Source: Flavivirga abyssicola
GTDB lineage: Bacteria; Bacteroidota; Bacteroidia; Flavobacteriales; Flavobacteriaceae
Direction of reading: 5' to 3'
DNA: 64,000 bases
Assembly (NCBI RefSeq): GCF_030540775.2
Contig: NZ_CP141266.1
Coordinates: 3,397,001 to 3,461,000 of the forward strand
In this document: piece by piece, positions 1 through 64,000 of the stretch
Layout: every line of letters starts with the position of its first letter
How positions within the stretch are numbered: the first letter of the stretch is position 1
Translations under genes and position numbers: made by a program
Notes under the pieces: model-generated
Databases searched by the model: none
Seen by the model: only the letters and a program-made list of their open reading frames with translations
Told to the model about the DNA's origin: nothing

Positions 1-1
1 T

Positions 2-409
2 AAAGAACTATTTAGTGCATTACATCTAATGATCTTTTTTTTATTCTATTTACTGCTAACATTAGAAACTATAAAACAAGTATGGAATTCAAAAGAGGTA
101 GACAAGCATGTTATTTTTGGACTAATTAGCGGGTATATTTCTCTTGGATTGATTGGGTTTTTTATATGTTTAAGTATAGAAATAGCATATCCAAATTCGT
201 TTTCAGGTTTAATTGAGGGAATTTCAATGACTGAAAACTTAATGTACTACAGCTATATTACTTTACTAACCATTGGGTATGGAGATATTTTACCCATAAG
301 TGCATTAGCGCACAAAGCAGCTATTTTAATTGGTTTAATGGGGCAAATATACTTAGTAGTAATTACAGCTATAGTAGTTGGGAAGTACATTAATCAATCA
401 TCTGAGTAA
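2..409 (+). CDS. Potassium channel family protein, C-terminal part (cut by window edge)
   Basis: The reading frame is open from base 2, so the ATG at 29 need not be the real start and the gene probably begins before the window. The visible protein has a hydrophobic segment at its N-terminus, a second one (residues 30-50 from the ATG), a pore helix followed by the selectivity filter TIGYGD at about residue 82, and a last membrane helix with GLMGQIYLVVITAIVVGKY. This is the two-helix pore module of the Ion_trans_2 family, which conducts K+ across the inner membrane; further helices may lie upstream. The next gene starts 90 bases later and need not be co-transcribed. Family assignment is firm from the filter; gating and exact length are unknown. 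Confidence 0.85.
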   Translation, partial: KELFSALHLMIFFLFYLLLTLETIKQVWNSKEVDKHVIFGLISGYISLGLIGFFICLSIEIAYPNSFSGLIEGISMTENLMYYSYITLLTIGYGDILPISALAHKAAILIGLMGQIYLVVITAIVVGKYINQSSE

Positions 410-502
410 GGCTTAAAAGATTAATGAAAATGTGATTTCTAACGATTAATAAATTTCGAAATAGATGTATCTTGCAATAAAATAACCTTTAATTTTAAAG
501 AT

Positions 503-1183
503 TTGAAAGAAATAAAAAAAGTAGCCCTATTATTAGTTTTAGTGATGTTCGTAACTAATTGTGCTTCAGTAAAACTTGCAGATTCATGGAATTCTGAAAA
601 CTTCGATACCACTAAAACTAGAAAAATTTTAGTTGTAGCAAGAGATAATGATATGGGTATAAGAAGCTCTTATGAAAAAGCTATGGTTTTAAAATTAAAA
701 GAAAAAGGTGTCGACGCCATTGCTGCATTTGAACTATTTCCTGATTTAAAAGAAAAGAATAATAGAAGTCAAGAAGAAATTGATGCTTTAGTTAGAAATT
801 TCAAATCTAAAGGTATTAATGCAATTATGTTAACTGCTTTAAAAGACACAAAAATTGAAGAATCTCTGCCTCAAAACAATTCCAATAATTATATATCCAC
901 AGCTAATATTGGTAAATATGGGATTAGTTTTACCGATTATTATAATATGCATTCTATAGAGTATATAAGCAGAGGCCTAAAGCCTGTATATAATGATAAT
1001 CAAGATTTAAGAACTCAACTATCCTCAACTACTTATATTCTTGAAGCTGTTGTTTATGATTTAGCTTTGGCAAAAAAGGAACAATTAGTGGGTGTATTCG
1101 AAATAGAAGCAACCGATCCTTCATCAGGAAAAAAAGTATTAAATAAATTCACAACATTAATTTCAAAACAATTTAAACAATAA
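503..1183 (+). CDS. Lipoprotein of unknown function, paralogue of the one at 9921-10574
   Basis: Begins with TTG; no in-frame ATG lies nearby and the TTG gives a clean lipoprotein signal (KKVALLLVLVMFVTNC, lipobox VTNC, Cys20). The mature protein starts CASVKLADSW. It resembles the lipoprotein at 9921-10574 along its length: both have W(D/N)S near the N-terminus, a K-I-(L/M)-V segment, IRS, an NxxE(I/V)..(L/I)V stretch, KxKG(I/V)(N/D) and LTALKDT/LNTLKDT, and end in an (I)LE(A/T)V(V/I)YDL segment. I do not recognise a named domain; it could be a distant relative of small outer-membrane lipoproteins such as DUF4136. It is the first gene of a tight three-gene operon (gaps 3 and 11 bases). Confidence 0.75.
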   Translation: MKEIKKVALLLVLVMFVTNCASVKLADSWNSENFDTTKTRKILVVARDNDMGIRSSYEKAMVLKLKEKGVDAIAAFELFPDLKEKNNRSQEEIDALVRNFKSKGINAIMLTALKDTKIEESLPQNNSNNYISTANIGKYGISFTDYYNMHSIEYISRGLKPVYNDNQDLRTQLSSTTYILEAVVYDLALAKKEQLVGVFEIEATDPSSGKKVLNKFTTLISKQFKQ

Positions 1184-1186
1184 ATC

Positions 1187-1615
1187 ATGAGCCCACTTAA
1201 ATCAATCTTAGTACTTAGCTTAATTTTAGTAACTATAAATGGGTTTTCACAACAGAAAACTCAAGAACAGAAAGAAAGAGAAAAGAATAAAGTTGAACTT
1301 TATACACCCAAAGAAAAAGATAATTTACAAGACTTCTATGCAGAAGAAGTAGATAAAATGAAATTATCTGAAGAAGAAAGGGATGAATATTATAGCACTT
1401 TATTATTTTATACCCATAGTATGTCTAGACTTGATGATAAGGATAAAGGCTATACGCAATCAGAAATTTTAGAGAAATTTAATACTTTGCATTTTAAAAT
1501 GAATGAAAAGATGAAGGCGTTATTAACACCAGAACAATACGTTATTCACCTCGAAACTTTTAATAGAATAATATATAGTGTGAGTAGAAAAACAAGTGTT
1601 TTTAACCAAAAATAA
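1187..1615 (+). CDS. Secreted alpha-helical protein, function unknown
   Basis: Starts three bases after the upstream lipoprotein stop, so it is translated from the same message. Residues 1-21 form a signal peptide (SILVLSLILVTINGFSQQ) ending in the FSQ pattern common in Flavobacteriaceae, with no lipobox. The mature 120 residues are highly charged and predicted helical (KTQEQKEREKNK, KLSEEERDEYY, LLTPEQYVIHLETFNR). The LTPEQY element is reminiscent of the LTxxQ repeats of Spy/CpxP periplasmic chaperones, but only one copy is seen, so this is a weak hint. Likely periplasmic. Confidence 0.7.
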   Translation: MSPLKSILVLSLILVTINGFSQQKTQEQKEREKNKVELYTPKEKDNLQDFYAEEVDKMKLSEEERDEYYSTLLFYTHSMSRLDDKDKGYTQSEILEKFNTLHFKMNEKMKALLTPEQYVIHLETFNRIIYSVSRKTSVFNQK

Positions 1616-1626
1616 TTGATTTAGAT

Positions 1627-2052
1627 ATGAGTAATTCAAGAAGTACTTATTTTGAGGCTTTTGCCTCCATTATGAAAATTACTTTAAGAGATGATAATGC
1701 TACAGATGAGGAAAAGTCATTTTTACAACATTTTGGTAAAAAATTAGGTATTACAAGCTCGGAGTATTTTGAGTTGATTGATGACAATATGTATATGATA
1801 TATGAAATAAAAGCGCCTTACCTGTATAATCAGCGTTTAGAAAGTTTGTATAGAATAACGCAAATTGTAAATGAAGATGATACCATATCGAAATTGATGA
1901 AAGAAAAGTGGTTATATAGAATGGGCATTGCTATTGGATTTGATCCAAGCAATATTAAATATGTAGTTGGTAAATCTCTAGATATGTTTAATGCAAGCAA
2001 AGATTTAACATTAGAGGATTATAAGGATGGTATCAAGAATATTATGATGTAA
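1627..2052 (+). CDS. TerB-like domain protein
   Basis: Third gene of the operon, 11 bases after the preceding stop. The 141-residue soluble protein has an all-helical pattern with acidic turns: RDDNATDEEKSFLQHFGKKLGI near residue 22 and MGIAIGFDPSNIKYVVGK near 100. Acidic pairs in such turns are typical of the TerB / DnaJ-TerB tellurite-resistance fold, often encoded beside membrane or envelope genes in Bacteroidota. No signal peptide, so cytoplasmic. The partner could be the two upstream envelope proteins. Assignment is by pattern only. Confidence 0.55.
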   Translation: MSNSRSTYFEAFASIMKITLRDDNATDEEKSFLQHFGKKLGITSSEYFELIDDNMYMIYEIKAPYLYNQRLESLYRITQIVNEDDTISKLMKEKWLYRMGIAIGFDPSNIKYVVGKSLDMFNASKDLTLEDYKDGIKNIMM

Positions 2053-2078
2053 TTATAAAAAACACTATAAGCTTCTAT

Positions 2079-2170
2079 TTAAAATGCTTCATTTATACCA
2101 AAATAAATACCAGAATTACCATCAATACCAGAACCAATATCAAATTATAACTTAATAGCAATGTAGTTAA
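2079..2170 (-). pseudogene. Remnant of an outer-membrane beta-barrel C-terminus
   Basis: Read on the minus strand, this intergenic stretch encodes FDIGSGIDGNSGIYFGINEAF followed by a stop, after an in-frame TAA preceded by LINYIAIKL. Alternating hydrophobic/glycine residues and a terminal Phe are the signature of the last strand of an outer-membrane barrel. There is no intact gene attached, so it looks like the 3' end of a deleted gene. Confidence 0.4.
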
Positions 2171-2207
2171 TAAGAGTAAACAATATTTTTTTGACTCAAA
2201 AGATGCG

Positions 2208-3230
2208 TTATTTAGATTGTAAAGTTATTGTTTTTCCTTCACGTAAAACTGTTAGTTCAAATTTTGGATTCTTTTCTAAGCTATTTGCAAAATCAGCAAT
2301 CTTCAATAAGGTGTAGTCTGTAACTTCGTACTTTATATCATTAAAGGCCAATATAATATCACCGCCCAAAATTAGTTTTTTATTACCAACAGTTACCTCA
2401 GTATCCCCCTCTTTTACTCCCATTTTATCAAATAAAGAAGCGGAAGCAATACGTTGCACTAATAAACCACTTGTTTGAGGCAGATTAAACAGTTTAGCTT
2501 CTTTTTCAGATAAGGAATATAACTCAGCACCAAACCAAGGCATTTTATTATTTAAAAGGAGTTTGGCAGCTAAATTAGACGTTGAGGCATAACCAATACC
2601 ATCAGAACCTCCTGATAATGATTTTATGTGACTTACAATACCTATAACATCACCTTCCAAGTTAAACATTGGACCTCCAGAGTTACCTTGATTTATAGCG
2701 GCATCTGTTTGAATAAACTCCGTATTAGTAAAAGGATTTCTTCCTAAAAATTGTTTTTTAAAAGCACTAATATAACCTGAAGATAGAGATAAACCGACAC
2801 CAAGAGGCACACCAATGATGAACACGCGTTGTCCAACTTTCATTCGGTCCGAATCGCCGAACCTTAAAACTGTAGCATTTATTTTCTGTCTTGATAATTC
2901 TAATAAAGCTATATCTGCACTATCATAGGAAGTAATTACTTTAGCTGGTATAGTTTCTCCATCTGAAAACTGTACAACTAAAGTATCGGGCACTTTTACA
3001 ACATGAGCCGCAGTTACAACTAATTTATTGGATATCATAAAGCCAGACCCTAAACCAGAATTTGTAACTGTTTGAGAAACATTGTTTTGAGAGGTAGCTA
3101 TATTGCTTTCTTGAGTATAAATAGCAACAACGGCAGGACTTACCCTTTCATAAATAGAAGATAGGTCTTGTGCATTAGTATAATGTATGGCAAATAACCA
3201 TATTAGAATTAATCTAATTATTTTTTTCAT
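2208..3230 (-). CDS. HtrA/DegP-like trypsin family serine protease with PDZ domain
   Basis: 340 residues, shorter than two-PDZ DegP. Signal peptide of about 20 residues ending TNAQ. The trypsin-like domain has the full catalytic triad: His76 in TAAHVV, Asp106 in SADIALL, Ser184 in QGNSGGP. A single PDZ domain fills about residues 235-335 (LLVQRIASASLFDKMGVKEGD, then GGDIILAFN). It should act in the periplasm on misfolded envelope proteins, as DegS/DegQ-type proteins do. It precedes the SLC13 permease gene on the other side of a 77-base gap but the two read in the same direction; the permease is upstream. Family is certain, the exact subgroup is not. Confidence 0.93.
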   Translation of the reverse strand: MKKIIRLILIWLFAIHYTNAQDLSSIYERVSPAVVAIYTQESNIATSQNNVSQTVTNSGLGSGFMISNKLVVTAAHVVKVPDTLVVQFSDGETIPAKVITSYDSADIALLELSRQKINATVLRFGDSDRMKVGQRVFIIGVPLGVGLSLSSGYISAFKKQFLGRNPFTNTEFIQTDAAINQGNSGGPMFNLEGDVIGIVSHIKSLSGGSDGIGYASTSNLAAKLLLNNKMPWFGAELYSLSEKEAKLFNLPQTSGLLVQRIASASLFDKMGVKEGDTEVTVGNKKLILGGDIILAFNDIKYEVTDYTLLKIADFANSLEKNPKFELTVLREGKTITLQSK

Positions 3231-3307
3231 AACAAGTAGTGATATGTTTTTTGTTAAAAATCAGTTTTAAAATACCAATAATACATTTTCAAGAAATAAA
3301 TATTGAA

Positions 3308-5158
3308 TCAAAAAGGCCAAATCATAGGCACTAAAATCAAAGATAAAATAAAAAATAGTAGTAATAATGGCGAGCCAACTTTAACATAATCCATAAATTT
3401 ATAATCGCCTGCTGCCATAACCATCGCATTTGTAGTTGTACCAACAGGGGTTAAAAAGGCAGTAGATGCACTAATAGCCACAACAATCATAAATGGCTCG
3501 GGCGAAATATTTAAAGACGTGGCAGCTAATATAGCTATTGGCGCCATTAAAACAGCAGTAGCTGAATTATTAATGGCTTGACTAAAACCAGTAGTTAATA
3601 AAAATATGCCACCTAATAAAACAATAGGGTGTATACTCCCTAAATTAGTAACCAAACTATTGGCTGCTAGTTCTGCAACACCAGTTTTTTGAAGCGCAAT
3701 ACCCATAGGAATCATTGCTGCAATCATTACCACGCTTATCCAGCTAATGCCTTTGTAAGCCTTAGCCATAGGTACACAACCAGTTAATAAAATAACACCC
3801 GCAGAAATCATAGCAGCAATGGCTCCTGGAACAATTTTAAATACTAGTAGCACAATCATTAGTAAAAGCATTGCTAATGAAATGTACGATTTATAGGTTA
3901 ATGTATTTACATCCTTAGACATGCTTTCTGGGTTTCCAGAAATCACTAAATTTTTATAAACGCTTTTTAAATGTTCTATACGCTCCCAAGTACCTCGAAT
4001 AATAAATGCATCTCCAGCTTTTACGGCTACGTTTTTATCTTTTAAAGGCTTGTTATTTCTTGAAGCAGCTAATAATTGAATACCTGCTTGTTCCAAATAC
4101 AATCCCATAGGTATGTTATGACCTAAAAAAAGCGATTTGGGTGTCACAATCATTTCTGCCATACCTACTTCTTGATTTATAAACTCATCCTTTAAATCAT
4201 CATTATTATTATTATTATTATTTTTAAAAGGAATCAAATTGAGTTTAAACTTCAGAATTATATTATCTACATCTTCTGTTTTTCCTTTTACAGTAATAAT
4301 GTCATGGTATTGTAAAACCGTATCTGGTATTGGAAATTCAACATATGGTTTTACGCCTTTTACAACATTTGGAAATCGTCTTCTTAATCTAATTATTGAA
4401 ACATTGTATTTATTATCAAAATCCCATTCACCAATAGTAGTATTTAACAGAGGAGACATTGAACGTACTCTTAAACGGTAAATATTTTCATCAATACTAT
4501 AATTTTCAATCCATTGATGCATTTCAGAATCTATATTTATTGGCTGATTTTCGGAGGTGTTTTTTGGCAATAATTTATAACCAATAAAACGGAAATATAA
4601 AATTGAAATCAATAGTAATGGCAACCCAATGAGGGCAAATTCAAAAAATGAAAAGGATTCAAATCCATTTTCTACTAAAGCATTACTAGCAATAATATTT
4701 GGAGGAGTTCCTGTTAATGTTAATAAGCCACCAGTATTTGATCCAAAAGCAACAGGCATTAATAATTTTGAAGGGAGTGTGCCCATTTTATATGCGGCAG
4801 ATACAGTAACGGGTAGTAATGTAGCAACAGTTCCAGTATTGCTTACAAAACCAGACAAAATACCAGAGCCTAAGGTGACTAATACTAATAGTTTGGGAAC
4901 GCTTTTACCAGCCCATTTTACAAATTTTTGTCCTACTAATGCTGTCCATCCTGTTTGAGATAAACCTTCACCAATAATAAATAGGGAAGCAATCATTATT
5001 ACTGTAGGGTTACTAAACCCGCTAAGAGTTTCAGGAAGGTCTAAGATGCCAAATAAAAATAAGCTTAACATAGACATAAGTGCTACAATATCTGGTGTGA
5101 ATTTACCCCAAACAAAAAGTCCTATTGTAATACCCAAAATAATTAAAAGTGTAAGCAT
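3308..5158 (-). CDS. SLC13 (DASS) family permease with two RCK_C-type domains
   Basis: 616 residues. Two halves of a divalent anion:Na+ symporter fold flank a soluble insert. First half: FVSNTGTVATLLPV (about residue 104) and NTGGLLTLTGTPPN (about 140). Second half: INNSATAVLMAPIA (about 530) and TPVGTTTNAMV (about 575). The two hairpin motifs with SNT/NNS are the substrate and Na+ sites of this family. The central 225-405 region holds two TrkA-C (RCK_C) regulatory domains. Substrates may be di/tricarboxylates or sulfate. It is a close paralogue of the protein at 50267-52108. An in-frame run of seven Asn codons (4202-4222) lengthens the linker between the RCK_C domains; the paralogue lacks it. 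Confidence 0.9.
   Translation of the reverse strand: MLTLLIILGITIGLFVWGKFTPDIVALMSMLSLFLFGILDLPETLSGFSNPTVIMIASLFIIGEGLSQTGWTALVGQKFVKWAGKSVPKLLVLVTLGSGILSGFVSNTGTVATLLPVTVSAAYKMGTLPSKLLMPVAFGSNTGGLLTLTGTPPNIIASNALVENGFESFSFFEFALIGLPLLLISILYFRFIGYKLLPKNTSENQPINIDSEMHQWIENYSIDENIYRLRVRSMSPLLNTTIGEWDFDNKYNVSIIRLRRRFPNVVKGVKPYVEFPIPDTVLQYHDIITVKGKTEDVDNIILKFKLNLIPFKNNNNNNNDDLKDEFINQEVGMAEMIVTPKSLFLGHNIPMGLYLEQAGIQLLAASRNNKPLKDKNVAVKAGDAFIIRGTWERIEHLKSVYKNLVISGNPESMSKDVNTLTYKSYISLAMLLLMIVLLVFKIVPGAIAAMISAGVILLTGCVPMAKAYKGISWISVVMIAAMIPMGIALQKTGVAELAANSLVTNLGSIHPIVLLGGIFLLTTGFSQAINNSATAVLMAPIAILAATSLNISPEPFMIVVAISASTAFLTPVGTTTNAMVMAAGDYKFMDYVKVGSPLLLLFFILSLILVPMIWPF
4202..4222. repeat. In-frame trinucleotide run (ATT)7
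   Basis: Seven perfect ATT units on the plus strand, encoding seven consecutive Asn (AAT) in the SLC13 protein, followed by two Asp. Slippage here would change the linker length by whole residues without breaking the frame. Confidence 0.9.
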
Positions 5159-5216
5159 AAACTATAAAAAGAAATTAGTTGGACTAAAATAGTTAAAACT
5201 AAAGTCTATTCAAATG

Positions 5217-5252
5217 AAAAGAGGTGCGTTTTACATTTTCACACCTCTTTTT
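5217..5252 (-). terminator. Hairpin terminator downstream of the META lipoprotein gene
   Basis: AAAAGAGGTG pairs with CACCTCTTTT around a 16-base loop. It lies between the stop of the META gene (5286) and the start of the permease gene (5158), separating the two transcription units. Confidence 0.7.
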
Positions 5253-5285
5253 AAACTCTGTTTTTTAATCTTGAAGCCAGTTCTA

Positions 5286-5708
5286 CTATTCAATAATTTT
5301 AAAGCGCATCATAATAACATCATCTATCATTAAATTCAATTTTCCGTCAGCGTCTATGGCATGTTTATTGATTTTTTTAATGGTATTTAAAAAGACGTTT
5401 TCTCCATTTCCACAGAACATCATTGTTGTTGGTCCTGGATCGCCAAATGAAATGTCATCACCTTCTAAAGTATACTCTGCCGAATAACCGTTGCAGCTAT
5501 TTGTTCCTTCTGCTTTTTTAGTCGTTTTATTAAAAGTAATTACAGGTTTCTTATTAGGATATAAATCTGAAAAAGCTATTCGTGGTCCAGATATAAACTC
5601 AAGCTCCCAAGTCACATTGAAAAGATTAGTGCCTCTAGAGTTTTTTGATGATACACATGAACTCATTGTAACTAACAATATAGTTAAGATAATTCTGGTC
5701 ATTTTCAT
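5286..5708 (-). CDS. META domain lipoprotein (HslJ-like)
   Basis: 140 residues with lipoprotein signal MKMTRIILTILLVTMSSC (lipobox MSSC). The rest is one META domain: NVTWELEFI at the start, a G(T)NSCNGYSAEY core, and TMMFCGNGENVFLNTIKKI, the conserved N-C-N and M-x-C signature of this fold. META/HslJ proteins sit in the outer membrane or periplasm and have been linked to stress and novobiocin resistance in E. coli; the biochemical role is not settled. Followed by its own terminator. Confidence 0.88.
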   Translation of the reverse strand: MKMTRIILTILLVTMSSCVSSKNSRGTNLFNVTWELEFISGPRIAFSDLYPNKKPVITFNKTTKKAEGTNSCNGYSAEYTLEGDDISFGDPGPTTMMFCGNGENVFLNTIKKINKHAIDADGKLNLMIDDVIMMRFKIIE

Positions 5709-5773
5709 ACTTATAAATGTTTTTTCTTTATTTTCTCTATCTATTTTTCAAATAAAGAACTAGTTCTTTATGA

Positions 5774-6250
5774 CTAATCAAATACAACATCACTTGTTTT
5801 TAAATTTTCAATATCCTTTTGATTTCTAGTGTTAACAGGAACCTCAATAGTTAAGAAGGTATCTTTTCCATCAGAATCTTCACCTTGATAAAATTTAAAA
5901 ACATAAGTTTCTTTCTGTAATACTCTTACTGGTATTGAAAATGTTGTTTCAGTAATAATTTGATTACAACCAATGCCATCATCTACATGTACTATAGGAT
6001 ATATAAGCCTTGTAGCCCCTTCATAAATATAATCAAATTGATCATAGTAAAAATAGCAACTATTGGGTAGCGATATAGTTACATTAACTTGGTAAGTGCT
6101 TCCGTAATTAAATTCCTCAGGAAGTTCTGCACTTATAATACTTGAGTACTCTAAGTGATAGTCGTGGTCGTTATCGTTGTCGCTGCTGCATGATAATACA
6201 GATATAGAAAGGCCAACGATTGTAATTAATAAATACTTAAAATTTTTCAT
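5774..6250 (-). CDS. Lipoprotein of unknown function
   Basis: 158 residues; signal MKNFKYLLITIVGLSISVLSC with lipobox VLSC, followed by an acidic linker SSDNDNDHDYH that resembles the SDDN-type export linker placed after the lipid Cys on many Bacteroidota surface lipoproteins (LES). The remainder is beta-rich with two Cys (NSCYF, GIGCNQ) and no domain I can name. It has its own TAnnTTTG promoter box at 6275-6282, which overlaps the stop codon of the upstream small ORF. Confidence 0.75.
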   Translation of the reverse strand: MKNFKYLLITIVGLSISVLSCSSDNDNDHDYHLEYSSIISAELPEEFNYGSTYQVNVTISLPNSCYFYYDQFDYIYEGATRLIYPIVHVDDGIGCNQIITETTFSIPVRVLQKETYVFKFYQGEDSDGKDTFLTIEVPVNTRNQKDIENLKTSDVVFD

Positions 6251-6273
6251 CTTATTTTGTTTTTAATTTCTAT

Positions 6274-6435
6274 TCAAATGTACCCGTGCTTTACATTTTT
6301 AATGGATTCATTTGAAGTGTTTAATGTTAATAATGATTTTTTTTTCACTCTTATTTTAGTGTATCCAAAAACTCCTATTTGAATTAATGCCGACACTAAT
6401 ACTATGATTTTCACGTATTCTAATAAAATAGTCAT
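6274..6435 (-). CDS. Uncalled 53-residue membrane peptide
   Basis: An ATG at 6435 opens a frame of 53 codons ending in TGA at 6274. The peptide begins MTILLEYVKIIVLVSALIQI, continues as GVFGYTKIRVKKKS and then a polar tail: one membrane helix followed by a basic stop-transfer segment, so N-out/C-in orientation is likely. The ATG lies 12 bases after the stop of the 62-residue ORF, and the spacer AAACACTAGAAGTTATG is nearly the same as AAACACTAGAAATCATG in front of the lipoprotein at 10574, which suggests a shared ribosome-loading leader. Translation is inferred, not proven. Confidence 0.5.
   Translation of the reverse strand: MTILLEYVKIIVLVSALIQIGVFGYTKIRVKKKSLLTLNTSNESIKNVKHGYI
6275..6282 (-). 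promoter_or_regulatory. TAnnTTTG -7 box for the 5774-6250 lipoprotein
   Basis: TACATTTG on the minus strand, 24 bases before the start codon at 6250; matches the Bacteroidota housekeeping sigma consensus. Confidence 0.5.
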
Positions 6436-6447
6436 AACTTCTAGTGT

Positions 6448-6636
6448 TTATTGTCTCATAGCTACTCCTGCAGCTGTTCCATATTCTTCTAGCGTTTTGA
6501 CAAACCCTTTGATAGTGTTTTTGAAACCTATTTTAACTTTTTCCAGTAGTGTATATGTTGGGTTTTCTTCTATTATAGGTCTATAAAAATTCTTGTTGAA
6601 TTGCGCGTTGTTAATTGTTGTGCTTTCAGTTCTCAT
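6448..6636 (-). CDS. Small 62-residue protein, first gene behind the LytTR-type promoter
   Basis: 62 codons from ATG at 6636. The sequence is polar with an amphipathic helical middle (TLLEKVKIGFKNTIKGFVKTLEEY) and no signal peptide or known domain. Support for being real comes from context: the start lies 32 bases from a TACATTTG box, upstream of which are three 21-bp-spaced repeats, and a second small ORF follows after 12 bases. It reads toward the 5774-6250 lipoprotein gene. Function unknown. Confidence 0.5.
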   Translation of the reverse strand: MRTESTTINNAQFNKNFYRPIIEENPTYTLLEKVKIGFKNTIKGFVKTLEEYGTAAGVAMRQ

Positions 6637-6667
6637 ATCTATTTGTATTTAATTATTATTTATGGTA

Positions 6668-6675
6668 CAAATGTA
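6668..6675 (-). promoter_or_regulatory. -7 promoter box of the LytTR-type promoter A
   Basis: TACATTTG on the minus strand, a full match to TAnnTTTG. It lies 32 bases from the triple repeat at 6708-6760, exactly the distance seen in promoter B at 10751-10758. The -33 region has no good TTG, as expected for an activator-dependent promoter. Confidence 0.7.
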
Positions 6676-6707
6676 GCCTGAAGCAACAGAGGAAATCGGA
6701 GCTATTT

Positions 6708-6760
6708 AAGTGAAGTGACCAAATAAGGAAGTGAAGTGATTCTACTTGAAAGTGAACTTA
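6708..6760 (-). promoter_or_regulatory. Three 21-bp-spaced direct repeats, candidate LytTR operator A
   Basis: On the plus strand: AAGTGAAGTGA at 6708-6718, AAGTGAAGTGA at 6729-6739, AAGTGAACTTA at 6750-6760. Start-to-start spacing is exactly 21 bases twice. LytTR-domain regulators bind short direct repeats phased at about two helical turns, and a LytTR response regulator is encoded 1.2 kb away. The same triplet occurs at 10791-10843. Confidence 0.75.
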
Positions 6761-6855
6761 AAATGTCAGTATTAGGTAAGTGATAAGAATTGAAGAAAAC
6801 AGCTCTGTTTTGATACCCTAATTATAATGGTATAACTTCAAAAATGCTACTCAGA

Positions 6856-7917
6856 TTAAAGCGTATCTTCAGTACGTGTTACGGAATAGATATTTACTGT
6901 TCCCTGCTTACCTTTTAGAAGCACATTGCCTTCAAGTTTAGATGTCGTCCATGAGTCGATTTCTACGACTTTTAAAAGTTTTTCTGAAATAAGTAGATCA
7001 AACCCTAATCGATTACATTGGCCTTGGATTCTTGAAGCTGTATTTATAGTATCACCGTGATAAGCAATTTCACGTTTATATTCTCCAACTTCTGCAATAG
7101 TTACGATACCGCAATTCATACCTGCTTTAAATTCTGGTACTAAACCATAAGTTTTTAGATAGTAATCTGTTCTACTATTAATTTGATCTTTAAAAGCATA
7201 AAAAGCACGAATACTTTTAGCGTTTTTAAGACCTTCTTTATACGGCCAAGTTAAAACAGCTTCATCTCCCACATATTGGTAAATAGAAGTTTTATATTTA
7301 TTAACTATGGCTAAATCATAAAAACAGTCTTGAAGGAGCTTGCTATATTTTATATGTCCTAATTTTTCAGCAATTGTAGTAGAGTTTCTAAGGTCTAAAA
7401 ACATAAAAATAAGCTCTTTTTCTTTTGGAGTATAGAATTTTCCTGAAATGAATTTAATCAAATTGCCTTCACCTAGCATTAAATTAATATTGAGAAAAAG
7501 ACTTATAAAGAAGTTTACAAATACAGTATAGATAAGGCTAACCCAAATGACAGGTAACTGGATAAATTCTGATATTTTAAAAGTAGTGTCTACAAATATT
7601 TCAACCTTAACAAACAAATAAAACATAAATACATAAAACCCAATAGCAGATATAATTTGTAGTATAAGTGCAAATACCAATAACTTAGATAATGAAATAC
7701 GTTTTCTAACCAATTTTTCAAGGAAAATGTGAAGTGTACCGTAAAGTAACCCTTGGGTTATCCATGCTATAATGAATATAAAAAGTATATTGGAGAAAGA
7801 GTCCTCCATGTAAGGGATGTTCACGTCATGAGACCCGCGAAGGAGTTGCCAGATGAGGCTTGCCATTAACCAACCGATGATATAATCCCGTAATATTTTA
7901 TAATGTCTAGATTTCAA
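6856..7917 (-). CDS. Membrane-anchored class III adenylate cyclase
   Basis: 353 residues: an N-terminal membrane region with four helices (about 12-30, 42-62, 78-104, 122-146) and a C-terminal class III cyclase domain (about 168-350). The metal-binding aspartates are Asp175 (FMFLDLRNST) and Asp218 (YVGDEAV); Lys264 and Thr290 occupy the purine-specifying positions in the pattern that selects ATP; Asn292 and Arg296 (NTASR) are the transition-state residues. All catalytic positions are present, so it should make cAMP. It starts 35 bases after the response regulator stop and is probably the third gene of the kinase-regulator operon, which suggests that cyclase level is tied to this two-component system. 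Confidence 0.9.
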   Translation of the reverse strand: MKSRHYKILRDYIIGWLMASLIWQLLRGSHDVNIPYMEDSFSNILFIFIIAWITQGLLYGTLHIFLEKLVRKRISLSKLLVFALILQIISAIGFYVFMFYLFVKVEIFVDTTFKISEFIQLPVIWVSLIYTVFVNFFISLFLNINLMLGEGNLIKFISGKFYTPKEKELIFMFLDLRNSTTIAEKLGHIKYSKLLQDCFYDLAIVNKYKTSIYQYVGDEAVLTWPYKEGLKNAKSIRAFYAFKDQINSRTDYYLKTYGLVPEFKAGMNCGIVTIAEVGEYKREIAYHGDTINTASRIQGQCNRLGFDLLISEKLLKVVEIDSWTTSKLEGNVLLKGKQGTVNIYSVTRTEDTL

Positions 7918-7952
7918 ATTAAATCATTGATAGTTGAACGTTTTTAGTGAGC

Positions 7953-8723
7953 CTAATTATTTATCCATGTTTTTATTTCTGATGATTTCGCTTTGCTTAT
8001 TGTAATGCGCTCCTTAGATGGCGGATTTACATTAATAATTAGTTTTCCATTAAAGTAGAATTTAATATTCTGTATAGCATTTCTATTAAGTATAAATTGT
8101 CTGTTTGCTCTATGAAAATTATACGGGTCTAATTCGTTTTCAATGCCTTCTAGTTTTTTATCTATTATGTAAGTTTGATTTTTAAGTGTCACAGCTTTTA
8201 CAATACTATTTTCTATATAAAAATAAGCAATATCTTCTGTTTTAACTGGAATTAATTCATCTCTCTGATGTACTAAAAATGTTGTCCTGAAAACTTGATT
8301 TTTAGATTGCATTAATTGTACTAATTGTTGAATGTTGTTATAAGAGATTGTATCAATTTTTGCGTTGGTTTTAAACTTTTTAATTGAGCTACTTAATTCT
8401 TCTTCATTAATTGGCTTTAAAAGATAATCAATGCTATTTACCTTAAATGCTTTTAGTGCATATTGGTCATAAGCTGTTGTAAATATTATTGGAATATTGA
8501 TGGTTACTTGTTCAAAAATTTCAAATGAAATACCGTCAGAAAGGTGTATATCCATAAAAACTAAAACGGCTTCGCTTGGATTAGAAAAATAATCGATGGC
8601 CGCTTTTACAGAATCCAGAACAGTTAGTATCTCTATGCTAGAATCTATATTATTTATTAAGTAAGTGAGTTGTTCACTTGCTGCTAATTCATCTTCTACA
8701 ATAACTACTTTCATGGTAATCAA
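7953..8723 (-). CDS. LytTR-family response regulator
   Basis: 256 residues. Receiver domain at about 4-125 with acidic pocket VEDE, phosphoacceptor Asp58 (VFMDIH), Thr in FTTAYDQYA and Lys in YLLKPI. LytTR DNA-binding domain at about 150-256 (FLVHQRDELIPVKTEDIAYFY, FHRANRQFILN). The annotated start MITMKVVIVEDE overlaps the kinase stop by four bases (ATGA), while a second ATG three codons later gives the more usual MKVVIVEDE. Candidate targets are the two promoters with 21-bp-phased repeats on either side of this operon. Confidence 0.93.
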   Translation of the reverse strand: MITMKVVIVEDELAASEQLTYLINNIDSSIEILTVLDSVKAAIDYFSNPSEAVLVFMDIHLSDGISFEIFEQVTINIPIIFTTAYDQYALKAFKVNSIDYLLKPINEEELSSSIKKFKTNAKIDTISYNNIQQLVQLMQSKNQVFRTTFLVHQRDELIPVKTEDIAYFYIENSIVKAVTLKNQTYIIDKKLEGIENELDPYNFHRANRQFILNRNAIQNIKFYFNGKLIINVNPPSKERITISKAKSSEIKTWINN

Positions 8724-9775
8724 TTTAAAGAAAGTTTGACTTTAAAGGTATTGTTTTTATTACTTATTGATATGTGCTTCTTTTTTAGAGCATAATACCG
8801 CTTATTAAGGTTTGATAAGCCATTTCCTGTTCCAGTAGTTAAACTTTTTCTGGGTCTTATTTCATTTTCAATAATTATAAACGCATCTTCGGAATATATA
8901 TTAACTTGAAGTGGGTTCTCTTCTGATATTTCATTGTGTTTAATGGCATTTTCAACTAACAATTGAAACGCTAAAACGGGCACCTCTTTTTTCATCCATT
9001 TTTCATGAATATTATAAGTGATGTTAAAACGATTACGATATCTTGTTTTTATTAAATGGATATAACTACTTAAAAAATCGAGCTCTTCTTTTATAGATAC
9101 TAAATCCCGTTCACTACTTTGCAGAATATAACGATACATAGTGGAGAGTTTGTTTATAAAATTTGTAGCATCTTTATTTTCTTTTACAAGTGAACTTAAT
9201 GAATTTAGCGAGTTGAATAGAAAATGAGGATTAACTTGGTTTTTTAAAGCCATCAATTCATTTTGTAAGCTTTGTTGTTTTAAAGCTTCTTGCTCTATTA
9301 ATTTTTCTTTTAAGCTCAATTGATATCTTAAAATTCTAGCGATAAAGATAATTATTACTGTTATAACGAAATAGATGAAGTAGGTTAACCCTTTTTCTTC
9401 TGAAACCATTGATTCTCCTACTAATATTGGATACAAAAAGAAGAATAAATGCAATAAAGCTAAGTATAAAGCAATATTAATTATGATAGTTGTTAACCCT
9501 CTTAGTACGCTTTGAAATTTTGAATAAAAATATTTAGTATTTGCATTAAACTCTAATAACAACCAAGAAAAAAAGGTAAACCATAAAAACCGAAAGAGTA
9601 TATCTTTTACAGAAGCAGAAGTGAAAGCAGTTGATAGGTCATCTACAATATCAAATATAATTAAGATCCTAGGAGAGGTTAAGAGTATTGATATTATAAA
9701 TGCTATACCTATTAAAACTTTTTGCTTTATAAATTTGGTCGTCAAAATGGTTATAATGTTATTGATGAAGAACAT
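8720..9775 (-). CDS. LytS/YehU-type sensor histidine kinase
   Basis: 351 residues. Four membrane helices in the first 150 residues without a recognisable extracellular sensor domain; a linker helix; then the His_kinase (PF06580) segment with phosphoacceptor His184 in NQVNPHFLFNSLNSL; then a HATPase domain with N-box VENAIKHN and G-box GTGNGLSNLNKRY. Signal is therefore likely membrane-borne or sensed through the helices. Coupled by a 4-base overlap to the LytTR regulator. No copy of the 21-bp-phased repeat is seen in front of this gene, so it is not obviously autoregulated. Confidence 0.92.
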   Translation of the reverse strand: MFFINNIITILTTKFIKQKVLIGIAFIISILLTSPRILIIFDIVDDLSTAFTSASVKDILFRFLWFTFFSWLLLEFNANTKYFYSKFQSVLRGLTTIIINIALYLALLHLFFFLYPILVGESMVSEEKGLTYFIYFVITVIIIFIARILRYQLSLKEKLIEQEALKQQSLQNELMALKNQVNPHFLFNSLNSLSSLVKENKDATNFINKLSTMYRYILQSSERDLVSIKEELDFLSSYIHLIKTRYRNRFNITYNIHEKWMKKEVPVLAFQLLVENAIKHNEISEENPLQVNIYSEDAFIIIENEIRPRKSLTTGTGNGLSNLNKRYYALKKKHISISNKNNTFKVKLSLN

Positions 9776-9842
9776 AACTAATATAGTTAAAATTAATGTA
9801 AGTAAATTGTATAATTTTAGCTGATTATGAATGAAATTAAAA

Positions 9843-9886
9843 ACTGCCAGAGAGGTATGAAATGTATTTCAATAATCTCTGGCAGT
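9843..9886 (-). terminator. Strong terminator after the 9921 lipoprotein gene
   Basis: ACTGCCAGAGA pairs perfectly with TCTCTGGCAGT around a 22-base loop; on the minus strand it is followed by TTTTTAATTT. It ends the 10726-9921 unit before the kinase operon. Confidence 0.85.
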
Positions 9887-9920
9887 CAAACTAACTAACC
9901 AAACCAACTATATATGAAAA

Positions 9921-10574
9921 CTATTTTATCAATTCGTTTACTATTCGTTTTGAAAAATCTTTAGAAATTGTCCCTAAAGACTTAGGGTTATCAATCTCTG
10001 TCGTTATAACTGATATTAATTGTTCGTTATCAGTTTTTGTTAAATCGTAAATTACAGTTTCGAGAATGTATTTTTTACCAGTATAGGTTATGGTGCTTTC
10101 AGGCTCAGATTTTACATGAATACTACTATAGTAACGATAGAATGTGCCGTTAGGTCCTCTAAAATATGTGGGAAAATAAAGTGTTGAGTAACCACCACCA
10201 GCTGTTTCTGTTCTTGAATATTCTTGAGTGTCTTTTAAAGTGTTAAGAATAATTATGTCTACGCCTTTATTTTTCAAATCGTCAACGATTTTTTGAACTT
10301 CATTTTCGTTAAGTTTTACCTCGGTGTCAATTTTTGAAAAAACGGTTAAGCTTTCCATAGAATTGAGACCATATTCTCTTAACTTGTTTACAAGGTCACT
10401 CTCAAACTGACTTCTAATAACATGGTCGTCAGTTTTGCTTATTACCATGATGCGTTTATTATTTAAATTAAGCTCTTTTGAATTGTCCCAAGTGCCAACA
10501 ACTCTTACTGTTGAGCAACTTGTTACCATAACAATTAGTATTAATATGCCTAATATTTTGTTTATTGTTTTCAT
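9921..10574 (-). CDS. Lipoprotein, paralogue of 503-1183, behind LytTR-type promoter B
   Basis: 217 residues. Signal MKTINKILGILILIVMVTSC with lipobox VTSC; mature part STVRVVGTWDNSKEL. It parallels the 503-1183 lipoprotein (IRSQFESDLVNKL vs IRSSYEKAMVLKL; NTLKDTQE vs TALKDTKI; ILETVIYDL vs ILEAVVYDL). It is preceded by a 45-codon ORF with a 14-base gap and the leader AAACACTAGAAATCATG. The promoter further upstream carries the same triple repeat as promoter A, so the gene is a likely target of the neighbouring LytTR regulator. Fold and function unknown; outer-membrane or periplasmic. Confidence 0.78.
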   Translation of the reverse strand: MKTINKILGILILIVMVTSCSTVRVVGTWDNSKELNLNNKRIMVISKTDDHVIRSQFESDLVNKLREYGLNSMESLTVFSKIDTEVKLNENEVQKIVDDLKNKGVDIIILNTLKDTQEYSRTETAGGGYSTLYFPTYFRGPNGTFYRYYSSIHVKSEPESTITYTGKKYILETVIYDLTKTDNEQLISVITTEIDNPKSLGTISKDFSKRIVNELIK

Positions 10575-10588
10575 GATTTCTAGTGTTT

Positions 10589-10726
10589 TTATATAAACAT
10601 ATGGATGTCATTAGTATCTCTGTTGATTAAATTTAACCTTACTGAGATATAGTTTTCAGAGTTTTTTAGATGTAAAAAACGTTTTCCAAACTTCCATTTC
10701 TTTAGAATTGATTTTAAATTTTTCAT
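10589..10726 (-). CDS. Uncalled 45-residue basic peptide in the leader of the lipoprotein message
   Basis: ATG at 10726 lies 25 bases from the TACATTTG box at 10751-10758; 45 codons later TAA at 10589 is 14 bases from the lipoprotein ATG. The peptide starts MKNLKSILKKWKFGKRFLHL, is rich in Lys/Arg and has no hydrophobic segment. It occupies the same place as the 62-residue ORF behind promoter A, although the two peptides are not alike. It could be a coding small gene or a leader peptide. Confidence 0.4.
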   Translation of the reverse strand: MKNLKSILKKWKFGKRFLHLKNSENYISVRLNLINRDTNDIHMFI

Positions 10727-10750
10727 GACGTTATTGTTTAAATTCTTATA

Positions 10751-10758
10751 CAAATGTA
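10751..10758 (-). promoter_or_regulatory. -7 promoter box of the LytTR-type promoter B
   Basis: TACATTTG on the minus strand. The gap to the first repeat (10791) is 32 bases, identical to promoter A. Confidence 0.7.
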
Positions 10759-10790
10759 TGCCACGATTAAAGGCTGAATCTTAACTTTTT

Positions 10791-10843
10791 AAGTGAAATG
10801 ACTAAAATCTAAAATGAAGTGTCTGAAGTCAAATGTGAATTTA
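10791..10843 (-). promoter_or_regulatory. Three 21-bp-spaced direct repeats, candidate LytTR operator B
   Basis: On the plus strand: AAGTGAAATGA at 10791-10801, AAATGAAGTGT at 10812-10822, ATGTGAATTTA at 10833-10843. Each matches the corresponding repeat of operator A in 9 or 10 of 11 positions, in the same order, with the same 21-base spacing and the same distance to the -7 box. Confidence 0.7.
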
Positions 10844-11332
10844 ATTTACCCACATAGAAATGGAAATAAAGATTGCAGAAGGTGGTTTGGTCTACTGGAT
10901 TAAGCAAGCTGACGGGGAAGAAAAGAGCATATGGGAATGCATTGGCAAACCGTAAGGATGTCCCTACTAAAATTCATAAAGACCTGCTAGATGTAAAAAA
11001 TAGACAAAAAACCAAATCAAAACGCTGGCATTCATACCAGATTTAATCGAAGGAACACCCGAACACCAAAAGTATTATTATTAATAAGTAAGTGAAGAAT
11101 CTTGATGTTTTCAGATAGCAAAAATTGTAAAAACCCTACTCCAAAACCCTACTCCAAAGCTCTAATTTGTCTGAAAATACATATATTAAATTTATAAAAT
11201 ACTGGTATACAGCTGCTTGTGCTTAAGTCTCATTTGTTTTGTTAATCCGCAGGTCTTGATGCTAAAAAGAGTAAAACTGATAAAAAACAAAAAATCTAAA
11301 CACTTGAATTTCAGTTGTTTAGATTTTTATTG
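10844..11332. other. Gene-poor stretch with short coding-like fragments
   Basis: No gene I can support. Two overlapping short frames exist on the plus strand: 10860-10955 (31 codons from ATG) and 10873-11046 (57 codons from TTG, reading TGKKRAYGNALANRKDVPTK). The second looks like natural protein and may be a remnant, but I cannot name the family. The rest is AT-rich without hairpins apart from the tRNA that follows. Confidence 0.4.
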
Positions 11333-11406
11333 TAGCGAGAGGGGGGCACGATCCCCCGACCTCCGGGTTATGAATCCGACGCTCTAACCAACTGAGCTAC
11401 CTCGCC
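11333..11406 (-). tRNA. tRNA-Met (CAT anticodon)
   Basis: A 74-base cloverleaf on the minus strand: acceptor GGCGAGG with TCTCGCT, D arm GCTC-AGTTGGTTA-GAGC, anticodon loop TTCATAA with anticodon CAT, T stem of five G-C pairs. No CCA is encoded, as usual in Bacteroidota. The anticodon stem has an A-C pair next to the loop. The T loop is ATCGTGC rather than TTCRANY. Elongator versus initiator is uncertain: the acceptor begins with a G-U pair, not the mismatch typical of initiator tRNA, so elongator Met is preferred; tRNA-Ile2 (modified CAT) is less likely. Confidence 0.92.
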
Positions 11407-11538
11407 ATAATTTAAGGCTGCAAATATAAAAACAATATTATTGTAAGCAAACAGATATTAGATAAAATATTATTAAAAATTGTTGTTTTACTTATCAATT
11501 AATGTATATATTGGTAACATAAAATTTTTAAGCTATTT

Positions 11539-11928
11539 ATGGACGATAAAGTTAAATTTGATATTGAATTTCCAATACACGCCTCCCCTCAATTGTTGTA
11601 TCAATATATATCAACACCTTCAGGTTTGTCTGAATGGTTTTCAGATAACGTAAATTCTCGTGGCGAATTATTCACCTTTATATGGGATGATAGCGAGGAA
11701 CAGGCAAAATTGTTAAGTAAGAAAAGTGGTGAGCGTGTTAAATTTAGATGGTTGAATGACGAAGATGATCAAGTATCGTATTTTGAAATAAGAATACAAG
11801 TTGATGAAATCACTAAAGATGTATCGTTAATGGTTACCGATTTTGCAGAAGAAGACGAAGTGGACGAAGCTAAAATGCTTTGGGAAAATCAAATTTCTGA
11901 TTTAAAGCATGTGCTTGGATCTGTTTAA
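11539..11928 (+). CDS. START-like domain protein (SRPBCC/AHSA1 superfamily)
   Basis: 129 residues, soluble. Opens with FDIEFPIHASPQLLYQYIST, then LSEWFSDNV, the helix-grip pattern of AHSA1/START-like proteins (F-x-I-x-ASPxxLYxxIxxPxGLxxWF). Acidic C-terminal helix. This short version is a conserved single-copy protein in Flavobacteriia, usually followed as here by an aminotransferase class IV gene. Ligand unknown. A terminator hairpin follows immediately. Confidence 0.8.
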   Translation: MDDKVKFDIEFPIHASPQLLYQYISTPSGLSEWFSDNVNSRGELFTFIWDDSEEQAKLLSKKSGERVKFRWLNDEDDQVSYFEIRIQVDEITKDVSLMVTDFAEEDEVDEAKMLWENQISDLKHVLGSV

Positions 11929-11952
11929 TTCTATATTTTAAATTATATTTGT

Positions 11953-11987
11953 CCCGCTTTTATTAACTAATAAAGCGGGATTTTTTT
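11953..11987 (+). terminator. Terminator whose T-run touches the next start codon
   Basis: CCCGCTTTTATT pairs with AATAAAGCGGG, followed by ATTTTTTT and then directly ATG of the aminotransferase gene at 11988. A standard intrinsic terminator for the START-like gene, but in an unusual place. Confidence 0.8.
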
Positions 11988-12830
11988 ATGACAAATTTTA
12001 ATGGAAATATTCTAGAAGAAAATACAATTCTTTCAATTGAAAACAGAGGTTATAATTATGGTGATGCTTTATTTGAAACCATTAAAGTAAGCTTCGGTAA
12101 AATTTTGTTTTGGGAAGATCATTATTTTAGACTCATGGCTTCTATGCGTATCATGCGTATGGAAATTCCAATGCGTTTTACTATGGAGTATTTAGAAGAA
12201 CAGATTCTTAATACTCTGGAATCTAATAGCTTGTTAAAGTCATCTGCAAGAGTTAAATTGTTTGTACATAGAAACGAAGGCGGGTTGTATACGCCAAACT
12301 CGAATGATGTAAGTTTTATAATTTCAGTAAAACCCATTCAAGATGATTTTTATTTACTTCAAGACGGTTTTTATGAAGTTGATTTGTTTAAAGACTATTA
12401 TGTATCGCCAAGCTTATTATCTACATTAAAAACAAATAATAAAATATTAAATGTTGTTGGAAGCATTTATGCAAAAGAAAACAATTTATACAATTGTCTG
12501 GTTTTAAACACTAATAAGCATGTTGTAGAAGCTCTTAACGGTAATGTTTTTGTTGTAAAAGGTAATATCATAAAAACGGCTCCAATAAGTGATGGTTGTT
12601 TAAAAGGCATAATGCGTAAACAACTTATTGACATTATTAAAAGTGTACCTGATTACGAAATTGTTGAAGACTCAATTTCTCCATTTGAACTTCAGAAAGC
12701 TGACGAAATTTTTATAACAAATGTTATCGTGGGCATTCAACCTGTAACGAAATATAGAAAGAAAGTATATGGCAGTGAAGTATCTAAAAACTTATTACAA
12801 AAACTAAATGTTAAAGTAAGATTGAATTAA
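11988..12830 (+). CDS. Aminotransferase class IV (PabC/IlvE-like)
   Basis: 280 residues of a fold-type IV PLP enzyme: ENRGYNYGDALFETIKV at the N-terminus, SLLSTLKTNNKILNVVGSIYAKEN with the PLP lysine region (TLKTNN), LNGNVFVVKGN and the phosphate-binding ISDGCLKGIMR. The short length and absence of the branched-chain motif point toward 4-amino-4-deoxychorismate lyase (PabC) or a D-amino-acid type rather than IlvE, but I cannot decide. Its start codon abuts a terminator T-run, leaving no room for a normal leader. The gene ends in a 4-base convergent overlap with yqgE. Confidence 0.85.
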   Translation: MTNFNGNILEENTILSIENRGYNYGDALFETIKVSFGKILFWEDHYFRLMASMRIMRMEIPMRFTMEYLEEQILNTLESNSLLKSSARVKLFVHRNEGGLYTPNSNDVSFIISVKPIQDDFYLLQDGFYEVDLFKDYYVSPSLLSTLKTNNKILNVVGSIYAKENNLYNCLVLNTNKHVVEALNGNVFVVKGNIIKTAPISDGCLKGIMRKQLIDIIKSVPDYEIVEDSISPFELQKADEIFITNVIVGIQPVTKYRKKVYGSEVSKNLLQKLNVKVRLN

Positions 12831-13387
12831 TTATAGTTTGGATTTTCTGGTGCATTAGACCAAATGCTATATTCTCCTCCAAACTCTAACATTTTTTCTT
12901 TCCAAAAGGATTTATAATCCTTTTCAATAATACTATTTTTATAAACATTTTCAGTAACAACCCAAGAATTAGCTTTAAGTTCTTCTTCTAATTGATTTGT
13001 TTCCCAACCAGAATATCCTAGGAAAAAACGAATATCATTTTCATTTATATCACCATTAGTAATAAGTTCTGCTACTTTACTAAAATCACCGCCCCAAAAA
13101 ATACCCAAGGAAATTTCAATACTTTCTGGGATTAATTTTGGTATTTTATGAATAAAATAGAGATTATCCTGTTCTACAGGTCCACCGTTATAAACTTTAT
13201 AAGTAGCTTCAACTTCTGGGACCAGTTCATTAATAGTATAATCTAGAGGCTTGTTGAGTATAAAGCCAATAGAACCTTCTTTCGAATGATCTGCAATTAA
13301 TACTATCGACCGATTAAAAGAAACATCACCTATTATCGCAGGTTCAGCGATTAACAAATCACCTTTCTTTGGTTTTATTGTTATCAT
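12827..13387 (-). CDS. YqgE/AlgH family protein (UPF0301)
   Basis: 186 residues. Family signature GDLLIAEPAIIGDVSFNRSIVLIADH, then GSIGFILNKPL, YNGGPVEQDNLYFIH, FLGYSGWETNQLEEELKANSW. The family is widespread and probably regulatory; biochemical role is not established. No signal peptide. Converges with the aminotransferase gene. Confidence 0.93.
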   Translation of the reverse strand: MITIKPKKGDLLIAEPAIIGDVSFNRSIVLIADHSKEGSIGFILNKPLDYTINELVPEVEATYKVYNGGPVEQDNLYFIHKIPKLIPESIEISLGIFWGGDFSKVAELITNGDINENDIRFFLGYSGWETNQLEEELKANSWVVTENVYKNSIIEKDYKSFWKEKMLEFGGEYSIWSNAPENPNYN

Positions 13388-13459
13388 GCTTTTGAGGTAT
13401 TAGCAACTAAATCTAATATTTATTTATCAAAAAAGCAACTGTTTTGATTGATATATAAA

Positions 13460-13492
13460 AAAAGATGCCTTCAAATTTTGAAGGCATCTTTA
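13460..13492 (-). terminator. Terminator of the HU gene
   Basis: AAAGATGCCTTCAAA pairs with TTTGAAGGCATCTTT with a minimal loop; lies 22 bases after the HU stop. Confidence 0.88.
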
Positions 13493-13513
13493 TAATATAA
13501 AAGAGGTAAACGA

Positions 13514-13786
13514 TTAGTTTACTGCATTTGATAAATCTGATCCAGCTTTAAACTTAACAACGTTTTTAGCTTTGATTTTGATAGTTTGTCCTGTTTGAGG
13601 GTTTCTTCCTTCTCTTGCAGCTCTTTTAGAAACTGACCAAGATCCAAATCCTACTAAAGAAACTCTGTTACCTTTTTGTAAAGCTCCTTCAATTTCAATG
13701 ATTGCACACTCTAAAGCTTTCTTTGCAGCAGCTTTAGTGATTCCTGCGTGTTCTGCCATTGCGTCGATTAAATCTGTTTTGTTCAT
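13514..13786 (-). CDS. HU family nucleoid DNA-binding protein
   Basis: 90 residues, the standard HU length. MNKTDLIDAMAEHAGITKAAAKKAL, then GNRVSLVGFGSWSVSKRAAREGRNPQTG with the proline tip of the DNA-bending arm, ending in VKFKAGSDLSNAVN. HU bends DNA and organises the nucleoid. The codon use is richer in GC than the neighbours, in line with high expression, and a good promoter lies upstream. Confidence 0.97.
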   Translation of the reverse strand: MNKTDLIDAMAEHAGITKAAAKKALECAIIEIEGALQKGNRVSLVGFGSWSVSKRAAREGRNPQTGQTIKIKAKNVVKFKAGSDLSNAVN

Positions 13787-13841
13787 AATATAAAATTTAA
13801 TTATTAATAAATTGGTTAAACATTATTGTTAAATCCTACTA

Positions 13842-13871
13842 CAAATTTATACGGATTATGAAACCATGCAA
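13842..13871 (-). promoter_or_regulatory. Promoter of the HU gene
   Basis: On the minus strand TTG (13871-13869), 19 bases, then TAAATTTG (13849-13842): a full match to the Bacteroidota TTG-N19-TAnnTTTG promoter. Confidence 0.75.
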
Positions 13872-13974
13872 GTAATAGCAAGGGAAAAACACGGTATTGT
13901 TAATAACTTAATGCTTTTGTTAATAAAGAAAGCATATTTTATCGATGATTTGTAATATCAATGATAATAAGGGT

Positions 13975-14922
13975 TTAGAGCGCTTTAGCATTTGCTTCAA
14001 AAGTATAACCGTTTAAAAGCGCTTTTATATCCATAGTTCGTTTACCAGGAAGCTTAATTTCCTTTATTAAGATGTAACCATTGGTAACAGCTACCTTTAA
14101 CTCTTTTTTATTAGAAATAATACTTCCAATACTTTTTGTATGTGGTATTATTTCTTTGTCTGCTCGATATATTTTCACATCTAATTCTTCCTCCCCATTT
14201 ATAAAAGTACACCAGCTTGCCGGATATGGGCTTAGGCCTCGTATCTTATTATATATATTGTCTATAGAATCGTTCCAGTCAATCTTACAATTATCTTTAT
14301 TTAATTTATAAGCAGTTCTAATATTTTTAGTTTCTTTTTGAGGTACAGTTTTTACAGGTCCCTGTTTTATTGCGTTTACTGTTTTTAGAACTAAAGAGCT
14401 TCCTATATTCATTAATTTATCATGCAAGCTTCCTACATTTTCATCAGCTTCTATGTCTATTTCTTCTTGAAGAATCATATCACCGGTGTCTATTTTTTCA
14501 TCAATAAAGAACGTTGAAACTCCTGTTTTGGTTTCACCATTAATAATAGCCCAATTTATAGGAGCTGCGCCACGATAGTTTGGTAGTAATGATGCATGCA
14601 AATTAAAAGTACCATATTCGGGCATTTGCCAAACTGCTTTTGGTAGCATTCTAAAGGCTACAACAATCTGGAGATTTGCTCTAAGCGCCTTTAATTCATC
14701 TAAAAAGTCATCCTGCTTTAAATTGGTGGGTTGTAAAATGTTTAAATTGGCTTCCTTTGCATATACTTTTACGGCACTTTCATTTAGTTTGCGTCCACGC
14801 CCAGCAGGTTTGTCTGGGGCAGTAATAACCCCAACTATATTATATTGGTTTTCTACTAATGCTTTTAAAGTGGTTACAGCAAAATCTGGTGTTCCCATAA
14901 ATACGATTCTTAAATCCCTCAT
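13975..14922 (-). CDS. fmt: Methionyl-tRNA formyltransferase
   Basis: 315 residues, the usual length. N-terminal formyltransferase domain: RIVFMGTPDFAV, ITAPDKPAGRGRK, and the catalytic set Asn/His in NLHASLLPNYRGAAPINWAI plus Asp in FIDEKIDTGDM. C-terminal OB-like domain from about residue 205 (LSPYPASWC). It formylates Met on initiator tRNA using 10-formyl-THF. The start codon overlaps the recQ stop by four bases (ATGA), so the two are translationally coupled. Confidence 0.97.
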   Translation of the reverse strand: MRDLRIVFMGTPDFAVTTLKALVENQYNIVGVITAPDKPAGRGRKLNESAVKVYAKEANLNILQPTNLKQDDFLDELKALRANLQIVVAFRMLPKAVWQMPEYGTFNLHASLLPNYRGAAPINWAIINGETKTGVSTFFIDEKIDTGDMILQEEIDIEADENVGSLHDKLMNIGSSLVLKTVNAIKQGPVKTVPQKETKNIRTAYKLNKDNCKIDWNDSIDNIYNKIRGLSPYPASWCTFINGEEELDVKIYRADKEIIPHTKSIGSIISNKKELKVAVTNGYILIKEIKLPGKRTMDIKALLNGYTFEANAKAL

Positions 14923-16823
14923 ATATGACTTAATTTATATGTGTTTGTTGGTGTAATAGTTATAATGTTATGCTCTAATAATAATTTCAAAACTACTTTT
15001 AAATCTGCCTCTTTACAATTCAATATTGAAATTATGTCTCTAGATGATTGATCTCCATTTTCTAATAATTTTACAATACGATTTTTTATTGTTCTAATAT
15101 CTGGTGGTGTTCCCGCTTTTTTTGAATTTATGCAAACGGAGCAGATACCACACGGTTTCATGTCTTTTTCACCAAAGTAGGTGAGGAGTTGAATGCTTTT
15201 GCAAACCGAATCATTTTCAATATAATTAAGCATGGCATTAACTTGGTGTTGCTTCAATTCATTTTGTTGTTCTATGATTGATGCAATTCTATTAATCGTT
15301 TTATCATCTTCCCTAGGTTCTATAAAAGTGATTTGAGCATCTGTTTTTGCTAAGTTTAGGGCAATGATTTCATCGCTTTCTAATTGTTGAAGTACTTGGG
15401 TTAATTTACTTTCTGTTACTGATGCTTTGTTAGAAATTTTAATCAAATCAATTTTTGTAATATGATCAAAAATACCACCATACATTCTTAATATTGATTT
15501 TACAATCATATTAAAATCCTGATGCGTTTCTAGATAATTAAAAAGCGCTGAGTTTGATACAATAAATTGAGCCGTTACTTTATTTTTAAACTGTTTTGAT
15601 AGCGTTATGACACTATTTCTGTCTAATAATAACAGGGTATTATAACATAGAATGGAACTAAAGTTATAAGTTTTACAAAAGGTATTAAATTTAAAATCGA
15701 AAGTCAGATATTCACCTTCACCATAAGATATTTGAAAGTAGCTACATAGTTTTCTGTATACCTGTTTGACAAAATCTACTGTAGGTAAAACATTCAAAAA
15801 CTGATTTTTTACTAAAGTAGCATCACTGTTATTTTTTAGAATTACAGCAAAAGCCTTTTCACCATTACGACCTACACGACCAGCTTCTTGAAAATAACTT
15901 TCAATGCTTTCTGGTAAATTAAAATGAATAACTGTTTTAACATCAGGTTTGTCAATACCCATACCAAAGGCATTTGTCGCTACCATAACCTGTTTTTGAT
16001 TTTGTGCCCATGAATTCATATTGATATCTTTTTCAATATTTGAAAGCCCACCATGGTAATAGGTTGAAGTTATGTTTTTAGATTCTAAAAAAGCACTAAT
16101 TTCTACGGTTAATTTCCGGTTCCTAACATAAATAATTGATGAAGCGATATGTTTTTTTAAAATAGTTTCAAGGCGGTAGTATTTATCATTTTCATGGAAG
16201 ACCATGTATGCCAGATTAGGTCTGGCAAAAGATTGCTTAAATATTTTAGGCTGAATAAAATCAAGTTCTTTCACAATATCATCAACAACTTCTGGTCTTG
16301 CTGAAGCCGTTAAGGCTACCACATTTACACTGGGTTGTATTTGACGTAGTAACGATATGTTTTTGTACGCAGGCCTAAAGTCACTTCCCCATTGTGAGAT
16401 ACAATGCGCTTCGTCAACTGCTATTAAATTAACATGCATTAATTTAATACGATCCTGTACTAGTTCCTGTTGCAAGCGTTCTGGTGATAGATACAAAAAC
16501 TTGTAATTTCCATAAACACAGTTATCTAAAAGTGTGTCTAATTGGCTATAACTTATCCCACTTGTAATGGCCATAGCTTTAATTCCTTTATTGTTTAAGG
16601 CTTGCACCTGATCTTTCATCAATGAAATTAAAGGAGAAATAACAATACAAATGCCTTTTTTAGCTAAAGCAGGAATTTGAAAACATAACGATTTTCCACC
16701 GCCGGTCGGTAATAAAACAAAAGTGTCTTCTCCTTCAATAACGGCATTGATAATGGCTTCTTGATTAAGTCTAAATGCTGTAAACTTCCAATAACGTTCT
16801 AATATGTTTATGGGATGCTCCAT
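14919..16823 (-). CDS. recQ: RecQ family ATP-dependent DNA helicase
   Basis: 634 residues. Helicase motifs: FRLNQEAIINAVIEGEDTF, Walker A LPTGGGKSLCFQ, DEAH box AVDEAHCISQWG, ALTASA, and motif VI QEAGRVGRNG. The zinc-binding RQC part carries CKSIQLLTYFGE..CGICSVC. No clear HRDC domain; instead a short C-terminal winged-helix-like end (LENGDQSSRDIISILNC). A 3'-5' helicase for repair and recombination. Preceded by the AAA_28 gene with a 3-base gap and followed by fmt with a 4-base overlap. Confidence 0.95.
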   Translation of the reverse strand: MEHPINILERYWKFTAFRLNQEAIINAVIEGEDTFVLLPTGGGKSLCFQIPALAKKGICIVISPLISLMKDQVQALNNKGIKAMAITSGISYSQLDTLLDNCVYGNYKFLYLSPERLQQELVQDRIKLMHVNLIAVDEAHCISQWGSDFRPAYKNISLLRQIQPSVNVVALTASARPEVVDDIVKELDFIQPKIFKQSFARPNLAYMVFHENDKYYRLETILKKHIASSIIYVRNRKLTVEISAFLESKNITSTYYHGGLSNIEKDINMNSWAQNQKQVMVATNAFGMGIDKPDVKTVIHFNLPESIESYFQEAGRVGRNGEKAFAVILKNNSDATLVKNQFLNVLPTVDFVKQVYRKLCSYFQISYGEGEYLTFDFKFNTFCKTYNFSSILCYNTLLLLDRNSVITLSKQFKNKVTAQFIVSNSALFNYLETHQDFNMIVKSILRMYGGIFDHITKIDLIKISNKASVTESKLTQVLQQLESDEIIALNLAKTDAQITFIEPREDDKTINRIASIIEQQNELKQHQVNAMLNYIENDSVCKSIQLLTYFGEKDMKPCGICSVCINSKKAGTPPDIRTIKNRIVKLLENGDQSSRDIISILNCKEADLKVVLKLLLEHNIITITPTNTYKLSHI

Positions 16824-16826
16824 ATA

Positions 16827-17375
16827 TTACATATTCAACGCGTTTAAAATAAAATCGACTCTATTTTTAACAGTGTCAAAAGGAACATCTATTAAATGAT
16901 AATTAAAATTTTGATAGGTATTTAGTAAGTGCTTGTGAATATTTAAAGCTTGTTCAAAATTTTCATAGCGTTCATTATCACTTTTGTATATAGCTTCCCA
17001 TGGTTTTAAGATAAAAACAATATCATATGTAGAATTTTTACAAGTATTTACAAAACTCTCAGGGTAGGAGTCTCCAATAAAATCCATATAGGCCAACACA
17101 TCAGGTAAACCTCTATCAAAAAAAACAATTTCAGAAGTACCAGTTTCGGCATTTATAAATTGCTGGTGTCTACCTTTTAAAAGTAATTCGCTAAATAATA
17201 AAGGGTTGGTTAAAAATAGTTGGTCAATACCTTCTTTTTTTGCATTTAAGGTAACTTGACGAGAAATTTCTTCGAGACAATTGTAGCCTCTATTTATCAA
17301 CTCATTTATTAAAGTAGATTTCCCAGTACCAGGTCCCCCAGTAATTACAATCTTTTTAGTATTCAAAACCGACAT
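16827..17375 (-). CDS. AAA_28-type P-loop ATPase
   Basis: Chosen start is the ATG at 17375 (MSVLNTKKIVITGGPG); a longer frame from a GTG at 17432 adds 19 residues with no support. The 182-residue protein is one P-loop domain: Walker A GGPGTGKST at about 14, FFDRGLPDVLAYMDF as the Walker B/kinase-lid region, and RYENFEQALNIHKHL with lid arginine. Similar small proteins (AAA_28, NadR-kinase-like) are thought to be nucleoside or small-molecule kinases; the substrate is unknown. It is the first gene of the recQ-fmt operon. Confidence 0.85.
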   Translation of the reverse strand: MSVLNTKKIVITGGPGTGKSTLINELINRGYNCLEEISRQVTLNAKKEGIDQLFLTNPLLFSELLLKGRHQQFINAETGTSEIVFFDRGLPDVLAYMDFIGDSYPESFVNTCKNSTYDIVFILKPWEAIYKSDNERYENFEQALNIHKHLLNTYQNFNYHLIDVPFDTVKNRVDFILNALNM

Positions 17376-17542
17376 TATTTTGCCGTAAAAATCGGAATTA
17401 AACTGCGATAAAAAAAATGTAAGCAGAAACACTTATAACTAAAGTTTTTAATTCACAGAGTTATAACTACGCGAATGTTATTTTCTTGAGTGAAGAAGTG
17501 CTTAAGTATGTGTTAAAAATATGATTTAAACGGATGAAACTG

Positions 17543-17550
17543 TATATTTG
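17543..17550 (+). promoter_or_regulatory. TAnnTTTG -7 box for the DUF493 gene
   Basis: TATATTTG 17 bases before the start codon at 17568; no perfect -33 TTG. Confidence 0.55.
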
Positions 17551-17567
17551 CACGATATAAAGAGACT

Positions 17568-17861
17568 ATGAACGCACCTCCTAATTCTGAAGAATTTTAT
17601 AAAAAACTAAAAGGCCAATTATATGAAACAGCAAGTTGGCCAGCAGAATATTTATATAAATTTATAGTAAAATCTGACGTTAAAAAAATAGCTAAATTAG
17701 AATCCATTTTTAATAATATGGGAGCTGTTATTAATAAGATTGAATCAAAAAATGGCAAATACACGAGTGTTTCAATTAATTTACTGATGAGAGACCCAGG
17801 TGCCGTTATTGAAAAGTATAAAGAAGTTGCAGAAAAAGTTGAAGGGGTGATAAGTCTTTAG
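17568..17861 (+). CDS. DUF493 (YbeD-like) family protein
   Basis: 97 residues with the ferredoxin-like beta-alpha pattern of DUF493: YKKLKGQLYETASWPAEYLYKFIV, then VKKIAKLESIF, GKYTSVSINLLMRDPGAVIEKYKEVAEKVEGVISL. YbeD-type proteins are soluble, and their role is not settled; an allosteric regulatory role is often suggested from the ACT-like fold. Head of the murA gene cluster. Confidence 0.9.
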   Translation: MNAPPNSEEFYKKLKGQLYETASWPAEYLYKFIVKSDVKKIAKLESIFNNMGAVINKIESKNGKYTSVSINLLMRDPGAVIEKYKEVAEKVEGVISL

Positions 17862-17931
17862 TTTTTTTTTGTATTTTGCGCAGGCATACCAACTTACATG
17901 CATAAATAATTAATTCTACACACATTTAATT

Positions 17932-18576
17932 TTGATTATAGATAATTTAGAATACAATACAGAGCGGGAACATTTAATCATTCCGGAATATGGTCGCCAT
18001 ATGCAGAAAATGATTAATTATGCTAAAACCATAGAAGTAAAAGAAGAACGTAATAAAATAGCTAAAGCTATTATTGCGGTCATGGGAAATATGCAGCCAC
18101 ATTTAAGAGATGTTCCTGATTTTCAACATAAGCTTTGGGATCAACTTTTTATTATGTCTAATTTCGAATTAGATGTAGATTCTCCTTTTGAGAAACCTAC
18201 AAAAGAACTTTTTGAAGAGCGCCCAGAGCCTTTAAAATATCCGCAAAACTTTCCTAAATATCGTTTTTATGGAAACAATATTAAGACGATGATTGATGTT
18301 GCCAATACTTGGGAAGAAGGTGAACTTAAAGAAGCTTTGGTGTATACAATTGCAAATCATATGAAGAAGTGCTTTTTAAATTGGAATAAAGACACTGTTG
18401 AAGATGCTGTGATTTTTAGTCATTTATATGAGCTTTCTGCAGGAAAAATTAATTTAAAAGATTCTAAAGAAGATTTATCAGATTCTACCAGTTTGTTGCG
18501 TTCTAAGAACAAATTTTCAAGTAATAAGAAAAGCCACCACAAAAAGAATTCTAACAGACAAAGAAAACGCCACTAG
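17932..18576 (+). CDS. DUF4290 domain protein
   Basis: 214 residues starting at TTG (MIIDNLEYNTERE); the usual family start. Family signature LIIPEYGRHMQKMINYAK, MGNMQPHLRDVPDFQHKLWDQLFIMSNF and VANHMKKCFLNWNKD-type helices. The last 35 residues are a very basic, probably disordered tail (KKSHHKKNSNRQRKRH). DUF4290 is confined to Bacteroidota and nearly always precedes murA, as here with an 8-base gap. Function unknown; the basic tail suggests nucleic-acid or ribosome contact. Confidence 0.9.
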   Translation: MIIDNLEYNTEREHLIIPEYGRHMQKMINYAKTIEVKEERNKIAKAIIAVMGNMQPHLRDVPDFQHKLWDQLFIMSNFELDVDSPFEKPTKELFEERPEPLKYPQNFPKYRFYGNNIKTMIDVANTWEEGELKEALVYTIANHMKKCFLNWNKDTVEDAVIFSHLYELSAGKINLKDSKEDLSDSTSLLRSKNKFSSNKKSHHKKNSNRQRKRH

Positions 18577-18584
18577 TAATAAAT

Positions 18585-19895
18585 ATGGGAACATTTAAAA
18601 TTGAAGGTGGTCATCAACTAAAAGGAAGTATACAACCTCAAGGAGCTAAAAACGAAGCGTTACAAATTTTGTGTGCCGTTTTGCTAACTCCAGAATTGGT
18701 AACAATTAATAATATTCCTGACATTGTTGATGTTAATAAACTAATTAGTTTATTAAGGAAATTAGGCGTTAAAATTCAAAAAATAGCGCACGGATCATAT
18801 ACTTTTCAAGCAGATAATCTTGATTTAGATTATTTAGAATCTGAAGAATTTAAGGTAGACGGGCGCGGTTTACGGGGGTCGATTATGATTGTTGGTCCTT
18901 TATTGGCACGCTTTGGAAAAGGGTATATCCCAAAGCCAGGAGGTGACAAAATTGGCAGAAGACGATTAGATACACACTTTGAAGGGCTTATAAACTTAGG
19001 AGCCAAATTTAGATATAGCAAAGAAGAACAATTTTATGGTGTTGAAGCCGATAGGCTAAAAGGTGTCTACATGCTTCTTGAGGAAGCATCGGTTACCGGA
19101 ACAGCAAATATTGTTATGGCTGCGGTTTTGGCTGAAGGAAAAACGACCATTTACAATGCTGCTTGTGAACCCTACTTACAACAGTTATGTAAAATGCTTA
19201 ATAGAATGGGCGCCAAAATAAGTGGTGTTGGTTCTAATATGCTAATTATTGAGGGCGTTGAAGCTTTAGGGGGTACAGATCATACCATGTTACCAGATAT
19301 GATTGAAATAGGTAGTTGGATAGGGCTTGCTGCGATGACAAAAAGCGAACTGACTATTACAAATGTATCTTGGGACGATTTAGGAGTCATTCCAAATGTT
19401 TTTAGAAAATTAGGTATCACTGTTGAACGTCAAGGAGATAATATTCATATTCCGGCACATACTGATGGTTATGAAATACAAAACTTTATTGATGGATCGA
19501 TTTTAACTATCTCAGATGCGCCATGGCCTGGATTTACCCCAGACTTGTTAAGCATTATTTTAGTTGTTGCAACACAAGCTAGAGGAAGTGTTTTAATACA
19601 TCAAAAAATGTTTGAAAGCCGCTTGTTTTTTGTAGATAAATTAATTGATATGGGTGCCAAAATTATATTATGTGACCCACATCGAGCTACAGTTATAGGA
19701 CATGACTATAAATCGACATTAAAGGCAACTACGATGACCTCTCCAGATATTAGAGCAGGTGTATCATTGCTTATAGCCGCACTTTCGGCAAAAGGCACAT
19801 CAACAATTCAAAATATAGAACAGATTGATCGTGGTTATGAGCGTATAGATGAACGTTTACGAGCAATAGGAGCTAAAATTGAAAGAGTGGATTAG
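18585..19895 (+). CDS. murA: UDP-N-acetylglucosamine 1-carboxyvinyltransferase
   Basis: 436 residues of the EPSP-synthase fold. It transfers enolpyruvate from PEP to UDP-GlcNAc, the first committed step of peptidoglycan synthesis, in the cytoplasm. Seen: GAKNEALQILCAVLLT near the N-terminus, RGLRGSIMIVGPLLARFGKG, DAPWPGFTPDLLS and the C-terminal GYERIDERLRAIGA. In the active-site loop the usual Gly-Gly-Cys is GGDKIG: Asp121 (codon 18945-18947) replaces the Cys that fosfomycin alkylates. Known Cys-to-Asp MurA enzymes are active and fosfomycin-insensitive. Same transcription unit as DUF493 and DUF4290. Confidence 0.97.
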   Translation: MGTFKIEGGHQLKGSIQPQGAKNEALQILCAVLLTPELVTINNIPDIVDVNKLISLLRKLGVKIQKIAHGSYTFQADNLDLDYLESEEFKVDGRGLRGSIMIVGPLLARFGKGYIPKPGGDKIGRRRLDTHFEGLINLGAKFRYSKEEQFYGVEADRLKGVYMLLEEASVTGTANIVMAAVLAEGKTTIYNAACEPYLQQLCKMLNRMGAKISGVGSNMLIIEGVEALGGTDHTMLPDMIEIGSWIGLAAMTKSELTITNVSWDDLGVIPNVFRKLGITVERQGDNIHIPAHTDGYEIQNFIDGSILTISDAPWPGFTPDLLSIILVVATQARGSVLIHQKMFESRLFFVDKLIDMGAKIILCDPHRATVIGHDYKSTLKATTMTSPDIRAGVSLLIAALSAKGTSTIQNIEQIDRGYERIDERLRAIGAKIERVD

Positions 19896-19975
19896 TTGGA
19901 GTAGTTAGTCTTTCAATTATTAGAATTTACATATATTATTTTTGCTCTTTGTATATAGCTTAAGGCAATAGTTGG

Positions 19976-20203
19976 TTAATTTTTTTGTGCAAAACGTAAT
20001 TCGCTGTATTTATTTTTAATATATTTTAAGAAATACCGTCCTTTAGAATCTGTGTTTTCAAATTCATTCCAAATAACTTCTGGAAAATCGTGATATTGTC
20101 TAATTTGGTTATTTTTATTAAGTTCTATTTCTAAAATTTTATTCTCATAATCATAACCAATACTGGTTAGTATAGAAGATTCAATTTTTTTTCGTTTTAC
20201 CAT
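19976..20203 (-). CDS. KTSC domain protein
   Basis: 75 residues: IESSILTSIGYDYENKILEIEL, then QYHDFPEVIWNEFENTDSKGRYFLKYIKNKY. This is the small KTSC fold (named after the lysyl-tRNA synthetase C-terminal location), found alone in many bacteria and likely to bind nucleic acid. A TACTTTTG box at 20229-20236 lies 26 bases before the start. Stand-alone gene. Confidence 0.85.
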   Translation of the reverse strand: MVKRKKIESSILTSIGYDYENKILEIELNKNNQIRQYHDFPEVIWNEFENTDSKGRYFLKYIKNKYSELRFAQKN

Positions 20204-20720
20204 AAGTTATTTAATTGGTTTGGTATAACAAAAGTAAGAATTTTTTCTCAAAAAATAATAAACACTTTATATAAGTAAGAGTTGTGTTGCATATTTAAAT
20301 AACGCGATTTTGATATGTTAAAAATTGATAATTAGTTGTTTATGTGTTTTGATAAAGAAACTATGTCAGAAATGACAAATACTTGAAAATCATTGATTTA
20401 ATAATGTTTTTTATAAAAAACGTGAGTTCGATGTAATACTTTTTGTAACATTTTGATTTTTAGTTCTTTGATGTATTGTCAGGTCGAGTACTTCGGCTGC
20501 GCTCAGTATAAACTAAAGTCGAGACCTATCGAAATTTGAAGCCATTTAAGAACCTCTCTAAAGGACTGCGCTCGAGGTGACATTTTCCTGAATATTAGTC
20601 GGTTGTAAGTAATAATTGTGATTACTTATGTCGAGTTAAAAAAATAAATCCGACATTAAATAGATTGATTGTATAAAGGGATTACACCACAAATTCATTG
20701 CACTGTTTTAATAATCATTA
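20204..20720. other. Intergenic region with a palindromic repeat
   Basis: 517 bases without a gene. 20481-20527 forms an inverted repeat (AGGTCGAG ... CTCGACTTTAG-side pairing with TCGAGACCT), continuing to about 20580 with CTGCGCTCGAGGTGACA. Such GTCGAG / CTGCGCTC elements are dispersed repeats in flavobacterial genomes. A weaker relative is at 36365-36420. The rest is AT-rich and featureless. Confidence 0.55.
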
Positions 20721-21515
20721 TTATTTATTTGCTGAGTTTTCACCAATTATGAAAAGATAATCACCTAGGTCGTTTTTATATTTTTGGGTAATTTCATCGA
20801 ATTTTCCACTATTAATATCCTTTCTTAAGCTGGATAACCCTTGTTTGACTTCCATTCGATTGGCCAATGACGAAAATGAAGAAATCCCATGTCTGATTTG
20901 CTCATCAAAATAAAGTTCGGGATTCTGTTTTCCGCAATAGAGGAATTGATCCTGCAAATCTGGTCTGATGAAATATTTATTTATTTCTGAAAGCTCGATC
21001 CCAGCATTTTTCATAGCACTTTCTACACTTTTTAGAGTAGGCATTTGTTTTATGGAATCTGCTAACATTTTAGGAAAATAATGGTTGAGCCAATAACCTT
21101 CCATTTGTTTTGGGGTTGATGTAAAAATCACAATCTTTCCATTTGGTTTCAGAACCTTTTTAAGTTCTAAAAAACTTTTCTTTAAATCACTCCAATGATG
21201 AATGGTTAGAGAACCAATTATTCCGTCCACAAAATTTTTTGGAAGCCCAGTGTTTTCTGCCAAACCAATTTTCCACGCTACATCCTTATTTTTTACTCTT
21301 GCTTTATCTAGCATCTTTTTAGAAGGATCGATACCGATATATTGAAATCCTTTTTTCTGAAATTCATGTGTATAATTTCCAGTTCCGCAGCCAATATCTA
21401 AATAAACACCATCTTTTTTGGGGTTTAGATGACGTAGTAACTGGTCTGTTAAAAACGGATCAGCTTTTCGTGTAAGATTATAATCAACACCTATTTTGTC
21501 ATATTTCACATCCAT
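20721..21515 (-). CDS. Class I SAM-dependent methyltransferase
   Basis: 264 residues. Motif I VYLDIGCGTGNYTHEFQ, motif II IGIDPSKKML, post-motif GLAENTGLP and GSLTIHHWSDLKKSFLELKKVLKPNG, a Methyltransf_11 layout. The C-terminal 120 residues are specific and may determine the substrate, which I cannot name. Stands alone between two intergenic stretches; no operon partner. Confidence 0.88.
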   Translation of the reverse strand: MDVKYDKIGVDYNLTRKADPFLTDQLLRHLNPKKDGVYLDIGCGTGNYTHEFQKKGFQYIGIDPSKKMLDKARVKNKDVAWKIGLAENTGLPKNFVDGIIGSLTIHHWSDLKKSFLELKKVLKPNGKIVIFTSTPKQMEGYWLNHYFPKMLADSIKQMPTLKSVESAMKNAGIELSEINKYFIRPDLQDQFLYCGKQNPELYFDEQIRHGISSFSSLANRMEVKQGLSSLRKDINSGKFDEITQKYKNDLGDYLFIIGENSANK

Positions 21516-21635
21516 CCGGACACTTTTTAAGTCGCAGAGTTGATAGAATACTCATGCCTATTTCTACTATCAAATTTAAAAACTTCAATTAAAAATTAAG
21601 GTTTTTATAGAGTTAAAAGCAGTGATTCGTAACAT

Positions 21636-23147
21636 CTATTTCCTAGAAGGTTTGTGCCAAAACCTATCGAAATTTAATTTACCTGGGGTTTCTCCTGGTG
21701 CTTTGTAGTAAAGGTTGATTTCTGCTCCTGCATCAAATTGAAAGTATTCATAACGTATGGGATGCAATCCTTTTTCTAAATATATTACTGTAGATTTTTG
21801 GCTACGTGCCTTATGCTTCAAATCATTGTTAATCATTAATTTATTATGAATGTAAAACTTAAGCCCATCATCTGAAGACAATACAAAATAATGATATCCG
21901 CTAGTTTTAGCTTCAAAATACCCTTTGTATACACTAGCAAAGAATTGCTTTTTAGGGAAAGATTTTAATTTAAAACCTTTAGTTGCTAAGCCTGTTTTTA
22001 TAATGTTTAAGGTGTCAAAATTTGGAAGCTTATTAAAATGCCCTTCATAATAAGTATAGTGTAACCCAGAGACATGTTTTTTACCTTTTTTTATACCTTT
22101 TAATTTTTTGCCTTCAACAAATTCACCACTTACGGCAGGAAGTGTACGGTCTCTTTTTAAAGGAATTTTTACTTTTAAAGTTGTAGCTTTTAATATGGTA
22201 ATAGAATCGTTCATAAATTCTGAATCAAAATCTGGCTCACTTCCATCTATAGTATACCTCAATTTGTCATTAGGTTGCGTCATGAAAATAGCTAAAGGAA
22301 TTCCGGGAATGACTTCTCCTTGGTTTGGCGTAAACTTAATCGTACTATTTCTAAAATCTTGAGATATAAATTTAATACCATCATAGTTCAGTTTATAAAC
22401 AACACTGTTATGAGTTTCGTCTTCGTAAGCTGTAATTTTCCAATCTAAATTATCTGGTGCATATTCTTTTAAAACAGCTTCCATAGCTTTTATACCCATA
22501 CTCTTATAAGCTTTTCCTTTTCTACCGCCTATAAATAAAGTTTTACCACCTACTTTTGAGAGTTTTTCTTTAGCCATTTTTACTAAAAACTCATTATCAT
22601 ACCAAAATGATGGATCGCTTACTAAATATGAATCAAAATATTCTGGCGATTTAAGCAATGCGTGCATGACACAAAGTCCTCCAAAAGAATGTCCCGCAAA
22701 TGTATTATGTCCTGATGTTTTATATTTTGATTCTACAAAAGGCTTCACTTCTTTTCCGATAAAATCTATAAAATTTTCAGCATTTCCTGAAGTTGGGAAA
22801 TTATCCATTTTTGTTGGTGTCATATCAGAAGTTCTATCTGGACTAACAACCCCCACAAGGATTGTTCTTGGTGACATGCTTTTATTTTGCATAAAGTCTA
22901 GCAATGATTTCCTAAGTTCCATATTCCATTTTGGATCTAACATATACTGTACATCATATTCAGTCCATTCATTATAGCCATGAGGTAGTGCTATTTGAAT
23001 TTTACGATCCCCTTTCATATATTTTGACTGAATAGTAAAGGATTCTCCAGGCATATTCTGAGCATTTAAAAATGCACTAGAAATTAGTAGAAATAGTATA
23101 CATGTTAAGGAAACTTGATTTTTGATTTTAATTGATGTTTTTTTCAT
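21636..23147 (-). CDS. Secreted esterase with CHB_HEX_C and PA14-like C-terminal domains
   Basis: 503 residues. Signal peptide LTCILFLLISSAFLNAQ. Residues 35-270: alpha/beta-hydrolase of the esterase D (PF00756) type with nucleophile elbow FAGHSFGGLC, a following Asp in VSDPSFWYDNEF and a His in YEDETHNSVVY. Residues 280-335: chitobiase-C-like domain (LRYTIDGSEPDFDS). Residues 365-490: PA14 domain (YKGYFEAKTSGYHYFVLSSDDGLKFYI), a carbohydrate-binding fold. The set suggests deacylation of a polysaccharide or a siderophore-like ester outside the cytoplasm; substrate unknown. No CAZyme cluster or SusCD genes nearby. Confidence 0.85.
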   Translation of the reverse strand: MKKTSIKIKNQVSLTCILFLLISSAFLNAQNMPGESFTIQSKYMKGDRKIQIALPHGYNEWTEYDVQYMLDPKWNMELRKSLLDFMQNKSMSPRTILVGVVSPDRTSDMTPTKMDNFPTSGNAENFIDFIGKEVKPFVESKYKTSGHNTFAGHSFGGLCVMHALLKSPEYFDSYLVSDPSFWYDNEFLVKMAKEKLSKVGGKTLFIGGRKGKAYKSMGIKAMEAVLKEYAPDNLDWKITAYEDETHNSVVYKLNYDGIKFISQDFRNSTIKFTPNQGEVIPGIPLAIFMTQPNDKLRYTIDGSEPDFDSEFMNDSITILKATTLKVKIPLKRDRTLPAVSGEFVEGKKLKGIKKGKKHVSGLHYTYYEGHFNKLPNFDTLNIIKTGLATKGFKLKSFPKKQFFASVYKGYFEAKTSGYHYFVLSSDDGLKFYIHNKLMINNDLKHKARSQKSTVIYLEKGLHPIRYEYFQFDAGAEINLYYKAPGETPGKLNFDRFWHKPSRK

Positions 23148-23233
23148 TAGTATGTTATTTGTGTCATAATATATTAATGAGACTATATAGCCTTAATTAT
23201 GTTACATGAAAATTGAACATTTAACTTCATATA

Positions 23234-23295
23234 GAACTCATCTGAACAAATTTTATCTCATTTTCGGTTAAAAACAAAAAGTCAAGATGAGTTCA
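23234..23295. mobile_element. Short copy (end fragment) of the 20-bp-TIR element family
   Basis: 62 bases with ends GAACTCATCT and AGATGAGTTC. Its right part (ATTTTCGGTTAAAAACAAAA then AGTCAAGATGAGTTCA) matches the right end of the complete element at 59826-59988 and, with changes, the reverse complement of the left end at 39502. Confidence 0.75.
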
Positions 23296-23301
23296 TAATA
23301 A

Positions 23302-23340
23302 AACCCCAGAAAAATATAATATGATATATATTCTGGGGTT
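23302..23340. terminator. Bidirectional terminator hairpin
   Basis: AACCCCAGAA pairs with TTCTGGGGTT, further AT pairs inside; T-rich on both sides. Placed to end the minus-strand gene at 23434. Confidence 0.75.
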
Positions 23341-23433
23341 AATTTTTTTAGAATTAAGTAAAATACCTAAGCTAAATATAAAGTGATTGTATTCATTGTT
23401 TTTTTAGTTATACACAATGAATAGGCAGGTGTT

Positions 23434-23649
23434 TTATGGTCTTCCTTTTAACCTTTTCTCTATTTTTTGCTTAATTACAGTTAAGCGCTTCATTAAATCC
23501 ATAATTTCTGGATCTTTCTCTTCCTTGTAAATTTTATTTAAGCTTAATATTAAATTTTTAACTTCTCTTGATGCTTCTATTCGTTCGCTTGTCGTTTTAA
23601 AAGACTGTTTGCGTTGTTCGAATTCTAAAGCGTTGTTAATAATATCCAT
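23434..23649 (-). CDS. Small helical protein, tandem paralogue 1
   Basis: 71 residues, charged and helical, no signal. Shares with the next gene the pattern MD(I/L)(I/L)..A.EFE.R, T(S)(E/D)R(I/V)..SRE(V/A)K.LIL.LN.IYK, K(D).(E/K)IMDLMKRLT.IK.K(I/V)EKRLKG. About 55 percent identity by eye indicates a tandem duplication. Size, charge and pairing could fit a small regulatory or nucleic-acid-associated protein, but I recognise no family. Confidence 0.7.
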   Translation of the reverse strand: MDIINNALEFEQRKQSFKTTSERIEASREVKNLILSLNKIYKEEKDPEIMDLMKRLTVIKQKIEKRLKGRP

Positions 23650-23806
23650 GAATTTTAATCTAATTTATATCTGTCTGACAATTTTTCTTTTTCAGAATTC
23701 GACAATATAATAAAATATATGAGATATTCGATTTTTACAGAGAATAATTATGTAAAATTTAATATTTTGAGTTTTTTACGACACCTAATCGAATAGTTTT
23801 TAAATC

Positions 23807-24031
23807 TTAAGTAGTCAATGGTGCTCCTTTTAGTCGCTTTTCAACCTTTCTTTTTATTGCGGTTAAGCGTTTCATAAGATCCATGATCTTTTCATCCTTT
23901 TTTGCCTTATATATTTGATTTAAATCTAAAATTAAAGCTTTTGCTTCTCTTGAAATTTTTACTCTGTCGCTCGTTGATAACGATCTCAAGCTTCTATTTT
24001 CAAATTCATGTGCTCTATCTAGTAAATCCAT
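23807..24031 (-). CDS. Small helical protein, tandem paralogue 2
   Basis: 74 residues, homologous along its length to the 23434-23649 protein (MDLMKRLT, EKRLKG). The two are separated by 157 bases, so each may have its own promoter. Function unknown; conserved C-terminal IMDLMKRLTxIKxKxEKRLKG is the most constrained part. Confidence 0.7.
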   Translation of the reverse strand: MDLLDRAHEFENRSLRSLSTSDRVKISREAKALILDLNQIYKAKKDEKIMDLMKRLTAIKRKVEKRLKGAPLTT

Positions 24032-24370
24032 AATTTTAATTTTTTAAATAGTTTTCTAATTCGTTCTTTAGGGAGTTAATCTGTATATATTGTAGTAAGT
24101 TTAATACAATACAAATTATGCCAAATATACAAAAGGTTGGATATGTTTTTTTAGAGAATTTAAGCATAAATACTGATAGTGTTATAAGAATTCTTTATGA
24201 TTTCAATCTTTTGAATTTTGAAAGATTATTGTTTTAGATGTAAAGATCCTTATTCAAGTTGCTGATAATAAGTTATTTTGCTCTATTACATAAGTCTTAA
24301 TTTACTATGATGAGTTAACACATAGTAGATATATATAGTGTTTACCTTATTTTATTAAGTTAAATTTACA
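24032..24370. other. Intergenic region without a visible gene
   Basis: 339 AT-rich bases between two minus-strand genes. I see no tRNA, strong hairpin or coding frame; it should hold the promoter for the 24031 gene. Confidence 0.5.
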
Positions 24371-25027
24371 CTAACAGCAAGTATCATCTTTTACAAGTTT
24401 GCAACTGGAAACTGCGGTTATAGCACCAAGGATTGGAGCTAAGATATACAGCCATAAATATTGAAAATTTCCAGTAAAAAGGGCAGGAGCTATAGAGCGA
24501 ATAGGATTCATTGAAGCTTTGGTCATAGGACCAGCAAACATGGCTTCTAAAAGAATAACGCCCCCTACGGCAATGGCAGCCATAGTTCCAATTTCTTTGC
24601 TACCAGTAGATACGTTTATAATAACAACCATTAAGAAGAAGGTTAATAAAAACTCTAAAATAGCAGCCTTAAACGGCGGAAAACCTTCTGCTGGAACTGT
24701 TTCTCCTAAAAATTGACTTTCTGGAAATAAAAACCATAAAATAAAACAAGCAAATATGGCACCTATGGCTTGAGCTAGTATATATTTTGGAACTTCTTTC
24801 CATGAAAACTTCTTTGCAAAGGCAAAACCTATAGTTACGGCTGGATTAAAATGCGCTCCAGAAATTTCACCAAAGGCATATATCATAGCCATAACAATAA
24901 GACCCCAGGTAACTGCTACGCCAACATGCGAGATACTACCATTTGTGATTTCATTTATCGTCATAGCTCCACAACCACAAAATACCATGGCAAATGTTCC
25001 TATAATTTCTGCGTAATACTTTTTCAT
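24371..25027 (-). CDS. MIP family channel (aquaporin / glycerol facilitator-like)
   Basis: 218 residues with six membrane helices. First half-helix motif SGAHFNPAVT (NPA), second half-helix MTKASMNPIRSIAPAL, in which the second NPA is NPI. The Arg of the selectivity filter after it is kept (NPIRS). The C-terminus ends DDTCC. Short loops and length favour an AqpZ-like water channel over GlpF. The NPI variant could widen or alter the central constriction. No glycerol genes lie nearby. Confidence 0.9.
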   Translation of the reverse strand: MKKYYAEIIGTFAMVFCGCGAMTINEITNGSISHVGVAVTWGLIVMAMIYAFGEISGAHFNPAVTIGFAFAKKFSWKEVPKYILAQAIGAIFACFILWFLFPESQFLGETVPAEGFPPFKAAILEFLLTFFLMVVIINVSTGSKEIGTMAAIAVGGVILLEAMFAGPMTKASMNPIRSIAPALFTGNFQYLWLYILAPILGAITAVSSCKLVKDDTCC

Positions 25028-25204
25028 GAAATTTATTTTTGTTTTCCTAAGGCTATAATAAAAAATAGCCCTTTAGGGAACTCAATAATTATTTAATATT
25101 GGGTAAATATACAACCTCTTATTTTAAGTTTTTGTTAACAATAATAGGATTTTGTATGCTTAATTTTATAGATATTAATGGAACTATAATTAAACTTAAT
25201 CAAA

Positions 25205-26053
25205 ATGAAAAAATTATTATTAATTGCCTTAGTATTAACGTTTTCTTTAAATGTGAATGCACAGGTGAAAACACCACAGCCTAGTCCGTTTTCTAAACAG
25301 GAACAAAAAGTAGGCTTAACAGATGTAACGATAGAGTATTCTAGACCAAACATGAGGGGGCGTACCATTTTTGGAAATTTAGTGCCTTACGGAAAATTTT
25401 GGCGTACAGGAGCTAATAAAAATACGACCATTACGTTTAGCGATGATGTGACTATTGATGGGCAAACTCTTAAAGCTGGAGCTTATGCTATTTTTGTAAA
25501 ACCTAATGCAGAATCATGGGATGTTGTGTTTTATTCAGATACTAATAACTGGGGAACTCCTCGTGAATGGGATGAAACAAAAGTAGCTGCTAAAACAAAT
25601 GCGAAAGTTTATAAACTACCTATGAAGATTGAAACCTTTACAATGTCATTTGATGATTTAAGTAACAGTAGTGCTTCTTTAGGTTTAATGTGGGAAGATG
25701 TTTATGTTGGTGTTAAATTTGAAGTACCTACAGATAAAGCGGTTGTTGCTAGCATAAAAAGTGCTATGAATGGTCCGAGTGCTGGTGATTATTTTTCGGC
25801 AGCTGTTTATTATTTACAAGAGGGTAAAGATATAAATGAAGCTAAGACATGGATTGATAAAGCTGTAGAGATGACTAATGATAAGCCACGTTTTTGGTTT
25901 TTAAGACAACAGTCTTTAATTCATGCTAAAGCAGGAGATAAGAAAGGCGCTATTGCTGCAGCTAAAAAATCTTTAGCTGGTGCTGAAAAAGCTGGAAATG
26001 CTGATTATGTGAAAATGAATAAGGATTCTCTTAAAGAATGGGGGGCTATGTAA
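25205..26053 (+). CDS. Secreted DUF2911 protein
   Basis: 282 residues with signal peptide LLLIALVLTFSLNVNAQ. The DUF2911 domain covers about 30-180 (VTIEYSRPNMRGRTIFGNLVPYGKFWRTGANKNT, LKAGAYAIFVKP, WDVVFYSDTNNWGTPREWD). A helical tetratricopeptide-like tail follows (EAKTWIDKAVEMTNDKPRFWFLRQ, KAGDKKGAIAAAKKSLAGAEKAG). DUF2911 is common in Bacteroidota periplasm and its function is unknown. Stand-alone gene followed by a palindromic repeat. Confidence 0.92.
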   Translation: MKKLLLIALVLTFSLNVNAQVKTPQPSPFSKQEQKVGLTDVTIEYSRPNMRGRTIFGNLVPYGKFWRTGANKNTTITFSDDVTIDGQTLKAGAYAIFVKPNAESWDVVFYSDTNNWGTPREWDETKVAAKTNAKVYKLPMKIETFTMSFDDLSNSSASLGLMWEDVYVGVKFEVPTDKAVVASIKSAMNGPSAGDYFSAAVYYLQEGKDINEAKTWIDKAVEMTNDKPRFWFLRQQSLIHAKAGDKKGAIAAAKKSLAGAEKAGNADYVKMNKDSLKEWGAM

Positions 26054-26073
26054 TTTAATCCCTAGACTCTATT

Positions 26074-26222
26074 AAAGGTCTAAAAAGTCTAATTTGACTT
26101 GTCATTCTGAGGAGCACCAATAAGTGCGACGTGAGCATCTTTTAAATTAAAACTAAAATTAAACAGATTGCCGCAGTCGTCCCTCCTTCGCAATGACAAA
26201 GGATTAGACTTTTTAGACCTTT
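26074..26222. repeat. Palindromic intergenic element with 20-base inverted ends
   Basis: Ends AAAGGTCTAAAAAGTCTAAT and ATTAGACTTTTTAGACCTTT are inverted copies. Inside is GTCATTCTGAGGAGC ... CTTCGCAATGAC, another imperfect inverted pair, with GATTGCCGCAGTCGTCCC. The interior belongs to the same family as 47713-47790. It lies between convergent genes and may also work as a terminator. Confidence 0.7.
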
Positions 26223-26231
26223 GTTATATTA

Positions 26232-27206
26232 TTAATACTCTAAGCTAATATTGGCCCTCACATCATCAAGAAGTTTTATAAGTTGTTTGCTAAACTCAAA
26301 TGTCATAATGTTACTTTCAACATTTCCTTCTCGTAAGAGGTTATTGAAATGTAAAATTTCGTAGTTATAACCAATAGTTTTATAGCCAAAATCAATAATT
26401 TCTTCGTTATCATCAGAAATTAAAGTGACTGTTGTTGGCATAAAAAAGCCACTATTAATCTTAATAGTTCCATTTTCGCAGTAGAATATAGCTTCGGTAG
26501 GTGTTTCTTCTAAAAGTGTACTTTTTAAATGAGCGGTTACATCATTATCATAATTGAAAACCATTTGGCAAGAGGAATCTGCCCCGTTTTCAAAAAAAGA
26601 AGCGCTTGCCTTTATATTTTGTGGAATACCTAAAGTTGATAATGCTGCAAAAATAGGGTAGATACCAATATCTAATAGACTTCCTCCTCCCAAAGACTTT
26701 CTAAAAAGTCTGGAAGTATCATCAAAATCACGATAAAATCCAAAATCAGCTTCAAGTTTTAAAATATTACCATAGGTTTTATTCTCTAATTCTTTTAATA
26801 CATATTGATAATGCGGAAGAAAATAAGTCCAAAGGGCTTCCATAAGAAGTACATTTTTCTCTTTAGCTTTAGAAATCATAGTGTTGACTTCTTCAGCATT
26901 CATAGCAAAAGGTTTTTCACATAATACGGCAATGCCATGTTCTAAGCATAACAATGTGTTTTCTTTATGTAATGCATGTGGTGTTGCTATATAGACAGCA
27001 TCAATATTAGAATCTTTTACTAATGCTTCGTAACTGTCGTATGCTTTAGTGACATTATACTTAGAGGCAAAAGTATCTGCTTTTTCTTGAGATCTTGAAG
27101 CGACGGCATATAGTTGAGCATCTTCAATAGTTAATAAATCTTGTGCAAATTTATTAGCGATATTTCCTAGCCCAATGATACCCCAGTTGATCGTTTTACT
27201 TGTCAT
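26232..27206 (-). CDS. Gfo/Idh/MocA family NAD(P)-dependent oxidoreductase
   Basis: 324 residues. Rossmann N-terminus INWGIIGLGNIANKFAQDL, then AVASRSQEKADTFA, YIATPHALHKENTLLCLEHG and the conserved EKPFAMNAEEV (catalytic Lys of the family). C-terminal alpha/beta domain from about 130 with GGGSLLDIGIYPIF. The pattern is close to dihydrodiol dehydrogenase-like (DHDH) members that act on sugars or trans-diols. Substrate unknown. Single gene. Confidence 0.92.
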   Translation of the reverse strand: MTSKTINWGIIGLGNIANKFAQDLLTIEDAQLYAVASRSQEKADTFASKYNVTKAYDSYEALVKDSNIDAVYIATPHALHKENTLLCLEHGIAVLCEKPFAMNAEEVNTMISKAKEKNVLLMEALWTYFLPHYQYVLKELENKTYGNILKLEADFGFYRDFDDTSRLFRKSLGGGSLLDIGIYPIFAALSTLGIPQNIKASASFFENGADSSCQMVFNYDNDVTAHLKSTLLEETPTEAIFYCENGTIKINSGFFMPTTVTLISDDNEEIIDFGYKTIGYNYEILHFNNLLREGNVESNIMTFEFSKQLIKLLDDVRANISLEY

Positions 27207-27314
27207 TATATCCTACTATTATTTTATACCCGAAATATAAAATTATAATTGTAAAAATGACTAGTATAAGTTCGTCAATTTTTGATGTTTTTTTATCAAT
27301 TAACCTCAATGATA

Positions 27315-29129
27315 TCATGTTGAGACTATTTTATCGTTATTTACAGTGAACAACTGAATTATAAAGGCAATTAATATAACCAATGCACATCCAAATAAAT
27401 TTAGCCATAGATATGGCATCCAATCAAACCACCATCCAATTATGACTATGACTTGGGTAATTAAAGCAGCAATGAAAACAGCATTTGCTCTTACAAATTT
27501 GAAGAAAAAAGCAAGTAAGAATATACCAAGCACATTACCATAAAAAATGGATCCAATAATATTTACCAATTGAATTAAATTCTCAGCGAGATTAGCAAAA
27601 CAGGCTATTACTATAGCTACTATACCCCATATGAGAGTGAAGAGTTTAGTCGCTTTAACCATGTGTTTTTCATCTTTTACATCTTTCAGATTTCTGCGGT
27701 ACAAATCTATAGAAGTAATTGTCGCTAACGCATTAATTTCTGAAGCTGTTGACGACATGGCAGCAGATAGAATAACAGCTAAGAGCAACCCAATTAATCC
27801 TTTTGGTAAGTATTTAAGAATAAAGGAGATGAACATGTAATCTCTATCGTTTGTTTGGGTATCTTTTGCAGCTGCTTTATATAAGTCTTTTAATGCTTCT
27901 TTCTTTAATATATAGACATCTCCATCTTTATACTCTATAGCTAGCAATTCCTTTTTTAAATTGTCATATTTAGTAGAATACGCAGTATCTATAGCTCTTT
28001 TTATTAGATACTTTGACTCTAATCGATATATTTTTTCAATACTATCTAAACGTGATAAATCAGCTTTTATAGAAGTATCATTATTTTTTGAGAATACTAC
28101 ACTTAATTCTTTTTTTCTGTTGAAAAGTTGATTTTGTTTTTGTTGGAGTTCTTTATACTGTTGAGAATATTCGGATGATAAAACTGTTTTCGTTGATGCA
28201 TCTATAAAATTTAATGGAGCAGGATTAAATTGGTAGAAGACAAAAACCATAATTCCCACAAGTAGAATAAAGAATTGCATGGGAACTTTTAATAAACCAT
28301 TGAATATAAGTCCCATTTGCATCTCTTTCATGGATTTACCTGATAAATAGCGTTGTACTTGACTTTGATCGGTTCCAAAATAGGAAAGCATTAAAAATGT
28401 CCCGCCAATTAATCCAGACCAAACGGTATATCTATTTTCTAAATCAAATGAAAAATCAAGAACTTCCATTCTGCCAGTGGCTCCAGCAATGTCTACTGCT
28501 TCTGTAAAAGAAACCTCGTCAGGAATTAAATTTAAGATTATAAATAGCGCGGCTAACATTCCGGCAAAAATGACAAACATCTGCTGCTTTTGTGTTACTG
28601 TAACAGCTTTTGTACCACCGGTTACTGTATAAATTATAACTAAAATACCAATGACGATATTTAAGTAGGTAATATTCCAACCCAAAACAACGGATAATAT
28701 TATTGCTGGAGCAAAAATGGTTATTCCTGCTGCCAGCCCACGTTGAATTAAAAATAAAATGGCTGCTAGACTTCTGGTTTTTAAATCGAATCTGTTTTCC
28801 AGAAATTCGTAAGCTGTGTATACTTTTAAACGGTGATATAGTGGTATAAAAACAATACAAATGATGACCATGGCTATAGGAAGTCCAAAATAAAATTGAA
28901 CGAACCCCATCCCATCTGAAAACGCTTGACCTGTAGTAGATAAAAACGTAATGGCACTCGCTTGAGTTGCCATTACAGAAAGTCCGATAGTCCACCATTT
29001 TGATGTATTACCTCCGCGTACATAATCTTGCACACTGGTACTGCCTTTTGTTTTCCATGTGCCATATCCAACAATGGCTAATAATGTAGAAATTAGAACA
29101 ACCCAATCAATCCAATCTAAAGTCTGCAT
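27315..29129 (-). CDS. Sodium:solute symporter family protein
   Basis: 604 residues, SSS family: LDWIDWVVLISTLLAIVGYGTW, TSVQDYVRGGNTSKWWTIGLSVMATQASAITFLSTTGQAF (Na2 site region), then GTKAVTVTQKQQM. Between helices there is a long charged coiled-coil insert at about 310-420 (YKELQQKQNQLFNRKKELS, SRLDSIEKIYRLES), then LLAVILSAAMSSTASEINALA. Substrates of this subfamily may be sugars or amino-sugar derivatives; here the operon order is PIG-L deacetylase, 36-residue membrane peptide, symporter, with gaps of 2 bases, so the substrate may be a product of the deacetylase. Confidence 0.9.
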   Translation of the reverse strand: MQTLDWIDWVVLISTLLAIVGYGTWKTKGSTSVQDYVRGGNTSKWWTIGLSVMATQASAITFLSTTGQAFSDGMGFVQFYFGLPIAMVIICIVFIPLYHRLKVYTAYEFLENRFDLKTRSLAAILFLIQRGLAAGITIFAPAIILSVVLGWNITYLNIVIGILVIIYTVTGGTKAVTVTQKQQMFVIFAGMLAALFIILNLIPDEVSFTEAVDIAGATGRMEVLDFSFDLENRYTVWSGLIGGTFLMLSYFGTDQSQVQRYLSGKSMKEMQMGLIFNGLLKVPMQFFILLVGIMVFVFYQFNPAPLNFIDASTKTVLSSEYSQQYKELQQKQNQLFNRKKELSVVFSKNNDTSIKADLSRLDSIEKIYRLESKYLIKRAIDTAYSTKYDNLKKELLAIEYKDGDVYILKKEALKDLYKAAAKDTQTNDRDYMFISFILKYLPKGLIGLLLAVILSAAMSSTASEINALATITSIDLYRRNLKDVKDEKHMVKATKLFTLIWGIVAIVIACFANLAENLIQLVNIIGSIFYGNVLGIFLLAFFFKFVRANAVFIAALITQVIVIIGWWFDWMPYLWLNLFGCALVILIAFIIQLFTVNNDKIVST

Positions 29130-29131
29130 AA

Positions 29132-29242
29132 TTAAAAAGATTTGGTAATTATGTAAAAGATGATGAAGTACAGTATGTTAGCTATCAAGACTATAGAGTA
29201 GAGCTTAAGCCAAGTCTGTTTAGGTTGGTTTTTATCCACCAT
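29132..29242 (-). CDS. Uncalled 36-residue membrane peptide between PIG-L and the symporter
   Basis: ATG at 29242 starts two bases after the PIG-L stop (29245) and the TAA at 29132 ends two bases before the symporter ATG (29129). The frame encodes MVDKNQPKQTWLKLYSIVLI, then ANILYFIIFYIITKSF: a short polar N-terminus and one membrane helix of about 21 residues. The exact fit between two genes with no spare base is strong evidence of translation. It may be a small subunit or assembly factor of the symporter. It is too short for standard gene callers. Confidence 0.75.
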   Translation of the reverse strand: MVDKNQPKQTWLKLYSIVLIANILYFIIFYIITKSF

Positions 29243-29244
29243 AT

Positions 29245-31767
29245 TTAGTCGTTTAGTTTGGTTTCTAATTTTAAATCTTCTTTTCCTATAGAAAGCATAT
29301 TTGCAAATAAGCGATAAGCACCAGAAACACCTTCTGGAAACTCTCTGAAAAAGCTCAATCCTGTATAAATATAATGGCCTTTTCCATGTTTGGCAACTAA
29401 TAAGCTACCATCTTTTGGTGATTCATTTTTATCGTTCATAGACAAAATAGGTGTGAATTTATTAGACCATTTATTAGGGAAATACAAACCACGTTCTTGT
29501 GTCCAACCTTTAAAATCTTGTTGTGTGATTTTATTCGGATAATTTAGTAGCTCATGTTGTGGATTTAAAAATCGTACTTCAGCATGTTCATCAGTCACAC
29601 GATCTCTTGATAATTTTAAATCATAAGGAGCAAGTTTGTCTGCTTTAAGTCTACGATTGGTATTGTATTGTACAATCATATTACCGCCATCGGCTACAAA
29701 ATCAAATAGTATTTGTTGCTTAAACTGTAATGCATCTACAGTGTTATAAGCTCTTATGCCAACGACTACGGCGTCAAAACGACTAAGAGTTTCAGGGGTA
29801 ATGTCTTCAGGTGTAATAGTTCGTACATTATAACCAATTTGTTCTAAGCTTTCTGGGACTACATCTCCAGCACCAGCTATATAAGCAATATTTTCACCTT
29901 TCTTTTTTATATCTAAACGTACAACCTTGCTTTCACTAGGAAGTAAAACGGTTTGAAACGGAATATGTTCATAATCTATTTCAATGAGTTCCTTTGTGTA
30001 TGTTTTATCATTAACATGAACTATAGGACCAATATAACCTTCACTTTGATTTTTAGGTGGCACTATGGTAAAAACCAGTGTTTGCTCTTCACCTTTATGG
30101 GAAATATTTACTTTTTGCTTTTCTGGATATACGTTCCAGTCCTTTGGATGGCACAGCTCTATGTAACCTTCCAGATTATCACGTCCAGCTTTAACAATCA
30201 CTGTTACATCCCGTTGAAGATCATTTTCAAAAACGATCACTTTTTCGGTGATTTTAGCTGAAGCTTCTGGTATTATTTCAAACGGACGATATAATTCTCC
30301 TTTATCGGGTTTTGAAAATCGTTGAATAATATGCTTGGTAAACGTTATTGGAACGTTGTTGATAAGCAAATTAAAATCAATATTAAATATTCTAGGTGTT
30401 TCTGGTAAGCCAATATATTTGTCATCAGCTTTATACATGCCTAAGGATCCTTTTTCATTAAGCCAATATGGCGTTGTGGGCTTTACGTCATCATTAATTT
30501 TTAGGACTTCTTTAAAGGAGAACTTGACGTTGTTTTTTAAAGCTATGTTTTTCGAAACATTTAAACCTTTAGTGTTATTGAAACTTACTAAAGTAATGTC
30601 TGTTTTACTTCTATTTAAGGCTTCTATGTTTAAGTTTATAGACTCGCCTTGTGTTGCCCAGTTTGTTTCAGCCGAAGCTTCTAAATATAGACCAGCACAC
30701 ATTTCTATAATGGCTTTTAGTTCTTTCGTTTTTTGGGCTTTCCAATGCTCATTTTCAATGTTTTGAAGTAATTTATAAGCTTCGATTAATTGGGGAATGT
30801 GATTAGCAGGGGTTACAAAATCAAATTCATTTTCAACTTTGTATAGAATAGCCCCAATAGTTTTTCCTCCTTTAATACGATTCCAAGATGTATCTATCCC
30901 TGCAAAAATGTTTTTGTTATCTGTTAAAGGATCACCTTTTAAAAATTCAATATATTCTTGCTGCGATCCACGTTGTGCCAAACGTCCAAACCCTTGGCAT
31001 AAATGCTGGCTACTAGCCAAAGCAGCTAATTCATTATTTGAAAGTCCTTTTAGTGGATAATAAACACCAATATCAAAATTTATCATATTGCTTTTATCGG
31101 CCTTTTCAAATTTTTTCTCGCTACCATAAAACCACCAGCTTGTATTGAAAAACAAACGTTTAGGTTGCCATAGGCTAACCTGTTTTAATTGATTTGAATA
31201 TGCAGAAGAGGAATTAGCCAAATCAAAAGCCTCAAAACTCAGCATGGCAGAACTTGTATGATGACCATGCGTGCTTCCTGGTGTTCTATGATCAAATCGA
31301 TTAATTATAATGTCTGGTTTAAATTTTCTGATAGCTAAAACGACATCACCTAAAACGGTTTCTTTATCCCAAATATTAAGTGTTTCATTGGGGTGTTTTG
31401 AATAACCAAAATCGTTAGCTCTACTAAAAAGTTGCTCACCACCATCAACACGCCTGGCTGCTAGTAGTTCCTGGGTACGCATAACACCTAATAACTCTCT
31501 GATTTCTGTCCCAATAAGGTTTTGTCCGCCATCACCTCGTGTAAGCGATAAATAAGCCGTCCTTGCTTTTACATGATTAGACATATAAGATATTAAACGC
31601 GTATTCTCATCATCGGGATGTGCAGCGATATATAAAACAGAACCTAAAAAATTAAGTTTTTGAATAGATTCATATATTTCTGAGGATGAAGGTGTTTTAG
31701 GTTTTTGTGCTGTGGAAATTGAAAAAGTAAATACTGTTATTAGTAGATATAGTATGGATTTTTGCAT
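29245..31767 (-). CDS. Large secreted PIG-L family deacetylase
   Basis: 840 residues. Signal peptide LLITVFTFSISTAQ. PIG-L/LmbE domain at about 40-240 with zinc motif IAAHPDDENT (His50, Asp53) and the second His cluster STHGHHTSS (about 165). The C-terminal 550 residues are beta-rich with a GATase-like end: VVGIRAYNTVDAL, NMIVQYNTNRR, GKGHYIYTGLSFFREFP. Family members hydrolyse N-acetyl groups of glucosamine-containing compounds. This large form is frequent in Bacteroidota and next to SSS symporters. A TATATTTG box is at 31790-31797. First gene of a three-gene operon. Confidence 0.9.
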   Translation of the reverse strand: MQKSILYLLITVFTFSISTAQKPKTPSSSEIYESIQKLNFLGSVLYIAAHPDDENTRLISYMSNHVKARTAYLSLTRGDGGQNLIGTEIRELLGVMRTQELLAARRVDGGEQLFSRANDFGYSKHPNETLNIWDKETVLGDVVLAIRKFKPDIIINRFDHRTPGSTHGHHTSSAMLSFEAFDLANSSSAYSNQLKQVSLWQPKRLFFNTSWWFYGSEKKFEKADKSNMINFDIGVYYPLKGLSNNELAALASSQHLCQGFGRLAQRGSQQEYIEFLKGDPLTDNKNIFAGIDTSWNRIKGGKTIGAILYKVENEFDFVTPANHIPQLIEAYKLLQNIENEHWKAQKTKELKAIIEMCAGLYLEASAETNWATQGESINLNIEALNRSKTDITLVSFNNTKGLNVSKNIALKNNVKFSFKEVLKINDDVKPTTPYWLNEKGSLGMYKADDKYIGLPETPRIFNIDFNLLINNVPITFTKHIIQRFSKPDKGELYRPFEIIPEASAKITEKVIVFENDLQRDVTVIVKAGRDNLEGYIELCHPKDWNVYPEKQKVNISHKGEEQTLVFTIVPPKNQSEGYIGPIVHVNDKTYTKELIEIDYEHIPFQTVLLPSESKVVRLDIKKKGENIAYIAGAGDVVPESLEQIGYNVRTITPEDITPETLSRFDAVVVGIRAYNTVDALQFKQQILFDFVADGGNMIVQYNTNRRLKADKLAPYDLKLSRDRVTDEHAEVRFLNPQHELLNYPNKITQQDFKGWTQERGLYFPNKWSNKFTPILSMNDKNESPKDGSLLVAKHGKGHYIYTGLSFFREFPEGVSGAYRLFANMLSIGKEDLKLETKLND

Positions 31768-31789
31768 GATAGAATCGTTAGCTAAAGTC

Positions 31790-31797
31790 CAAATATA
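31790..31797 (-). promoter_or_regulatory. TAnnTTTG -7 box of the PIG-L/symporter operon
   Basis: TATATTTG on the minus strand, 22 bases before the PIG-L start codon. Confidence 0.5.
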
Positions 31798-31927
31798 ACA
31801 AAGTTACAAGCTCATTGAGTTGCTTTTAATGTTTCTTTAACGTTACAATATTGTTGTTTAGTCAATGAGGGATACGAGAAATCATATATAAGGCTAAAGA
31901 CCATATGCTTAAATATTATAAACTAAA

Positions 31928-32995
31928 TTATAGCCACTTTTTACGCTTAAAATATATAAGCATGCCAACAAAGAGAACAATCATAACACCCCATAAAACA
32001 AAGTAAGAGTATTTGTAGTGTAACTCTGGGATATTATCAAAATTCATTCCGTATATCCCAGCAATAAAAGTGAGTGGGATAAAAATAGACGCCATTATGG
32101 TTAACACTTTCATCACCTCATTCATTTTGTTACTAATGGTGGTCATATACATATCCATTAAACTCCATGTCATTTCTCGGTATATATCTATATTTTCAGA
32201 TACTTGAATTAAATGATCATAAATATCTCTAAAATAAGTAATGGTCTTTTGTTGAATGAGTTCGTTTTCATTCTTTTCAATTCTGTTAAGGATTTCTCGA
32301 AGCGGGAAAATGGCACGGCGAACCCTTAAAATTTCGCGTTTTAACTCTTGAATATTTTTACTGACATCTTCATTGGTATTCCCTGAAAATATTTCGGTTT
32401 CAAAATCTTCAATTTTGTCACCTAAAACTTCAATGATATTAAAATAATAATCTACTACGGCGTCAATTAAAACGTATAGTAAATAATCGGATTCCATATT
32501 ACGTATGCGCCCCTTTGCATTTCTAATTCGATTTCTTACAGTATCAAAGACATCTCCTTCTGATTCTTGGAAGGATAGCACATAGTTTTTGCCTAAAACT
32601 AAGCTAACTTGTTCTAAAACAATATCATCGTTTTTGTCATAGTATAGCATCTTTAGAACAACAAATAAATAATCTTCGTATTCATCAATTTTGGGGCGTT
32701 GAGAGATGTTAACAATATCTTCAAGTACTAGAGGGTGTAATTTATAATGTAATCCTAGTTTTTCAATCTCTTTTACATGCCTTAAACCATTTAAATTAAT
32801 CCAAGTAGTTGAGTTTGTAGATTTAAATTTAAAACCGTCTTCAACGTCAGACAAGTGGTTTTCGGTGTATTGCTCTTTGTTATAATCGAATGCTTCAATA
32901 AAAAGTTTCTGAGATTCTTTTTCGCCAGTATATATAAGAGTTCCGGGTACTTGTCCAGCTTTCTTCTTATAATTATTATTTCTGGTTTTTGCCAT
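31928..32995 (-). CDS. corA: CorA-type magnesium/cobalt transporter
   Basis: 355 residues. Large N-terminal cytoplasmic domain with long acidic helices (ETEIFSGNTNEDVSKNIQELKREILRVRR is the stalk), then two membrane helices: IFIPLTFIAGIYGMNFDNIPEL contains the selectivity motif YGMN, followed by YFVLWGVMIVLFVGMLIYF and a basic KRKKWL end. All hallmarks of pentameric CorA. The next gene (MscS) is separated by 32 bases in the same direction and may be cotranscribed. Confidence 0.95.
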   Translation of the reverse strand: MAKTRNNNYKKKAGQVPGTLIYTGEKESQKLFIEAFDYNKEQYTENHLSDVEDGFKFKSTNSTTWINLNGLRHVKEIEKLGLHYKLHPLVLEDIVNISQRPKIDEYEDYLFVVLKMLYYDKNDDIVLEQVSLVLGKNYVLSFQESEGDVFDTVRNRIRNAKGRIRNMESDYLLYVLIDAVVDYYFNIIEVLGDKIEDFETEIFSGNTNEDVSKNIQELKREILRVRRAIFPLREILNRIEKNENELIQQKTITYFRDIYDHLIQVSENIDIYREMTWSLMDMYMTTISNKMNEVMKVLTIMASIFIPLTFIAGIYGMNFDNIPELHYKYSYFVLWGVMIVLFVGMLIYFKRKKWL

Positions 32996-33027
32996 TTGGA
33001 ATAAAATCTATTAAATATATGAAATAT

Positions 33028-33561
33028 TTAAACAGCATCAGCACCTTCATCTATGGCATCTTTTTCAACAAGAGTTACTGCTTTTTGGAGCATTAAATTA
33101 TTGGGGTAGGTTACTAAATCTCCATTATCTAATCTTAAGTGCAATTGAAACGCTCTAATATCCTCAATAATAGCTTTAATAGGGAAATCTTTATCATGAA
33201 TTTCTATTTTATCACCTACTTTATATGGGAAATTAAAAAACATAATAATACCAGATGTTACATTACTTAAAATTGACCAAATAGCAAATAAAGCAATACC
33301 TAATATGGCAAATACTGAAGAAAAAATAACTGCTAGATCTTCAAATTCGGCACCAAAAATAAAAGCTTCAATAAGTAAAGCAATTAAAAAAAGAGTTACG
33401 GTTACATATCGGCGCATAAGGCGGATTCTGGCTTCATTTATACCGTTTTTTTTGGCCACTTTTGTTATCGTAAAATTTGTAACAAATCTTATTATAAGGA
33501 TAGAGAGAAGAACAATTCCTGTGATTATAAATTCTTCTTGGTTAGTTTCAAAAAAACTCAT
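33028..33561 (-). CDS. Small mechanosensitive channel (MscS family)
   Basis: 177 residues: three membrane helices (about 10-30, 50-68, 75-105) and a short MscS beta domain (IIMFFNFPYKVGDKIEIHDKDFPIKAIIEDIRAFQLHLRLDNGDLVTYPNNLMLQKAV). It lacks the C-terminal alpha/beta cage domain of E. coli MscS and is therefore a minimal form. The glycine-rich pore helix is AILGIALFAIWSILSNVTSG. Likely a tension-gated or small-ion channel. Confidence 0.9.
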   Translation of the reverse strand: MSFFETNQEEFIITGIVLLSILIIRFVTNFTITKVAKKNGINEARIRLMRRYVTVTLFLIALLIEAFIFGAEFEDLAVIFSSVFAILGIALFAIWSILSNVTSGIIMFFNFPYKVGDKIEIHDKDFPIKAIIEDIRAFQLHLRLDNGDLVTYPNNLMLQKAVTLVEKDAIDEGADAV

Positions 33562-33618
33562 TTTATGAGAAATAAAGTTAAAAATCTAATGTAAAGATAC
33601 GTTAGAAAAAATTTATTT

Positions 33619-34596
33619 TTAATTTAATTGAAGTGTATCTCTTAAAATTTCATCTTTATTATGATTTTTGCCCCAGTAAGCGGATTTTATGGTTTTTAAC
33701 TTTGTTGCTTTAGTCGTTAATTCTTTAGCATTCGAACCAAAACCACTTTTAAACGTTTCTTCCCAACCTAAAATGCTATAGGGGAAATTAGGGTTAAAAT
33801 TAATAATCAATGTTCTATTTAAGCTGGGATAGTTCAAGGAGTAAGTTCCATTTGCCAAAACTGCTGTGGCTTTGTATGCCTTAATTGGAACATGTCTTAA
33901 TCGGCTATACTCAAAAGAAGGTATTATTTCCAAATCCCCAGTAGGGAGTGACTTGGGGTCGATGCGTAGTTGTGTCCACAATTCATTTTCTAAAATGGCT
34001 TTATCTAAGTTAAAACTTTTATCAGCTTCTCCTTCAAAATAAGAATGAGACATGATCTCAAATTGCTTTTTATTATTAAGTTGAGAGTATACATGCCCAC
34101 ACCATTCCTGCATAGAACTTGATATTTTTATGGCATGCTTATCATTAGAAACAGGGTAGAAGGTACTCTGCATGATGGAATATGGATATATGCCCGTGTT
34201 AAATTTTTTAGTAGCATTTAGTTTTAAAACAGGAACATTTTTTCCGCTTTGCCTATCTGCTTTAACCTGAACTTTAGGTAAAAAATCTTCCGTGACATAT
34301 ATTAAAACGGCTTGTCCGTTTCTTATTTCTCCATAGCGTGCTTGTTCTAATTTGTATGATGATATTTCGGCTTCGCCAGCATACCAATAATTTTTAAACT
34401 CTTGAGATAATTGCTTTATTTCTTCTGAATTATTATTTAACGGAATGTTAGTCGTTGTGTTAAGAGCTAAATCTTTTGATGACTTATCCTTTTTGCACGA
34501 AGTAAGTATGCTTAAAATTGCAACGATTAGGTAAAAAGCGATCTCTACTTTAATGATTTTTTTGAGTGATTGTATCATGGTAAGGATGTTTAACAT
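33619..34596 (-). CDS. Lipoprotein of unknown function, downstream of a maf remnant
   Basis: 325 residues. The signal is long: MLNILTMIQSLKKIIKVEIA then FYLIVAILSILTSC with lipobox LTSC; ATG at residue 7 is an alternative start. The mature protein is soluble with a Trp-rich core (KNYWYAGEAEISSYKLEQARYGEIR; SSSMQEWCGHVYSQL; PFSYSILGWEETF-like). In databases homologues are sometimes labelled 'septum formation inhibitor Maf' because they follow maf, but nothing here resembles the Maf fold. Just upstream (34615-34660) is a decayed maf 3' end, which agrees with such an origin. Confidence 0.75.
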   Translation of the reverse strand: MLNILTMIQSLKKIIKVEIAFYLIVAILSILTSCKKDKSSKDLALNTTTNIPLNNNSEEIKQLSQEFKNYWYAGEAEISSYKLEQARYGEIRNGQAVLIYVTEDFLPKVQVKADRQSGKNVPVLKLNATKKFNTGIYPYSIMQSTFYPVSNDKHAIKISSSMQEWCGHVYSQLNNKKQFEIMSHSYFEGEADKSFNLDKAILENELWTQLRIDPKSLPTGDLEIIPSFEYSRLRHVPIKAYKATAVLANGTYSLNYPSLNRTLIINFNPNFPYSILGWEETFKSGFGSNAKELTTKATKLKTIKSAYWGKNHNKDEILRDTLQLN

Positions 34597-34614
34597 GATA
34601 AAGTTACAAACTAA

Positions 34615-34660
34615 TCATGTGTTAACCACGTCATTTAACGTTTTATAAACAAGATAAAGG
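34615..34660 (-). pseudogene. Remnant of a maf 3' end
   Basis: On the minus strand it reads LVYKTLNDVVNT followed by TGA, compared with LVYKTLHDIVNV in the intact maf at 36436-37041. The DNA is 29/35 identical around TCTTGTTTATAAAACG. Upstream the frame is broken. It lies 19 bases before the lipoprotein start. Confidence 0.55.
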
Positions 34661-34841
34661 CGTGTAGTTCGTCGAGTGTTTTTTTATAATCTTATTCTTT
34701 TATAAGGACTAGATAATGTAACTATTATGACAGGTAATACTTGTAATTAGTTAATGTAAGTATACATGGTAATGGTGATTATTGTGTGGGCTTTATTTCA
34801 GTATGAGATCGGTATGACTCACACAATAGTGTCGTATGGCG

Positions 34842-35312
34842 TTACTTTTCATTCTTTTCTAATTCCAACCAATCTTCATACGAAATGACTAAACTGCCTT
34901 TTTCAGGACGATATTTTCCAGGAAGCTTCCCAATAAACTCTAAAGGGTGTCCGTCAGGGTCTGAAAAGTAAATTGCTATTGCTGGAATGTTGGCAAATAC
35001 CATTGGTCGTTCTGAGTTGTCATTAAAAAAGTTCCAAAAGTGTAAATCATTAGATTTAAGGAAATCAACAGATTCATTCAAAATCCATTCCCAGTCGCAT
35101 TCAAAAGCAAAATGTCTTAAATCAATTTCATCTTTAGGCTTTTCCCATATCCCTAACATGGCCTGTCTCGGTTTCTCACCAATCCAGAATAAAGCAGCTC
35201 TTCTTTCTTCTTCAAAAAGATATTGCTCAAGCTTGAGTGTGTTAGTATAAAAGTCAATCGAACGTTCGAGGTTTTCAACAAACAAATGGGTTTCAAAAAG
35301 TCCTTTTATCAT
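34842..35312 (-). CDS. VOC (glyoxalase/bleomycin resistance) family protein
   Basis: 156 residues. Two beta-alpha-beta-beta-beta modules: FETHLFVENLERSIDFYTNTLKLE with metal His8, then LRHFAFECDWEWI (His), and YFSDPDGHPLEFIG with the C-terminal Glu. These residues fit a metal-dependent VOC enzyme. Substrate unknown. It sits between the maf remnant and an HTH gene in a segment that interrupts the usual maf-lipoprotein order, so it may be acquired. Confidence 0.88.
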   Translation of the reverse strand: MIKGLFETHLFVENLERSIDFYTNTLKLEQYLFEEERRAALFWIGEKPRQAMLGIWEKPKDEIDLRHFAFECDWEWILNESVDFLKSNDLHFWNFFNDNSERPMVFANIPAIAIYFSDPDGHPLEFIGKLPGKYRPEKGSLVISYEDWLELEKNEK

Positions 35313-35501
35313 ATCTATTTTGTTTTTTCAGGACGGGTCAATGTTGTGTACAACGAGTTTGTATATGAAAAGTAGTGCATTTAGTTGCTAGGCTTTCATT
35401 ATTAAAACTAAAGTAATAAAAAAGTACAAAACTTTGAGTCTTGCACTTAGTGAGTTATTTTTTATATATGTTGTTGTACACTGGTTTTCATATAACAATG
35501 T

Positions 35502-36089
35502 TTATACTTTCAAAAATTTCACACTAGTGTTATACCAAACAGGTTTATTATTACTTATTCGTATTGAATTAAAAATGATTAGTAAAAAATTTATGGTATA
35601 CATATAGCTCATAAATCTTAGGCTACTTACGAATATTAAAGCTATTGCAGGATTTTTGCTAAAAAATATAATATATACGGCTATTAATATAATTCCCAAA
35701 AACAAAATTAAGTTCCAAGTAAGTTGAAAGTTCAAAATTGCTGCTCCTAAAGTATTAATTCCCTTTATTTTATTTTTTTTGGAATTCCACATAAAATAAG
35801 GAATTAGTACTCCGAAGAGAGGGAAAAATAAGAAAGTCAGTGATGATAGGTGTAAAATTTTTAAAAAAACATTGTCTTCTTGGATTGCCCAATCAATTAA
35901 TTCGTCTGGGGTAACATTGAGTGCATTAGATATTTTCTTTAGAGAATCTCCAAGAGGTTTTGTTTCTCCATTTTCAATCCGTTGTATAGTTCGTAAACTT
36001 AGTCCAGATTTTTCAGCCAATTCTTCTTGAGAAAATCCAAGTCTATTTCTTATTTCTTTAATCTTTACAGAGGTTTCTGTGTTCTTCAT
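35502..36089 (-). CDS. XRE-family HTH regulator fused to a DUF4870-like membrane domain
   Basis: 195 residues. N-terminal HTH_3 (about 10-66): IKEIRNRLGFSQEELAEKSGLSLRTIQRIENGETKP, complete. C-terminal part is membrane embedded with the DUF4870 pattern (YFMWNSKKNKIKGINTLGAAILNFQLTWNLI) and four hydrophobic helices. A DNA-binding domain tied to the membrane suggests a one-component sensor of membrane state. A lone DUF4870 protein is encoded at 62893-63234. Base composition is AT-rich, similar to neighbours. Confidence 0.85.
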   Translation of the reverse strand: MKNTETSVKIKEIRNRLGFSQEELAEKSGLSLRTIQRIENGETKPLGDSLKKISNALNVTPDELIDWAIQEDNVFLKILHLSSLTFLFFPLFGVLIPYFMWNSKKNKIKGINTLGAAILNFQLTWNLILFLGIILIAVYIIFFSKNPAIALIFVSSLRFMSYMYTINFLLIIFNSIRISNNKPVWYNTSVKFLKV

Positions 36090-36435
36090 TTTATCTTAAT
36101 TTAGTATTTAAGACAAAACTAATTCTTATCTCAAATTATGGTAACGTCATTACTATGTCATCTTTACGTCATCTATGTCAATCGCTATATAAATGCTTAA
36201 TTTGAGTTGTGAATTATTAGTTTCTCTACTTGTGTACAACCTAAATATATAGTTAATATTAACTATATATTTATTATATGAGTAGCTAAATTAGTAAATC
36301 TTTTATTGAAACATTAGAATAAATTTCAGTTGTTTTATTGGAATTATACAACTTAATGAAGTTCTGTCGAAATTTTCTTAGATCACCTTAAATTTCAATA
36401 AGTTTCGACTGTGTAAGGTATGCGTTAAAAACATG
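36090..36435. other. Intergenic region with weak repeat
   Basis: 346 AT-rich bases; 36365-36420 contains TGTCGAAATTTTC and TAAGTTTCGACTG, an imperfect inverted repeat similar to the 20481 element. No gene, no RNA seen. Confidence 0.4.
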
Positions 36436-37041
36436 TTATTTCGAATTTAGAGATACATTAACAATATCATGCAACGTTTTATAAACAAGATGCGTGGGTA
36501 GCCCCATAACATTAAAATAAGAGCCTTCTAATTTGGTAACACCTATTTGTCCTATCCATTCTTGAATACCATAAGCGCCAGCCTTATCAAAGGGCTTGCA
36601 GGTGTTTATGTAGTATGTAATCTCATCATCGGTTAAATCTTTAAAAGAGACTTTAGTAATAGCATGTAACGTCTTTTCATAAGTTTTAGTGGTGAAACAA
36701 ACCGATGTAATGACTTCATGGGTTTTATTACTTAAAGATTTTATGATACTAAAAGCCTCATCTTCATCTCTGGGTTTTCCTAAAGCGATATCATTATGCC
36801 AAACTATGGTATCGCTGGTAATGAGAATATCGTTATCTTTTAAGTCATTCTTAAAAGGGAGCGCTTTTAACTGAGCAAGATAATTACTGATTTCAAAATG
36901 CGTTAAGCGTGGTGGATATTCTTCTTTTACCGGTTTTAAAATAATATCAAAATCTAAACCTAAATCTTTAAAAAACTCTTGTCTCCTAGGTGACCCGGAA
37001 GCTAAAATAATACGATGATTTTTTAGTTTGTCGTTAAGCAT
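36436..37041 (-). CDS. maf: Maf family nucleotide pyrophosphatase
   Basis: 201 residues. Maf signature ILASGSPRRQEFFKDLGLDF, TSDTIVW with the catalytic Asp, LGKPRDEDEAFSIIKSLSNKTHEVIT and PFDKAGAYGIQEWIG. The motif combination fits the dTTP/UTP pyrophosphatase (YhdE) branch. The protein hydrolyses non-canonical or surplus nucleoside triphosphates to monophosphates and was linked to septum formation. The start overlaps the upstream prenyltransferase stop by 8 bases, so they are co-translated. Confidence 0.94.
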   Translation of the reverse strand: MLNDKLKNHRIILASGSPRRQEFFKDLGLDFDIILKPVKEEYPPRLTHFEISNYLAQLKALPFKNDLKDNDILITSDTIVWHNDIALGKPRDEDEAFSIIKSLSNKTHEVITSVCFTTKTYEKTLHAITKVSFKDLTDDEITYYINTCKPFDKAGAYGIQEWIGQIGVTKLEGSYFNVMGLPTHLVYKTLHDIVNVSLNSK

Positions 37042-37954
37042 TGTGTAAAAAGATATACTTGTATAAAAGTAAGGAAAGCATTCCGAAAAGCATCACTAAT
37101 TTAAGGATGTTACTAATATGATGATGATCTTTTTTTGTTGAAGCGCTAAAAGTTTTTATGCTTATGTAGAATAATGGGCCAATTATAAGTAATATAGCAT
37201 ATAAAACGGCTATTTGGCTCTTATAAAGTTCGTTAATTGTATATAAGGTGATAATAAAAAGTGGAACAAGCGACAAAACAAAAAGGACTTTAGTGGCACG
37301 TTCTCTTCCAATAGCAATGGGTAATGTATTCATACCTGCTTTATGGTCACCATCAATATCCTCAATATCTTTGGCTATTTCTCTAAGTAAATTGATAATA
37401 AAAGCAAATACAGCATAATTGAAAATAATTTTAAAAAAAGCTAATTGAATTTGCTGATTTTGAGGTGTTATGGGAGGAAGCAATTCAAACACACCAACAA
37501 TAATAACGCTTAGCGCTACGAGTACAGAAATAATAATATTGCCTATTAGAAGGGTGCGTTTTAGGTAAGTAGCATATACATAAAGCAATGCCGAAATAAT
37601 TACAAAAATAGAAAAGAAGGGACTTTTGCCAACCAGATGTGATACATAAAACCCTAAACCAACTCCAATAACATTAAACACAATAAATAAATTATAGGCT
37701 GTTTTTTCTGAAATAGATTTACCAATAATTAACTTATTGGGTTTATTTACTAAATCCGTATCAACATCATAAATATCATTGATAATGTTTCCAGCAGCAG
37801 CAATGAATATAGTTGCAAGAATTAGAAGTGTGATTCCTATAGACGTTAAGCTTGTTTGTGCTCCGAATGGTTCTAGAAAAGCATATTTAATAAGTAATTG
37901 CACAAGGGTAATCATAAGTAAGTTTTTCCAGCGGATGAGGTTTAGGAAGTTCAA
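37034..37954 (-). CDS. UbiA-family prenyltransferase
   Basis: 306 residues, about nine membrane helices. Two Asp-rich motifs of the superfamily: NIINDIYDVDTDLVNKPNK and DIEDIDGDHKAGMNTLPIAIG. In flavobacteria this position beside maf is held by a protein often called geranylgeranylglycerol-phosphate geranylgeranyltransferase; true substrate in Bacteroidota is unclear, with quinone- or lipid-related prenylation possible. The gene is upstream of maf in one operon. Confidence 0.88.
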   Translation of the reverse strand: MNFLNLIRWKNLLMITLVQLLIKYAFLEPFGAQTSLTSIGITLLILATIFIAAAGNIINDIYDVDTDLVNKPNKLIIGKSISEKTAYNLFIVFNVIGVGLGFYVSHLVGKSPFFSIFVIISALLYVYATYLKRTLLIGNIIISVLVALSVIIVGVFELLPPITPQNQQIQLAFFKIIFNYAVFAFIINLLREIAKDIEDIDGDHKAGMNTLPIAIGRERATKVLFVLSLVPLFIITLYTINELYKSQIAVLYAILLIIGPLFYISIKTFSASTKKDHHHISNILKLVMLFGMLSLLLYKYIFLHNA

Positions 37955-38012
37955 TGTTTATTTTAAAATTAAATGATTATAAATATAGCCACGAATTCAC
38001 AAATATATATTT

Positions 38013-38064
38013 TTCAAACTTCAAACTTCAAACTTCAAACTTCAAACTTCAAACTTCAAACTTC
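38013..38064. repeat. Heptanucleotide array TTCAAAC x7
   Basis: Seven perfect copies of TTCAAAC plus three bases, ending at the first base of the kdsC stop codon (minus-strand TAG at 38064-38066). Perfect copies imply recent slippage. Confidence 0.97.
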
Positions 38065-38594
38065 TAATCATACTTAGCCCCAAAATTACCATTCCATTTT
38101 TCCTGTACTTTTAGTACTTGTTCAATAACATCGCGTACAGCACCTTTACCACCTTTTTTATGTGAAATGTATTTTGAAATATTTTTTATCTCTGGAACAG
38201 CATCTTGCGGACAACAAGGTAAGCCAATGCGTTTCATAACTGGGAAATCAGGAATATCATCTCCCATGTAAAGCACATTTTCAGATTTAATATTGTTATC
38301 ACCAAGATATGCTTCTAATTGCTCAATTTTGTTATGAGCGCCTAAGTAAATATTAGAAATGCCCAATCCCTGCAAACGAACCCGAACTCCTTCGTTAGAA
38401 CCACCGGAAATAATACAGATATTATAACCCATATCAACAGCCGTTTTTAATGCATAGCCATCTTTTATGTTCATTTTTCGTAACATGTCTCCAGTAGACG
38501 TTACGGTAACAGTGCCATCAGTTAAAACACCATCTACATCAAATATAAAGGTTGTAATATGCTCTAAGTATTCTTTATAACTTTTTTCTTCCAT
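38064..38594 (-). CDS. kdsC: KdsC-type HAD phosphatase (3-deoxy-D-manno-octulosonate 8-phosphate phosphatase)
   Basis: 176 residues. Motif I FIFDVDGVLTDG (nucleophile Asp), motif II IISGGSN, Lys in AHNKIEQL, motif IV YMGDDIPDFPVMKRIG, C-terminal GGKGAVRDVIEQVLK. The capless tetrameric HAD family that dephosphorylates KDO-8-P in lipopolysaccharide synthesis; the GGKGAVRD tail contacts the neighbouring active site. Start overlaps the DUF2520 gene by 20 bases. Its stop codon borders a 7-bp repeat array. Confidence 0.92.
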   Translation of the reverse strand: MEEKSYKEYLEHITTFIFDVDGVLTDGTVTVTSTGDMLRKMNIKDGYALKTAVDMGYNICIISGGSNEGVRVRLQGLGISNIYLGAHNKIEQLEAYLGDNNIKSENVLYMGDDIPDFPVMKRIGLPCCPQDAVPEIKNISKYISHKKGGKGAVRDVIEQVLKVQEKWNGNFGAKYD

Positions 38595-39342
38595 GTGTGC
38601 GTTGTATAGAGTTGGTTAATAGTTGGTATATGTCTTTATGGTGTTGATTTTCTAAAAGCTTTAAATGCTTACGGATTGTTTTCTTATCATCACGTTTTGC
38701 AGGCCCTGTTTGAGCTTTAAAAGGCGATAAATCCTGCACTTTTTTAGCAGTTTCAAGAATAAGCGGTTTTAAAAGATCGAATTCGGCGCCTTGGCTTTCA
38801 GTTATTTCATGTCCTATTCTGTATAACTGATTCGCAAAATTATTTACAAAAACAGCTGCTAAATGCAACACTTTACGTTGATCGCTATTAACTCTTTTTG
38901 TTGGACTACCAATAGCTAAAGCCAGATTCTTTATAATAGGATAACTTTTTTTATCAATAGTTTCAATGCAAATCGGAACATTTTTAAAATCTATTTGAGC
39001 CTCTTTACTAAATGTTTGTAACGGGTAGAATACACCACGTTTATGTTTTTTATCAATATCATACACGCTCACACTTCCAGAGGTATGCAAAACCAATTTG
39101 TTTTCAAAAGGAAGTTGAGACGAAAGCCCAGCAATAGCATCGTCACTTACAGCCAAAATATAAACATCGGCATCATTGATTAGTGATAAGTCATCAATAA
39201 TTTCAACACCATTTTTATAAGAAGCTATAGCATCTATACGTCTACTATACCACTGATTTATATTGATGTTGTCCGCTCTTTTAAAAGCCTTAAATAAATG
39301 TGTTGCAACATTACCTGAACCTAGAATTACTACTGAAATCAT
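38575..39342 (-). CDS. Rossmann-like and DUF2520 domain protein
   Basis: 255 residues. NAD(P)-binding start ISVVILGSGNVATHLFKAFKRA, then YILAVSDDAIAGLSSQLPFENKLVLHTSGSV, followed by DUF2520 C-terminal helices (RKVLHLAAVFVNNFANQLYRIG, TGPAKRDD). Related to pyrroline-5-carboxylate reductase-like enzymes; substrate unknown. Overlaps kdsC, an arrangement conserved in flavobacteria. Confidence 0.9.
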   Translation of the reverse strand: MISVVILGSGNVATHLFKAFKRADNININQWYSRRIDAIASYKNGVEIIDDLSLINDADVYILAVSDDAIAGLSSQLPFENKLVLHTSGSVSVYDIDKKHKRGVFYPLQTFSKEAQIDFKNVPICIETIDKKSYPIIKNLALAIGSPTKRVNSDQRKVLHLAAVFVNNFANQLYRIGHEITESQGAEFDLLKPLILETAKKVQDLSPFKAQTGPAKRDDKKTIRKHLKLLENQHHKDIYQLLTNSIQRTHGRKKL

Positions 39343-39359
39343 GTTGCTAAAATACTAAC

Positions 39360-39387
39360 GAATTACGAATTACGAATTATGAATTAC
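39360..39387. repeat. Heptanucleotide array GAATTAC x4
   Basis: Copies at 39360, 39367, 39374 (GAATTAT) and 39381, in front of the DUF2520 start. Second of three 7-bp arrays in this 2.2 kb. Confidence 0.9.
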
Positions 39388-39501
39388 GATTTTTTAACTG
39401 AAAGGTTTTTGGTAACATTTTAGTCAACAATTTATTTAAATTCTAAGATTTTCTGTGTCATTATATTTTAGCGAGAAATAATAGATTAATTTTGTTTCAT
39501 A

Positions 39502-39662
39502 TGAACTCATTTAGACTTTTTGGATTTAAGCGAAAATTAGAAGTTTTTGCCTCTGTTAAGACTTTTTTGAGTTGCATAGCCGAGCTACGGAAGGAAAAAA
39601 AGACAAAAACAGAGCCGAAAACAGCAATTTTTTAGCAAATTGAAAAAGTCTAAATGAGTTCA
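39502..39662. mobile_element. MITE-like element with inverted ends, 161 bp
   Basis: Left end TGAACTCATTTAGACTTTTT and right end AAAAAGTCTAAATGAGTTCA are perfect 20-base inverted copies. The inside carries no gene but shows a further inverted pair (GTTTTTGCCTCTGTTAAGAC / GACAAAAACAGAG) around GAGTTGCATAGCCGAGC. Family relative of 59826-59988. Its last base is the A of the haemoglobin ATG. Confidence 0.85.
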
Positions 39663-40063
39663 TGAATAAAAAAGATATTGAAACCAGAGACGATGTGTTT
39701 TTATTAGTATCATCATTTTATGGCAAAGTGAGAAAGGATGCTGTCTTAGCCCCTTTTTTTAATGACACTATAAAAGATTGGGATGCACATTTAGAACGTT
39801 TAACGACCTTTTGGGAATCGAGTCTTTTTATGACACGAAAACTAAAAGAGAAGTATTTAGGAAATCCTCTAGAAGCACATATTAAAGTGGATAAGGAAAA
39901 TAAACATCGTATTTCTGAAACACACTTTGGATTATGGATGAACTTATGGTTTGAAACTGTCGACGAACTTTTTGAAGGAGACTATGCTGAAAATGCAAAA
40001 AGACGAGCTAGAAAAATGAGTACCTTTTTATATCTCAAGATTTTTGAAGCAAGAAGGGTTTAG
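39662..40063 (+). CDS. Group III truncated haemoglobin
   Basis: 133 residues, typical length. Start MNKKDIETRDDVFLLVSSFYGKV matches the family start. Haem pocket: FFNDTIKDWDAHLERLTTFWESSLF and proximal His region HRISETHFGLWMNLWFETVDELF (His F8 in THFGLW). Group III globins may bind O2, NO or act in cytochrome biogenesis or redox defence. The ATG shares its first base with the end of the MITE at 39502-39662, so promoter and leader may come from the element. Its stop codon begins a 7-bp repeat array. Downstream lies ccsBA for haem-c maturation. Confidence 0.92.
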   Translation: MNKKDIETRDDVFLLVSSFYGKVRKDAVLAPFFNDTIKDWDAHLERLTTFWESSLFMTRKLKEKYLGNPLEAHIKVDKENKHRISETHFGLWMNLWFETVDELFEGDYAENAKRRARKMSTFLYLKIFEARRV

Positions 40064-40151
40064 TATTCAGTGTTTAGTGTTCAGTAACCAGTGACTAGTA
40101 ACCAGTGACCAGTGACCAGTAACCAGTTAGCGGTATTCAGTTAGTAGTTTG
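40061..40151. repeat. Degenerate heptanucleotide array (YAGTRNY)13
   Basis: Units TAGTATT, CAGTGTT, TAGTGTT, CAGTAAC, CAGTGAC, TAGTAAC, CAGTGAC, CAGTGAC, CAGTAAC, CAGTTAG, CGGTATT, CAGTTAG, TAGTTTG. The first unit starts with the TAG stop of the haemoglobin. Confidence 0.85.
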
Positions 40152-40297
40152 GGAAAATAGGGAAGCAAATACTTTGGCTTTATGCCTCTGCACCTTAGCG
40201 AGTATAAAATCAAAACCCATCAAACCCTAATATTTTCAACATCATTATCTGCCTTTTTTTTTCAATACTTTAACACACCATAATAAACATAAATACG

Positions 40298-40305
40298 TAA
40301 ATTTG
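40298..40305 (+). promoter_or_regulatory. TAnnTTTG -7 box of ccsBA
   Basis: TAAATTTG 25 bases before the start codon at 40331. Confidence 0.5.
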
Positions 40306-40330
40306 CACAACCTTAAAAAGGGTTTCAATT

Positions 40331-43300
40331 ATGCAAAATAAGCTAACCAATATTCTCTTCTCAACACGTCTTACAGCTATTTTATTTATTGTCTTTGCAG
40401 CAGCTATGGCTATAGGAACATTTTTAGATGTAGGTCAGGAGACATCGCCAACACCATATACCAGAAATTTAATTTATAATGCCTGGTGGTTTGAAGCCAT
40501 TATGGTGTTTTTTCTCATAAATTTTACAGGCAATGTTTTTAGATTTAGATTGTATAAAAAAGAAAAATGGGCGACTTTTATTTTACATTTAGCCTTCATT
40601 TTTATATTGTTAGGTGCTTTTATTACAAGATATGCCAGTTTTGAAGGTATGATGGCTATTCGGGAAGGCGCTACAGAAAACACGTTTTTATCTGCAGATA
40701 CTTATGTCATTGGGCAAATTGTTGGTGATTATAAAATTAATGGGCAACTACAGCAACGTTATTTAGAAAGTAAAGTTGATTTTTCTGGTAGATTGGAAAA
40801 CGAGTTTAAAATTGAAACCGATTATAATAAACAACCCGTTACTATTGAATTAGAAAAGTTTATAGTTGGTGCCGAAGAAGATATTGTTCCAGACGAGAAT
40901 GGAGAGAAATATTTAAAAGTAGTAGAAGCAGGTGGTAGTGGCCCTCACAATCACTTTTTAAAAGCAGGAGAGGTACAGAGTATCCACAATATTTTATTTG
41001 CATTAAATAAACCTACAGATGGTGCTATAAATATTACTTATAATAATGATGAGCTTACCATTCAATCTCCTTTTGAAGGTGAGTATATGACCATGGCTAC
41101 CAGAGCACAAGGTAAATTAGTAAAAGATAGTTTACAGCCCTTAATATTGCGTTCACGTTACATTATTGGCAATATGCAGATGGTATTCCCTAAACCAGTG
41201 GTTAAAGGTGTTTTTGATGTGGTGAAGAAATCACAACTTTTAAAAAATGATGCAGATGGAGCGGTATTTAAAGTTACTGCTAATGGCGAAACAAAACGAG
41301 TAGGGGTATTGGGAGGAAAAGGTATTAATGGAAACTATAAAGAAATCCAAGTAGGTGGTTTGGACTTCGCATTAAAATATGGTTCTAAAGTGTTGGAGTT
41401 GCCATTTAATATAAAGCTAAATGATTTTGAAGCAGAACGTTATCCCGGAACAGAAAAAGGATATTCTGCGTATTCTAGCAAAGTGACGGTTTTAGATGAA
41501 AAAGAAGGTGATTTTGATTATAAAATCTTTATGAATAATATCTTAGATCATCGTGGATATCGTTTTTTTCAGTCTGGATTTGATCCCGATGAAAAAGGGA
41601 CTATTTTATCCGTAAACCATGATTACTGGGGGACTTTACTTACTTACATAGGTTATTTCATACTGTATTTTGGAATGATGGCTATTCTGTTTGTGAAAGG
41701 ATCTCGTTTTGGAGATTTAAAAAATCAATTAAAGAAAGTAAAAGTAAAGAAGGCAAAATTACTCACCGTATTGTTATTATGCTTTGGTTTGAATATGTTT
41801 TCTCAAGAACATTCTGCAAACGACGGGCATAACCATTCTAAGCCAACTAAAGTACAAATCGATTCTATTTTAACAGCAAACATAGTACCCAAAACCCATG
41901 CCGATGAATTTGGGCATTTGGTAATCCAAGACCTAGGTGGACGAATGATGCCTGTAAATACTTATGCGTCAGAGATGCTACGTAAGCTAAGTAAACATGA
42001 TGCTTACGGCGATTTTGATGCTAATCAAGTGTACTTATCTATACAAGAAAGTCCAATGCTTTGGTATAATGTACCCATCATTTATTTGAAACCAAAGAAA
42101 GCGGATTCCATTCGAAAAATGCTAGGGATTCCTAAAGAAGATAAATATGCTACATTAGCAGACTTTTTTACCGAACGAGGCGAGTATAAACTAGCACCTT
42201 ATTTGGAAGAAGCTTATAGGGCACAAGTGCCTAACGGGTTTCAAAAAGAATTTAAAGAAGCCGATCAACGTGTTACATTGTTGTACAATTCTGTAGAGGG
42301 TATGTCTTTAAAAATATTTCCAGTTCCTAATGATGACAATAACAAATGGATTTCTACTTACGATTATAGACATGGTACTTATAAAATAAAAGATTCTTTG
42401 TATGGTAATTTTATAAAGAATGGATTTAATGTTTATCTATATACATTAAATCAAGCAAAACAAACAGGAGATTTCTCTGAAGCTTCTAAGCTATTAAGAG
42501 CGTTCAAAAAAACACAACGCCAATATGGTGCTGAGGTTATGTTGAGTGATGATAAAGTACATACAGAGATTTTATATAACAAATATGATATTTTTAAGAA
42601 ACTATTTAGCTGGTATATGTATGCTGGTAGTTTACTTTTTATATTACTCATTGTTCAAATTTTTAAAGATAAAAGTAAAGCCCTAAAGATCTCTGTGACT
42701 GTTTTTAAATTCATCATTCTAGGGTTGTTTCTTTTACATACAGCTGGGTTAATTGTTCGTTGGTACATATCTGGGCATGCCCCATGGAGTGATGCTTATG
42801 AATCTATGATTTATGTAGCTTGGGCAACCATGTTTTTTGGATTAGCATTTGGACGTAAAAGTGATTTAACTATTGCATCTACTGCTTTTGTAACGTCCAT
42901 GATTTTAATGATTGCCCATTGGAATTGGATGGATCCAGCTATTGCAAACCTGCAACCTGTATTAAATAGTTACTGGCTTATGATACACGTTGCCGTTATT
43001 GTGGCAAGTTACGGTCCTTTTACTTTAGGGATGATTTTAGGAATCGTATCATTGTTATTAATGATCTTTACGACTAAAGAAACCAAAGAAAAAATGCTTC
43101 TAAACATTAATGAGCTTACTATTATAAATGAAATGTCTTTAACTGTTGGTTTAGTCATGCTTACTATTGGTAACTTTTTAGGTGGTATGTGGGCTAATGA
43201 AAGTTGGGGACGTTACTGGGGCTGGGACCCTAAAGAAACATGGGCGCTTATTAGTATAATGGTTTATGCCTTTGTTATTCATATGCGATTAGTCCCTGGA

Positions 43301-43516
43301 CTTCGTGGACGTTGGTTTTTTAACTTAATGTCTATTGTAGCGTTTGCTAGTATTTTAATGACGTATTTTGGAGTTAATTTCTATTTAGCAGGTTTGCATA
43401 GTTATGCCAGTGGAGACCAAATTGTCAGTTTGAAATTTATTGCTATTGCTTGTGTTATAGTGGCCGTTCTAGGAGCTTTTGCTTACAGAGGCTATGCTAA
43501 ATATTATAAGAAGTAG
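40331..43516 (+). CDS. ccsBA: Fused cytochrome c biogenesis protein CcsBA (ResB-CcsA)
   Basis: 1061 residues. N-terminal ResB part: four membrane helices (RLTAILFIVFAAAMAIGTFLD; FFLINFTGNVFRF; HLAFIFILLGAFITRYASFEGMM) with a large periplasmic region, then a further helix near 440. C-terminal CcsA part from about 765 with eight helices and the WWD haem-binding motif WGRYWGWDPKETWALI, plus conserved His in WYISGHAPWSDAYESMIY and LHSYASGD. The system moves haem out and ligates it to CXXCH apocytochromes such as the one at 57869-58330. Single-gene fusion form, common in Bacteroidota and epsilon-proteobacteria. Confidence 0.95.
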   Translation: MQNKLTNILFSTRLTAILFIVFAAAMAIGTFLDVGQETSPTPYTRNLIYNAWWFEAIMVFFLINFTGNVFRFRLYKKEKWATFILHLAFIFILLGAFITRYASFEGMMAIREGATENTFLSADTYVIGQIVGDYKINGQLQQRYLESKVDFSGRLENEFKIETDYNKQPVTIELEKFIVGAEEDIVPDENGEKYLKVVEAGGSGPHNHFLKAGEVQSIHNILFALNKPTDGAINITYNNDELTIQSPFEGEYMTMATRAQGKLVKDSLQPLILRSRYIIGNMQMVFPKPVVKGVFDVVKKSQLLKNDADGAVFKVTANGETKRVGVLGGKGINGNYKEIQVGGLDFALKYGSKVLELPFNIKLNDFEAERYPGTEKGYSAYSSKVTVLDEKEGDFDYKIFMNNILDHRGYRFFQSGFDPDEKGTILSVNHDYWGTLLTYIGYFILYFGMMAILFVKGSRFGDLKNQLKKVKVKKAKLLTVLLLCFGLNMFSQEHSANDGHNHSKPTKVQIDSILTANIVPKTHADEFGHLVIQDLGGRMMPVNTYASEMLRKLSKHDAYGDFDANQVYLSIQESPMLWYNVPIIYLKPKKADSIRKMLGIPKEDKYATLADFFTERGEYKLAPYLEEAYRAQVPNGFQKEFKEADQRVTLLYNSVEGMSLKIFPVPNDDNNKWISTYDYRHGTYKIKDSLYGNFIKNGFNVYLYTLNQAKQTGDFSEASKLLRAFKKTQRQYGAEVMLSDDKVHTEILYNKYDIFKKLFSWYMYAGSLLFILLIVQIFKDKSKALKISVTVFKFIILGLFLLHTAGLIVRWYISGHAPWSDAYESMIYVAWATMFFGLAFGRKSDLTIASTAFVTSMILMIAHWNWMDPAIANLQPVLNSYWLMIHVAVIVASYGPFTLGMILGIVSLLLMIFTTKETKEKMLLNINELTIINEMSLTVGLVMLTIGNFLGGMWANESWGRYWGWDPKETWALISIMVYAFVIHMRLVPGLRGRWFFNLMSIVAFASILMTYFGVNFYLAGLHSYASGDQIVSLKFIAIACVIVAVLGAFAYRGYAKYYKK

Positions 43517-43524
43517 TTTGTGTT

Positions 43525-43683
43525 ATGGCGAAAACGGGCCGTGAAAAAAATACAAAAAACAAAGCGAAGCATTCTAAATTGATGACTCGGAAGAAAAACA
43601 AAAAGAAATCTGAAGAAACATTAAGAAAAGAGCGCTTAAAAGCGATCATTCAAAAAGCGAATTCACAAAATAATAAAGATTAA
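43525..43683 (+). CDS. Uncalled 52-residue very basic protein
   Basis: ATG at 43525, 8 bases after ccsBA, and TAA at 43681-43683. The sequence begins MAKTGREKNTKNKAKHSK and is about 40 percent Lys/Arg, with KLMTRKKNKKKSEETLRKER and a short helix ERLKAIIQKA. Its stop overlaps the stop of the converging HAD gene by four bases. Small Lys-rich proteins like this are often ribosome- or nucleic-acid-associated and are missed by gene callers. Co-transcribed with ccsBA if real. Confidence 0.6.
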   Translation: MAKTGREKNTKNKAKHSKLMTRKKNKKKSEETLRKERLKAIIQKANSQNNKD

Positions 43684-44351
43684 TAGGAGGGAACTAATGC
43701 GTTTATTTTATCAAAGGAAATCTCTTTAAAATCTTTTATTGTCATGTCAGCAATGCTATAATCTTGGTTTTTAGAATGAAAACTATCAAAGCCTACACAA
43801 AAAATATTGGCAGCTTTTGCAGCTTTCATACCATTAGTAGAATCTTCAATAACGATGCATTCGTCTTTATTAAACCCTGAAGCTTTTGCGGCTTTAATAA
43901 AGATTTCTGGATGCGGTTTTGATGCTTTTAAATCACCGCCACTTAGTTTAGCAACAAAATATTTATTTAAATCAAAACGTTCAAAAATTTGATTAATACT
44001 TGTCATGGCGGCAGAAGACGCTAAAACTAAAGTTAATCCATTACTATGATAGTCTTTGATTAAATCTAAAACGCCTTCAATTAAAGTTAAATCGGAGTTA
44101 CTTTCAAAAAAACGTTTGTAATATTTTCGTTTTAGAGCCACTAATGATTCAGGAGTTGCTGTTAAATTAAAATGATCACATAAACGTTTGCAAATGTTAA
44201 TAGTCGATTGGCCTGTAAATGATTGATAAAGCTCATCAGAAACATGAATACCTACTTCATTAAACATATCATGATATGCTTTATTATGCATGGGTTCACT
44301 ATCAATAATGACGCCATCCATGTCAAAAATAACGGCTTTTAACATCTTCAA
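43680..44351 (-). CDS. HAD hydrolase, beta-phosphoglucomutase-like
   Basis: 223 residues; start MKMLKAVIFDMDGV, second ATG is an alternative. Nucleophile motif FDMDGVIIDSEP with DxD, cap domain of helices from 15-90, motif II VLASSAAM, Lys in GGDLKASKPHPEIFIKAA, motif IV VIEDSTNGMKAAKAANI. The KPxPEIF motif is typical of subfamily IA phosphatases and beta-PGM. Substrate unclear: phosphosugar. Overlaps the 52-residue ORF by its stop. Confidence 0.88.
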   Translation of the reverse strand: MKMLKAVIFDMDGVIIDSEPMHNKAYHDMFNEVGIHVSDELYQSFTGQSTINICKRLCDHFNLTATPESLVALKRKYYKRFFESNSDLTLIEGVLDLIKDYHSNGLTLVLASSAAMTSINQIFERFDLNKYFVAKLSGGDLKASKPHPEIFIKAAKASGFNKDECIVIEDSTNGMKAAKAANIFCVGFDSFHSKNQDYSIADMTIKDFKEISFDKINALVPSY

Positions 44352-44541
44352 TTTTTTTTACGAATATATAAGAATCACTTAATATAGCCTAACAATCTAT
44401 TTTGTAGTTTTAAATAATTTTGTAATCTTTGTAGTATGATTGTTTAAATTCACTTCCGTACCCGTTATCGAGGTTCTCTCGAGCAAAAATCTACTAGGCA
44501 CACTATGTGTTTGGTAATTATTTATATTTAATACAATCAAA

Positions 44542-45948
44542 ATGCAATCAAATAAAATTTCTTTAAAACAATTTATTCAATATTTTAAAATAGCAGTAAC
44601 AGGTAAAGAACAAAACTTTACTTCAGGAAGCATTCGTCGTGCCGTATTTATGCTATCCATTCCCATGATTTTAGAAATGCTCATGGAGTCTATTTTCGCT
44701 ATTGTAGATATCCTATACGTATCTAAAGTTAGCGTCAATGCAGTAGCTACTATTGGTCTAACAGAATCTGTTATTACTTTGATATATGCTGTTGCTATAG
44801 GGCTAAGTATGGCAGCCACTGCTATTGTAGCAAGGCGTGTGGGCGAAAAAGATATAAAAGGAGCTTCTAATGCAGCGGTTCAAGTGATATTTTTAGGGGT
44901 CTTTGTAGCTGCTATTATTAGTGTAATAGGTATACTGTACCCTAAGGAAATCTTAGGGCTTATGGGAGGCGAACCAGATCTTATTGCAGAAGGTTATGGA
45001 TATACTCAAGTGCTTTTAGGGGGTAACATAACGATTATGTTACTGTTTTTAATCAACGCTATTTTTCGAGGTGCTGGTGATGCTTCAGTGGCCATGTGGA
45101 CGTTAATTTTATCAAATGGGCTTAATATTATTTTGGATCCCATGTTCATTTTTGGTTTTGGACCAATTCCTGCTTTTGGGGTAGAAGGAGCTGCTATTGC
45201 AACGACCATAGGTCGTGGTACAGCTGTTATATTTCAATTAGCTATTTTATTTTTCGGATACAGTAAAATTAAAGTAGGAATTAAAGATTTGGTACTTCGT
45301 GTTGAGGTCATGTTTAATTTAATCAAAGTATCGCTTGGCGGTATAGGTCAGTTTTTAATAGGAACCTCTTCATGGGTATTTTTAATGCGTATTATGAGTG
45401 AGTTTGGTAGTGAAGTGTTAGCTGGATATACTATAGCCATTCGTGTAATGATGTTTACTTTAATGCCCGCATGGGGTATGAGTAATGCTGCTGCGACTTT
45501 AGTTGGACAAAATTTAGGAGCCCAAGAACCTAAACGTGCTGAATTATCGGTTTGGAAAACTGGAAAATATAGCGCTATTTTTATGGGGTTTGTCTCTATT
45601 ATTTATTTGGTGTTTGCACCGCAAATAATCGTATTGTTTAATGCTACCCCAGATGTGGTTAAATACGGAAGTTTATGTTTGCGAGTGATTGCTGCTGGTT
45701 ATATTTTTTATGGATATGGCATGGTCGTTATAAATGCTTTTAATGGAGCAGGAGACACTAAAACACCTACTTACATTAATTTTGTGTGCTTTTGGTTGTT
45801 ACAATTACCTTTTGCATATGTGATGGCCATTACTTTAGATTTTGGACCATCAGGTGTGTTTTGGGCCATTACTTTAGCTGAAATATTAATAGCTGTTGTT
45901 GCAATTATCTGGTTTAAAAAAGGATATTGGAAAACAGTAAAAGTCTAG
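44542..45948 (+). CDS. MATE family efflux transporter
   Basis: 468 residues, twelve membrane helices in two MatE repeats: FTSGSIRRAVFMLSIPMILEMLMESIFAIVDILYVSKV at the start, GLSMAATAIVARRVGEKD, LLFLINAIFRGAGDASVAMW, and second repeat YTIAIRVMMFTLMPAWGMSNAAATLVGQNLGAQEP with NAFNGAGDTKTPTYINF. Na+- or H+-coupled export of cationic compounds. The short interval behind it starts a small cluster (DUF1801, VOC). Confidence 0.94.
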   Translation: MQSNKISLKQFIQYFKIAVTGKEQNFTSGSIRRAVFMLSIPMILEMLMESIFAIVDILYVSKVSVNAVATIGLTESVITLIYAVAIGLSMAATAIVARRVGEKDIKGASNAAVQVIFLGVFVAAIISVIGILYPKEILGLMGGEPDLIAEGYGYTQVLLGGNITIMLLFLINAIFRGAGDASVAMWTLILSNGLNIILDPMFIFGFGPIPAFGVEGAAIATTIGRGTAVIFQLAILFFGYSKIKVGIKDLVLRVEVMFNLIKVSLGGIGQFLIGTSSWVFLMRIMSEFGSEVLAGYTIAIRVMMFTLMPAWGMSNAAATLVGQNLGAQEPKRAELSVWKTGKYSAIFMGFVSIIYLVFAPQIIVLFNATPDVVKYGSLCLRVIAAGYIFYGYGMVVINAFNGAGDTKTPTYINFVCFWLLQLPFAYVMAITLDFGPSGVFWAITLAEILIAVVAIIWFKKGYWKTVKV

Positions 45949-45980
45949 CAAATTATTGTTTATTAGGAGCTTTATGAATT

Positions 45981-46334
45981 ATGCTAAAAGAAACAGATAC
46001 ATATTATCTAAATATAAGTGAGCCTAATAGATGTACTTTGCTGGCACTAAGAGATGTTATTTTAGATCTGGATGAAACGATTATTGAATTTTTAAAATAT
46101 AAAATACCTTGCTTTGAATATGGAGGTAAGGTATTTTGCTATTTATGGATTGATAAAGAAACAAATAAGCCTAGTATTCTTATGCAGGAAGGAAAAAAAC
46201 TTAATCATCCGGATTTAGAAAAAACAAAACATAAACAAATTGAAATTCTTAGAATAAACCCAAATGAAGATTTACCAATTAAAAAGATTATTTCAGTTTT
46301 AAATACAGGATTAGAATTTTTTAAAAAAGAATAA
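45981..46334 (+). CDS. DUF1801 domain protein
   Basis: 117 residues, soluble. NISEPNRCTLLALRDVILDLDETIIEFLKYKIPCFEYGGKVFCYLWID, then GKKLNHPDLEKTKHKQIEILRI and a helix with LEFFKKE: the YdhG/DUF1801 beta-alpha fold. Function unknown, often near stress or detoxification genes. Starts 32 bases after the MATE stop and ends 6 bases before the VOC gene, so the three may form an operon. Confidence 0.85.
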   Translation: MLKETDTYYLNISEPNRCTLLALRDVILDLDETIIEFLKYKIPCFEYGGKVFCYLWIDKETNKPSILMQEGKKLNHPDLEKTKHKQIEILRINPNEDLPIKKIISVLNTGLEFFKKE

Positions 46335-46340
46335 AATAAC

Positions 46341-46769
46341 ATGGAACAAAGATTAACAATAGTTGGATTAGGAGTGGACGATTTAGAGGTCTCAAATGAT
46401 TTTTACGAAAATAAATTTGGTTGGAAAAAAATGAAATCGAGTAACGACGATATTTCTTTTTTTCAATTAAATGGGCTTTTACTGTCGCTTTATCCAAGAG
46501 AGAAGTTGGCAGAGGATGCCGGAGTTAGCCATGAGGGAAATGGCTTTAAAGCATTTTCTTTGGCTTTTAATACCAGAACAAAGGAAGAAGTAGATGAATT
46601 AATTCAAATATTGGAGGCAAAAGGGGTGCATATTGTAAAACAACCAGAAAGTGTTTTTTGGGGAGGTTATAGTAGTTATATTTCAGACCCAGACGGGAAC
46701 CTATGGGAAATTGCTTTTAACCCTTATTTACCATTAGATGAAAAGGGAAATACAGTTGAAGAAGCATAG
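46341..46769 (+). CDS. VOC (glyoxalase-like) family protein
   Basis: 142 residues. LTIVGLGVDDLEVSNDFYENKFGWKKM, a GNGFKAFSLAFNTRTKEEVDEL middle, and SYISDPDGNLWEIAFNPYLPLDEKG at the C-terminus, the usual VOC end with Glu ligand. The first His ligand position is Val/Leu, so it may not be a classical metal enzyme. Nine bases further downstream the rlmF frame opens. Confidence 0.85.
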   Translation: MEQRLTIVGLGVDDLEVSNDFYENKFGWKKMKSSNDDISFFQLNGLLLSLYPREKLAEDAGVSHEGNGFKAFSLAFNTRTKEEVDELIQILEAKGVHIVKQPESVFWGGYSSYISDPDGNLWEIAFNPYLPLDEKGNTVEEA

Positions 46770-46777
46770 CTGTTTAA

Positions 46778-47674
46778 ATAAAAACAAAGACTATTAAAAC
46801 GAATTCAAACTTTCACACAAACAATAAGCATAAATCTGGATATGATTTAGATGTTCTATGCGCTTCATATCCAGATTTAAAACTATTTGTATTTGAAAAT
46901 CAATATCAAACCAAAACAATTGATTTTGCAGACCCTAAGGCCGTAAAAGCATTAAATACAGCATTATTATTTGCTTATTATAATATTAAATTCTGGGAAT
47001 TCCCAGATACTAATTTATGTCCACCAATTCCTGGTCGTGTAGATTATTTACATCATTTAGAAGATCTTCTAAAACAATCAAATATCCATGAAAATATACA
47101 TGTTTTAGATATAGGAACTGGAGCCAGTTGTATTTATCCTATACTTGGAAATGCTGAATATAACTGGAGTTTTGTAGGTACAGATATTGATGAAGAATCA
47201 TTGAAGTGTGCCCAGAAAATTATATCAAAAAATAAACTGGAAAGCTCGATTTCACTAAGGCACCAACTTAATAATTCAAATATACTTAAAGGCATTTTAA
47301 AAGAATCAGATAGATTCCCAGCAGCTATTTGTAATCCCCCTTTTTATAAATCGGAAACAGAAGCTTTAGAAGCGACTACACGAAAACTAAAAGGTTTGAA
47401 TAAAAATGATGACATTGATATAGTTAGAAATTTTTCAGGAACACATAACGAACTTTGGTACAAAGGTGGCGAAAAGGCGTTTATTCATAATTATTTATAT
47501 GAAAGTTCTCTGTTTAAAGAGCAATGTCTTTGGTTTACAACATTAGTCTCAAAAAAAGATTTGGTAAGAGGGATGCAGGTGTCTCTAAAAAAGTTAGGAG
47601 CCAAAAAAATTAAGATCATAAATATGGGACAGGGTAATAAAATATCGCGTATTGTCGCATGGACGTTTAAGTAA
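46778..47674 (+). CDS. rlmF: 23S rRNA (adenine(1618)-N6)-methyltransferase, no normal start codon
   Basis: The frame is open from 46778 to 47674 (298 residues, close to the family length) and matches RlmF throughout: KHKSGYDLDVLCASYPDL, VDFA-like IDFADPKAVKALNTALL, LCPPIPGRVDYLHHLEDLL, SAM motif I VLDIGTGASCIYPILG, and the catalytic NPPFYKSETEA. There is no in-frame ATG, GTG or TTG before the TTG at 47201, which would remove motif I and half of the protein. The first codons read ATA AAA ACA AAG, one base from ATGAAAACAAAG. An ATA or ATT start, translational coupling, a mutated start or a sequencing error are possible. RlmF methylates A1618 in the peptide-exit region of 23S rRNA. Confidence 0.82.
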   Translation: MKTKTIKTNSNFHTNNKHKSGYDLDVLCASYPDLKLFVFENQYQTKTIDFADPKAVKALNTALLFAYYNIKFWEFPDTNLCPPIPGRVDYLHHLEDLLKQSNIHENIHVLDIGTGASCIYPILGNAEYNWSFVGTDIDEESLKCAQKIISKNKLESSISLRHQLNNSNILKGILKESDRFPAAICNPPFYKSETEALEATTRKLKGLNKNDDIDIVRNFSGTHNELWYKGGEKAFIHNYLYESSLFKEQCLWFTTLVSKKDLVRGMQVSLKKLGAKKIKIINMGQGNKISRIVAWTFK

Positions 47675-47712
47675 AGGATGTTAATTAAGAAGAAGTGTAT
47701 AAGAATTAATGC

Positions 47713-47790
47713 CATTGCGAAGCAAATTTTTATTTGCTGTGGCAATCTTTATAATTTGAACAGATTGCCACGTCGTATCTTCTCGCAATG
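47713..47790. repeat. Palindromic intergenic repeat (GATTGCCAC type)
   Basis: CATTGCGAAG ... CTTCTCGCAATG with inner GGCAATCT / AGATTGCC. Same family as the interior of 26074-26222. Lies between convergent genes. Confidence 0.65.
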
Positions 47791-47799
47791 ACATCAATG

Positions 47800-48480
47800 T
47801 TAAACTTTTTTCTTTCTGTGATCCGTTTTAATAAATAAGCTTATTTGTAATCTGTGTAGATTTAAGTCGTTTATATAACGGTACATATGGCCTAATTGTA
47901 GATTACAGGATTTATTAAGATTTATACCAAGAGCGCCATAAAGTCTGTTTTCTGAAAAGAAGTCTTTTTCAAGATGAAAAATGACTTCATTATTTGCACG
48001 GATGAAAAGTGTTTTGTTTAGATTAATTTTTGTTCCTAATCGATATCTTAACCTATTTTTTGATGAATGACCAACCCTAAGATTAAATAAACGCTGCTCA
48101 AGCCTCAATCGATGATCTATAGGTAAATTACTTAACTTATGTTTATAGGCAATTTGCTCAGATATCCTGTATTCATATACATGTTTGCCATCCAAGCCTT
48201 GAATACTTCTGTCAATGTCTAAAAAACTATAGCCTAGTTCAACTTTTAGTTTACTATTTATGTGATAATTGATGCCGCCTTTAAGAAGCAGTAAATTAAG
48301 GTTTGTTGTTGGCTCATAAGCCCAGATTTGTCCACCAGCAACAATGCTTATTTTGTTTGATATTCTGTGGTTTCCAAAGTAAGTATACCAGGCACCTAAT
48401 TCGTCTTCTGGTGAAGTTTGAGAGTGACTTAATGTAATAGTAAGTAAAAAAATAAATGGTGTTAAGTAATGTTTCATCAT
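47800..48480 (-). CDS. DUF2490 outer-membrane-like protein
   Basis: I use the ATG pair at 48480/48477, giving MMKHYLTPFIFLLTITLSHSQ, a proper signal peptide; the longer frame from 48531 adds 17 residues of no signal character. The mature part is beta-rich with aromatic girdle residues (GAWYTYFGNHRISNKISIVAGGQIWAYE; HRLRLEQRLFNL; GLGINLNKSCNLQLGHMYRY-like) and fits the DUF2490 family of predicted barrels. Function unknown. Between a repeat and pckA. Confidence 0.85.
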   Translation of the reverse strand: MMKHYLTPFIFLLTITLSHSQTSPEDELGAWYTYFGNHRISNKISIVAGGQIWAYEPTTNLNLLLLKGGINYHINSKLKVELGYSFLDIDRSIQGLDGKHVYEYRISEQIAYKHKLSNLPIDHRLRLEQRLFNLRVGHSSKNRLRYRLGTKINLNKTLFIRANNEVIFHLEKDFFSENRLYGALGINLNKSCNLQLGHMYRYINDLNLHRLQISLFIKTDHRKKKV

Positions 48481-48554
48481 TTTGAGTTTGAGAAATAAGA
48501 TCTCTAGCATTACATTTTGTAGTGCTTTCAATCTATATAAAAATCAGTGATATA

Positions 48555-48582
48555 AAAGGAGCTCTTTTCGAGCCCCCTTTTT
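48555..48582 (-). terminator. Terminator of pckA
   Basis: On the minus strand AAGGGGGCTC pairs with GAGCTCCTTTT (one G-U) around a GAAAA loop, followed by a T-rich tail. Confidence 0.7.
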
Positions 48583-48600
48583 AGGTTAAATAAGAATCCA

Positions 48601-50232
48601 TTAAAAGTGTTCGTGTAAGTGATGATGTTCGTCAATTAGTGGACCACCTTCAATAATTTGTTCAGATGCTTGACTTGCAAATTTTTCAAAATTTAAGTGG
48701 AATGAGTGAGCTAATTGAATAGCTTTGCCTATATATGCGCCTTTTTGTAACCAAGTGTTCATAGGGTCTAATATTTCAGAAGGAACTCCTGGGCAATATT
48801 TAGGCATGTATAAGCCAAAAATAAAATTTTGTTCATAATCTACATTATCCAAGTCACCATTAAGTATTCCAGTAATCATAGCTCTTGTATATTTTAATTT
48901 TATACGGGATCCAACACCGTAAGGCCCTGCGCTCCATCCGGTATTGATTAACCATACGTTTACACCAGCTTCTTGCATTTTCTTGCTTAACATTTCACCA
49001 TAAACAGCTGGATGTAATGGCATAAATGGTTCTCCAAAGCAGGCAGAAAAAGAAGGTACTGGTTCTGTAATACCAGCTTCTGTTCCTGCAACTTTAGCTG
49101 TGTAGCCAGAGATAAAGTGATAAGCAGCCTGTCCTGGTGTTAATTTTGATACTGGTGGTAATACACCAAAAGCATCACATGTTAAAAAGAATATATTTTT
49201 TGGGTTGTCTGCATAAAGTGTTTCTTGAATGTTATCGATGTGATAAATGGGGTAGCTAACACGAGTATTTTGAGTAATGCTACTATCTTTATAATCGACT
49301 TCACCATTATCTTTAAAGATTACATTTTCTAATAAAGCTCCTGGTTTAATGGCTCTAAAGATATCTGGTTCTTTTTCTTCAGTTAAATCAATAACTTTTG
49401 CATAACAGCCACCTTCAAAATTGAAAATAGTGTTATCTGCTGTCCATCCATGTTCGTCATCACCAATTAGTTTCCTGCTTGGGTCTGCGGATAATGTTGT
49501 TTTTCCAGTTCCGGAAAGCCCAAAGAAAATAGCTGTATCTCCGTATTTCCCAACATTTGCAGAACAATGCATTGGTAATACGTTTTTCTCAGCAGGTAAA
49601 ATCATATTTAACGCAGCGAAAATCCCTTTTTTTATTTCACCCGTATAAGCAGACCCTGCTACTAAAGCTATTTTTTGAGTAAAATTGATAATTGAAAAGT
49701 TCCCTTGACGTATACCATGAGCTTTTGGGTCTGGACAAACATAGCCAGGAGCACAAAGAACTAACCAGTCTTCTTTAAAATTCTCTAATTCTTTTTCACC
49801 AGGCCTTAAAAACATGTTGTAAACAAATAAGTTAGACCAAGGTAATTCTGTTATTGATCTAATTTTTGTCCGATATTCTGGTTCCGCACAAACGTAACCA
49901 TCTCTTGCATAAATCTCTTTTCCAGACAGGTAGTTTATTATTTCTTTTTTAAGCTTCTCAAAATTTTCAGAGGATACAGGCTTATTAGTCTTACTCCACC
50001 AAACTTTGTTTGCTGTATAGTCGTCTTTTACCAGAAAACGATCTTGTGGAGAGCGTCCGGTAAATTTACCTGTATTTATGGCTAAAGTACCATTTACAGT
50101 TTCTCTTCCCATACCTTTTTCAACAGTAATCTGTTGAAGTTTGCTAGGCGATAAGTTCCAATTCACTTTTACGTTTTTTAAGCCATACTGTTCTAAACCT
50201 GTATGTGTCTTAATTTTTGATGCTTTTTTCAT
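48601..50232 (-). CDS. pckA: Phosphoenolpyruvate carboxykinase (ATP)
   Basis: 543 residues. ATP-type PEPCK: TGRSPQDRFLVKD near 55, AYTGEIKKGIFAALNMILP, kinase-1a P-loop FGLSGTGKTTLSADPSR, kinase-2 GDDEHGW, FEGGCYAKVIDL, and the C-terminal RAMITGIL and NTGWSAGPYGVGSRI. It converts oxaloacetate plus ATP to PEP, the entry to gluconeogenesis. The SLC13 permease gene lies 34 bases upstream in the same direction, so carboxylate import and PEP formation are co-expressed. C-terminus ends in EHHHLHEHF, a natural His-rich tail. Confidence 0.98.
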   Translation of the reverse strand: MKKASKIKTHTGLEQYGLKNVKVNWNLSPSKLQQITVEKGMGRETVNGTLAINTGKFTGRSPQDRFLVKDDYTANKVWWSKTNKPVSSENFEKLKKEIINYLSGKEIYARDGYVCAEPEYRTKIRSITELPWSNLFVYNMFLRPGEKELENFKEDWLVLCAPGYVCPDPKAHGIRQGNFSIINFTQKIALVAGSAYTGEIKKGIFAALNMILPAEKNVLPMHCSANVGKYGDTAIFFGLSGTGKTTLSADPSRKLIGDDEHGWTADNTIFNFEGGCYAKVIDLTEEKEPDIFRAIKPGALLENVIFKDNGEVDYKDSSITQNTRVSYPIYHIDNIQETLYADNPKNIFFLTCDAFGVLPPVSKLTPGQAAYHFISGYTAKVAGTEAGITEPVPSFSACFGEPFMPLHPAVYGEMLSKKMQEAGVNVWLINTGWSAGPYGVGSRIKLKYTRAMITGILNGDLDNVDYEQNFIFGLYMPKYCPGVPSEILDPMNTWLQKGAYIGKAIQLAHSFHLNFEKFASQASEQIIEGGPLIDEHHHLHEHF

Positions 50233-50266
50233 TTTTCTGAATTTTAAGGGTCCATATAAATAATTT

Positions 50267-52108
50267 TTAGAAAGGCCATATCATTGGCACTAATATTAAT
50301 GATATAATAAAAAAGATCAGTAGTAGCGGTGCTCCTACTTTTAAATAATTCATAAATTTATAGCCACCGGCGGTCATCACCATAGCATTAGTTGTAGTTC
50401 CTATTGGGGTTAAGAAAGCCGTTGATGCACTTATGGCAACTACAATCATAAATGGAGCAGGAGACAGGTTTAGTGAGTTTGCAGCAAGTATAGCTATAGG
50501 TGCCATTAAAACAGCTGTTGCTGAGTTGTTAATGACTTGGCTAAATGTTGTTGTTAGTAGAAATACGCCACCTAGTAATAATACAGGGTGAATAGATCCT
50601 AAATAATCGACTAAACCATTAGCTATAACTTGTGCCGTTCCTGTTTTTTGTAATGCTACACCCATAGGGATCATAGCAGCAATCATAACAACACTTGTCC
50701 AACTGATGCCTTTATATGCTTTAGAAATAGGGACACAGCCTGTTAATAAAACGATACCAGCAGAAATTAATGCCGCAATTGATCCTGGTACTATTTTAAA
50801 GACCATGAATATGATCATGAGAACTAAAGCACCTAAAGCGATAAAAGATTTAGAACTAAGGCTTTCTACATTTTTAGCCATACCTTCAGGACTACCAATA
50901 ATAACCAGATTTTCATGTTGCTTCTTTAAATCATCAATATGTTCCCAGGTACCTCGTATTAAAAAAGCATCACCTGCTTTTACAGTAATTTCTTTTTCTT
51001 GCAGCGGTTTATTATTTCTTGATGCTGCTAAAAGCTGGATCCCATATCGTTTAAAGTAATCGCCTAATTTATATCTTCTACCAACTAAAATAGAGTTAGG
51101 GTTTACGATCACTTCGGTCATACCGACCTCTTGATTAATTAAATTATTTTTTAACTCATCTGTAATAGGTTCTAGTGGTAATAGACCCAATCTAAACGAA
51201 ATCATAAGCTTATTGATGGCTTCTGTATCTCCTTTTACAGTAATAATATCATGATAGCATAGCTCTGTATTTGGGCTTGGAAACTCTTCAAATTGATGTA
51301 TCCCTTTTAAAACATTTGGATGTCTTCTTTTTAATCGAATAATTGAGATATTATAATTTTTTTCAAACTGCCATTCTTCAATTTTTGTGTTGATTAACGG
51401 AGATAACGATCTTATACGCAATCTGTAATAGCCTTCATCAATTTTATAAGCTTCTATCCAGTTATGTAAAGTAGATTCAATATTTACAGGCTTATTATTC
51501 GTTTTGTTTTTTGGTAATAATTTGTAGCCTATGTATCTAAAATAAATTAAAGCCACTATTAATAATGGAATCCCTATTAATGAAAATTCAAAAAATGAGA
51601 ACCCATCAAAACCAGCATCTATCAAAGCATTACTGGCAATAATATTTGGGGGCGTACCTGTTAACGTTAGTAAGCCGCCAGTATTGGACCCAAAAGCAAC
51701 AGGCATTAGCATTTTAGATGGAAGCGTACCTATGCTCCAGGCAGATGATATTGTAAGAGGCATCAAAGTGGCTACTGTACCTGTATTACTTACGAAACCA
51801 GATAATACACCTGCACCTAGTGTTACTATAACTAATAATTTTGGAACGCTTTTTCCTGCCCATTCTACAAACTTTTTACCAGCTAAAGCAGTCCATCCAG
51901 TTTGGGCAATTCCTTCGCCTATAATAAAAAGAGCAGCAATCATGATGACGGTTGGGTTACTAAACCCGCTTAGCGTTTCTGTTGGAGTTAAAATTCCTGT
52001 TAGGAATAAACTTATCATAGACATGAGAGCTACAATGTCTGGTGTAAACTTTCCCCAAACAAAGAAACCAATGGTAATAACTAAAATGACGAGCATTAAG
52101 TAGATCAT
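50267..52108 (-). CDS. SLC13 (DASS) family permease with RCK_C-type domains, operon with pckA
   Basis: 613 residues and near-identical layout to the 3308-5158 protein: SNTGTVATLMPL, NTGGLLTLTGTPPN, two central TrkA-C domains (SIIRLKRRHPNVLKG; TVKAGDAFLIRGTWEHI), INNSATAVLMAPIA, TPIGTTTNAMV. It lacks the Asn run. Being directly upstream of pckA suggests that the substrate is a C4-dicarboxylate or citrate. Short AT-rich leader before it with no clear TAnnTTTG. Confidence 0.92.
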   Translation of the reverse strand: MIYLMLVILVITIGFFVWGKFTPDIVALMSMISLFLTGILTPTETLSGFSNPTVIMIAALFIIGEGIAQTGWTALAGKKFVEWAGKSVPKLLVIVTLGAGVLSGFVSNTGTVATLMPLTISSAWSIGTLPSKMLMPVAFGSNTGGLLTLTGTPPNIIASNALIDAGFDGFSFFEFSLIGIPLLIVALIYFRYIGYKLLPKNKTNNKPVNIESTLHNWIEAYKIDEGYYRLRIRSLSPLINTKIEEWQFEKNYNISIIRLKRRHPNVLKGIHQFEEFPSPNTELCYHDIITVKGDTEAINKLMISFRLGLLPLEPITDELKNNLINQEVGMTEVIVNPNSILVGRRYKLGDYFKRYGIQLLAASRNNKPLQEKEITVKAGDAFLIRGTWEHIDDLKKQHENLVIIGSPEGMAKNVESLSSKSFIALGALVLMIIFMVFKIVPGSIAALISAGIVLLTGCVPISKAYKGISWTSVVMIAAMIPMGVALQKTGTAQVIANGLVDYLGSIHPVLLLGGVFLLTTTFSQVINNSATAVLMAPIAILAANSLNLSPAPFMIVVAISASTAFLTPIGTTTNAMVMTAGGYKFMNYLKVGAPLLLIFFIISLILVPMIWPF

Positions 52109-52358
52109 AATTTTGTAATTGTTTTTTTAGTTTTAGTGATGTAATAATTATAGAGTAAAATTACTGCTGATTATCGCTAATAATTATGATTAATGTCATG
52201 CTTTTTCCAGTAGCCTTGTTTTTGGGGAATTATGAAAATTCAGTGCTATTTTATATAGAAAATGAATACGAAAACGTAAGAGTAGTATTGAGTTTTTAAT
52301 GATTTATTATATATTTAATAAATATGGGTTTAAGAGTCGTAAATAATTAATAAAATAG

Positions 52359-53153
52359 GTGGAAAAAACAGAATTTGAGATATCTAAAATGGATTGTCCT
52401 TCTGAAGAAAATTTAATTCGGATGAAGTTGGAAGGTATAGGGGCTATTAAGAATTTAGAATTTGATATTCCAAATCGAAAACTTTTTGTGTTTCATACAA
52501 AAGACATTGATAGTATTGAAAAGTCTATAGTTGAACTTAATTTAGGAGCTACAAGAATAAGTACAGAACAGACTAATCAAACTCACTTTAACGTAGAGGT
52601 TAATCAAAGAAAACTACTTTGGATAGTATTGGGGATTAATTTCTGTTTTTTTATTATAGAAATGATTACAGGTTTAGTTTCTAAATCCATGGGACTTGTG
52701 GCAGATAGTTTAGATATGCTTGCAGATAGTTTTGTTTATGGTATTAGCCTTTTTGCTGTAGGTGGAACACTTATTAAGAAAAAACAAATAGCCAAACTTG
52801 CAGGTTATTTTCAAATTATACTAGCAACCATTGGTTTTGTTGAGGTTTTAAGACGATTTTTAAGTGAAGAAGTATTGCCAGATTTCTCAACTATGATAAT
52901 TGTTTCTATTTTTGCACTTATAGCAAATGGCATCTGTTTATATGTGTTGCAAAAGACAAAAAATAAAGAAGAAGTACATATGCAAGCAAGTATGATTTTT
53001 ACGTCTAATGATGTGATTATTAACTTGGGGGTTATCATTGCTGGAGTTTTAGTAACTTGGTTAAATTCAAACAAACCAGATTTAATTATAGGAACTATTG
53101 TTTTTGTTTTAGTAATTCAGGGGGCTTTCAGGATTTTAAAACTCAGTAAATAA
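52359..53153 (+). CDS. Cation diffusion facilitator-like transporter with HMA-like N-terminus
   Basis: 264 residues from GTG. Residues 1-70 form an HMA-like ferredoxin fold in which the metal motif is MDCPSEE, so only one Cys of CXXC remains. Residues 88-260 hold six helices of the cation-efflux fold, with SLDMLADSFVYGIS in place of the CDF HxxxD and SNDVIINLGVIIAG in the second site. This subfamily is found next to metal genes in Bacteroidota and probably moves a divalent cation, but altered sites make the substrate unclear. Next gene 31 bases downstream. Confidence 0.85.
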   Translation: MEKTEFEISKMDCPSEENLIRMKLEGIGAIKNLEFDIPNRKLFVFHTKDIDSIEKSIVELNLGATRISTEQTNQTHFNVEVNQRKLLWIVLGINFCFFIIEMITGLVSKSMGLVADSLDMLADSFVYGISLFAVGGTLIKKKQIAKLAGYFQIILATIGFVEVLRRFLSEEVLPDFSTMIIVSIFALIANGICLYVLQKTKNKEEVHMQASMIFTSNDVIINLGVIIAGVLVTWLNSNKPDLIIGTIVFVLVIQGAFRILKLSK

Positions 53154-53184
53154 AAGTACTAATTAGTAGACTAATAAAAATGTT

Positions 53185-53901
53185 ATGAAAATAGATATTC
53201 TTGCTATTGGAGCACATCCTGATGATGTGGAATTAGGTTGTGGTGGTGTTATAGCAAAAGAAGTAGCCAATGGGAAAAGTGTTGGTATTATAGATTTAAC
53301 AAGAGGCGAGTTAGGAACGCGAGGTACGGCAGAAACCAGAGATATTGAAGCTGATGATGCGGCTAAGATACTTGGAGTCGATTTTCGTGTTAATATGGGA
53401 TTTGCAGATGGGTTTTTTATAAATGATAAAAAGCATCAATTAGAAATTATTAAAATGATTCGTAAATACCAACCAGATGTTGTGTTATGCAATGCTGTTG
53501 ATGATAGGCATATAGATCATGGAAAAGGAAGCAAGTTGGTTAGCGACGCCTGTTTTTTAAGCGGATTAATTAAAATTGAAACTCATGATGGGGAAGAACA
53601 GCAGAACCCATGGCGGCCTAAGCAAGTATATCATTATATACAATGGAAAAATTTAGAACCAGATTTAGCTGTTGACATATCAGGGTTTATAGATAAAAAA
53701 ATGGCATCTGTGCTAGCTTACAAAACGCAGTTTTATGATAGTAATAGTAAAGAACCAGAAACACCTATTTCTAGCAAGAACTTTACAGACAGTATTATTT
53801 ATAGAGCTAGAGATTTAGGAAGATTGGTAGGGGTGGAGCATGCAGAAGGTTTTACTGTTGAAAGACATATTGCGGTTGATAGTTTATTCGATATTAAATA
53901 G
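53185..53901 (+). CDS. bshB1: Bacillithiol biosynthesis deacetylase BshB1
   Basis: 238 residues. PIG-L fold with metal site IGAHPDDVELGCGG (His11, Asp14) and HIDHGKGSKL. Characteristic BshB1 stretches: LTRGELGTRGTAETRDIEADDAAKILG, NMGFADGFF. It deacetylates GlcNAc-malate to GlcN-malate in bacillithiol synthesis, so this organism probably uses bacillithiol as its low-molecular thiol. It is much shorter than the secreted PIG-L at 29245-31767 and has no signal peptide. Confidence 0.94.
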   Translation: MKIDILAIGAHPDDVELGCGGVIAKEVANGKSVGIIDLTRGELGTRGTAETRDIEADDAAKILGVDFRVNMGFADGFFINDKKHQLEIIKMIRKYQPDVVLCNAVDDRHIDHGKGSKLVSDACFLSGLIKIETHDGEEQQNPWRPKQVYHYIQWKNLEPDLAVDISGFIDKKMASVLAYKTQFYDSNSKEPETPISSKNFTDSIIYRARDLGRLVGVEHAEGFTVERHIAVDSLFDIK

Positions 53902-53945
53902 TTATAATTTTCTGCCATTTTTTATATAAAATATTAAAAAAGTCT

Positions 53946-53976
53946 TTGTAGATAAAGTTTAAATCAATTACATTTG
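53946..53976 (+). promoter_or_regulatory. Promoter of tRNA-His
   Basis: TTG (53946-53948), 20 bases, TACATTTG (53969-53976), 26 bases before the tRNA: full Bacteroidota promoter match. Confidence 0.78.
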
Positions 53977-54002
53977 CACACGCATTACAAAATGCGTGAC
54001 AC

Positions 54003-54077
54003 GGTGGTTGTAGCTCAGTTGGTTAGAGCATTGGTTTGTGGTACCAAGGGTCGTGGGTTCGAATCCCATCATCCACC
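54003..54077 (+). tRNA. tRNA-His (GTG anticodon)
   Basis: Cloverleaf with the encoded extra G(-1) at 54003, acceptor GTGGTTG with CATCCAC, D arm GCTC-AGTTGGTTA-GAGC, anticodon loop TTGTGGT with GTG, T loop TTCGAAT, discriminator C73. CCA not encoded. Confidence 0.96.
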
Positions 54078-54086
54078 CAAAATTAA

Positions 54087-54117
54087 AAGCCTTTCAAATT
54101 TTTGAAAGGCTTTTTTT
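54087..54117. terminator. Terminator shared by tRNA-His and the M28 gene
   Basis: AAGCCTTTCAAA pairs with TTTGAAAGGCTT, followed by a T-run on the plus strand and A/T-rich DNA on the other. Confidence 0.88.
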
Positions 54118-54143
54118 GTCTACTGATGTAAAATAATTATGTC

Positions 54144-55154
54144 TTAATCCACTTTTACCCGTTTACTTCTATTTGCAATTTCCCAGGCTGTATGGAAAAT
54201 TAGTCGCGCTCGTGTTTCTAACAAATCGTATTGAATTTTGTCTGGAGTATCCGAAGGTCTATGATAATCGGCATGCGTACCATTAAAATAAAATATAACA
54301 GGGATATTATGTTTTGCAAAATTATAATGATCAGAACGATAATAAAAACGATTAGGGTCATCATCATCATTATATGTATAATCAAATGTCAGATTAATAT
54401 ATTTCTTGTTCACCGCTTCAGATATATTATGTAATTCCTTACTTAATTTATCCGATCCTATTAAGTATACATAGTTTCTATTCTTCTCATGTTTTTGATC
54501 TACACGACCAATCATATCTATATTTAAATTTGCAACTGTATTTTCTAGAGGTATTATAGGGTCTTCATCTGTATAGTATCTAGAACCGAATAGTCCTATT
54601 TCTTCACCTGTAACATGCAAAAATAAAATAGAACGTTTAGGACCATGACCTTTATCTGAAGCAGTTTTAAAAGCTTCAGCAATTTCTAAAATGGCAACGG
54701 TACCAGAACCATCATCATCTGCGCCATTGTTAATATCCCCATTTCCAGAAATGCCAATATGATCTAGGTGTGCCGAAATTATAACCACTTCATCTGGTCT
54801 TTCTGTACCTTCTATATATGCTAAAACATTTTCAGAATCCTTTATACCACCGGAAAAATAAGAAGCAGGGATTTCTTGAAAATAATCACCTTTTGCAATA
54901 GGAGACTGGATACCTGTAGATACATAATGGTTTTTAATAAACTCTACAGCTTTTTTTTGCCCAGGTTCACCTGTTTTTCTGCCTTCAAATTCATCTGAAG
55001 CATATATATAAAGAGCTTCTTTTAATTCATCTGCTGTAATAGTTTTGGCATAGTCTATAACATTGCCAGTATTTTTTGAAAGCTTCTTGTTTTGTGAATT
55101 GCTGCATCCAACTACAGATAGTGTAGTGTATAGAAGAATTACTAAATTTTTCAT
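54144..55154 (-). CDS. M28 family metallopeptidase lipoprotein, copy 1
   Basis: 336 residues. Lipoprotein signal ILLYTTLSVVGC. Peptidase signature: VVIISAHLDHIGISGNGDINNGADDDGSG with the first His and bridging Asp, HVTGEEIGLFGSRYY with catalytic Glu pair, LNIDMIGRVD and THADYHRPSDTPDKI with the last His. All five zinc ligands are present, so a two-zinc aminopeptidase is expected at the cell surface or periplasm. Tandem paralogue of 55218-56267. Confidence 0.92.
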   Translation of the reverse strand: MKNLVILLYTTLSVVGCSNSQNKKLSKNTGNVIDYAKTITADELKEALYIYASDEFEGRKTGEPGQKKAVEFIKNHYVSTGIQSPIAKGDYFQEIPASYFSGGIKDSENVLAYIEGTERPDEVVIISAHLDHIGISGNGDINNGADDDGSGTVAILEIAEAFKTASDKGHGPKRSILFLHVTGEEIGLFGSRYYTDEDPIIPLENTVANLNIDMIGRVDQKHEKNRNYVYLIGSDKLSKELHNISEAVNKKYINLTFDYTYNDDDDPNRFYYRSDHYNFAKHNIPVIFYFNGTHADYHRPSDTPDKIQYDLLETRARLIFHTAWEIANRSKRVKVD

Positions 55155-55217
55155 TTTATAAAAATATATTTCGTACGATATTACAAAAATGAATTAATAG
55201 AATAGCAATTTTTGAAT

Positions 55218-56267
55218 CTAATTTAACAGTTCATTGTGTTCGTCAACTACGATACGGTGTTTTTGATTGGCAATTTGCCATGCAGTAGTAAATATAAGCT
55301 TTGTACGTCTTTGTAAAAGATCATAATCTATTTTATCAGGCGTATCTGTAGGTTCGTGGTAATCACTATGCTCTCCATTAAAATAAAAAATAACAGGAAT
55401 ACCTTTTAACGCAAAATTATAGTGATCTGAGCGCGAGTAATATTTATGTACTTCGCCCTCAGCATTATATCTGTAATCTATATTTATGTTGAAATAGGAT
55501 GCATTTATTTTTTCAGATAAATAATGCAACTCCTTGCTTAGCCTGTCTGATCCAATTAAATAGATGTAATCTTTATTGTTTTGATGTATGTCGTCAACTC
55601 TCCCTATCATATCGATATTAAGATTAGCAATTGTATTTTCTAAAGGAAACACGGGATGTTGTGTATAGAATTCAGAACCTTGTTTACCTATTTCTTCTGC
55701 GGTTAAATGTAAAAACAAGATACTACGTTTTGGTCCATGACCATCTTTTTCGGCCAATTTAAAAGCTTGGGCCATTTCCATGATTGCTACAGTGCCAGAG
55801 CCATCATCATCTGCACCATGATTTATTTGACCATTATCAGAAATACCAAGATGATCTAGATGCGCAGAAATAATAATAATGTCTTCTGGATACTCGCTAC
55901 CTTCTATATACGCTAAAACATTTTCTGAATCTTTAATACCTTTCGAAAAAAAAGTTTCAGGAATAACCTGATAATAATTATCACCTCCAAAAGGAGATTT
56001 TATGTTCTCATTTTTATAATATGATTTTAAAAATTCAGAAGCTAATTTTTGTCCTTTTTCTCCAACTTTTCTACCTTCAAATTCATCTGAAGAAAATTTA
56101 TATAAGTGTGTTTTTAGTTCTTTGGTAGTTATGGTATTAGCGTAGTTTATTACATGCGTACTATCTACTAATTGAATACTATCTTTAAGGTTTTGGATTC
56201 TTGTAGTATACTTTGGTGTGGAACAAGTGCCCACAAGGATTACCGATAGTATATAAAAGTATTTCAT
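55218..56267 (-). CDS. M28 family metallopeptidase lipoprotein, copy 2
   Basis: 349 residues with lipobox VGTC (MKYFYILSVILVGTC). The same peptidase motifs as copy 1: SAHLDHLGISDNGQINHGADDDGSG, HLTAEEIGKQGSEFY, LNIDMIGRVDD, EHSDYHEPTDTPDKI. By eye the proteins are about 60 percent identical with differences in the surface loops near the pocket. A 63-base gap separates them, in the same direction, so they are a tandem duplication with possible substrate divergence. Confidence 0.92.
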   Translation of the reverse strand: MKYFYILSVILVGTCSTPKYTTRIQNLKDSIQLVDSTHVINYANTITTKELKTHLYKFSSDEFEGRKVGEKGQKLASEFLKSYYKNENIKSPFGGDNYYQVIPETFFSKGIKDSENVLAYIEGSEYPEDIIIISAHLDHLGISDNGQINHGADDDGSGTVAIMEMAQAFKLAEKDGHGPKRSILFLHLTAEEIGKQGSEFYTQHPVFPLENTIANLNIDMIGRVDDIHQNNKDYIYLIGSDRLSKELHYLSEKINASYFNINIDYRYNAEGEVHKYYSRSDHYNFALKGIPVIFYFNGEHSDYHEPTDTPDKIDYDLLQRRTKLIFTTAWQIANQKHRIVVDEHNELLN

Positions 56268-56453
56268 GCGTTTTTAGTCCGATTTTTACATGTAACTAAT
56301 AGCTAATTCATTTTCGAGGGAGAGAAAATTTTTAGAGTGCTAGTTTTATTCTAAGCTTTAGTCTACAAATATATACAAATACAGGAGAAATTACTTACCT
56401 AAAAAGATGAAATTTTTATTAAAAATTTTGAAGCTTTTAATATACTTCTTCAT

Positions 56454-56738
56454 TTAAAATCTGTTTTTTGTGATTTGTAAAGTATTGGTATTTATCATTT
56501 CATTTTTATCGAAGATAAATTTATACGCAGCTATGGCTAATACTATAGCGGTAACCAAGAATGTAAACTGAATTACTTTTTTTTCCTGGCTACTTTTTTT
56601 TGACAAGTAAAATACCACTAACCCAAATGTTAATCCAGCTATAATGGACATAATTTCTAAGTTATAAATTAGAAGTCCAATTAGCATTATTGCTAAGACA
56701 GAAGCTAAAATAGCTAAAAAAACAAAGATTATTTTCAT
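56454..56738 (-). CDS. Small membrane protein, function unknown
   Basis: 94 residues with three hydrophobic helices (IIFVFLAILASVLAIMLIGLLIY; IMSIIAGLTFGLVVFYL; FTFLVTAIVLAIAAYKFIF) and a short polar tail. No motif recognised. Single gene between M28 copy 2 and the UspA gene. Confidence 0.6.
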   Translation of the reverse strand: MKIIFVFLAILASVLAIMLIGLLIYNLEIMSIIAGLTFGLVVFYLSKKSSQEKKVIQFTFLVTAIVLAIAAYKFIFDKNEMINTNTLQITKNRF

Positions 56739-56945
56739 TTAAAATATTTATTCATTTAAACCAGATTTCTGATTTAATTTTTGGTATGATTAATTGTACT
56801 AATTCGAGAGTTAAGGCCTATATACTACTACAAAAAATCAAAATTTATATGCGCACATTGTACGTTAACATTAATTGTGCCGAAAATGAAATATTTCAAA
56901 TTATTTTTTAACTTTTTATTGTAAATGTAAGTAATGGATCACAAC

Positions 56946-56957
56946 TGACATTTGTCA
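56946..56957. promoter_or_regulatory. CRP/FNR-type palindrome TGACATTTGTCA
   Basis: Half sites TGAC and GTCA around ATTT, extended to AACTGACATTTGTCATAGTT with partial outer symmetry (AAC..GTT). It lies 56 bases before the uspA ATG at 57013. CRP/FNR-family regulators of Bacteroidota use TGACNNNNGTCA-like sites in anaerobic or nitrosative control. Confidence 0.5.
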
Positions 56958-57012
56958 TAGTTTTTTTTTGTCCGTGAGACTATATTTACTTGAAATTCCA
57001 TTCAGTATTTCA

Positions 57013-57852
57013 ATGAAAACGATATTGTTACCCACAGATTTTTCCAAGAACTCAATGAACTCTATTGATTTTGCTGTAGCATTGTTTAAGGATGTTGAGT
57101 GCGAATTTTATTTGCTAAATGTGCAAAAAGCATCATCATTTATTTCTGACGACATGATTGCTGTTGCATCATCTGCAACTATTTATAAAACCATAATCGA
57201 TGCCGCTAAAAAATCCTTATCAAACATTATTTCTAAATTAGAAAAGCGTGATAAAAATGATAAACACCATTTTCACTCAATGGTTGATTACGATAACTTT
57301 ATAGATTCTATCAACCAAGTTTCTGAGAAAAACCAAGTTGATTTGATAATTATGGGAACTAAAGGTGCTTCTGGATTGCAAAAGGTGATCTTTGGAAGCA
57401 ATACGGTACGAGTTATACAGCGATGTAAAGTACCAGTACTTGCAATTCCTGATAATTGTGTTTTTTCTAACTTAAATAAATTGCTTTTTGCTCCTAACAA
57501 TGTGAATTCATTTGATGTTACCCACTTAAAACCTTTAGTCGATTTAGTAGCTCAAAACGATTCTAAATTACATGTTTTACACGTTGCTGACGAAAACCAT
57601 TTAGTACAGAAACAAGGTAAGAATGTCGATTTTTTTAATTTACATTTTACGAATTCTATTCATGATTATATAGATGTAAAAACTAAAGATATGTATGATG
57701 TTGTACATAAGTATATCATTAGGAATAATATAAAAATGCTATGTATGGTAGATGAGAAACATTCTTTTTTAGAACGTTTGTTTAATAAACATTTGGTTGA
57801 AACTTTTGCCTTTAGTATCGATATCCCCTTTCTGGTAATGAAAAATAATTAA
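57013..57852 (+). CDS. Universal stress protein, two-domain UspA
   Basis: I use the ATG at 57013 (MKTILLPTDFSKNSMN), the universal start of the family; the TTG at 56968 adds 15 residues with no support. 279 residues. Domain 1 (about 1-145) has the ATP-binding pattern GTKGASGLQKVIFGSNT and ends with VRVIQRCKVPVLAIP. Domain 2 (about 150-279) keeps the fold but lacks the nucleotide motif. Followed by a cytochrome c gene 16 bases later, so the pair is probably an oxygen- or redox-responsive operon. Confidence 0.9.
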   Translation: MKTILLPTDFSKNSMNSIDFAVALFKDVECEFYLLNVQKASSFISDDMIAVASSATIYKTIIDAAKKSLSNIISKLEKRDKNDKHHFHSMVDYDNFIDSINQVSEKNQVDLIIMGTKGASGLQKVIFGSNTVRVIQRCKVPVLAIPDNCVFSNLNKLLFAPNNVNSFDVTHLKPLVDLVAQNDSKLHVLHVADENHLVQKQGKNVDFFNLHFTNSIHDYIDVKTKDMYDVVHKYIIRNNIKMLCMVDEKHSFLERLFNKHLVETFAFSIDIPFLVMKNN

Positions 57853-57868
57853 CTTAAAAATATGTGAA

Positions 57869-58330
57869 ATGAAAGTATTAATCTTTTTTATGGTATTCAC
57901 TTTTATGTTTACAAGCTGTAAAAAGCCTAAAGATGAACAGAGTAAATATTTAACGGAATCTTATAGTCAAAATGATCAGGAACATCCAGGTAAAAAGCTT
58001 ATGGAAACACACTGCTATTTATGTCATGATGCTACCACAAGTGAAGCTGAAAGGTTGGGCCCTCCAATGATAGCAATTAAAAAAAGATATATTTTTCCAG
58101 ATACATCAAAAGAAGAATTTGTGAATGATATGCAAGATTGGATTAAAAACCCCAACGAAAAAGACGCAAAAATGTATGGAGCTGTTAGACGGTTTGGAGT
58201 CATGCAAAAATTACCGTATTCAGAAGAGGTTATTGGGCAAATAGCGGACTATATGTTTGATAATCAAATTGAACAACCTGTATGGTTTGAAGAACATTAC
58301 AAACAAATGAGAGGGAATATGAAAAGGTAA
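57869..58330 (+). CDS. Monohaem c-type cytochrome lipoprotein
   Basis: 153 residues. Lipoprotein signal MKVLIFFMVFTFMFTSC (lipobox FTSC). Haem site HCYLCH (Cys49, Cys52, His53), then GPPMIAIKKRYIFPDTSKEEF and the likely distal ligand in GVMQKLPYSEEVIGQIADY, a class I layout. Probably tethered to the membrane surface as a small electron carrier. Co-transcribed with the UspA gene. Confidence 0.9.
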   Translation: MKVLIFFMVFTFMFTSCKKPKDEQSKYLTESYSQNDQEHPGKKLMETHCYLCHDATTSEAERLGPPMIAIKKRYIFPDTSKEEFVNDMQDWIKNPNEKDAKMYGAVRRFGVMQKLPYSEEVIGQIADYMFDNQIEQPVWFEEHYKQMRGNMKR

Positions 58331-58460
58331 ATTATGCCTTTTAGAGAATAATGATGTGAAAAGGGTTTAGCGCATAATGGTGTTAAGCTCTTTTTTTTAG
58401 AGTATTATTTATGTGTTTATAAGCTAATCAACCGATTATTTCATATGAATTTATTCATTT

Positions 58461-59699
58461 TTAAATTTTTACGCTTAACTTTATAAAATAGTTAATCCAT
58501 TCAAACTCTCTAACTTTAAAATGAAATTCTTGTTTTATATTATTGAAAATTGCTTGAACCATACTTGGCGTGAATTCTTTTGATGATAGCCCATAACGAC
58601 CTCCAACTATTTTAGGGAATGCCATTATTTTGTTGTTTTGAAATGCCTCTGAAATAGATTGAACTATATCTAAATATAGAGGCTCACCTGTTGAACCCGG
58701 TTCTTTGGTTCTGTCTAAAACCGCAATTGATTTTGTAGATTTCGGTAATGCCTTAACTAAATGTTTTGTGCTAAAAGGTCTGAATAACCTAACTTTTATT
58801 AACCCCAGCTTTTCTCCGTTTTTATTTAAATATGTTATAGTATCTTCTATGGTTTCGGTTGAAGAAGCCATGGAGATAATAATATGTTCTGCGTTTAAAT
58901 CACCAACATAATCAAACAATTTATATTCTCTCCCTGTTAGAGAGGCAAAAGTATCCATGTGTTTTTGAACAATGTCAGGGCACATATCATAGACAGGGTT
59001 TGTAGCTTCTCTACTTTGAAAAAAAACATCTGCATTTTGACTCGTTCCTCTAATAACAGGATGGTTAGGATTTAAAGCTCGATTTCTATGAGTTTCTATA
59101 TCTTTTTGATCCATCATAAATTGGATAGTTTCATCTTGTATTGTTTCTATTTTATTTATTTCATGAGACGTTCTAAATCCATCAAAAAAATGAATAAAAG
59201 GGATACGGGATTCTAAGGTTGCTGCTTGGGCTATTAAAGCAAAATCTTGTGCTTCTTGAACAGAGGCACTACCTAACATAGCATAGCCAGATTGGCGTAC
59301 CACCATAATATCACTATGATCTCCAAAAACAGATAAGGCATGTGTAGCAATACTCCTGGTGGCTACATGAATGACATTAGGGGTTAATTCACCTGCAATT
59401 TTATACATGTTTGGAAGCATTAAAAGTAAGCCCTGAGACGCAGTAAAAGTTGTAGATAAAGCACCTGTTTGTAATGCACCATGCATAGATCCAGCAACAC
59501 CAGCTTCGCTTTGCATTTGAAAAACAGAAGGTATATTGCCAAAACTATTTTGTTTTTTTTCTGAACACCATTGCTCTACTAATTCACTCATTTCTGAAGC
59601 AGGCGTAATAGGGTAAATAGGGAAGACCTCATTTGTTTTGTATGCTATGTTTGCTACAGCTTGGTTGGCGTTTAATATGCTATGTGTTGAAATTTTCAT
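58461..59699 (-). CDS. N-terminal third of pyruvate:ferredoxin oxidoreductase (truncated NifJ-like)
   Basis: 412 residues against about 1170 for full PFOR. Residues 1-240 are the POR_N domain (VFPIYPITPASEMSELVEQW, QSEAGVAGSMHGALQTGALSTTFTASQGLLLMLPNMYK, FFDGFRTSHEINKIE); 255-390 domain II (RLFRPFSTKHLVKALP, DRTKEPGSTGEPLYLD, GGRYGLSSKEFTPSMVQAIF). After FNNIKQ the family sequence stops and an unrelated 20-residue tail ends the frame. The gamma domain, the ferredoxin domain and the TPP-binding domain are missing, so by itself it cannot oxidise pyruvate. Either a decayed gene or a split subunit; no other pieces are in the window. Confidence 0.82.
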   Translation of the reverse strand: MKISTHSILNANQAVANIAYKTNEVFPIYPITPASEMSELVEQWCSEKKQNSFGNIPSVFQMQSEAGVAGSMHGALQTGALSTTFTASQGLLLMLPNMYKIAGELTPNVIHVATRSIATHALSVFGDHSDIMVVRQSGYAMLGSASVQEAQDFALIAQAATLESRIPFIHFFDGFRTSHEINKIETIQDETIQFMMDQKDIETHRNRALNPNHPVIRGTSQNADVFFQSREATNPVYDMCPDIVQKHMDTFASLTGREYKLFDYVGDLNAEHIIISMASSTETIEDTITYLNKNGEKLGLIKVRLFRPFSTKHLVKALPKSTKSIAVLDRTKEPGSTGEPLYLDIVQSISEAFQNNKIMAFPKIVGGRYGLSSKEFTPSMVQAIFNNIKQEFHFKVREFEWINYFIKLSVKI

Positions 59700-59719
59700 T
59701 GGTGGTATTGGTTTAGAAA

Positions 59720-59754
59720 AAAGGATTATTTGTTAACTTTTAAAATAATCCTTT
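59720..59754. terminator. Hairpin with T-rich flanks
   Basis: AAAGGATTATTT pairs with AAATAATCCTTT. Lies just upstream of the truncated PFOR start on its strand; may be a terminator for upstream transcription or an attenuator. Confidence 0.5.
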
Positions 59755-60094
59755 AGTGTCTGTTTTAAGTGTTATGATTATCTTTTAAATCTTCTTTTGC
59801 TATGCCATTTTTGACTTCTTGTATAATGAACTTATCTTGACTTTTTCTATTTCCTAAAAAATGGCTAAAATTCGCCCATATTTTGTTACTTTTTTTATTC
59901 TTAGCACTGCTATGCCTTGCAAAAAAGGCCTCATCTGAACAAATTTTATCTCATTTTCGGTTAAAAATAAAAAGTCAAGATAAGTTCAATGACTAGAAGT
60001 GTAGATTCTTCCTATGTATAGATTTTCATTACTTTGAGGGATTGTTTGTGCTATTTGAATAGTTGTCATAATATTTGTCTTTAGTTGATTGATA
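59755..60094. other. Intergenic region largely occupied by a MITE
   Basis: No gene. 59826-59988 is the complete element; 59989-60094 is AT-rich without features. Confidence 0.6.
59826..59988. mobile_element. MITE-like element with 20-bp inverted ends, 163 bp
   Basis: Left end TGAACTTATCTTGACTTTTT and right end AAAAAGTCAAGATAAGTTCA are perfect inverted copies. The interior begins like the reverse complement of the 39502-39662 element (TATTTCCTAAAAAATGGCT versus AATTTGCTAAAAAATTGCT). It lies between the truncated PFOR and osmC. Confidence 0.85.
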
Positions 60095-60136
60095 AAAAAA
60101 TGACTACTCCTACTGTTTTTCGAGTAGTCATTTTTT
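60095..60136 (-). terminator. Terminator of the OsmC gene
   Basis: AAAAATGACTACTC pairs with GAGTAGTCATTTTT; lies 10 bases after the OsmC stop on the minus strand. Confidence 0.85.
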
Positions 60137-60145
60137 TGTTTGCCA

Positions 60146-60697
60146 CTACTTTACAATTTCAATTGAAACAGGTGTAGGGTTTGTGATCATATCGAACACT
60201 GGAGAGAATTTTGCCAAATTTTCAAGTTGCTCGGTTGATGCATCCGATTTTACTTTAAGTATTACTTTGATACCATCAAAACCGTTACGTACTTCCGGAT
60301 CTAGTCCTAAAAACCCGTGTAAATCAACACCGCCTGATAAAGTTGATTCTGCGCTTTCAATGTCAATGCCATTTGCTGCTGCATGATAAGTCATTGCTGC
60401 TGTTAAACAAGAGCCTAAAGCATGTAAAACAACTTCTGGTGGAGTTGCTGCTTTGTCTTTTCCTAATAATACGTTAGGGTGGTCACATTCCATAGAGAAA
60501 GTTGCCTCGCGAGATGTATCTTCTTGCCCTACACCATAAAAACCTTTGATGTTAGAAACACAATGTCCGCCTTCAATCCAATCGTTTTTAGATCTGAATT
60601 CGAATTTAGCTAAATCTGGATTTTGTTGAACTGCTCCAATAGTTTCTACTAATTGATCTACATTTACTCCGTTTTTTACATTTGCTGTTGTAATCAT
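60146..60697 (-). CDS. OsmC-like peroxiredoxin/stress protein
   Basis: 183 residues. OsmC fold: NDWIEGGHCVSNIKGFYGVGQED, EVVLHALGSCLTAAMTYHAAANGIDIES, GLDPEVRNGFDGIKVILKVKSD. The Cys in LGSCLTA and Cys71 (MECDHPN) are candidates for the redox pair, though the spacing (26 residues) differs from E. coli OsmC, so thiol peroxidase activity is uncertain. The promoter region carries a sigma-54-type box (60746-60760), and the sigma-54 activator with a cNMP domain is divergently close at 60876-62708 on the same strand. Confidence 0.88.
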   Translation of the reverse strand: MITTANVKNGVNVDQLVETIGAVQQNPDLAKFEFRSKNDWIEGGHCVSNIKGFYGVGQEDTSREATFSMECDHPNVLLGKDKAATPPEVVLHALGSCLTAAMTYHAAANGIDIESAESTLSGGVDLHGFLGLDPEVRNGFDGIKVILKVKSDASTEQLENLAKFSPVFDMITNPTPVSIEIVK

Positions 60698-60745
60698 TTT
60701 TTCTAATTTTTAAATTGTTAAACATTATTGTTTGGTTGGTATAAA

Positions 60746-60760
60746 GCCAATGGCATGCCA
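60746..60760 (-). promoter_or_regulatory. Sigma-54-type promoter of osmC
   Basis: TGGCATGCCATTGGC on the minus strand compared with consensus TGGCACGNNNNTTGC: the GG and GC core with exact 10-base spacing, 9 of 11 fixed positions match. 49 bases before the start codon. A sigma-54 activator gene is the next gene upstream. Confidence 0.65.
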
Positions 60761-60875
60761 AACTATTTAACTATTTGTAAATCAGATTGTTGAAATGTTT
60801 TTGTGTTAGTGCAAGTGTGACGATAATTCGTTTATTTACGAAATATCGTGAATTTATTTATGAAATATCGTGAAT

Positions 60876-62708
60876 TTATACAGGCCTTTCTATTCCTAAA
60901 GCCTTAATTCTGGAAGTTAATGTAGTGGGAGGGAGTTGTAATAAAGCTGCTGCACCGTTTGCACCAGATATTTTCCATTTGGTATGTTTAAGCGCTTTTA
61001 AAATATTCTCCTTTTCTAAGAAAATAAGTTCCTGGGATGTTAAGATTTTTTCTGTAACAGTTTCTTTTGTTATGTCTGTTGAATTGGTATCACTTGGAAT
61101 AATAGCTTGCCAATTTATAATACCGTTTTGTGAAACTATAACAGCACGCTCAATTAAATTCTGTAGCTCTCGAACATTACCAGGCCAATTATAAGAAGTA
61201 AGCAATACTCCATCTGTTTCAGATAACTGAACTATGGGCTTATTCAACTTCTTAGAAAATTGAGTAATCATTTCTTGAGCAATCAGGCAGATATCATGAC
61301 CTCTGTTCCTAAGTGCTGGAACTTCAATAGGAAATACATTAAGTCTATAGTATAAGTCTTCTCTAAATTTTCCTTCTTTAGAAAATTCAAAAAGGTTTCT
61401 ATGTGTGGCTGCAATAATTCTAACATCTACTTTAATAGTATCAGAGCTTCCAACGGGATCAAATTCACCTTCTTGAATAATACGTAATAATTTAGGTTGT
61501 AGCTCTAATGGCATTTCGCCTATTTCATCTAAAAAAATGGTGCCCTTATCTGCCAGCAAAAAACGTCCTTTTCTACTAATAGTTGCACCTGTAAAAGCAC
61601 CTTTTTCATGTCCGAATAATTCACTTTCAATCAGGTTTGCTGGTATCGCGCCGCAATTAATGCGAATTAAAGGTTTATCGTTCCTGTTACTTTCTTTATG
61701 AATGGCTCTGGCTACTAATTCCTTACCAGTACCTGTTTCACCATTTATTAGAACAGTAGCGTCTGTTTTTGCTACTTGATGAATGAGATTAAGTGCATCT
61801 TTCATGCTCTTATCTTCGGCAATAATCCCATAGCTACTGGTAAGTTCTTGAATTTCTTCTGCTAAATACTGGGTTTGCTTAGTTAGCAGATTTATTTTGT
61901 CTTCAGCAACCAAGCGCTCTTCAATATTTCGTAGAATGAGCGTGTAAAAGGTTTTTGTATTAGTACCATATTTACTTATGGTGCCTTCGTTTAAGGTTTC
62001 TGTATCGTTTGATCCTATTACTTTTACAATATTTGGTAGGTAGTTGTTTATTGGCTTTTTATCATCTTCTGCTTTAACAATAGATTCGATTAAACTAGCG
62101 CTGTCTTCATCGAAGAAAAATAATACATTGCGTTGCAGCGTGTCATCATTTTCTAATAAGGTATTTGCAGATGGATTTGTAAGCACAATTCTGAAGTTGT
62201 CGTTAAACATAATAATGGCATCCATGGCTCCGTCAATGAGGCCTGTCATTTTGCTATTTGCTATTTCTATGTCTTGTTTGGATGATGCTAGCCGTTCTTG
62301 TATCGCATCTAATTCGCGGTGACGCTTAATCATGACAGATAGAATACCTTGGGCAAAACCGCTATCGTTTTTAATTAAATTTAAAAAATGCTCACGCTCA
62401 ATTTTTAAAACTTTAGTGTTTTCTATTGTGGTGACAGATGCTGAGCGCGTTTCATTATCTATCAAAGCATATTCACCAAAACAATCTCCAACACTTAAAG
62501 TGTCATAAATGTGGTTCTTATCATGAATTTTTACCGAGCCTTTTAAAACGGCATACATGGAATTTCCAATAGTATCTTTTTCGAAAATAACTTCATTTTT
62601 AATATAAGTTTCTTCAGTAATATTATCACATAAATGTTGAAGGGATTCTTGAGAGACTTCAGAAAAAAAAGAAATTTCAGATAAAAAATTTATGAGGGTT
62701 TTGGTCAC
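60876..62708 (-). CDS. Sigma-54-dependent activator with cyclic-nucleotide-binding and PAS domains
   Basis: 610 residues. cNMP/CRP-like domain at about 10-125 (YAVLKGSVKIHDKN, VGDCFGEYALIDNETRSASVTTIE with the phosphate cassette FGEYALID..RSA). PAS-like domain at about 155-265 (AIIMFNDNFRIVLTNPSANTLLE). AAA+ domain at about 300-540: GETGTGKELVARAIH, ELFGHEKGAFTGAT (GAFTGA contacts sigma-54), IFLDEIGEMPLELQPKLLR, and WPGNVRELQNLIERAV. C-terminal Fis-type HTH (AAALLQLPPTTLTSRIKALG). No receiver domain. It could sense cAMP or a related ligand. Confidence 0.94.
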   Translation of the reverse strand: MTKTLINFLSEISFFSEVSQESLQHLCDNITEETYIKNEVIFEKDTIGNSMYAVLKGSVKIHDKNHIYDTLSVGDCFGEYALIDNETRSASVTTIENTKVLKIEREHFLNLIKNDSGFAQGILSVMIKRHRELDAIQERLASSKQDIEIANSKMTGLIDGAMDAIIMFNDNFRIVLTNPSANTLLENDDTLQRNVLFFFDEDSASLIESIVKAEDDKKPINNYLPNIVKVIGSNDTETLNEGTISKYGTNTKTFYTLILRNIEERLVAEDKINLLTKQTQYLAEEIQELTSSYGIIAEDKSMKDALNLIHQVAKTDATVLINGETGTGKELVARAIHKESNRNDKPLIRINCGAIPANLIESELFGHEKGAFTGATISRKGRFLLADKGTIFLDEIGEMPLELQPKLLRIIQEGEFDPVGSSDTIKVDVRIIAATHRNLFEFSKEGKFREDLYYRLNVFPIEVPALRNRGHDICLIAQEMITQFSKKLNKPIVQLSETDGVLLTSYNWPGNVRELQNLIERAVIVSQNGIINWQAIIPSDTNSTDITKETVTEKILTSQELIFLEKENILKALKHTKWKISGANGAAALLQLPPTTLTSRIKALGIERPV

Positions 62709-62892
62709 TTTTGTTAAGATATAGTTAGATAATGATTGTTAAAGATATTAATTATTATAATAGCTTTATAACTTAGCATTTTAAATGCTTCCCTTTTTAG
62801 GTAAACTTGTTTCTCTAAAATGAAAATCGATAATGCTGTAACATTTTGTTAAATACAGCGTCATATAAGTATCAATCAAAAAATAAATCACA

Positions 62893-63234
62893 ATGATGAG
62901 ACAAGATAATCAACTTTTAGTCATTACCCATTTAAGTCAACTAATAGCTTTGGTAACAGGTTTTGGTAGTTTATTATTACCATTAGTATTATGGCTTACA
63001 CAAAAAGAAAAAGTATACCAAATGGACAAGCACGGTAAAAACATTATAAACTTTCAGTTAAGTTTAATTGTTTATTTTATAATATGTATTCCCTTAATAT
63101 TGCTATTTGGCTTAGGTTTATTAGGCTTTATAATTTTAGGGATTATTTCTATAGTTTTTCCTATTGTAAATGCTATTAAAGCTAGCAAGGGAGAAGTGCC
63201 AACATACCCTTTGTCTTTTAATTTTATAAGTTAA
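62893..63234 (+). CDS. DUF4870 membrane protein
   Basis: 113 residues, three membrane helices. DUF4870 pattern: QDNQLLVITHLSQLIALVTGFGSLLLPLVLWLTQKEKVYQMDKHGKNIINFQLSL and a final IVFPIVNAIKASKGEVPTYPLS. Function unknown; a similar domain is joined to an HTH at 35502-36089. Single gene. Confidence 0.88.
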   Translation: MMRQDNQLLVITHLSQLIALVTGFGSLLLPLVLWLTQKEKVYQMDKHGKNIINFQLSLIVYFIICIPLILLFGLGLLGFIILGIISIVFPIVNAIKASKGEVPTYPLSFNFIS

Positions 63235-63320
63235 AATTTAAATAACAGGTCATCCTCATTATTAAAAAATAGTTTATCTCTAGATTTTTATTAGTTAGTT
63301 TATTTTAGTAGGAGATAAAT

Positions 63321-63350
63321 AAAACGCTCACTTTTAAGTGAGCGTTTTTT
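63321..63350. terminator. Terminator hairpin downstream of DUF4870
   Basis: AAAACGCTCACTT pairs with AAGTGAGCGTTTT, then TT on the plus strand. Confidence 0.85.
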
Positions 63351-63476
63351 ATTCCTGTGAAGGTGGGAATTTTTTTGAATGAAAATAGGCTATCAATTTT
63401 GATAGCCTATTTATAATGAATAAAGTATTTTAAACCTCTATCTCTATTAAAGAGATTCCTGCCTTCACAGGAATTA
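63351..63476. repeat. Inverted-repeat element around a second hairpin
   Basis: ATTCCTGTGAAGG (63351) pairs with CCTTCACAGGAAT (to 63475). Between them AAATAGGCTATCAA / TTGATAGCCTATTT (63383-63412) forms a terminator-like hairpin. Probably the dnaN terminator region combined with a dispersed element of the TTCCTG..CAGGAA type. Confidence 0.65.
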
Positions 63477-63477
63477 A

Positions 63478-64000
63478 TTATGAATTTAGCATTACTGGCA
63501 TTACAAGCATTGTAATTTGCTCACCTTCATCAAGTCCGTCTATAGGGGTTAAAATACCAGCTCTATTTGGCATACTCATTTCTAGTTGTACCTCGTCTGA
63601 TCCCAGGTTGTTTAGCATCTCGGTTAGAAAACGTGAGTTGAAACCAATTTGCATGTCGTCACCTTGGTAGTCACAAGTTAAACGTTCTTCTGCCTTATTA
63701 CTGTAATCGATATCTTCTGCTGAAATATTAAGCTCTGCACCGGCAATTTTTAAACGTATTTGGTGTGTTGTTTTATTTGAAAAGATACTCACACGTCTTA
63801 CGGAGTTTAAAAATTGTGTTCTGTCTATAACTAATTTATTAGGATTCTCTTTTGGTATAACAGCTTCATAGTTAGGGTATTTGCCATCAATTAAACGGCA
63901 AATTAACTCAGAGTTTTCAAATGTGAATTTGGCATTCGATTCGTTATACTCAATAGTGACATCTTCTTCTTTAGCAGCTAAAATACCCTTTAAAAGATTT
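63478..64000 (-). CDS. dnaN: DNA polymerase III subunit beta, C-terminal part (cut by window edge)
   Basis: The minus-strand frame is open from the window end to the stop at 63478, 174 codons; the ATG at 63792 is internal. The sequence contains ENSELICRLIDGKYPNYEAVIPKENPNKL, RTQFLNSVRRVSIFSN, QIRLKIAGAELNISAED and ends EGEQITMLVMPVMLNS, the third domain and C-terminus of the sliding clamp. It forms the ring that holds polymerase III on DNA. The start lies outside the window. Confidence 0.96.
   Translation of the reverse strand, partial: NLLKGILAAKEEDVTIEYNESNAKFTFENSELICRLIDGKYPNYEAVIPKENPNKLVIDRTQFLNSVRRVSIFSNKTTHQIRLKIAGAELNISAEDIDYSNKAEERLTCDYQGDDMQIGFNSRFLTEMLNNLGSDEVQLEMSMPNRAGILTPIDGLDEGEQITMLVMPVMLNS

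Follow-up and report, generated by a model that had tools for sequence, protein, structure and literature searches.

A rigid three-repeat promoter accompanies a LytTR two-component system in Flavobacteriaceae, with a possible role in envelope homeostasis

Results

Gene content and promoter architecture of the locus

The window, the whole 64-kb stretch of DNA analysed here, contains a LytTR two-component locus with two similar promoters, P2 and P1. The features are given in the direction of transcription.

10791–10839, minus strand: P2 operator; TTCACTT-type repeats at 10833–10839, 10812–10818 and 10791–10797, 21 bp apart; conserved in relatives
10751–10758, minus strand: P2 -7 box TACATTTG, 32 bp past the last repeat
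10589–10726, minus strand: 45-aa small ORF, the first one downstream of P2; dN/dS 0.30
9921–10574, minus strand: 217-aa lipoprotein with a predicted PelC/CsgG-type fold
9832–9931, minus strand: 3' element and terminator between lipoprotein and kinase; GGTTAGTT motif and hairpin CTGCCAGAGA/TCTCTGGCAG-TTTTT
8720–9775, minus strand: membrane histidine kinase (PF06580)
7953–8723, minus strand: LytTR response regulator; first ATG at 8714
6856–7917, minus strand: membrane class III nucleotide cyclase, an optional member
6708–6756, minus strand: P1 operator; exact TTCACTT three times, at 6750–6756, 6729–6735 and 6708–6714, 21 bp apart
6668–6675, minus strand: P1 -7 box TACATTTG, 32 bp past the last repeat
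6448–6636, minus strand: 62-aa small ORF, with homologues in G011, G337 and G386 that follow promoters of this kind
5774–6250, minus strand: 158-aa lipoprotein downstream of P1
5286–5708, minus strand: META-domain lipoprotein downstream of P1, same strand; putatively co-transcribed
3308–5158, minus strand: DASS/CitMHS-type anion transporter downstream of P1, same strand; putatively co-transcribed
2208–3230, minus strand: HtrA/DegP-like protease on the strand of P1; putatively co-transcribed

The receiver (PF00072, 42.4 bits) and LytTR (PF04397, 70.9 bits) domains of the regulator both score above their cutoffs; a Pfam-type search found only these two domains on it and no gas-sensing domain. 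The initial annotation had described three repeats at each promoter on the minus strand, starting at 6708, 6729 and 6750 and at 10791, 10812 and 10833, with a period of 21 bp and an identical gap of 32 bp to the box, and this description is exact to the base. The box reads CAAATGTA on the forward strand and TACATTTG on the minus strand. The consensus word at the sites is TTCACTT, within a fuller repeat unit of approximately GTC[AG][CT]TTCAC[TC]T; all three repeats of P1 match the core without mismatch, and those of P2 with 1, 1 and 0 mismatches.

When the window was scanned openly, with every 7-mer allowed at a period of 15–30 and a gap of 25–40 to TAnnTTTG, only P1 and P2 matched, with period 21 at both. 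Exact triples of the P1 level were absent from 40 first-order Markov control windows. At the looser level needed for P2 (4 mismatches summed), these controls average 1.8 matches with a maximum of 9, and P2 by itself would not stand out from them, but its conservation does. A genome-wide scan for the three-repeat pattern returned P1 and P2 only (up to 3 mismatches), as did the promoter model R2 at E ≤ 0.1, while the first promoter model, R1, built from four training genomes, gave nine further matches at E ≤ 1, every one with E ≥ 0.11. The control in which the pattern was read backwards is not independent, because TTCACTT is identical when reversed.

Among the targets first proposed, the 45-aa ORF looks real by its dN/dS, the 53-aa ORF carries no coding signal (1.15) and the 62-aa ORF is ambiguous (0.88), with distant homologues behind promoters of the same kind. 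The lipoprotein gene lies downstream of P2, and so do, on the same strand, the kinase, regulator and cyclase genes, past a strong terminator between lipoprotein and kinase. Terminator-like hairpins precede the kinase at 30 of 44 loci, a set with some close relatives in it; of 240 random stretches, 8 have one. Sigma-70 promoter scanning is unsuited to Bacteroidota, and the accompanying terminator scan is blind to the long-loop terminator. On the P1 side, the genes beyond the 62-aa ORF are assumed to belong to the P1 operon; in G011, G162, G337 and G004, the 158-aa lipoprotein gene is preceded by its own triple-repeat promoter.

The cyclase is an optional member of the locus, and its substrate is uncertain. 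Its domain is clear (PF00211, 32.9 bits, cutoff 21.9). Class III adenylyl cyclases select adenine through a Lys and an Asp/Thr; in our own reading of an alignment to solved cyclases, the positions aligned to those of CyaB hold Gln and Ala. No cyclase was found in an 18-kb stretch of G006 where P2, kinase and regulator are all retained, or between regulator and P1 in G337. With its gene behind the terminator, missing from those two stretches and lacking the usual adenine-selecting residues, the earlier proposal that the regulon includes cAMP synthesis is not supported.

Co-occurrence of the repeats with the LytTR system

The three copies recur together across Flavobacteriaceae as one conserved unit, which supports the initial annotation on this point, and the repeats at 21 bp, about two helical turns, co-occur with the LytTR system as its putative binding sites. 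Within the genus, sites occur in 7/7 genomes with a kinase orthologue and in 0/5 without. R1 sites were detected in 23 of 397 family genomes, all among the 41 kinase-positive ones (19/19 without the four training genomes; Fisher p 1.7e-22). R2 detected sites in 38/41 kinase-positive versus 8/356 kinase-negative genomes, and in 12 of the 15 kinase-positive genomes that contributed no row to the model. The association extends over distance: G398, a single 3.69-Mb contig, has sites at 0.37 and 1.17 Mb and the kinase at 3.62 Mb, and site and kinase are on separate contigs in G028, G155, G179, G256, G247, G295, G119 and G235. In the regulator tree, 32 such loci form one group with the regulator of G153 (98/88).

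Flavobacterial LytTR loci do not carry triple repeats as a rule: none of 24 paralogous loci (93.7 kb) has a match at E ≤ 0.5. When the geometry was left free at 20 loci chosen for their kinase, 11 boxes passed, and the two spacings equalled 21 in 9/11 and 10/11. A test admitting any word and any period passed 10 boxes in orthologue loci, all with period 21 (one from the 20 kinase-chosen loci, nine from 10 loci already known to carry arrays), and none in the 24 paralogue loci. An R1 match lies upstream of the kinase and on its strand at 13 of the 20 loci; of the remaining seven, three have it behind the regulator, one on the opposite strand, one elsewhere and two not at all. In the close relatives examined, no operon was found that had been kept while its repeats were gone; further out in the family, the kinase is present at L202 and L203 (G247, G295) with no clear array in front. 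Outside the family, four other genomes of a 296-genome phylum sample reach E ≤ 1e-60 (208–220 bits), and among their four kinase loci R1 has matches at L216 (E 0.0019) and L219 (E 0.4).

Among the kinase-negative genomes, the R2 site of G059 adjoins a divergent LytTR regulator gene whose product falls outside the clade, and that of G153 lies 2.6 kb from such a divergent gene. A regulator of ordinary paralogue score is located about 4 kb from the site in G137 and G326 and about 7 kb in G042, no regulator was found near the site in G004, and the sites of G231 and G242 are borderline.

From these data, the LytTR regulator of the locus is very probably the reader of the repeats and an activator, of its own locus too, through a terminator; this had been the initial annotation's candidate, now backed by the kinase co-occurrence and the paralogue-locus control. 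That the repeats belong to another regulator, be it a cAMP-receptor type protein supplied by the cyclase or a LytTR paralogue, with the linked system only co-travelling, appears quite unlikely to us. Each genome does encode several LytTR paralogues, G004 keeps the lipoprotein promoter with its repeats and no orthologous kinase, and AAGTGA resembles a CRP half-site. Nevertheless, the sites track the kinase of the LytTR system even from afar, as in G398, the 24 paralogue loci are devoid of them, the repeats are direct and not inverted, and P2 persists in G006, where no cyclase was found. Their period of 21 moreover matches LytTR operators (PMC11347149).

An sRNA-like terminator element

In four genomes chosen for showing it, 22 of 31 triple-repeat promoters are followed 19–75 nt downstream by an sRNA-like terminator module, and such promoter-coupled RNA units number at most eight per genome. 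The lipoprotein transcript of the window ends in a related element with the GGTTAGTT motif, similar to the sRNA-like 3' modules found in other genomes. Similar elements are also present in genomes without the system: R3 at E ≤ 1e-3 matches 100 of 397 genomes, 14/41 kinase-positive and 86/356 others, so there is no clear link to the LytTR system and R3 is ruled out as a marker for it. Over 800 kb of stretches sampled from G000 and G256, the next-best R3 match has 30.2 bits, versus 40.6 for the window.

The chance that the GGTTAGTT-terminator element serves as a common flavobacterial terminator and not as an RNA regulator is somewhat below even. This would agree with the genome counts above, with R3 matches at 3' ends away from the system, and with complementary leaders showing no excess in 301 and 323 sampled genes. 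Against it, the element past those 22 promoters is too near for a gene of ordinary length, and under strict filters the only R3 match at E ≤ 1e-3 in the window genome is at the LytTR locus. In reverse complement, the motif TTTTCATATGGTTAGTTTGGTTAGTT reads as a start region (..CTAACC-ATATGAAAA). Antisense pairing as a general rule was rejected, with 3 leader 10-mers versus 2.1 in shuffled controls (301 own-genome genes) and 2 versus 1.0 (323 G256 genes); single antisense targets of the TTTTCATATGGTTAGTTTGGTTAGTT motif may exist. A search of seven sources against Rfam at gathering thresholds yielded two tRNAs only.

Discussion

We consider it probable that the LytTR pair activates P1 and P2 and, across the family, envelope-type genes and some small RNAs. 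The kinase (9775–8720) would phosphorylate the LytTR regulator (8723–7953), which would then bind the three direct repeats, set two turns apart along one face of the helix immediately before the TAnnTTTG promoter. The promoter consensus of the Bacteroidota primary sigma factor combines this -7 box with a -33 TTG. The box is present at our 34 sites by selection, and a TTG 20–26 bp before it occurs at one of them; dependence on an activator is therefore argued from the 33 sites without it. The bound regulator would recruit RNA polymerase to such a promoter. Output from P2 would comprise the small ORF, the PelC-fold lipoprotein, the 3' element with its terminator and, by read-through, kinase, regulator and cyclase; output from P1 would comprise the small ORF, the lipoprotein and perhaps genes as far as the HtrA-like protease. 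Family-wide, this system would control envelope-type genes, putatively upon a stress signal, and several small RNAs in some genera.

The regulator could instead be a repressor that silences the promoter from the upstream repeats until phosphorylation frees it, in keeping with the repressor CoxC, a LytTR protein whose operator is also triple (PMC11347149). We regard this as very unlikely: the CoxC operator overlaps the -35 region (PMC11347149), whereas the present operator ends 31–32 bp before the -7 box, and absence of the -33 TTG from 33/34 sites is what is expected of an activated promoter.

As to its role, an envelope-stress or envelope-homeostasis response is the most likely, by guilt by association. 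Genes behind the sites are often of envelope type (PelC/CsgG-fold lipoproteins, outer-membrane and efflux-like proteins), frequently with an HtrA-like protease nearby; a Spy-like LTXXQ gene in G007 scores 19.3 bits, under the Pfam cutoff of 24.3, and part of the genes are metabolic or of no assigned function. A metabolic switch for C4-dicarboxylate/aspartate use or fumarate respiration in place of envelope stress is unlikely. It would fit the Dcu transporter (PF03605, scanned for G386) and the AspA-like and asparaginase-like genes (by reading) behind P1-type promoters in G011, G337, G130 and G386, and the DASS-type transporter on the P1 side of the window; this Dcu set comes from four genomes, however, while among 40 loci with a regulator, 20 hold a 217-aa-type lipoprotein and 12 an HtrA-like gene. 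The initial annotation missed the family-wide regulon, the likely autoregulation, the envelope-type targets and the sRNA-like units.

Cpx is a two-component system with autoregulation and protease targets. Its small RNA CpxQ derives from the 3' UTR of cpxP, whose promoter is the one most strongly induced (PMC4817254). The likeness to our system lies in two-component control and would be one of function; the regulator is of OmpR type there and a LytTR protein with a PF06580-type kinase here, and stand-alone, multi-copy putative RNA units are found here. We tentatively suggest, as possible though somewhat below even, a Bacteroidota counterpart of Cpx/sigma-E in which the LytTR system, through its rigid three-site operator, activates an envelope-stress regulon (PelC-fold lipoproteins, HtrA-like proteases, efflux or outer-membrane genes) together with an RNA arm. 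This arm would be a 3'-UTR element in certain genera, and elsewhere a set of as many as eight homologous small RNAs per genome that stand alone.

RgaR of C. difficile is a LytTR-type response regulator. It acts through one small RNA (PMC10602386), and CiaR of streptococci drives several, the csRNAs (PMC8186281); both differ from our system in phylum and operator architecture. The canonical LytTR operator is a pair of 9-bp direct repeats 10–13 bp apart (PMC11347149), read by the same domain, in contrast to three in fixed phase here. Three repeats have a precedent in RcoM (PAS-LytTR) and CoxC (MHYT-LytTR), one-component CO sensors whose LytTR domains read three direct 8-bp repeats with 12–13 bp spacers and the words TTCNNGCA/TTNNNGCN (PMC11347149). 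Our period of 21 likewise corresponds to three 8-bp units with 13-bp spacers, but the reader here would be a response regulator, the word is TTCACTT rather than TTCNNGCA/TTNNNGCN, and a Bacteroidota -7 box lies at fixed distance in a family-wide set of sites.

The triple LytTR operator is therefore already known as a kind, and we found no description of its two-component, family-wide and possibly envelope-stress version, nor of any envelope-stress two-component system or LytTR regulon in Flavobacteriaceae, in the open-access literature. Since the operator code is readable, the regulon becomes predictable from sequence, and the strict 21-21-32 geometry offers a clean model for stacked LytTR proteins that would activate the Bacteroidota polymerase. 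If the RNA units are real regulators, they would provide a concrete family for a phylum in which few are understood.

Two triple-repeat promoters in the window

The promoters P1 and P2 share a common plan on the minus strand, in which three repeats with a TTCACTT core at an exact 21-bp period are followed, after 32 bp, by TACATTTG. Every repeat and box coordinate of the initial annotation proved correct when re-read in the window. The features are:

6708–6756, minus: P1, followed on the same strand by a 62-aa ORF, a 53-aa ORF (doubtful), a 158-aa lipoprotein, a META-domain lipoprotein, a DASS-type transporter and an HtrA-like protease
10791–10839, minus: P2, followed on the same strand by a 45-aa ORF, a 217-aa lipoprotein, a terminator, the kinase, the LytTR regulator and the cyclase
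9775–7953, minus: membrane histidine kinase (PF06580) and LytTR response regulator
7917–6856, minus: cyclase

A scan for any 7-mer at periods of 15 to 30 found P1 and P2 as the sole places in the window. In 40 control windows there were no exact triples, and looser triples averaged 1.8 per window, so that P2 alone is within chance. The terminator between the 217-aa lipoprotein and the kinase has a 12-bp stem, and the 81-nt stretch folds at −25.5 kcal/mol (z −5.3).

An alignment of the orthologous regions, proposed with the initial annotation, shows that the repeat number, spacing and gap of P1 and P2 are kept in relatives. Both promoters are present in L031, L032, L033, L034, L036, L044, L079 (G011) and L146 (G337), the nearest named loci being assigned to 'uncultured Algibacter' and 'uncultured Flavobacteriaceae'. 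P1 alone is visible in L035 (G009) because the contig stops within the kinase gene. G337 has P1 and lacks the cyclase; in the L080 stretch of G006, P2 is retained and the cyclase, the 62-aa ORF and P1 were all not found. L039 (kinase 53%, regulator 60% identical) has the array with a degenerate third repeat, and in G007 (kinase 42% identical) the array precedes a small LTXXQ-like gene, the kinase, the regulator and an HtrA-like gene.

Co-occurrence with the kinase

The genus is represented by 12 genomes, and sites with at most three mismatches occurred in precisely the seven that have a kinase orthologue. Of 397 sampled Flavobacteriaceae genomes, 41 matched the kinase profile (E ≤ 1e-60) and 23 matched promoter model R1, built from 20 promoters (E ≤ 1e-4). 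All 23 lay within the 41, as did 19 of 19 without the training genomes (G000, G010, G046 and G130). The broader model R2, built from 38 promoters with rows from 26 of the 41 kinase-positive genomes, matched 38/41 kinase-positive versus 8/356 kinase-negative genomes, and 12 of the 15 kinase-positive genomes contributing no row, two of which (G010 and G046) are close relatives of the window. In the three genomes that R2 missed (G145, G148 and G335) the kinase scores are at their lowest, and inspection by eye shows arrays directly behind the regulator genes. R1 matches were misplaced in G028 and G162, where R2 located arrays before the kinases.

No promoter-model match at E ≤ 0.5 was found at 24 paralogous LytTR kinase loci. 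A weak-end set of 20 kinase loci, 17 of them from the 18 kinase-positive genomes that lack an R1 site and three from genomes with an R1 site elsewhere, gave matches in 18 at E ≤ 0.5 and 17 at E ≤ 0.01, lying upstream of the kinase on the same strand in 13; L202 and L203 had none. Linkage by itself does not explain the distant sites: in G398, a single 3.69-Mb contig, two sites map to 0.37 and 1.17 Mb and the kinase to 3.62 Mb, and some sites are off the kinase's contig in the drafts G028, G155, G179, G256, G247, G295, G119 and G235, whose contigs may adjoin.

The neighbours of R2 sites were read in six of the eight kinase-negative genomes (all except G231 and G242). The site adjoins a divergent LytTR regulator gene in G059 and lies 2.6 kb from one in G153; LytTR regulators with ordinary paralogue scores lie about 4 kb away in G137 and G326 and about 7 kb away in G042, and none was found close to the site in G004. 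In a tree of 48 regulators, excluding the site-near ones of G137 and G326, the regulator of G153 groups with 32 orthologues (support 98/88) and that of G059 falls outside. In L143 (G004; 2900–3532, plus), a gene of the 158-aa lipoprotein type has a triple-repeat promoter and an sRNA-like 3′ element, and the orthologous kinase is absent; the system may have been lost recently, or another regulator may act there.

Operator geometry

With spacing (16 to 26) and gap (24 to 41) left free, a scan of 42 loci (score ≥ 18) gave 38 boxes, with a gap of 32 in 25 and of 31 in nine, and a spacing of 21 in 33/38 and 34/38. Since 22 of the 42 loci came from the fixed-geometry model, the weak-end 20 are the fairer subset; they gave 11 boxes (score ≥ 14), with 21 bp in 9/11 and 10/11. 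A test open to any word and period gave 10 boxes at orthologue loci, one from the weak-end set and nine from 10 loci known to bear arrays, all of period 21, and none at paralogue loci. In 34 promoters chosen for motif and box, the logo of each unit approximates TTTnGGnCG-TTTCACTT, with 1.04 bits per position within units versus 0.29 outside, and a TTG 20–26 bp upstream of the box occurs in one of the 34. Tandem promoter copies at intervals of about 260–300 bp were seen in L262 (G247), L260 (G119) and L153 (G179).

Genes behind the sites

The operon of kinase and regulator itself stands behind sites, often together with a gene for a small exported repeat protein (..FDT..YLP..F..). This frequent leader gene, first behind the site in L149, L159, L162 and others, encodes tandem repeats like EEEVxLxFDTxxYLPxxFxxY; the protein of L149 had no Pfam match at E ≤ 0.01. 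Lipoproteins of the 158-aa and 217-aa types, DUF6515 proteins, one LTXXQ-like protein and proteins of no recognised function are also encoded behind sites. The AlphaFold model of the 217-aa lipoprotein (pLDDT 78.5, pTM 0.68) best resembles PelC (E 1e-7, TM 0.47/0.62, but rmsd 9–15 Å), with weaker predicted likeness to CsgG, TraT and DUF4136 proteins. Across 40 regulator-bearing loci (stretches of 8–21 kb), a lipoprotein of this type occurs in 20, an HtrA-like gene in 12 and the cyclase in eight. A beta-barrel gene and a TolC-like gene stand behind a weaker site in G007, and we read the gene behind the site in G085 and G295 as an efflux-pump adaptor. The triple promoter precedes a Dcu transporter in four genomes, together with genes that we read as AspA-like and asparaginase-like; a metabolic theme, instead of one of envelope stress, is a main rival. 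A micro-ORF like the 62-aa ORF heads such sets in L079, L146, L147 and L152, the likeness in L147 being judged by eye from its C-terminal YGAAAAAAIRN.

The cyclase adjoins the system in the window group, with more distant homologues in L039, L148, L150 and L154. The active-site residues of class III cyclases include aspartates for the metal, Asn and Arg for the transition state, and Lys and Asp/Thr for the choice of adenine. By our reading of an alignment to CyaB, the metal and transition-state residues are retained, and Gln and Ala occupy the Lys and Asp/Thr positions; cAMP is a possible product of this putative enzyme. L037 and L039 have a homologous cyclase beside genes for an HtrA-like protease and a 217-aa lipoprotein paralogue. 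The orthologous kinase was not found in the L037 stretch, a hint that the functional link of these genes may go back further.

RNA-like units and terminators

In G028, G155, G179 and G256, picked because such units are visible there, many sites lead to a short gene-less unit in which a conserved end, TTTTCATATGGTTAGTTTGGTTAGTTT, is combined with a GC-rich terminator stem; the units measured in G028, G155 and G256 are 125–150 nt long. Together the four genomes have 31 R2 promoters, of which 22 are followed, 19–75 nt downstream on the same strand, by the module of this end (model R3; eight in G256, five each in G028 and G179, four in G155), and 13 of their 35 modules have no such promoter. Both-side changes occur in five of 12 stem pairs, above shuffled and slid controls, although paralogues of a few genomes make up many of the rows and pairing is required in any terminator. 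A related element ends the window's lipoprotein transcript (40.6 bits, the only match of this genome at E ≤ 1e-3) and that of close relatives, and in G011, G337 and G162 one closes the transcript of the 158-aa lipoprotein. Counting against a system-specific RNA, R3 matches 14/41 kinase-positive and 86/356 other genomes, and R3-like elements terminate unrelated transcripts, one behind an apparent small heat-shock gene. Leaders complementary to the element were not enriched among sampled genes.

A terminator-like hairpin precedes the kinase at 30/44 loci, some from close relatives, versus 8/240 random stretches, coding DNA included. A second conserved 3′ element, GATTAATAGCAA with a GAGACTGTC-type stem, lies between leader gene and kinase in L148, L154, L157, L205, L206 and L215, and a third, TGATG(T/C)TGT with a CTGC(C/T)GGAG stem, occurs in L147, L152 and L212. 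Genus g84 (L301 and L302; G094 and G300) has four R3 matches per genome (E ≤ 1e-3), the two read sharing a different upstream sequence, TAATGTAAAATGGTGGTTCG; these may form a related RNA family that is controlled differently.

Our open-access literature search found no description of the RNA units, of the regulon or of the fixed phase to the −7 box. PMC9723704 names the flavobacterial sRNAs Rfp11, Rfp13, Rfp15 and Rfp18. Triple LytTR operators are already known for RcoM and CoxC (PMC11347149), and on that basis the present system is a variant of a known operator type. The inference that the triple repeats are read by the LytTR regulator, acting as an activator, is well supported, and envelope stress is a plausible theme of its regulon.
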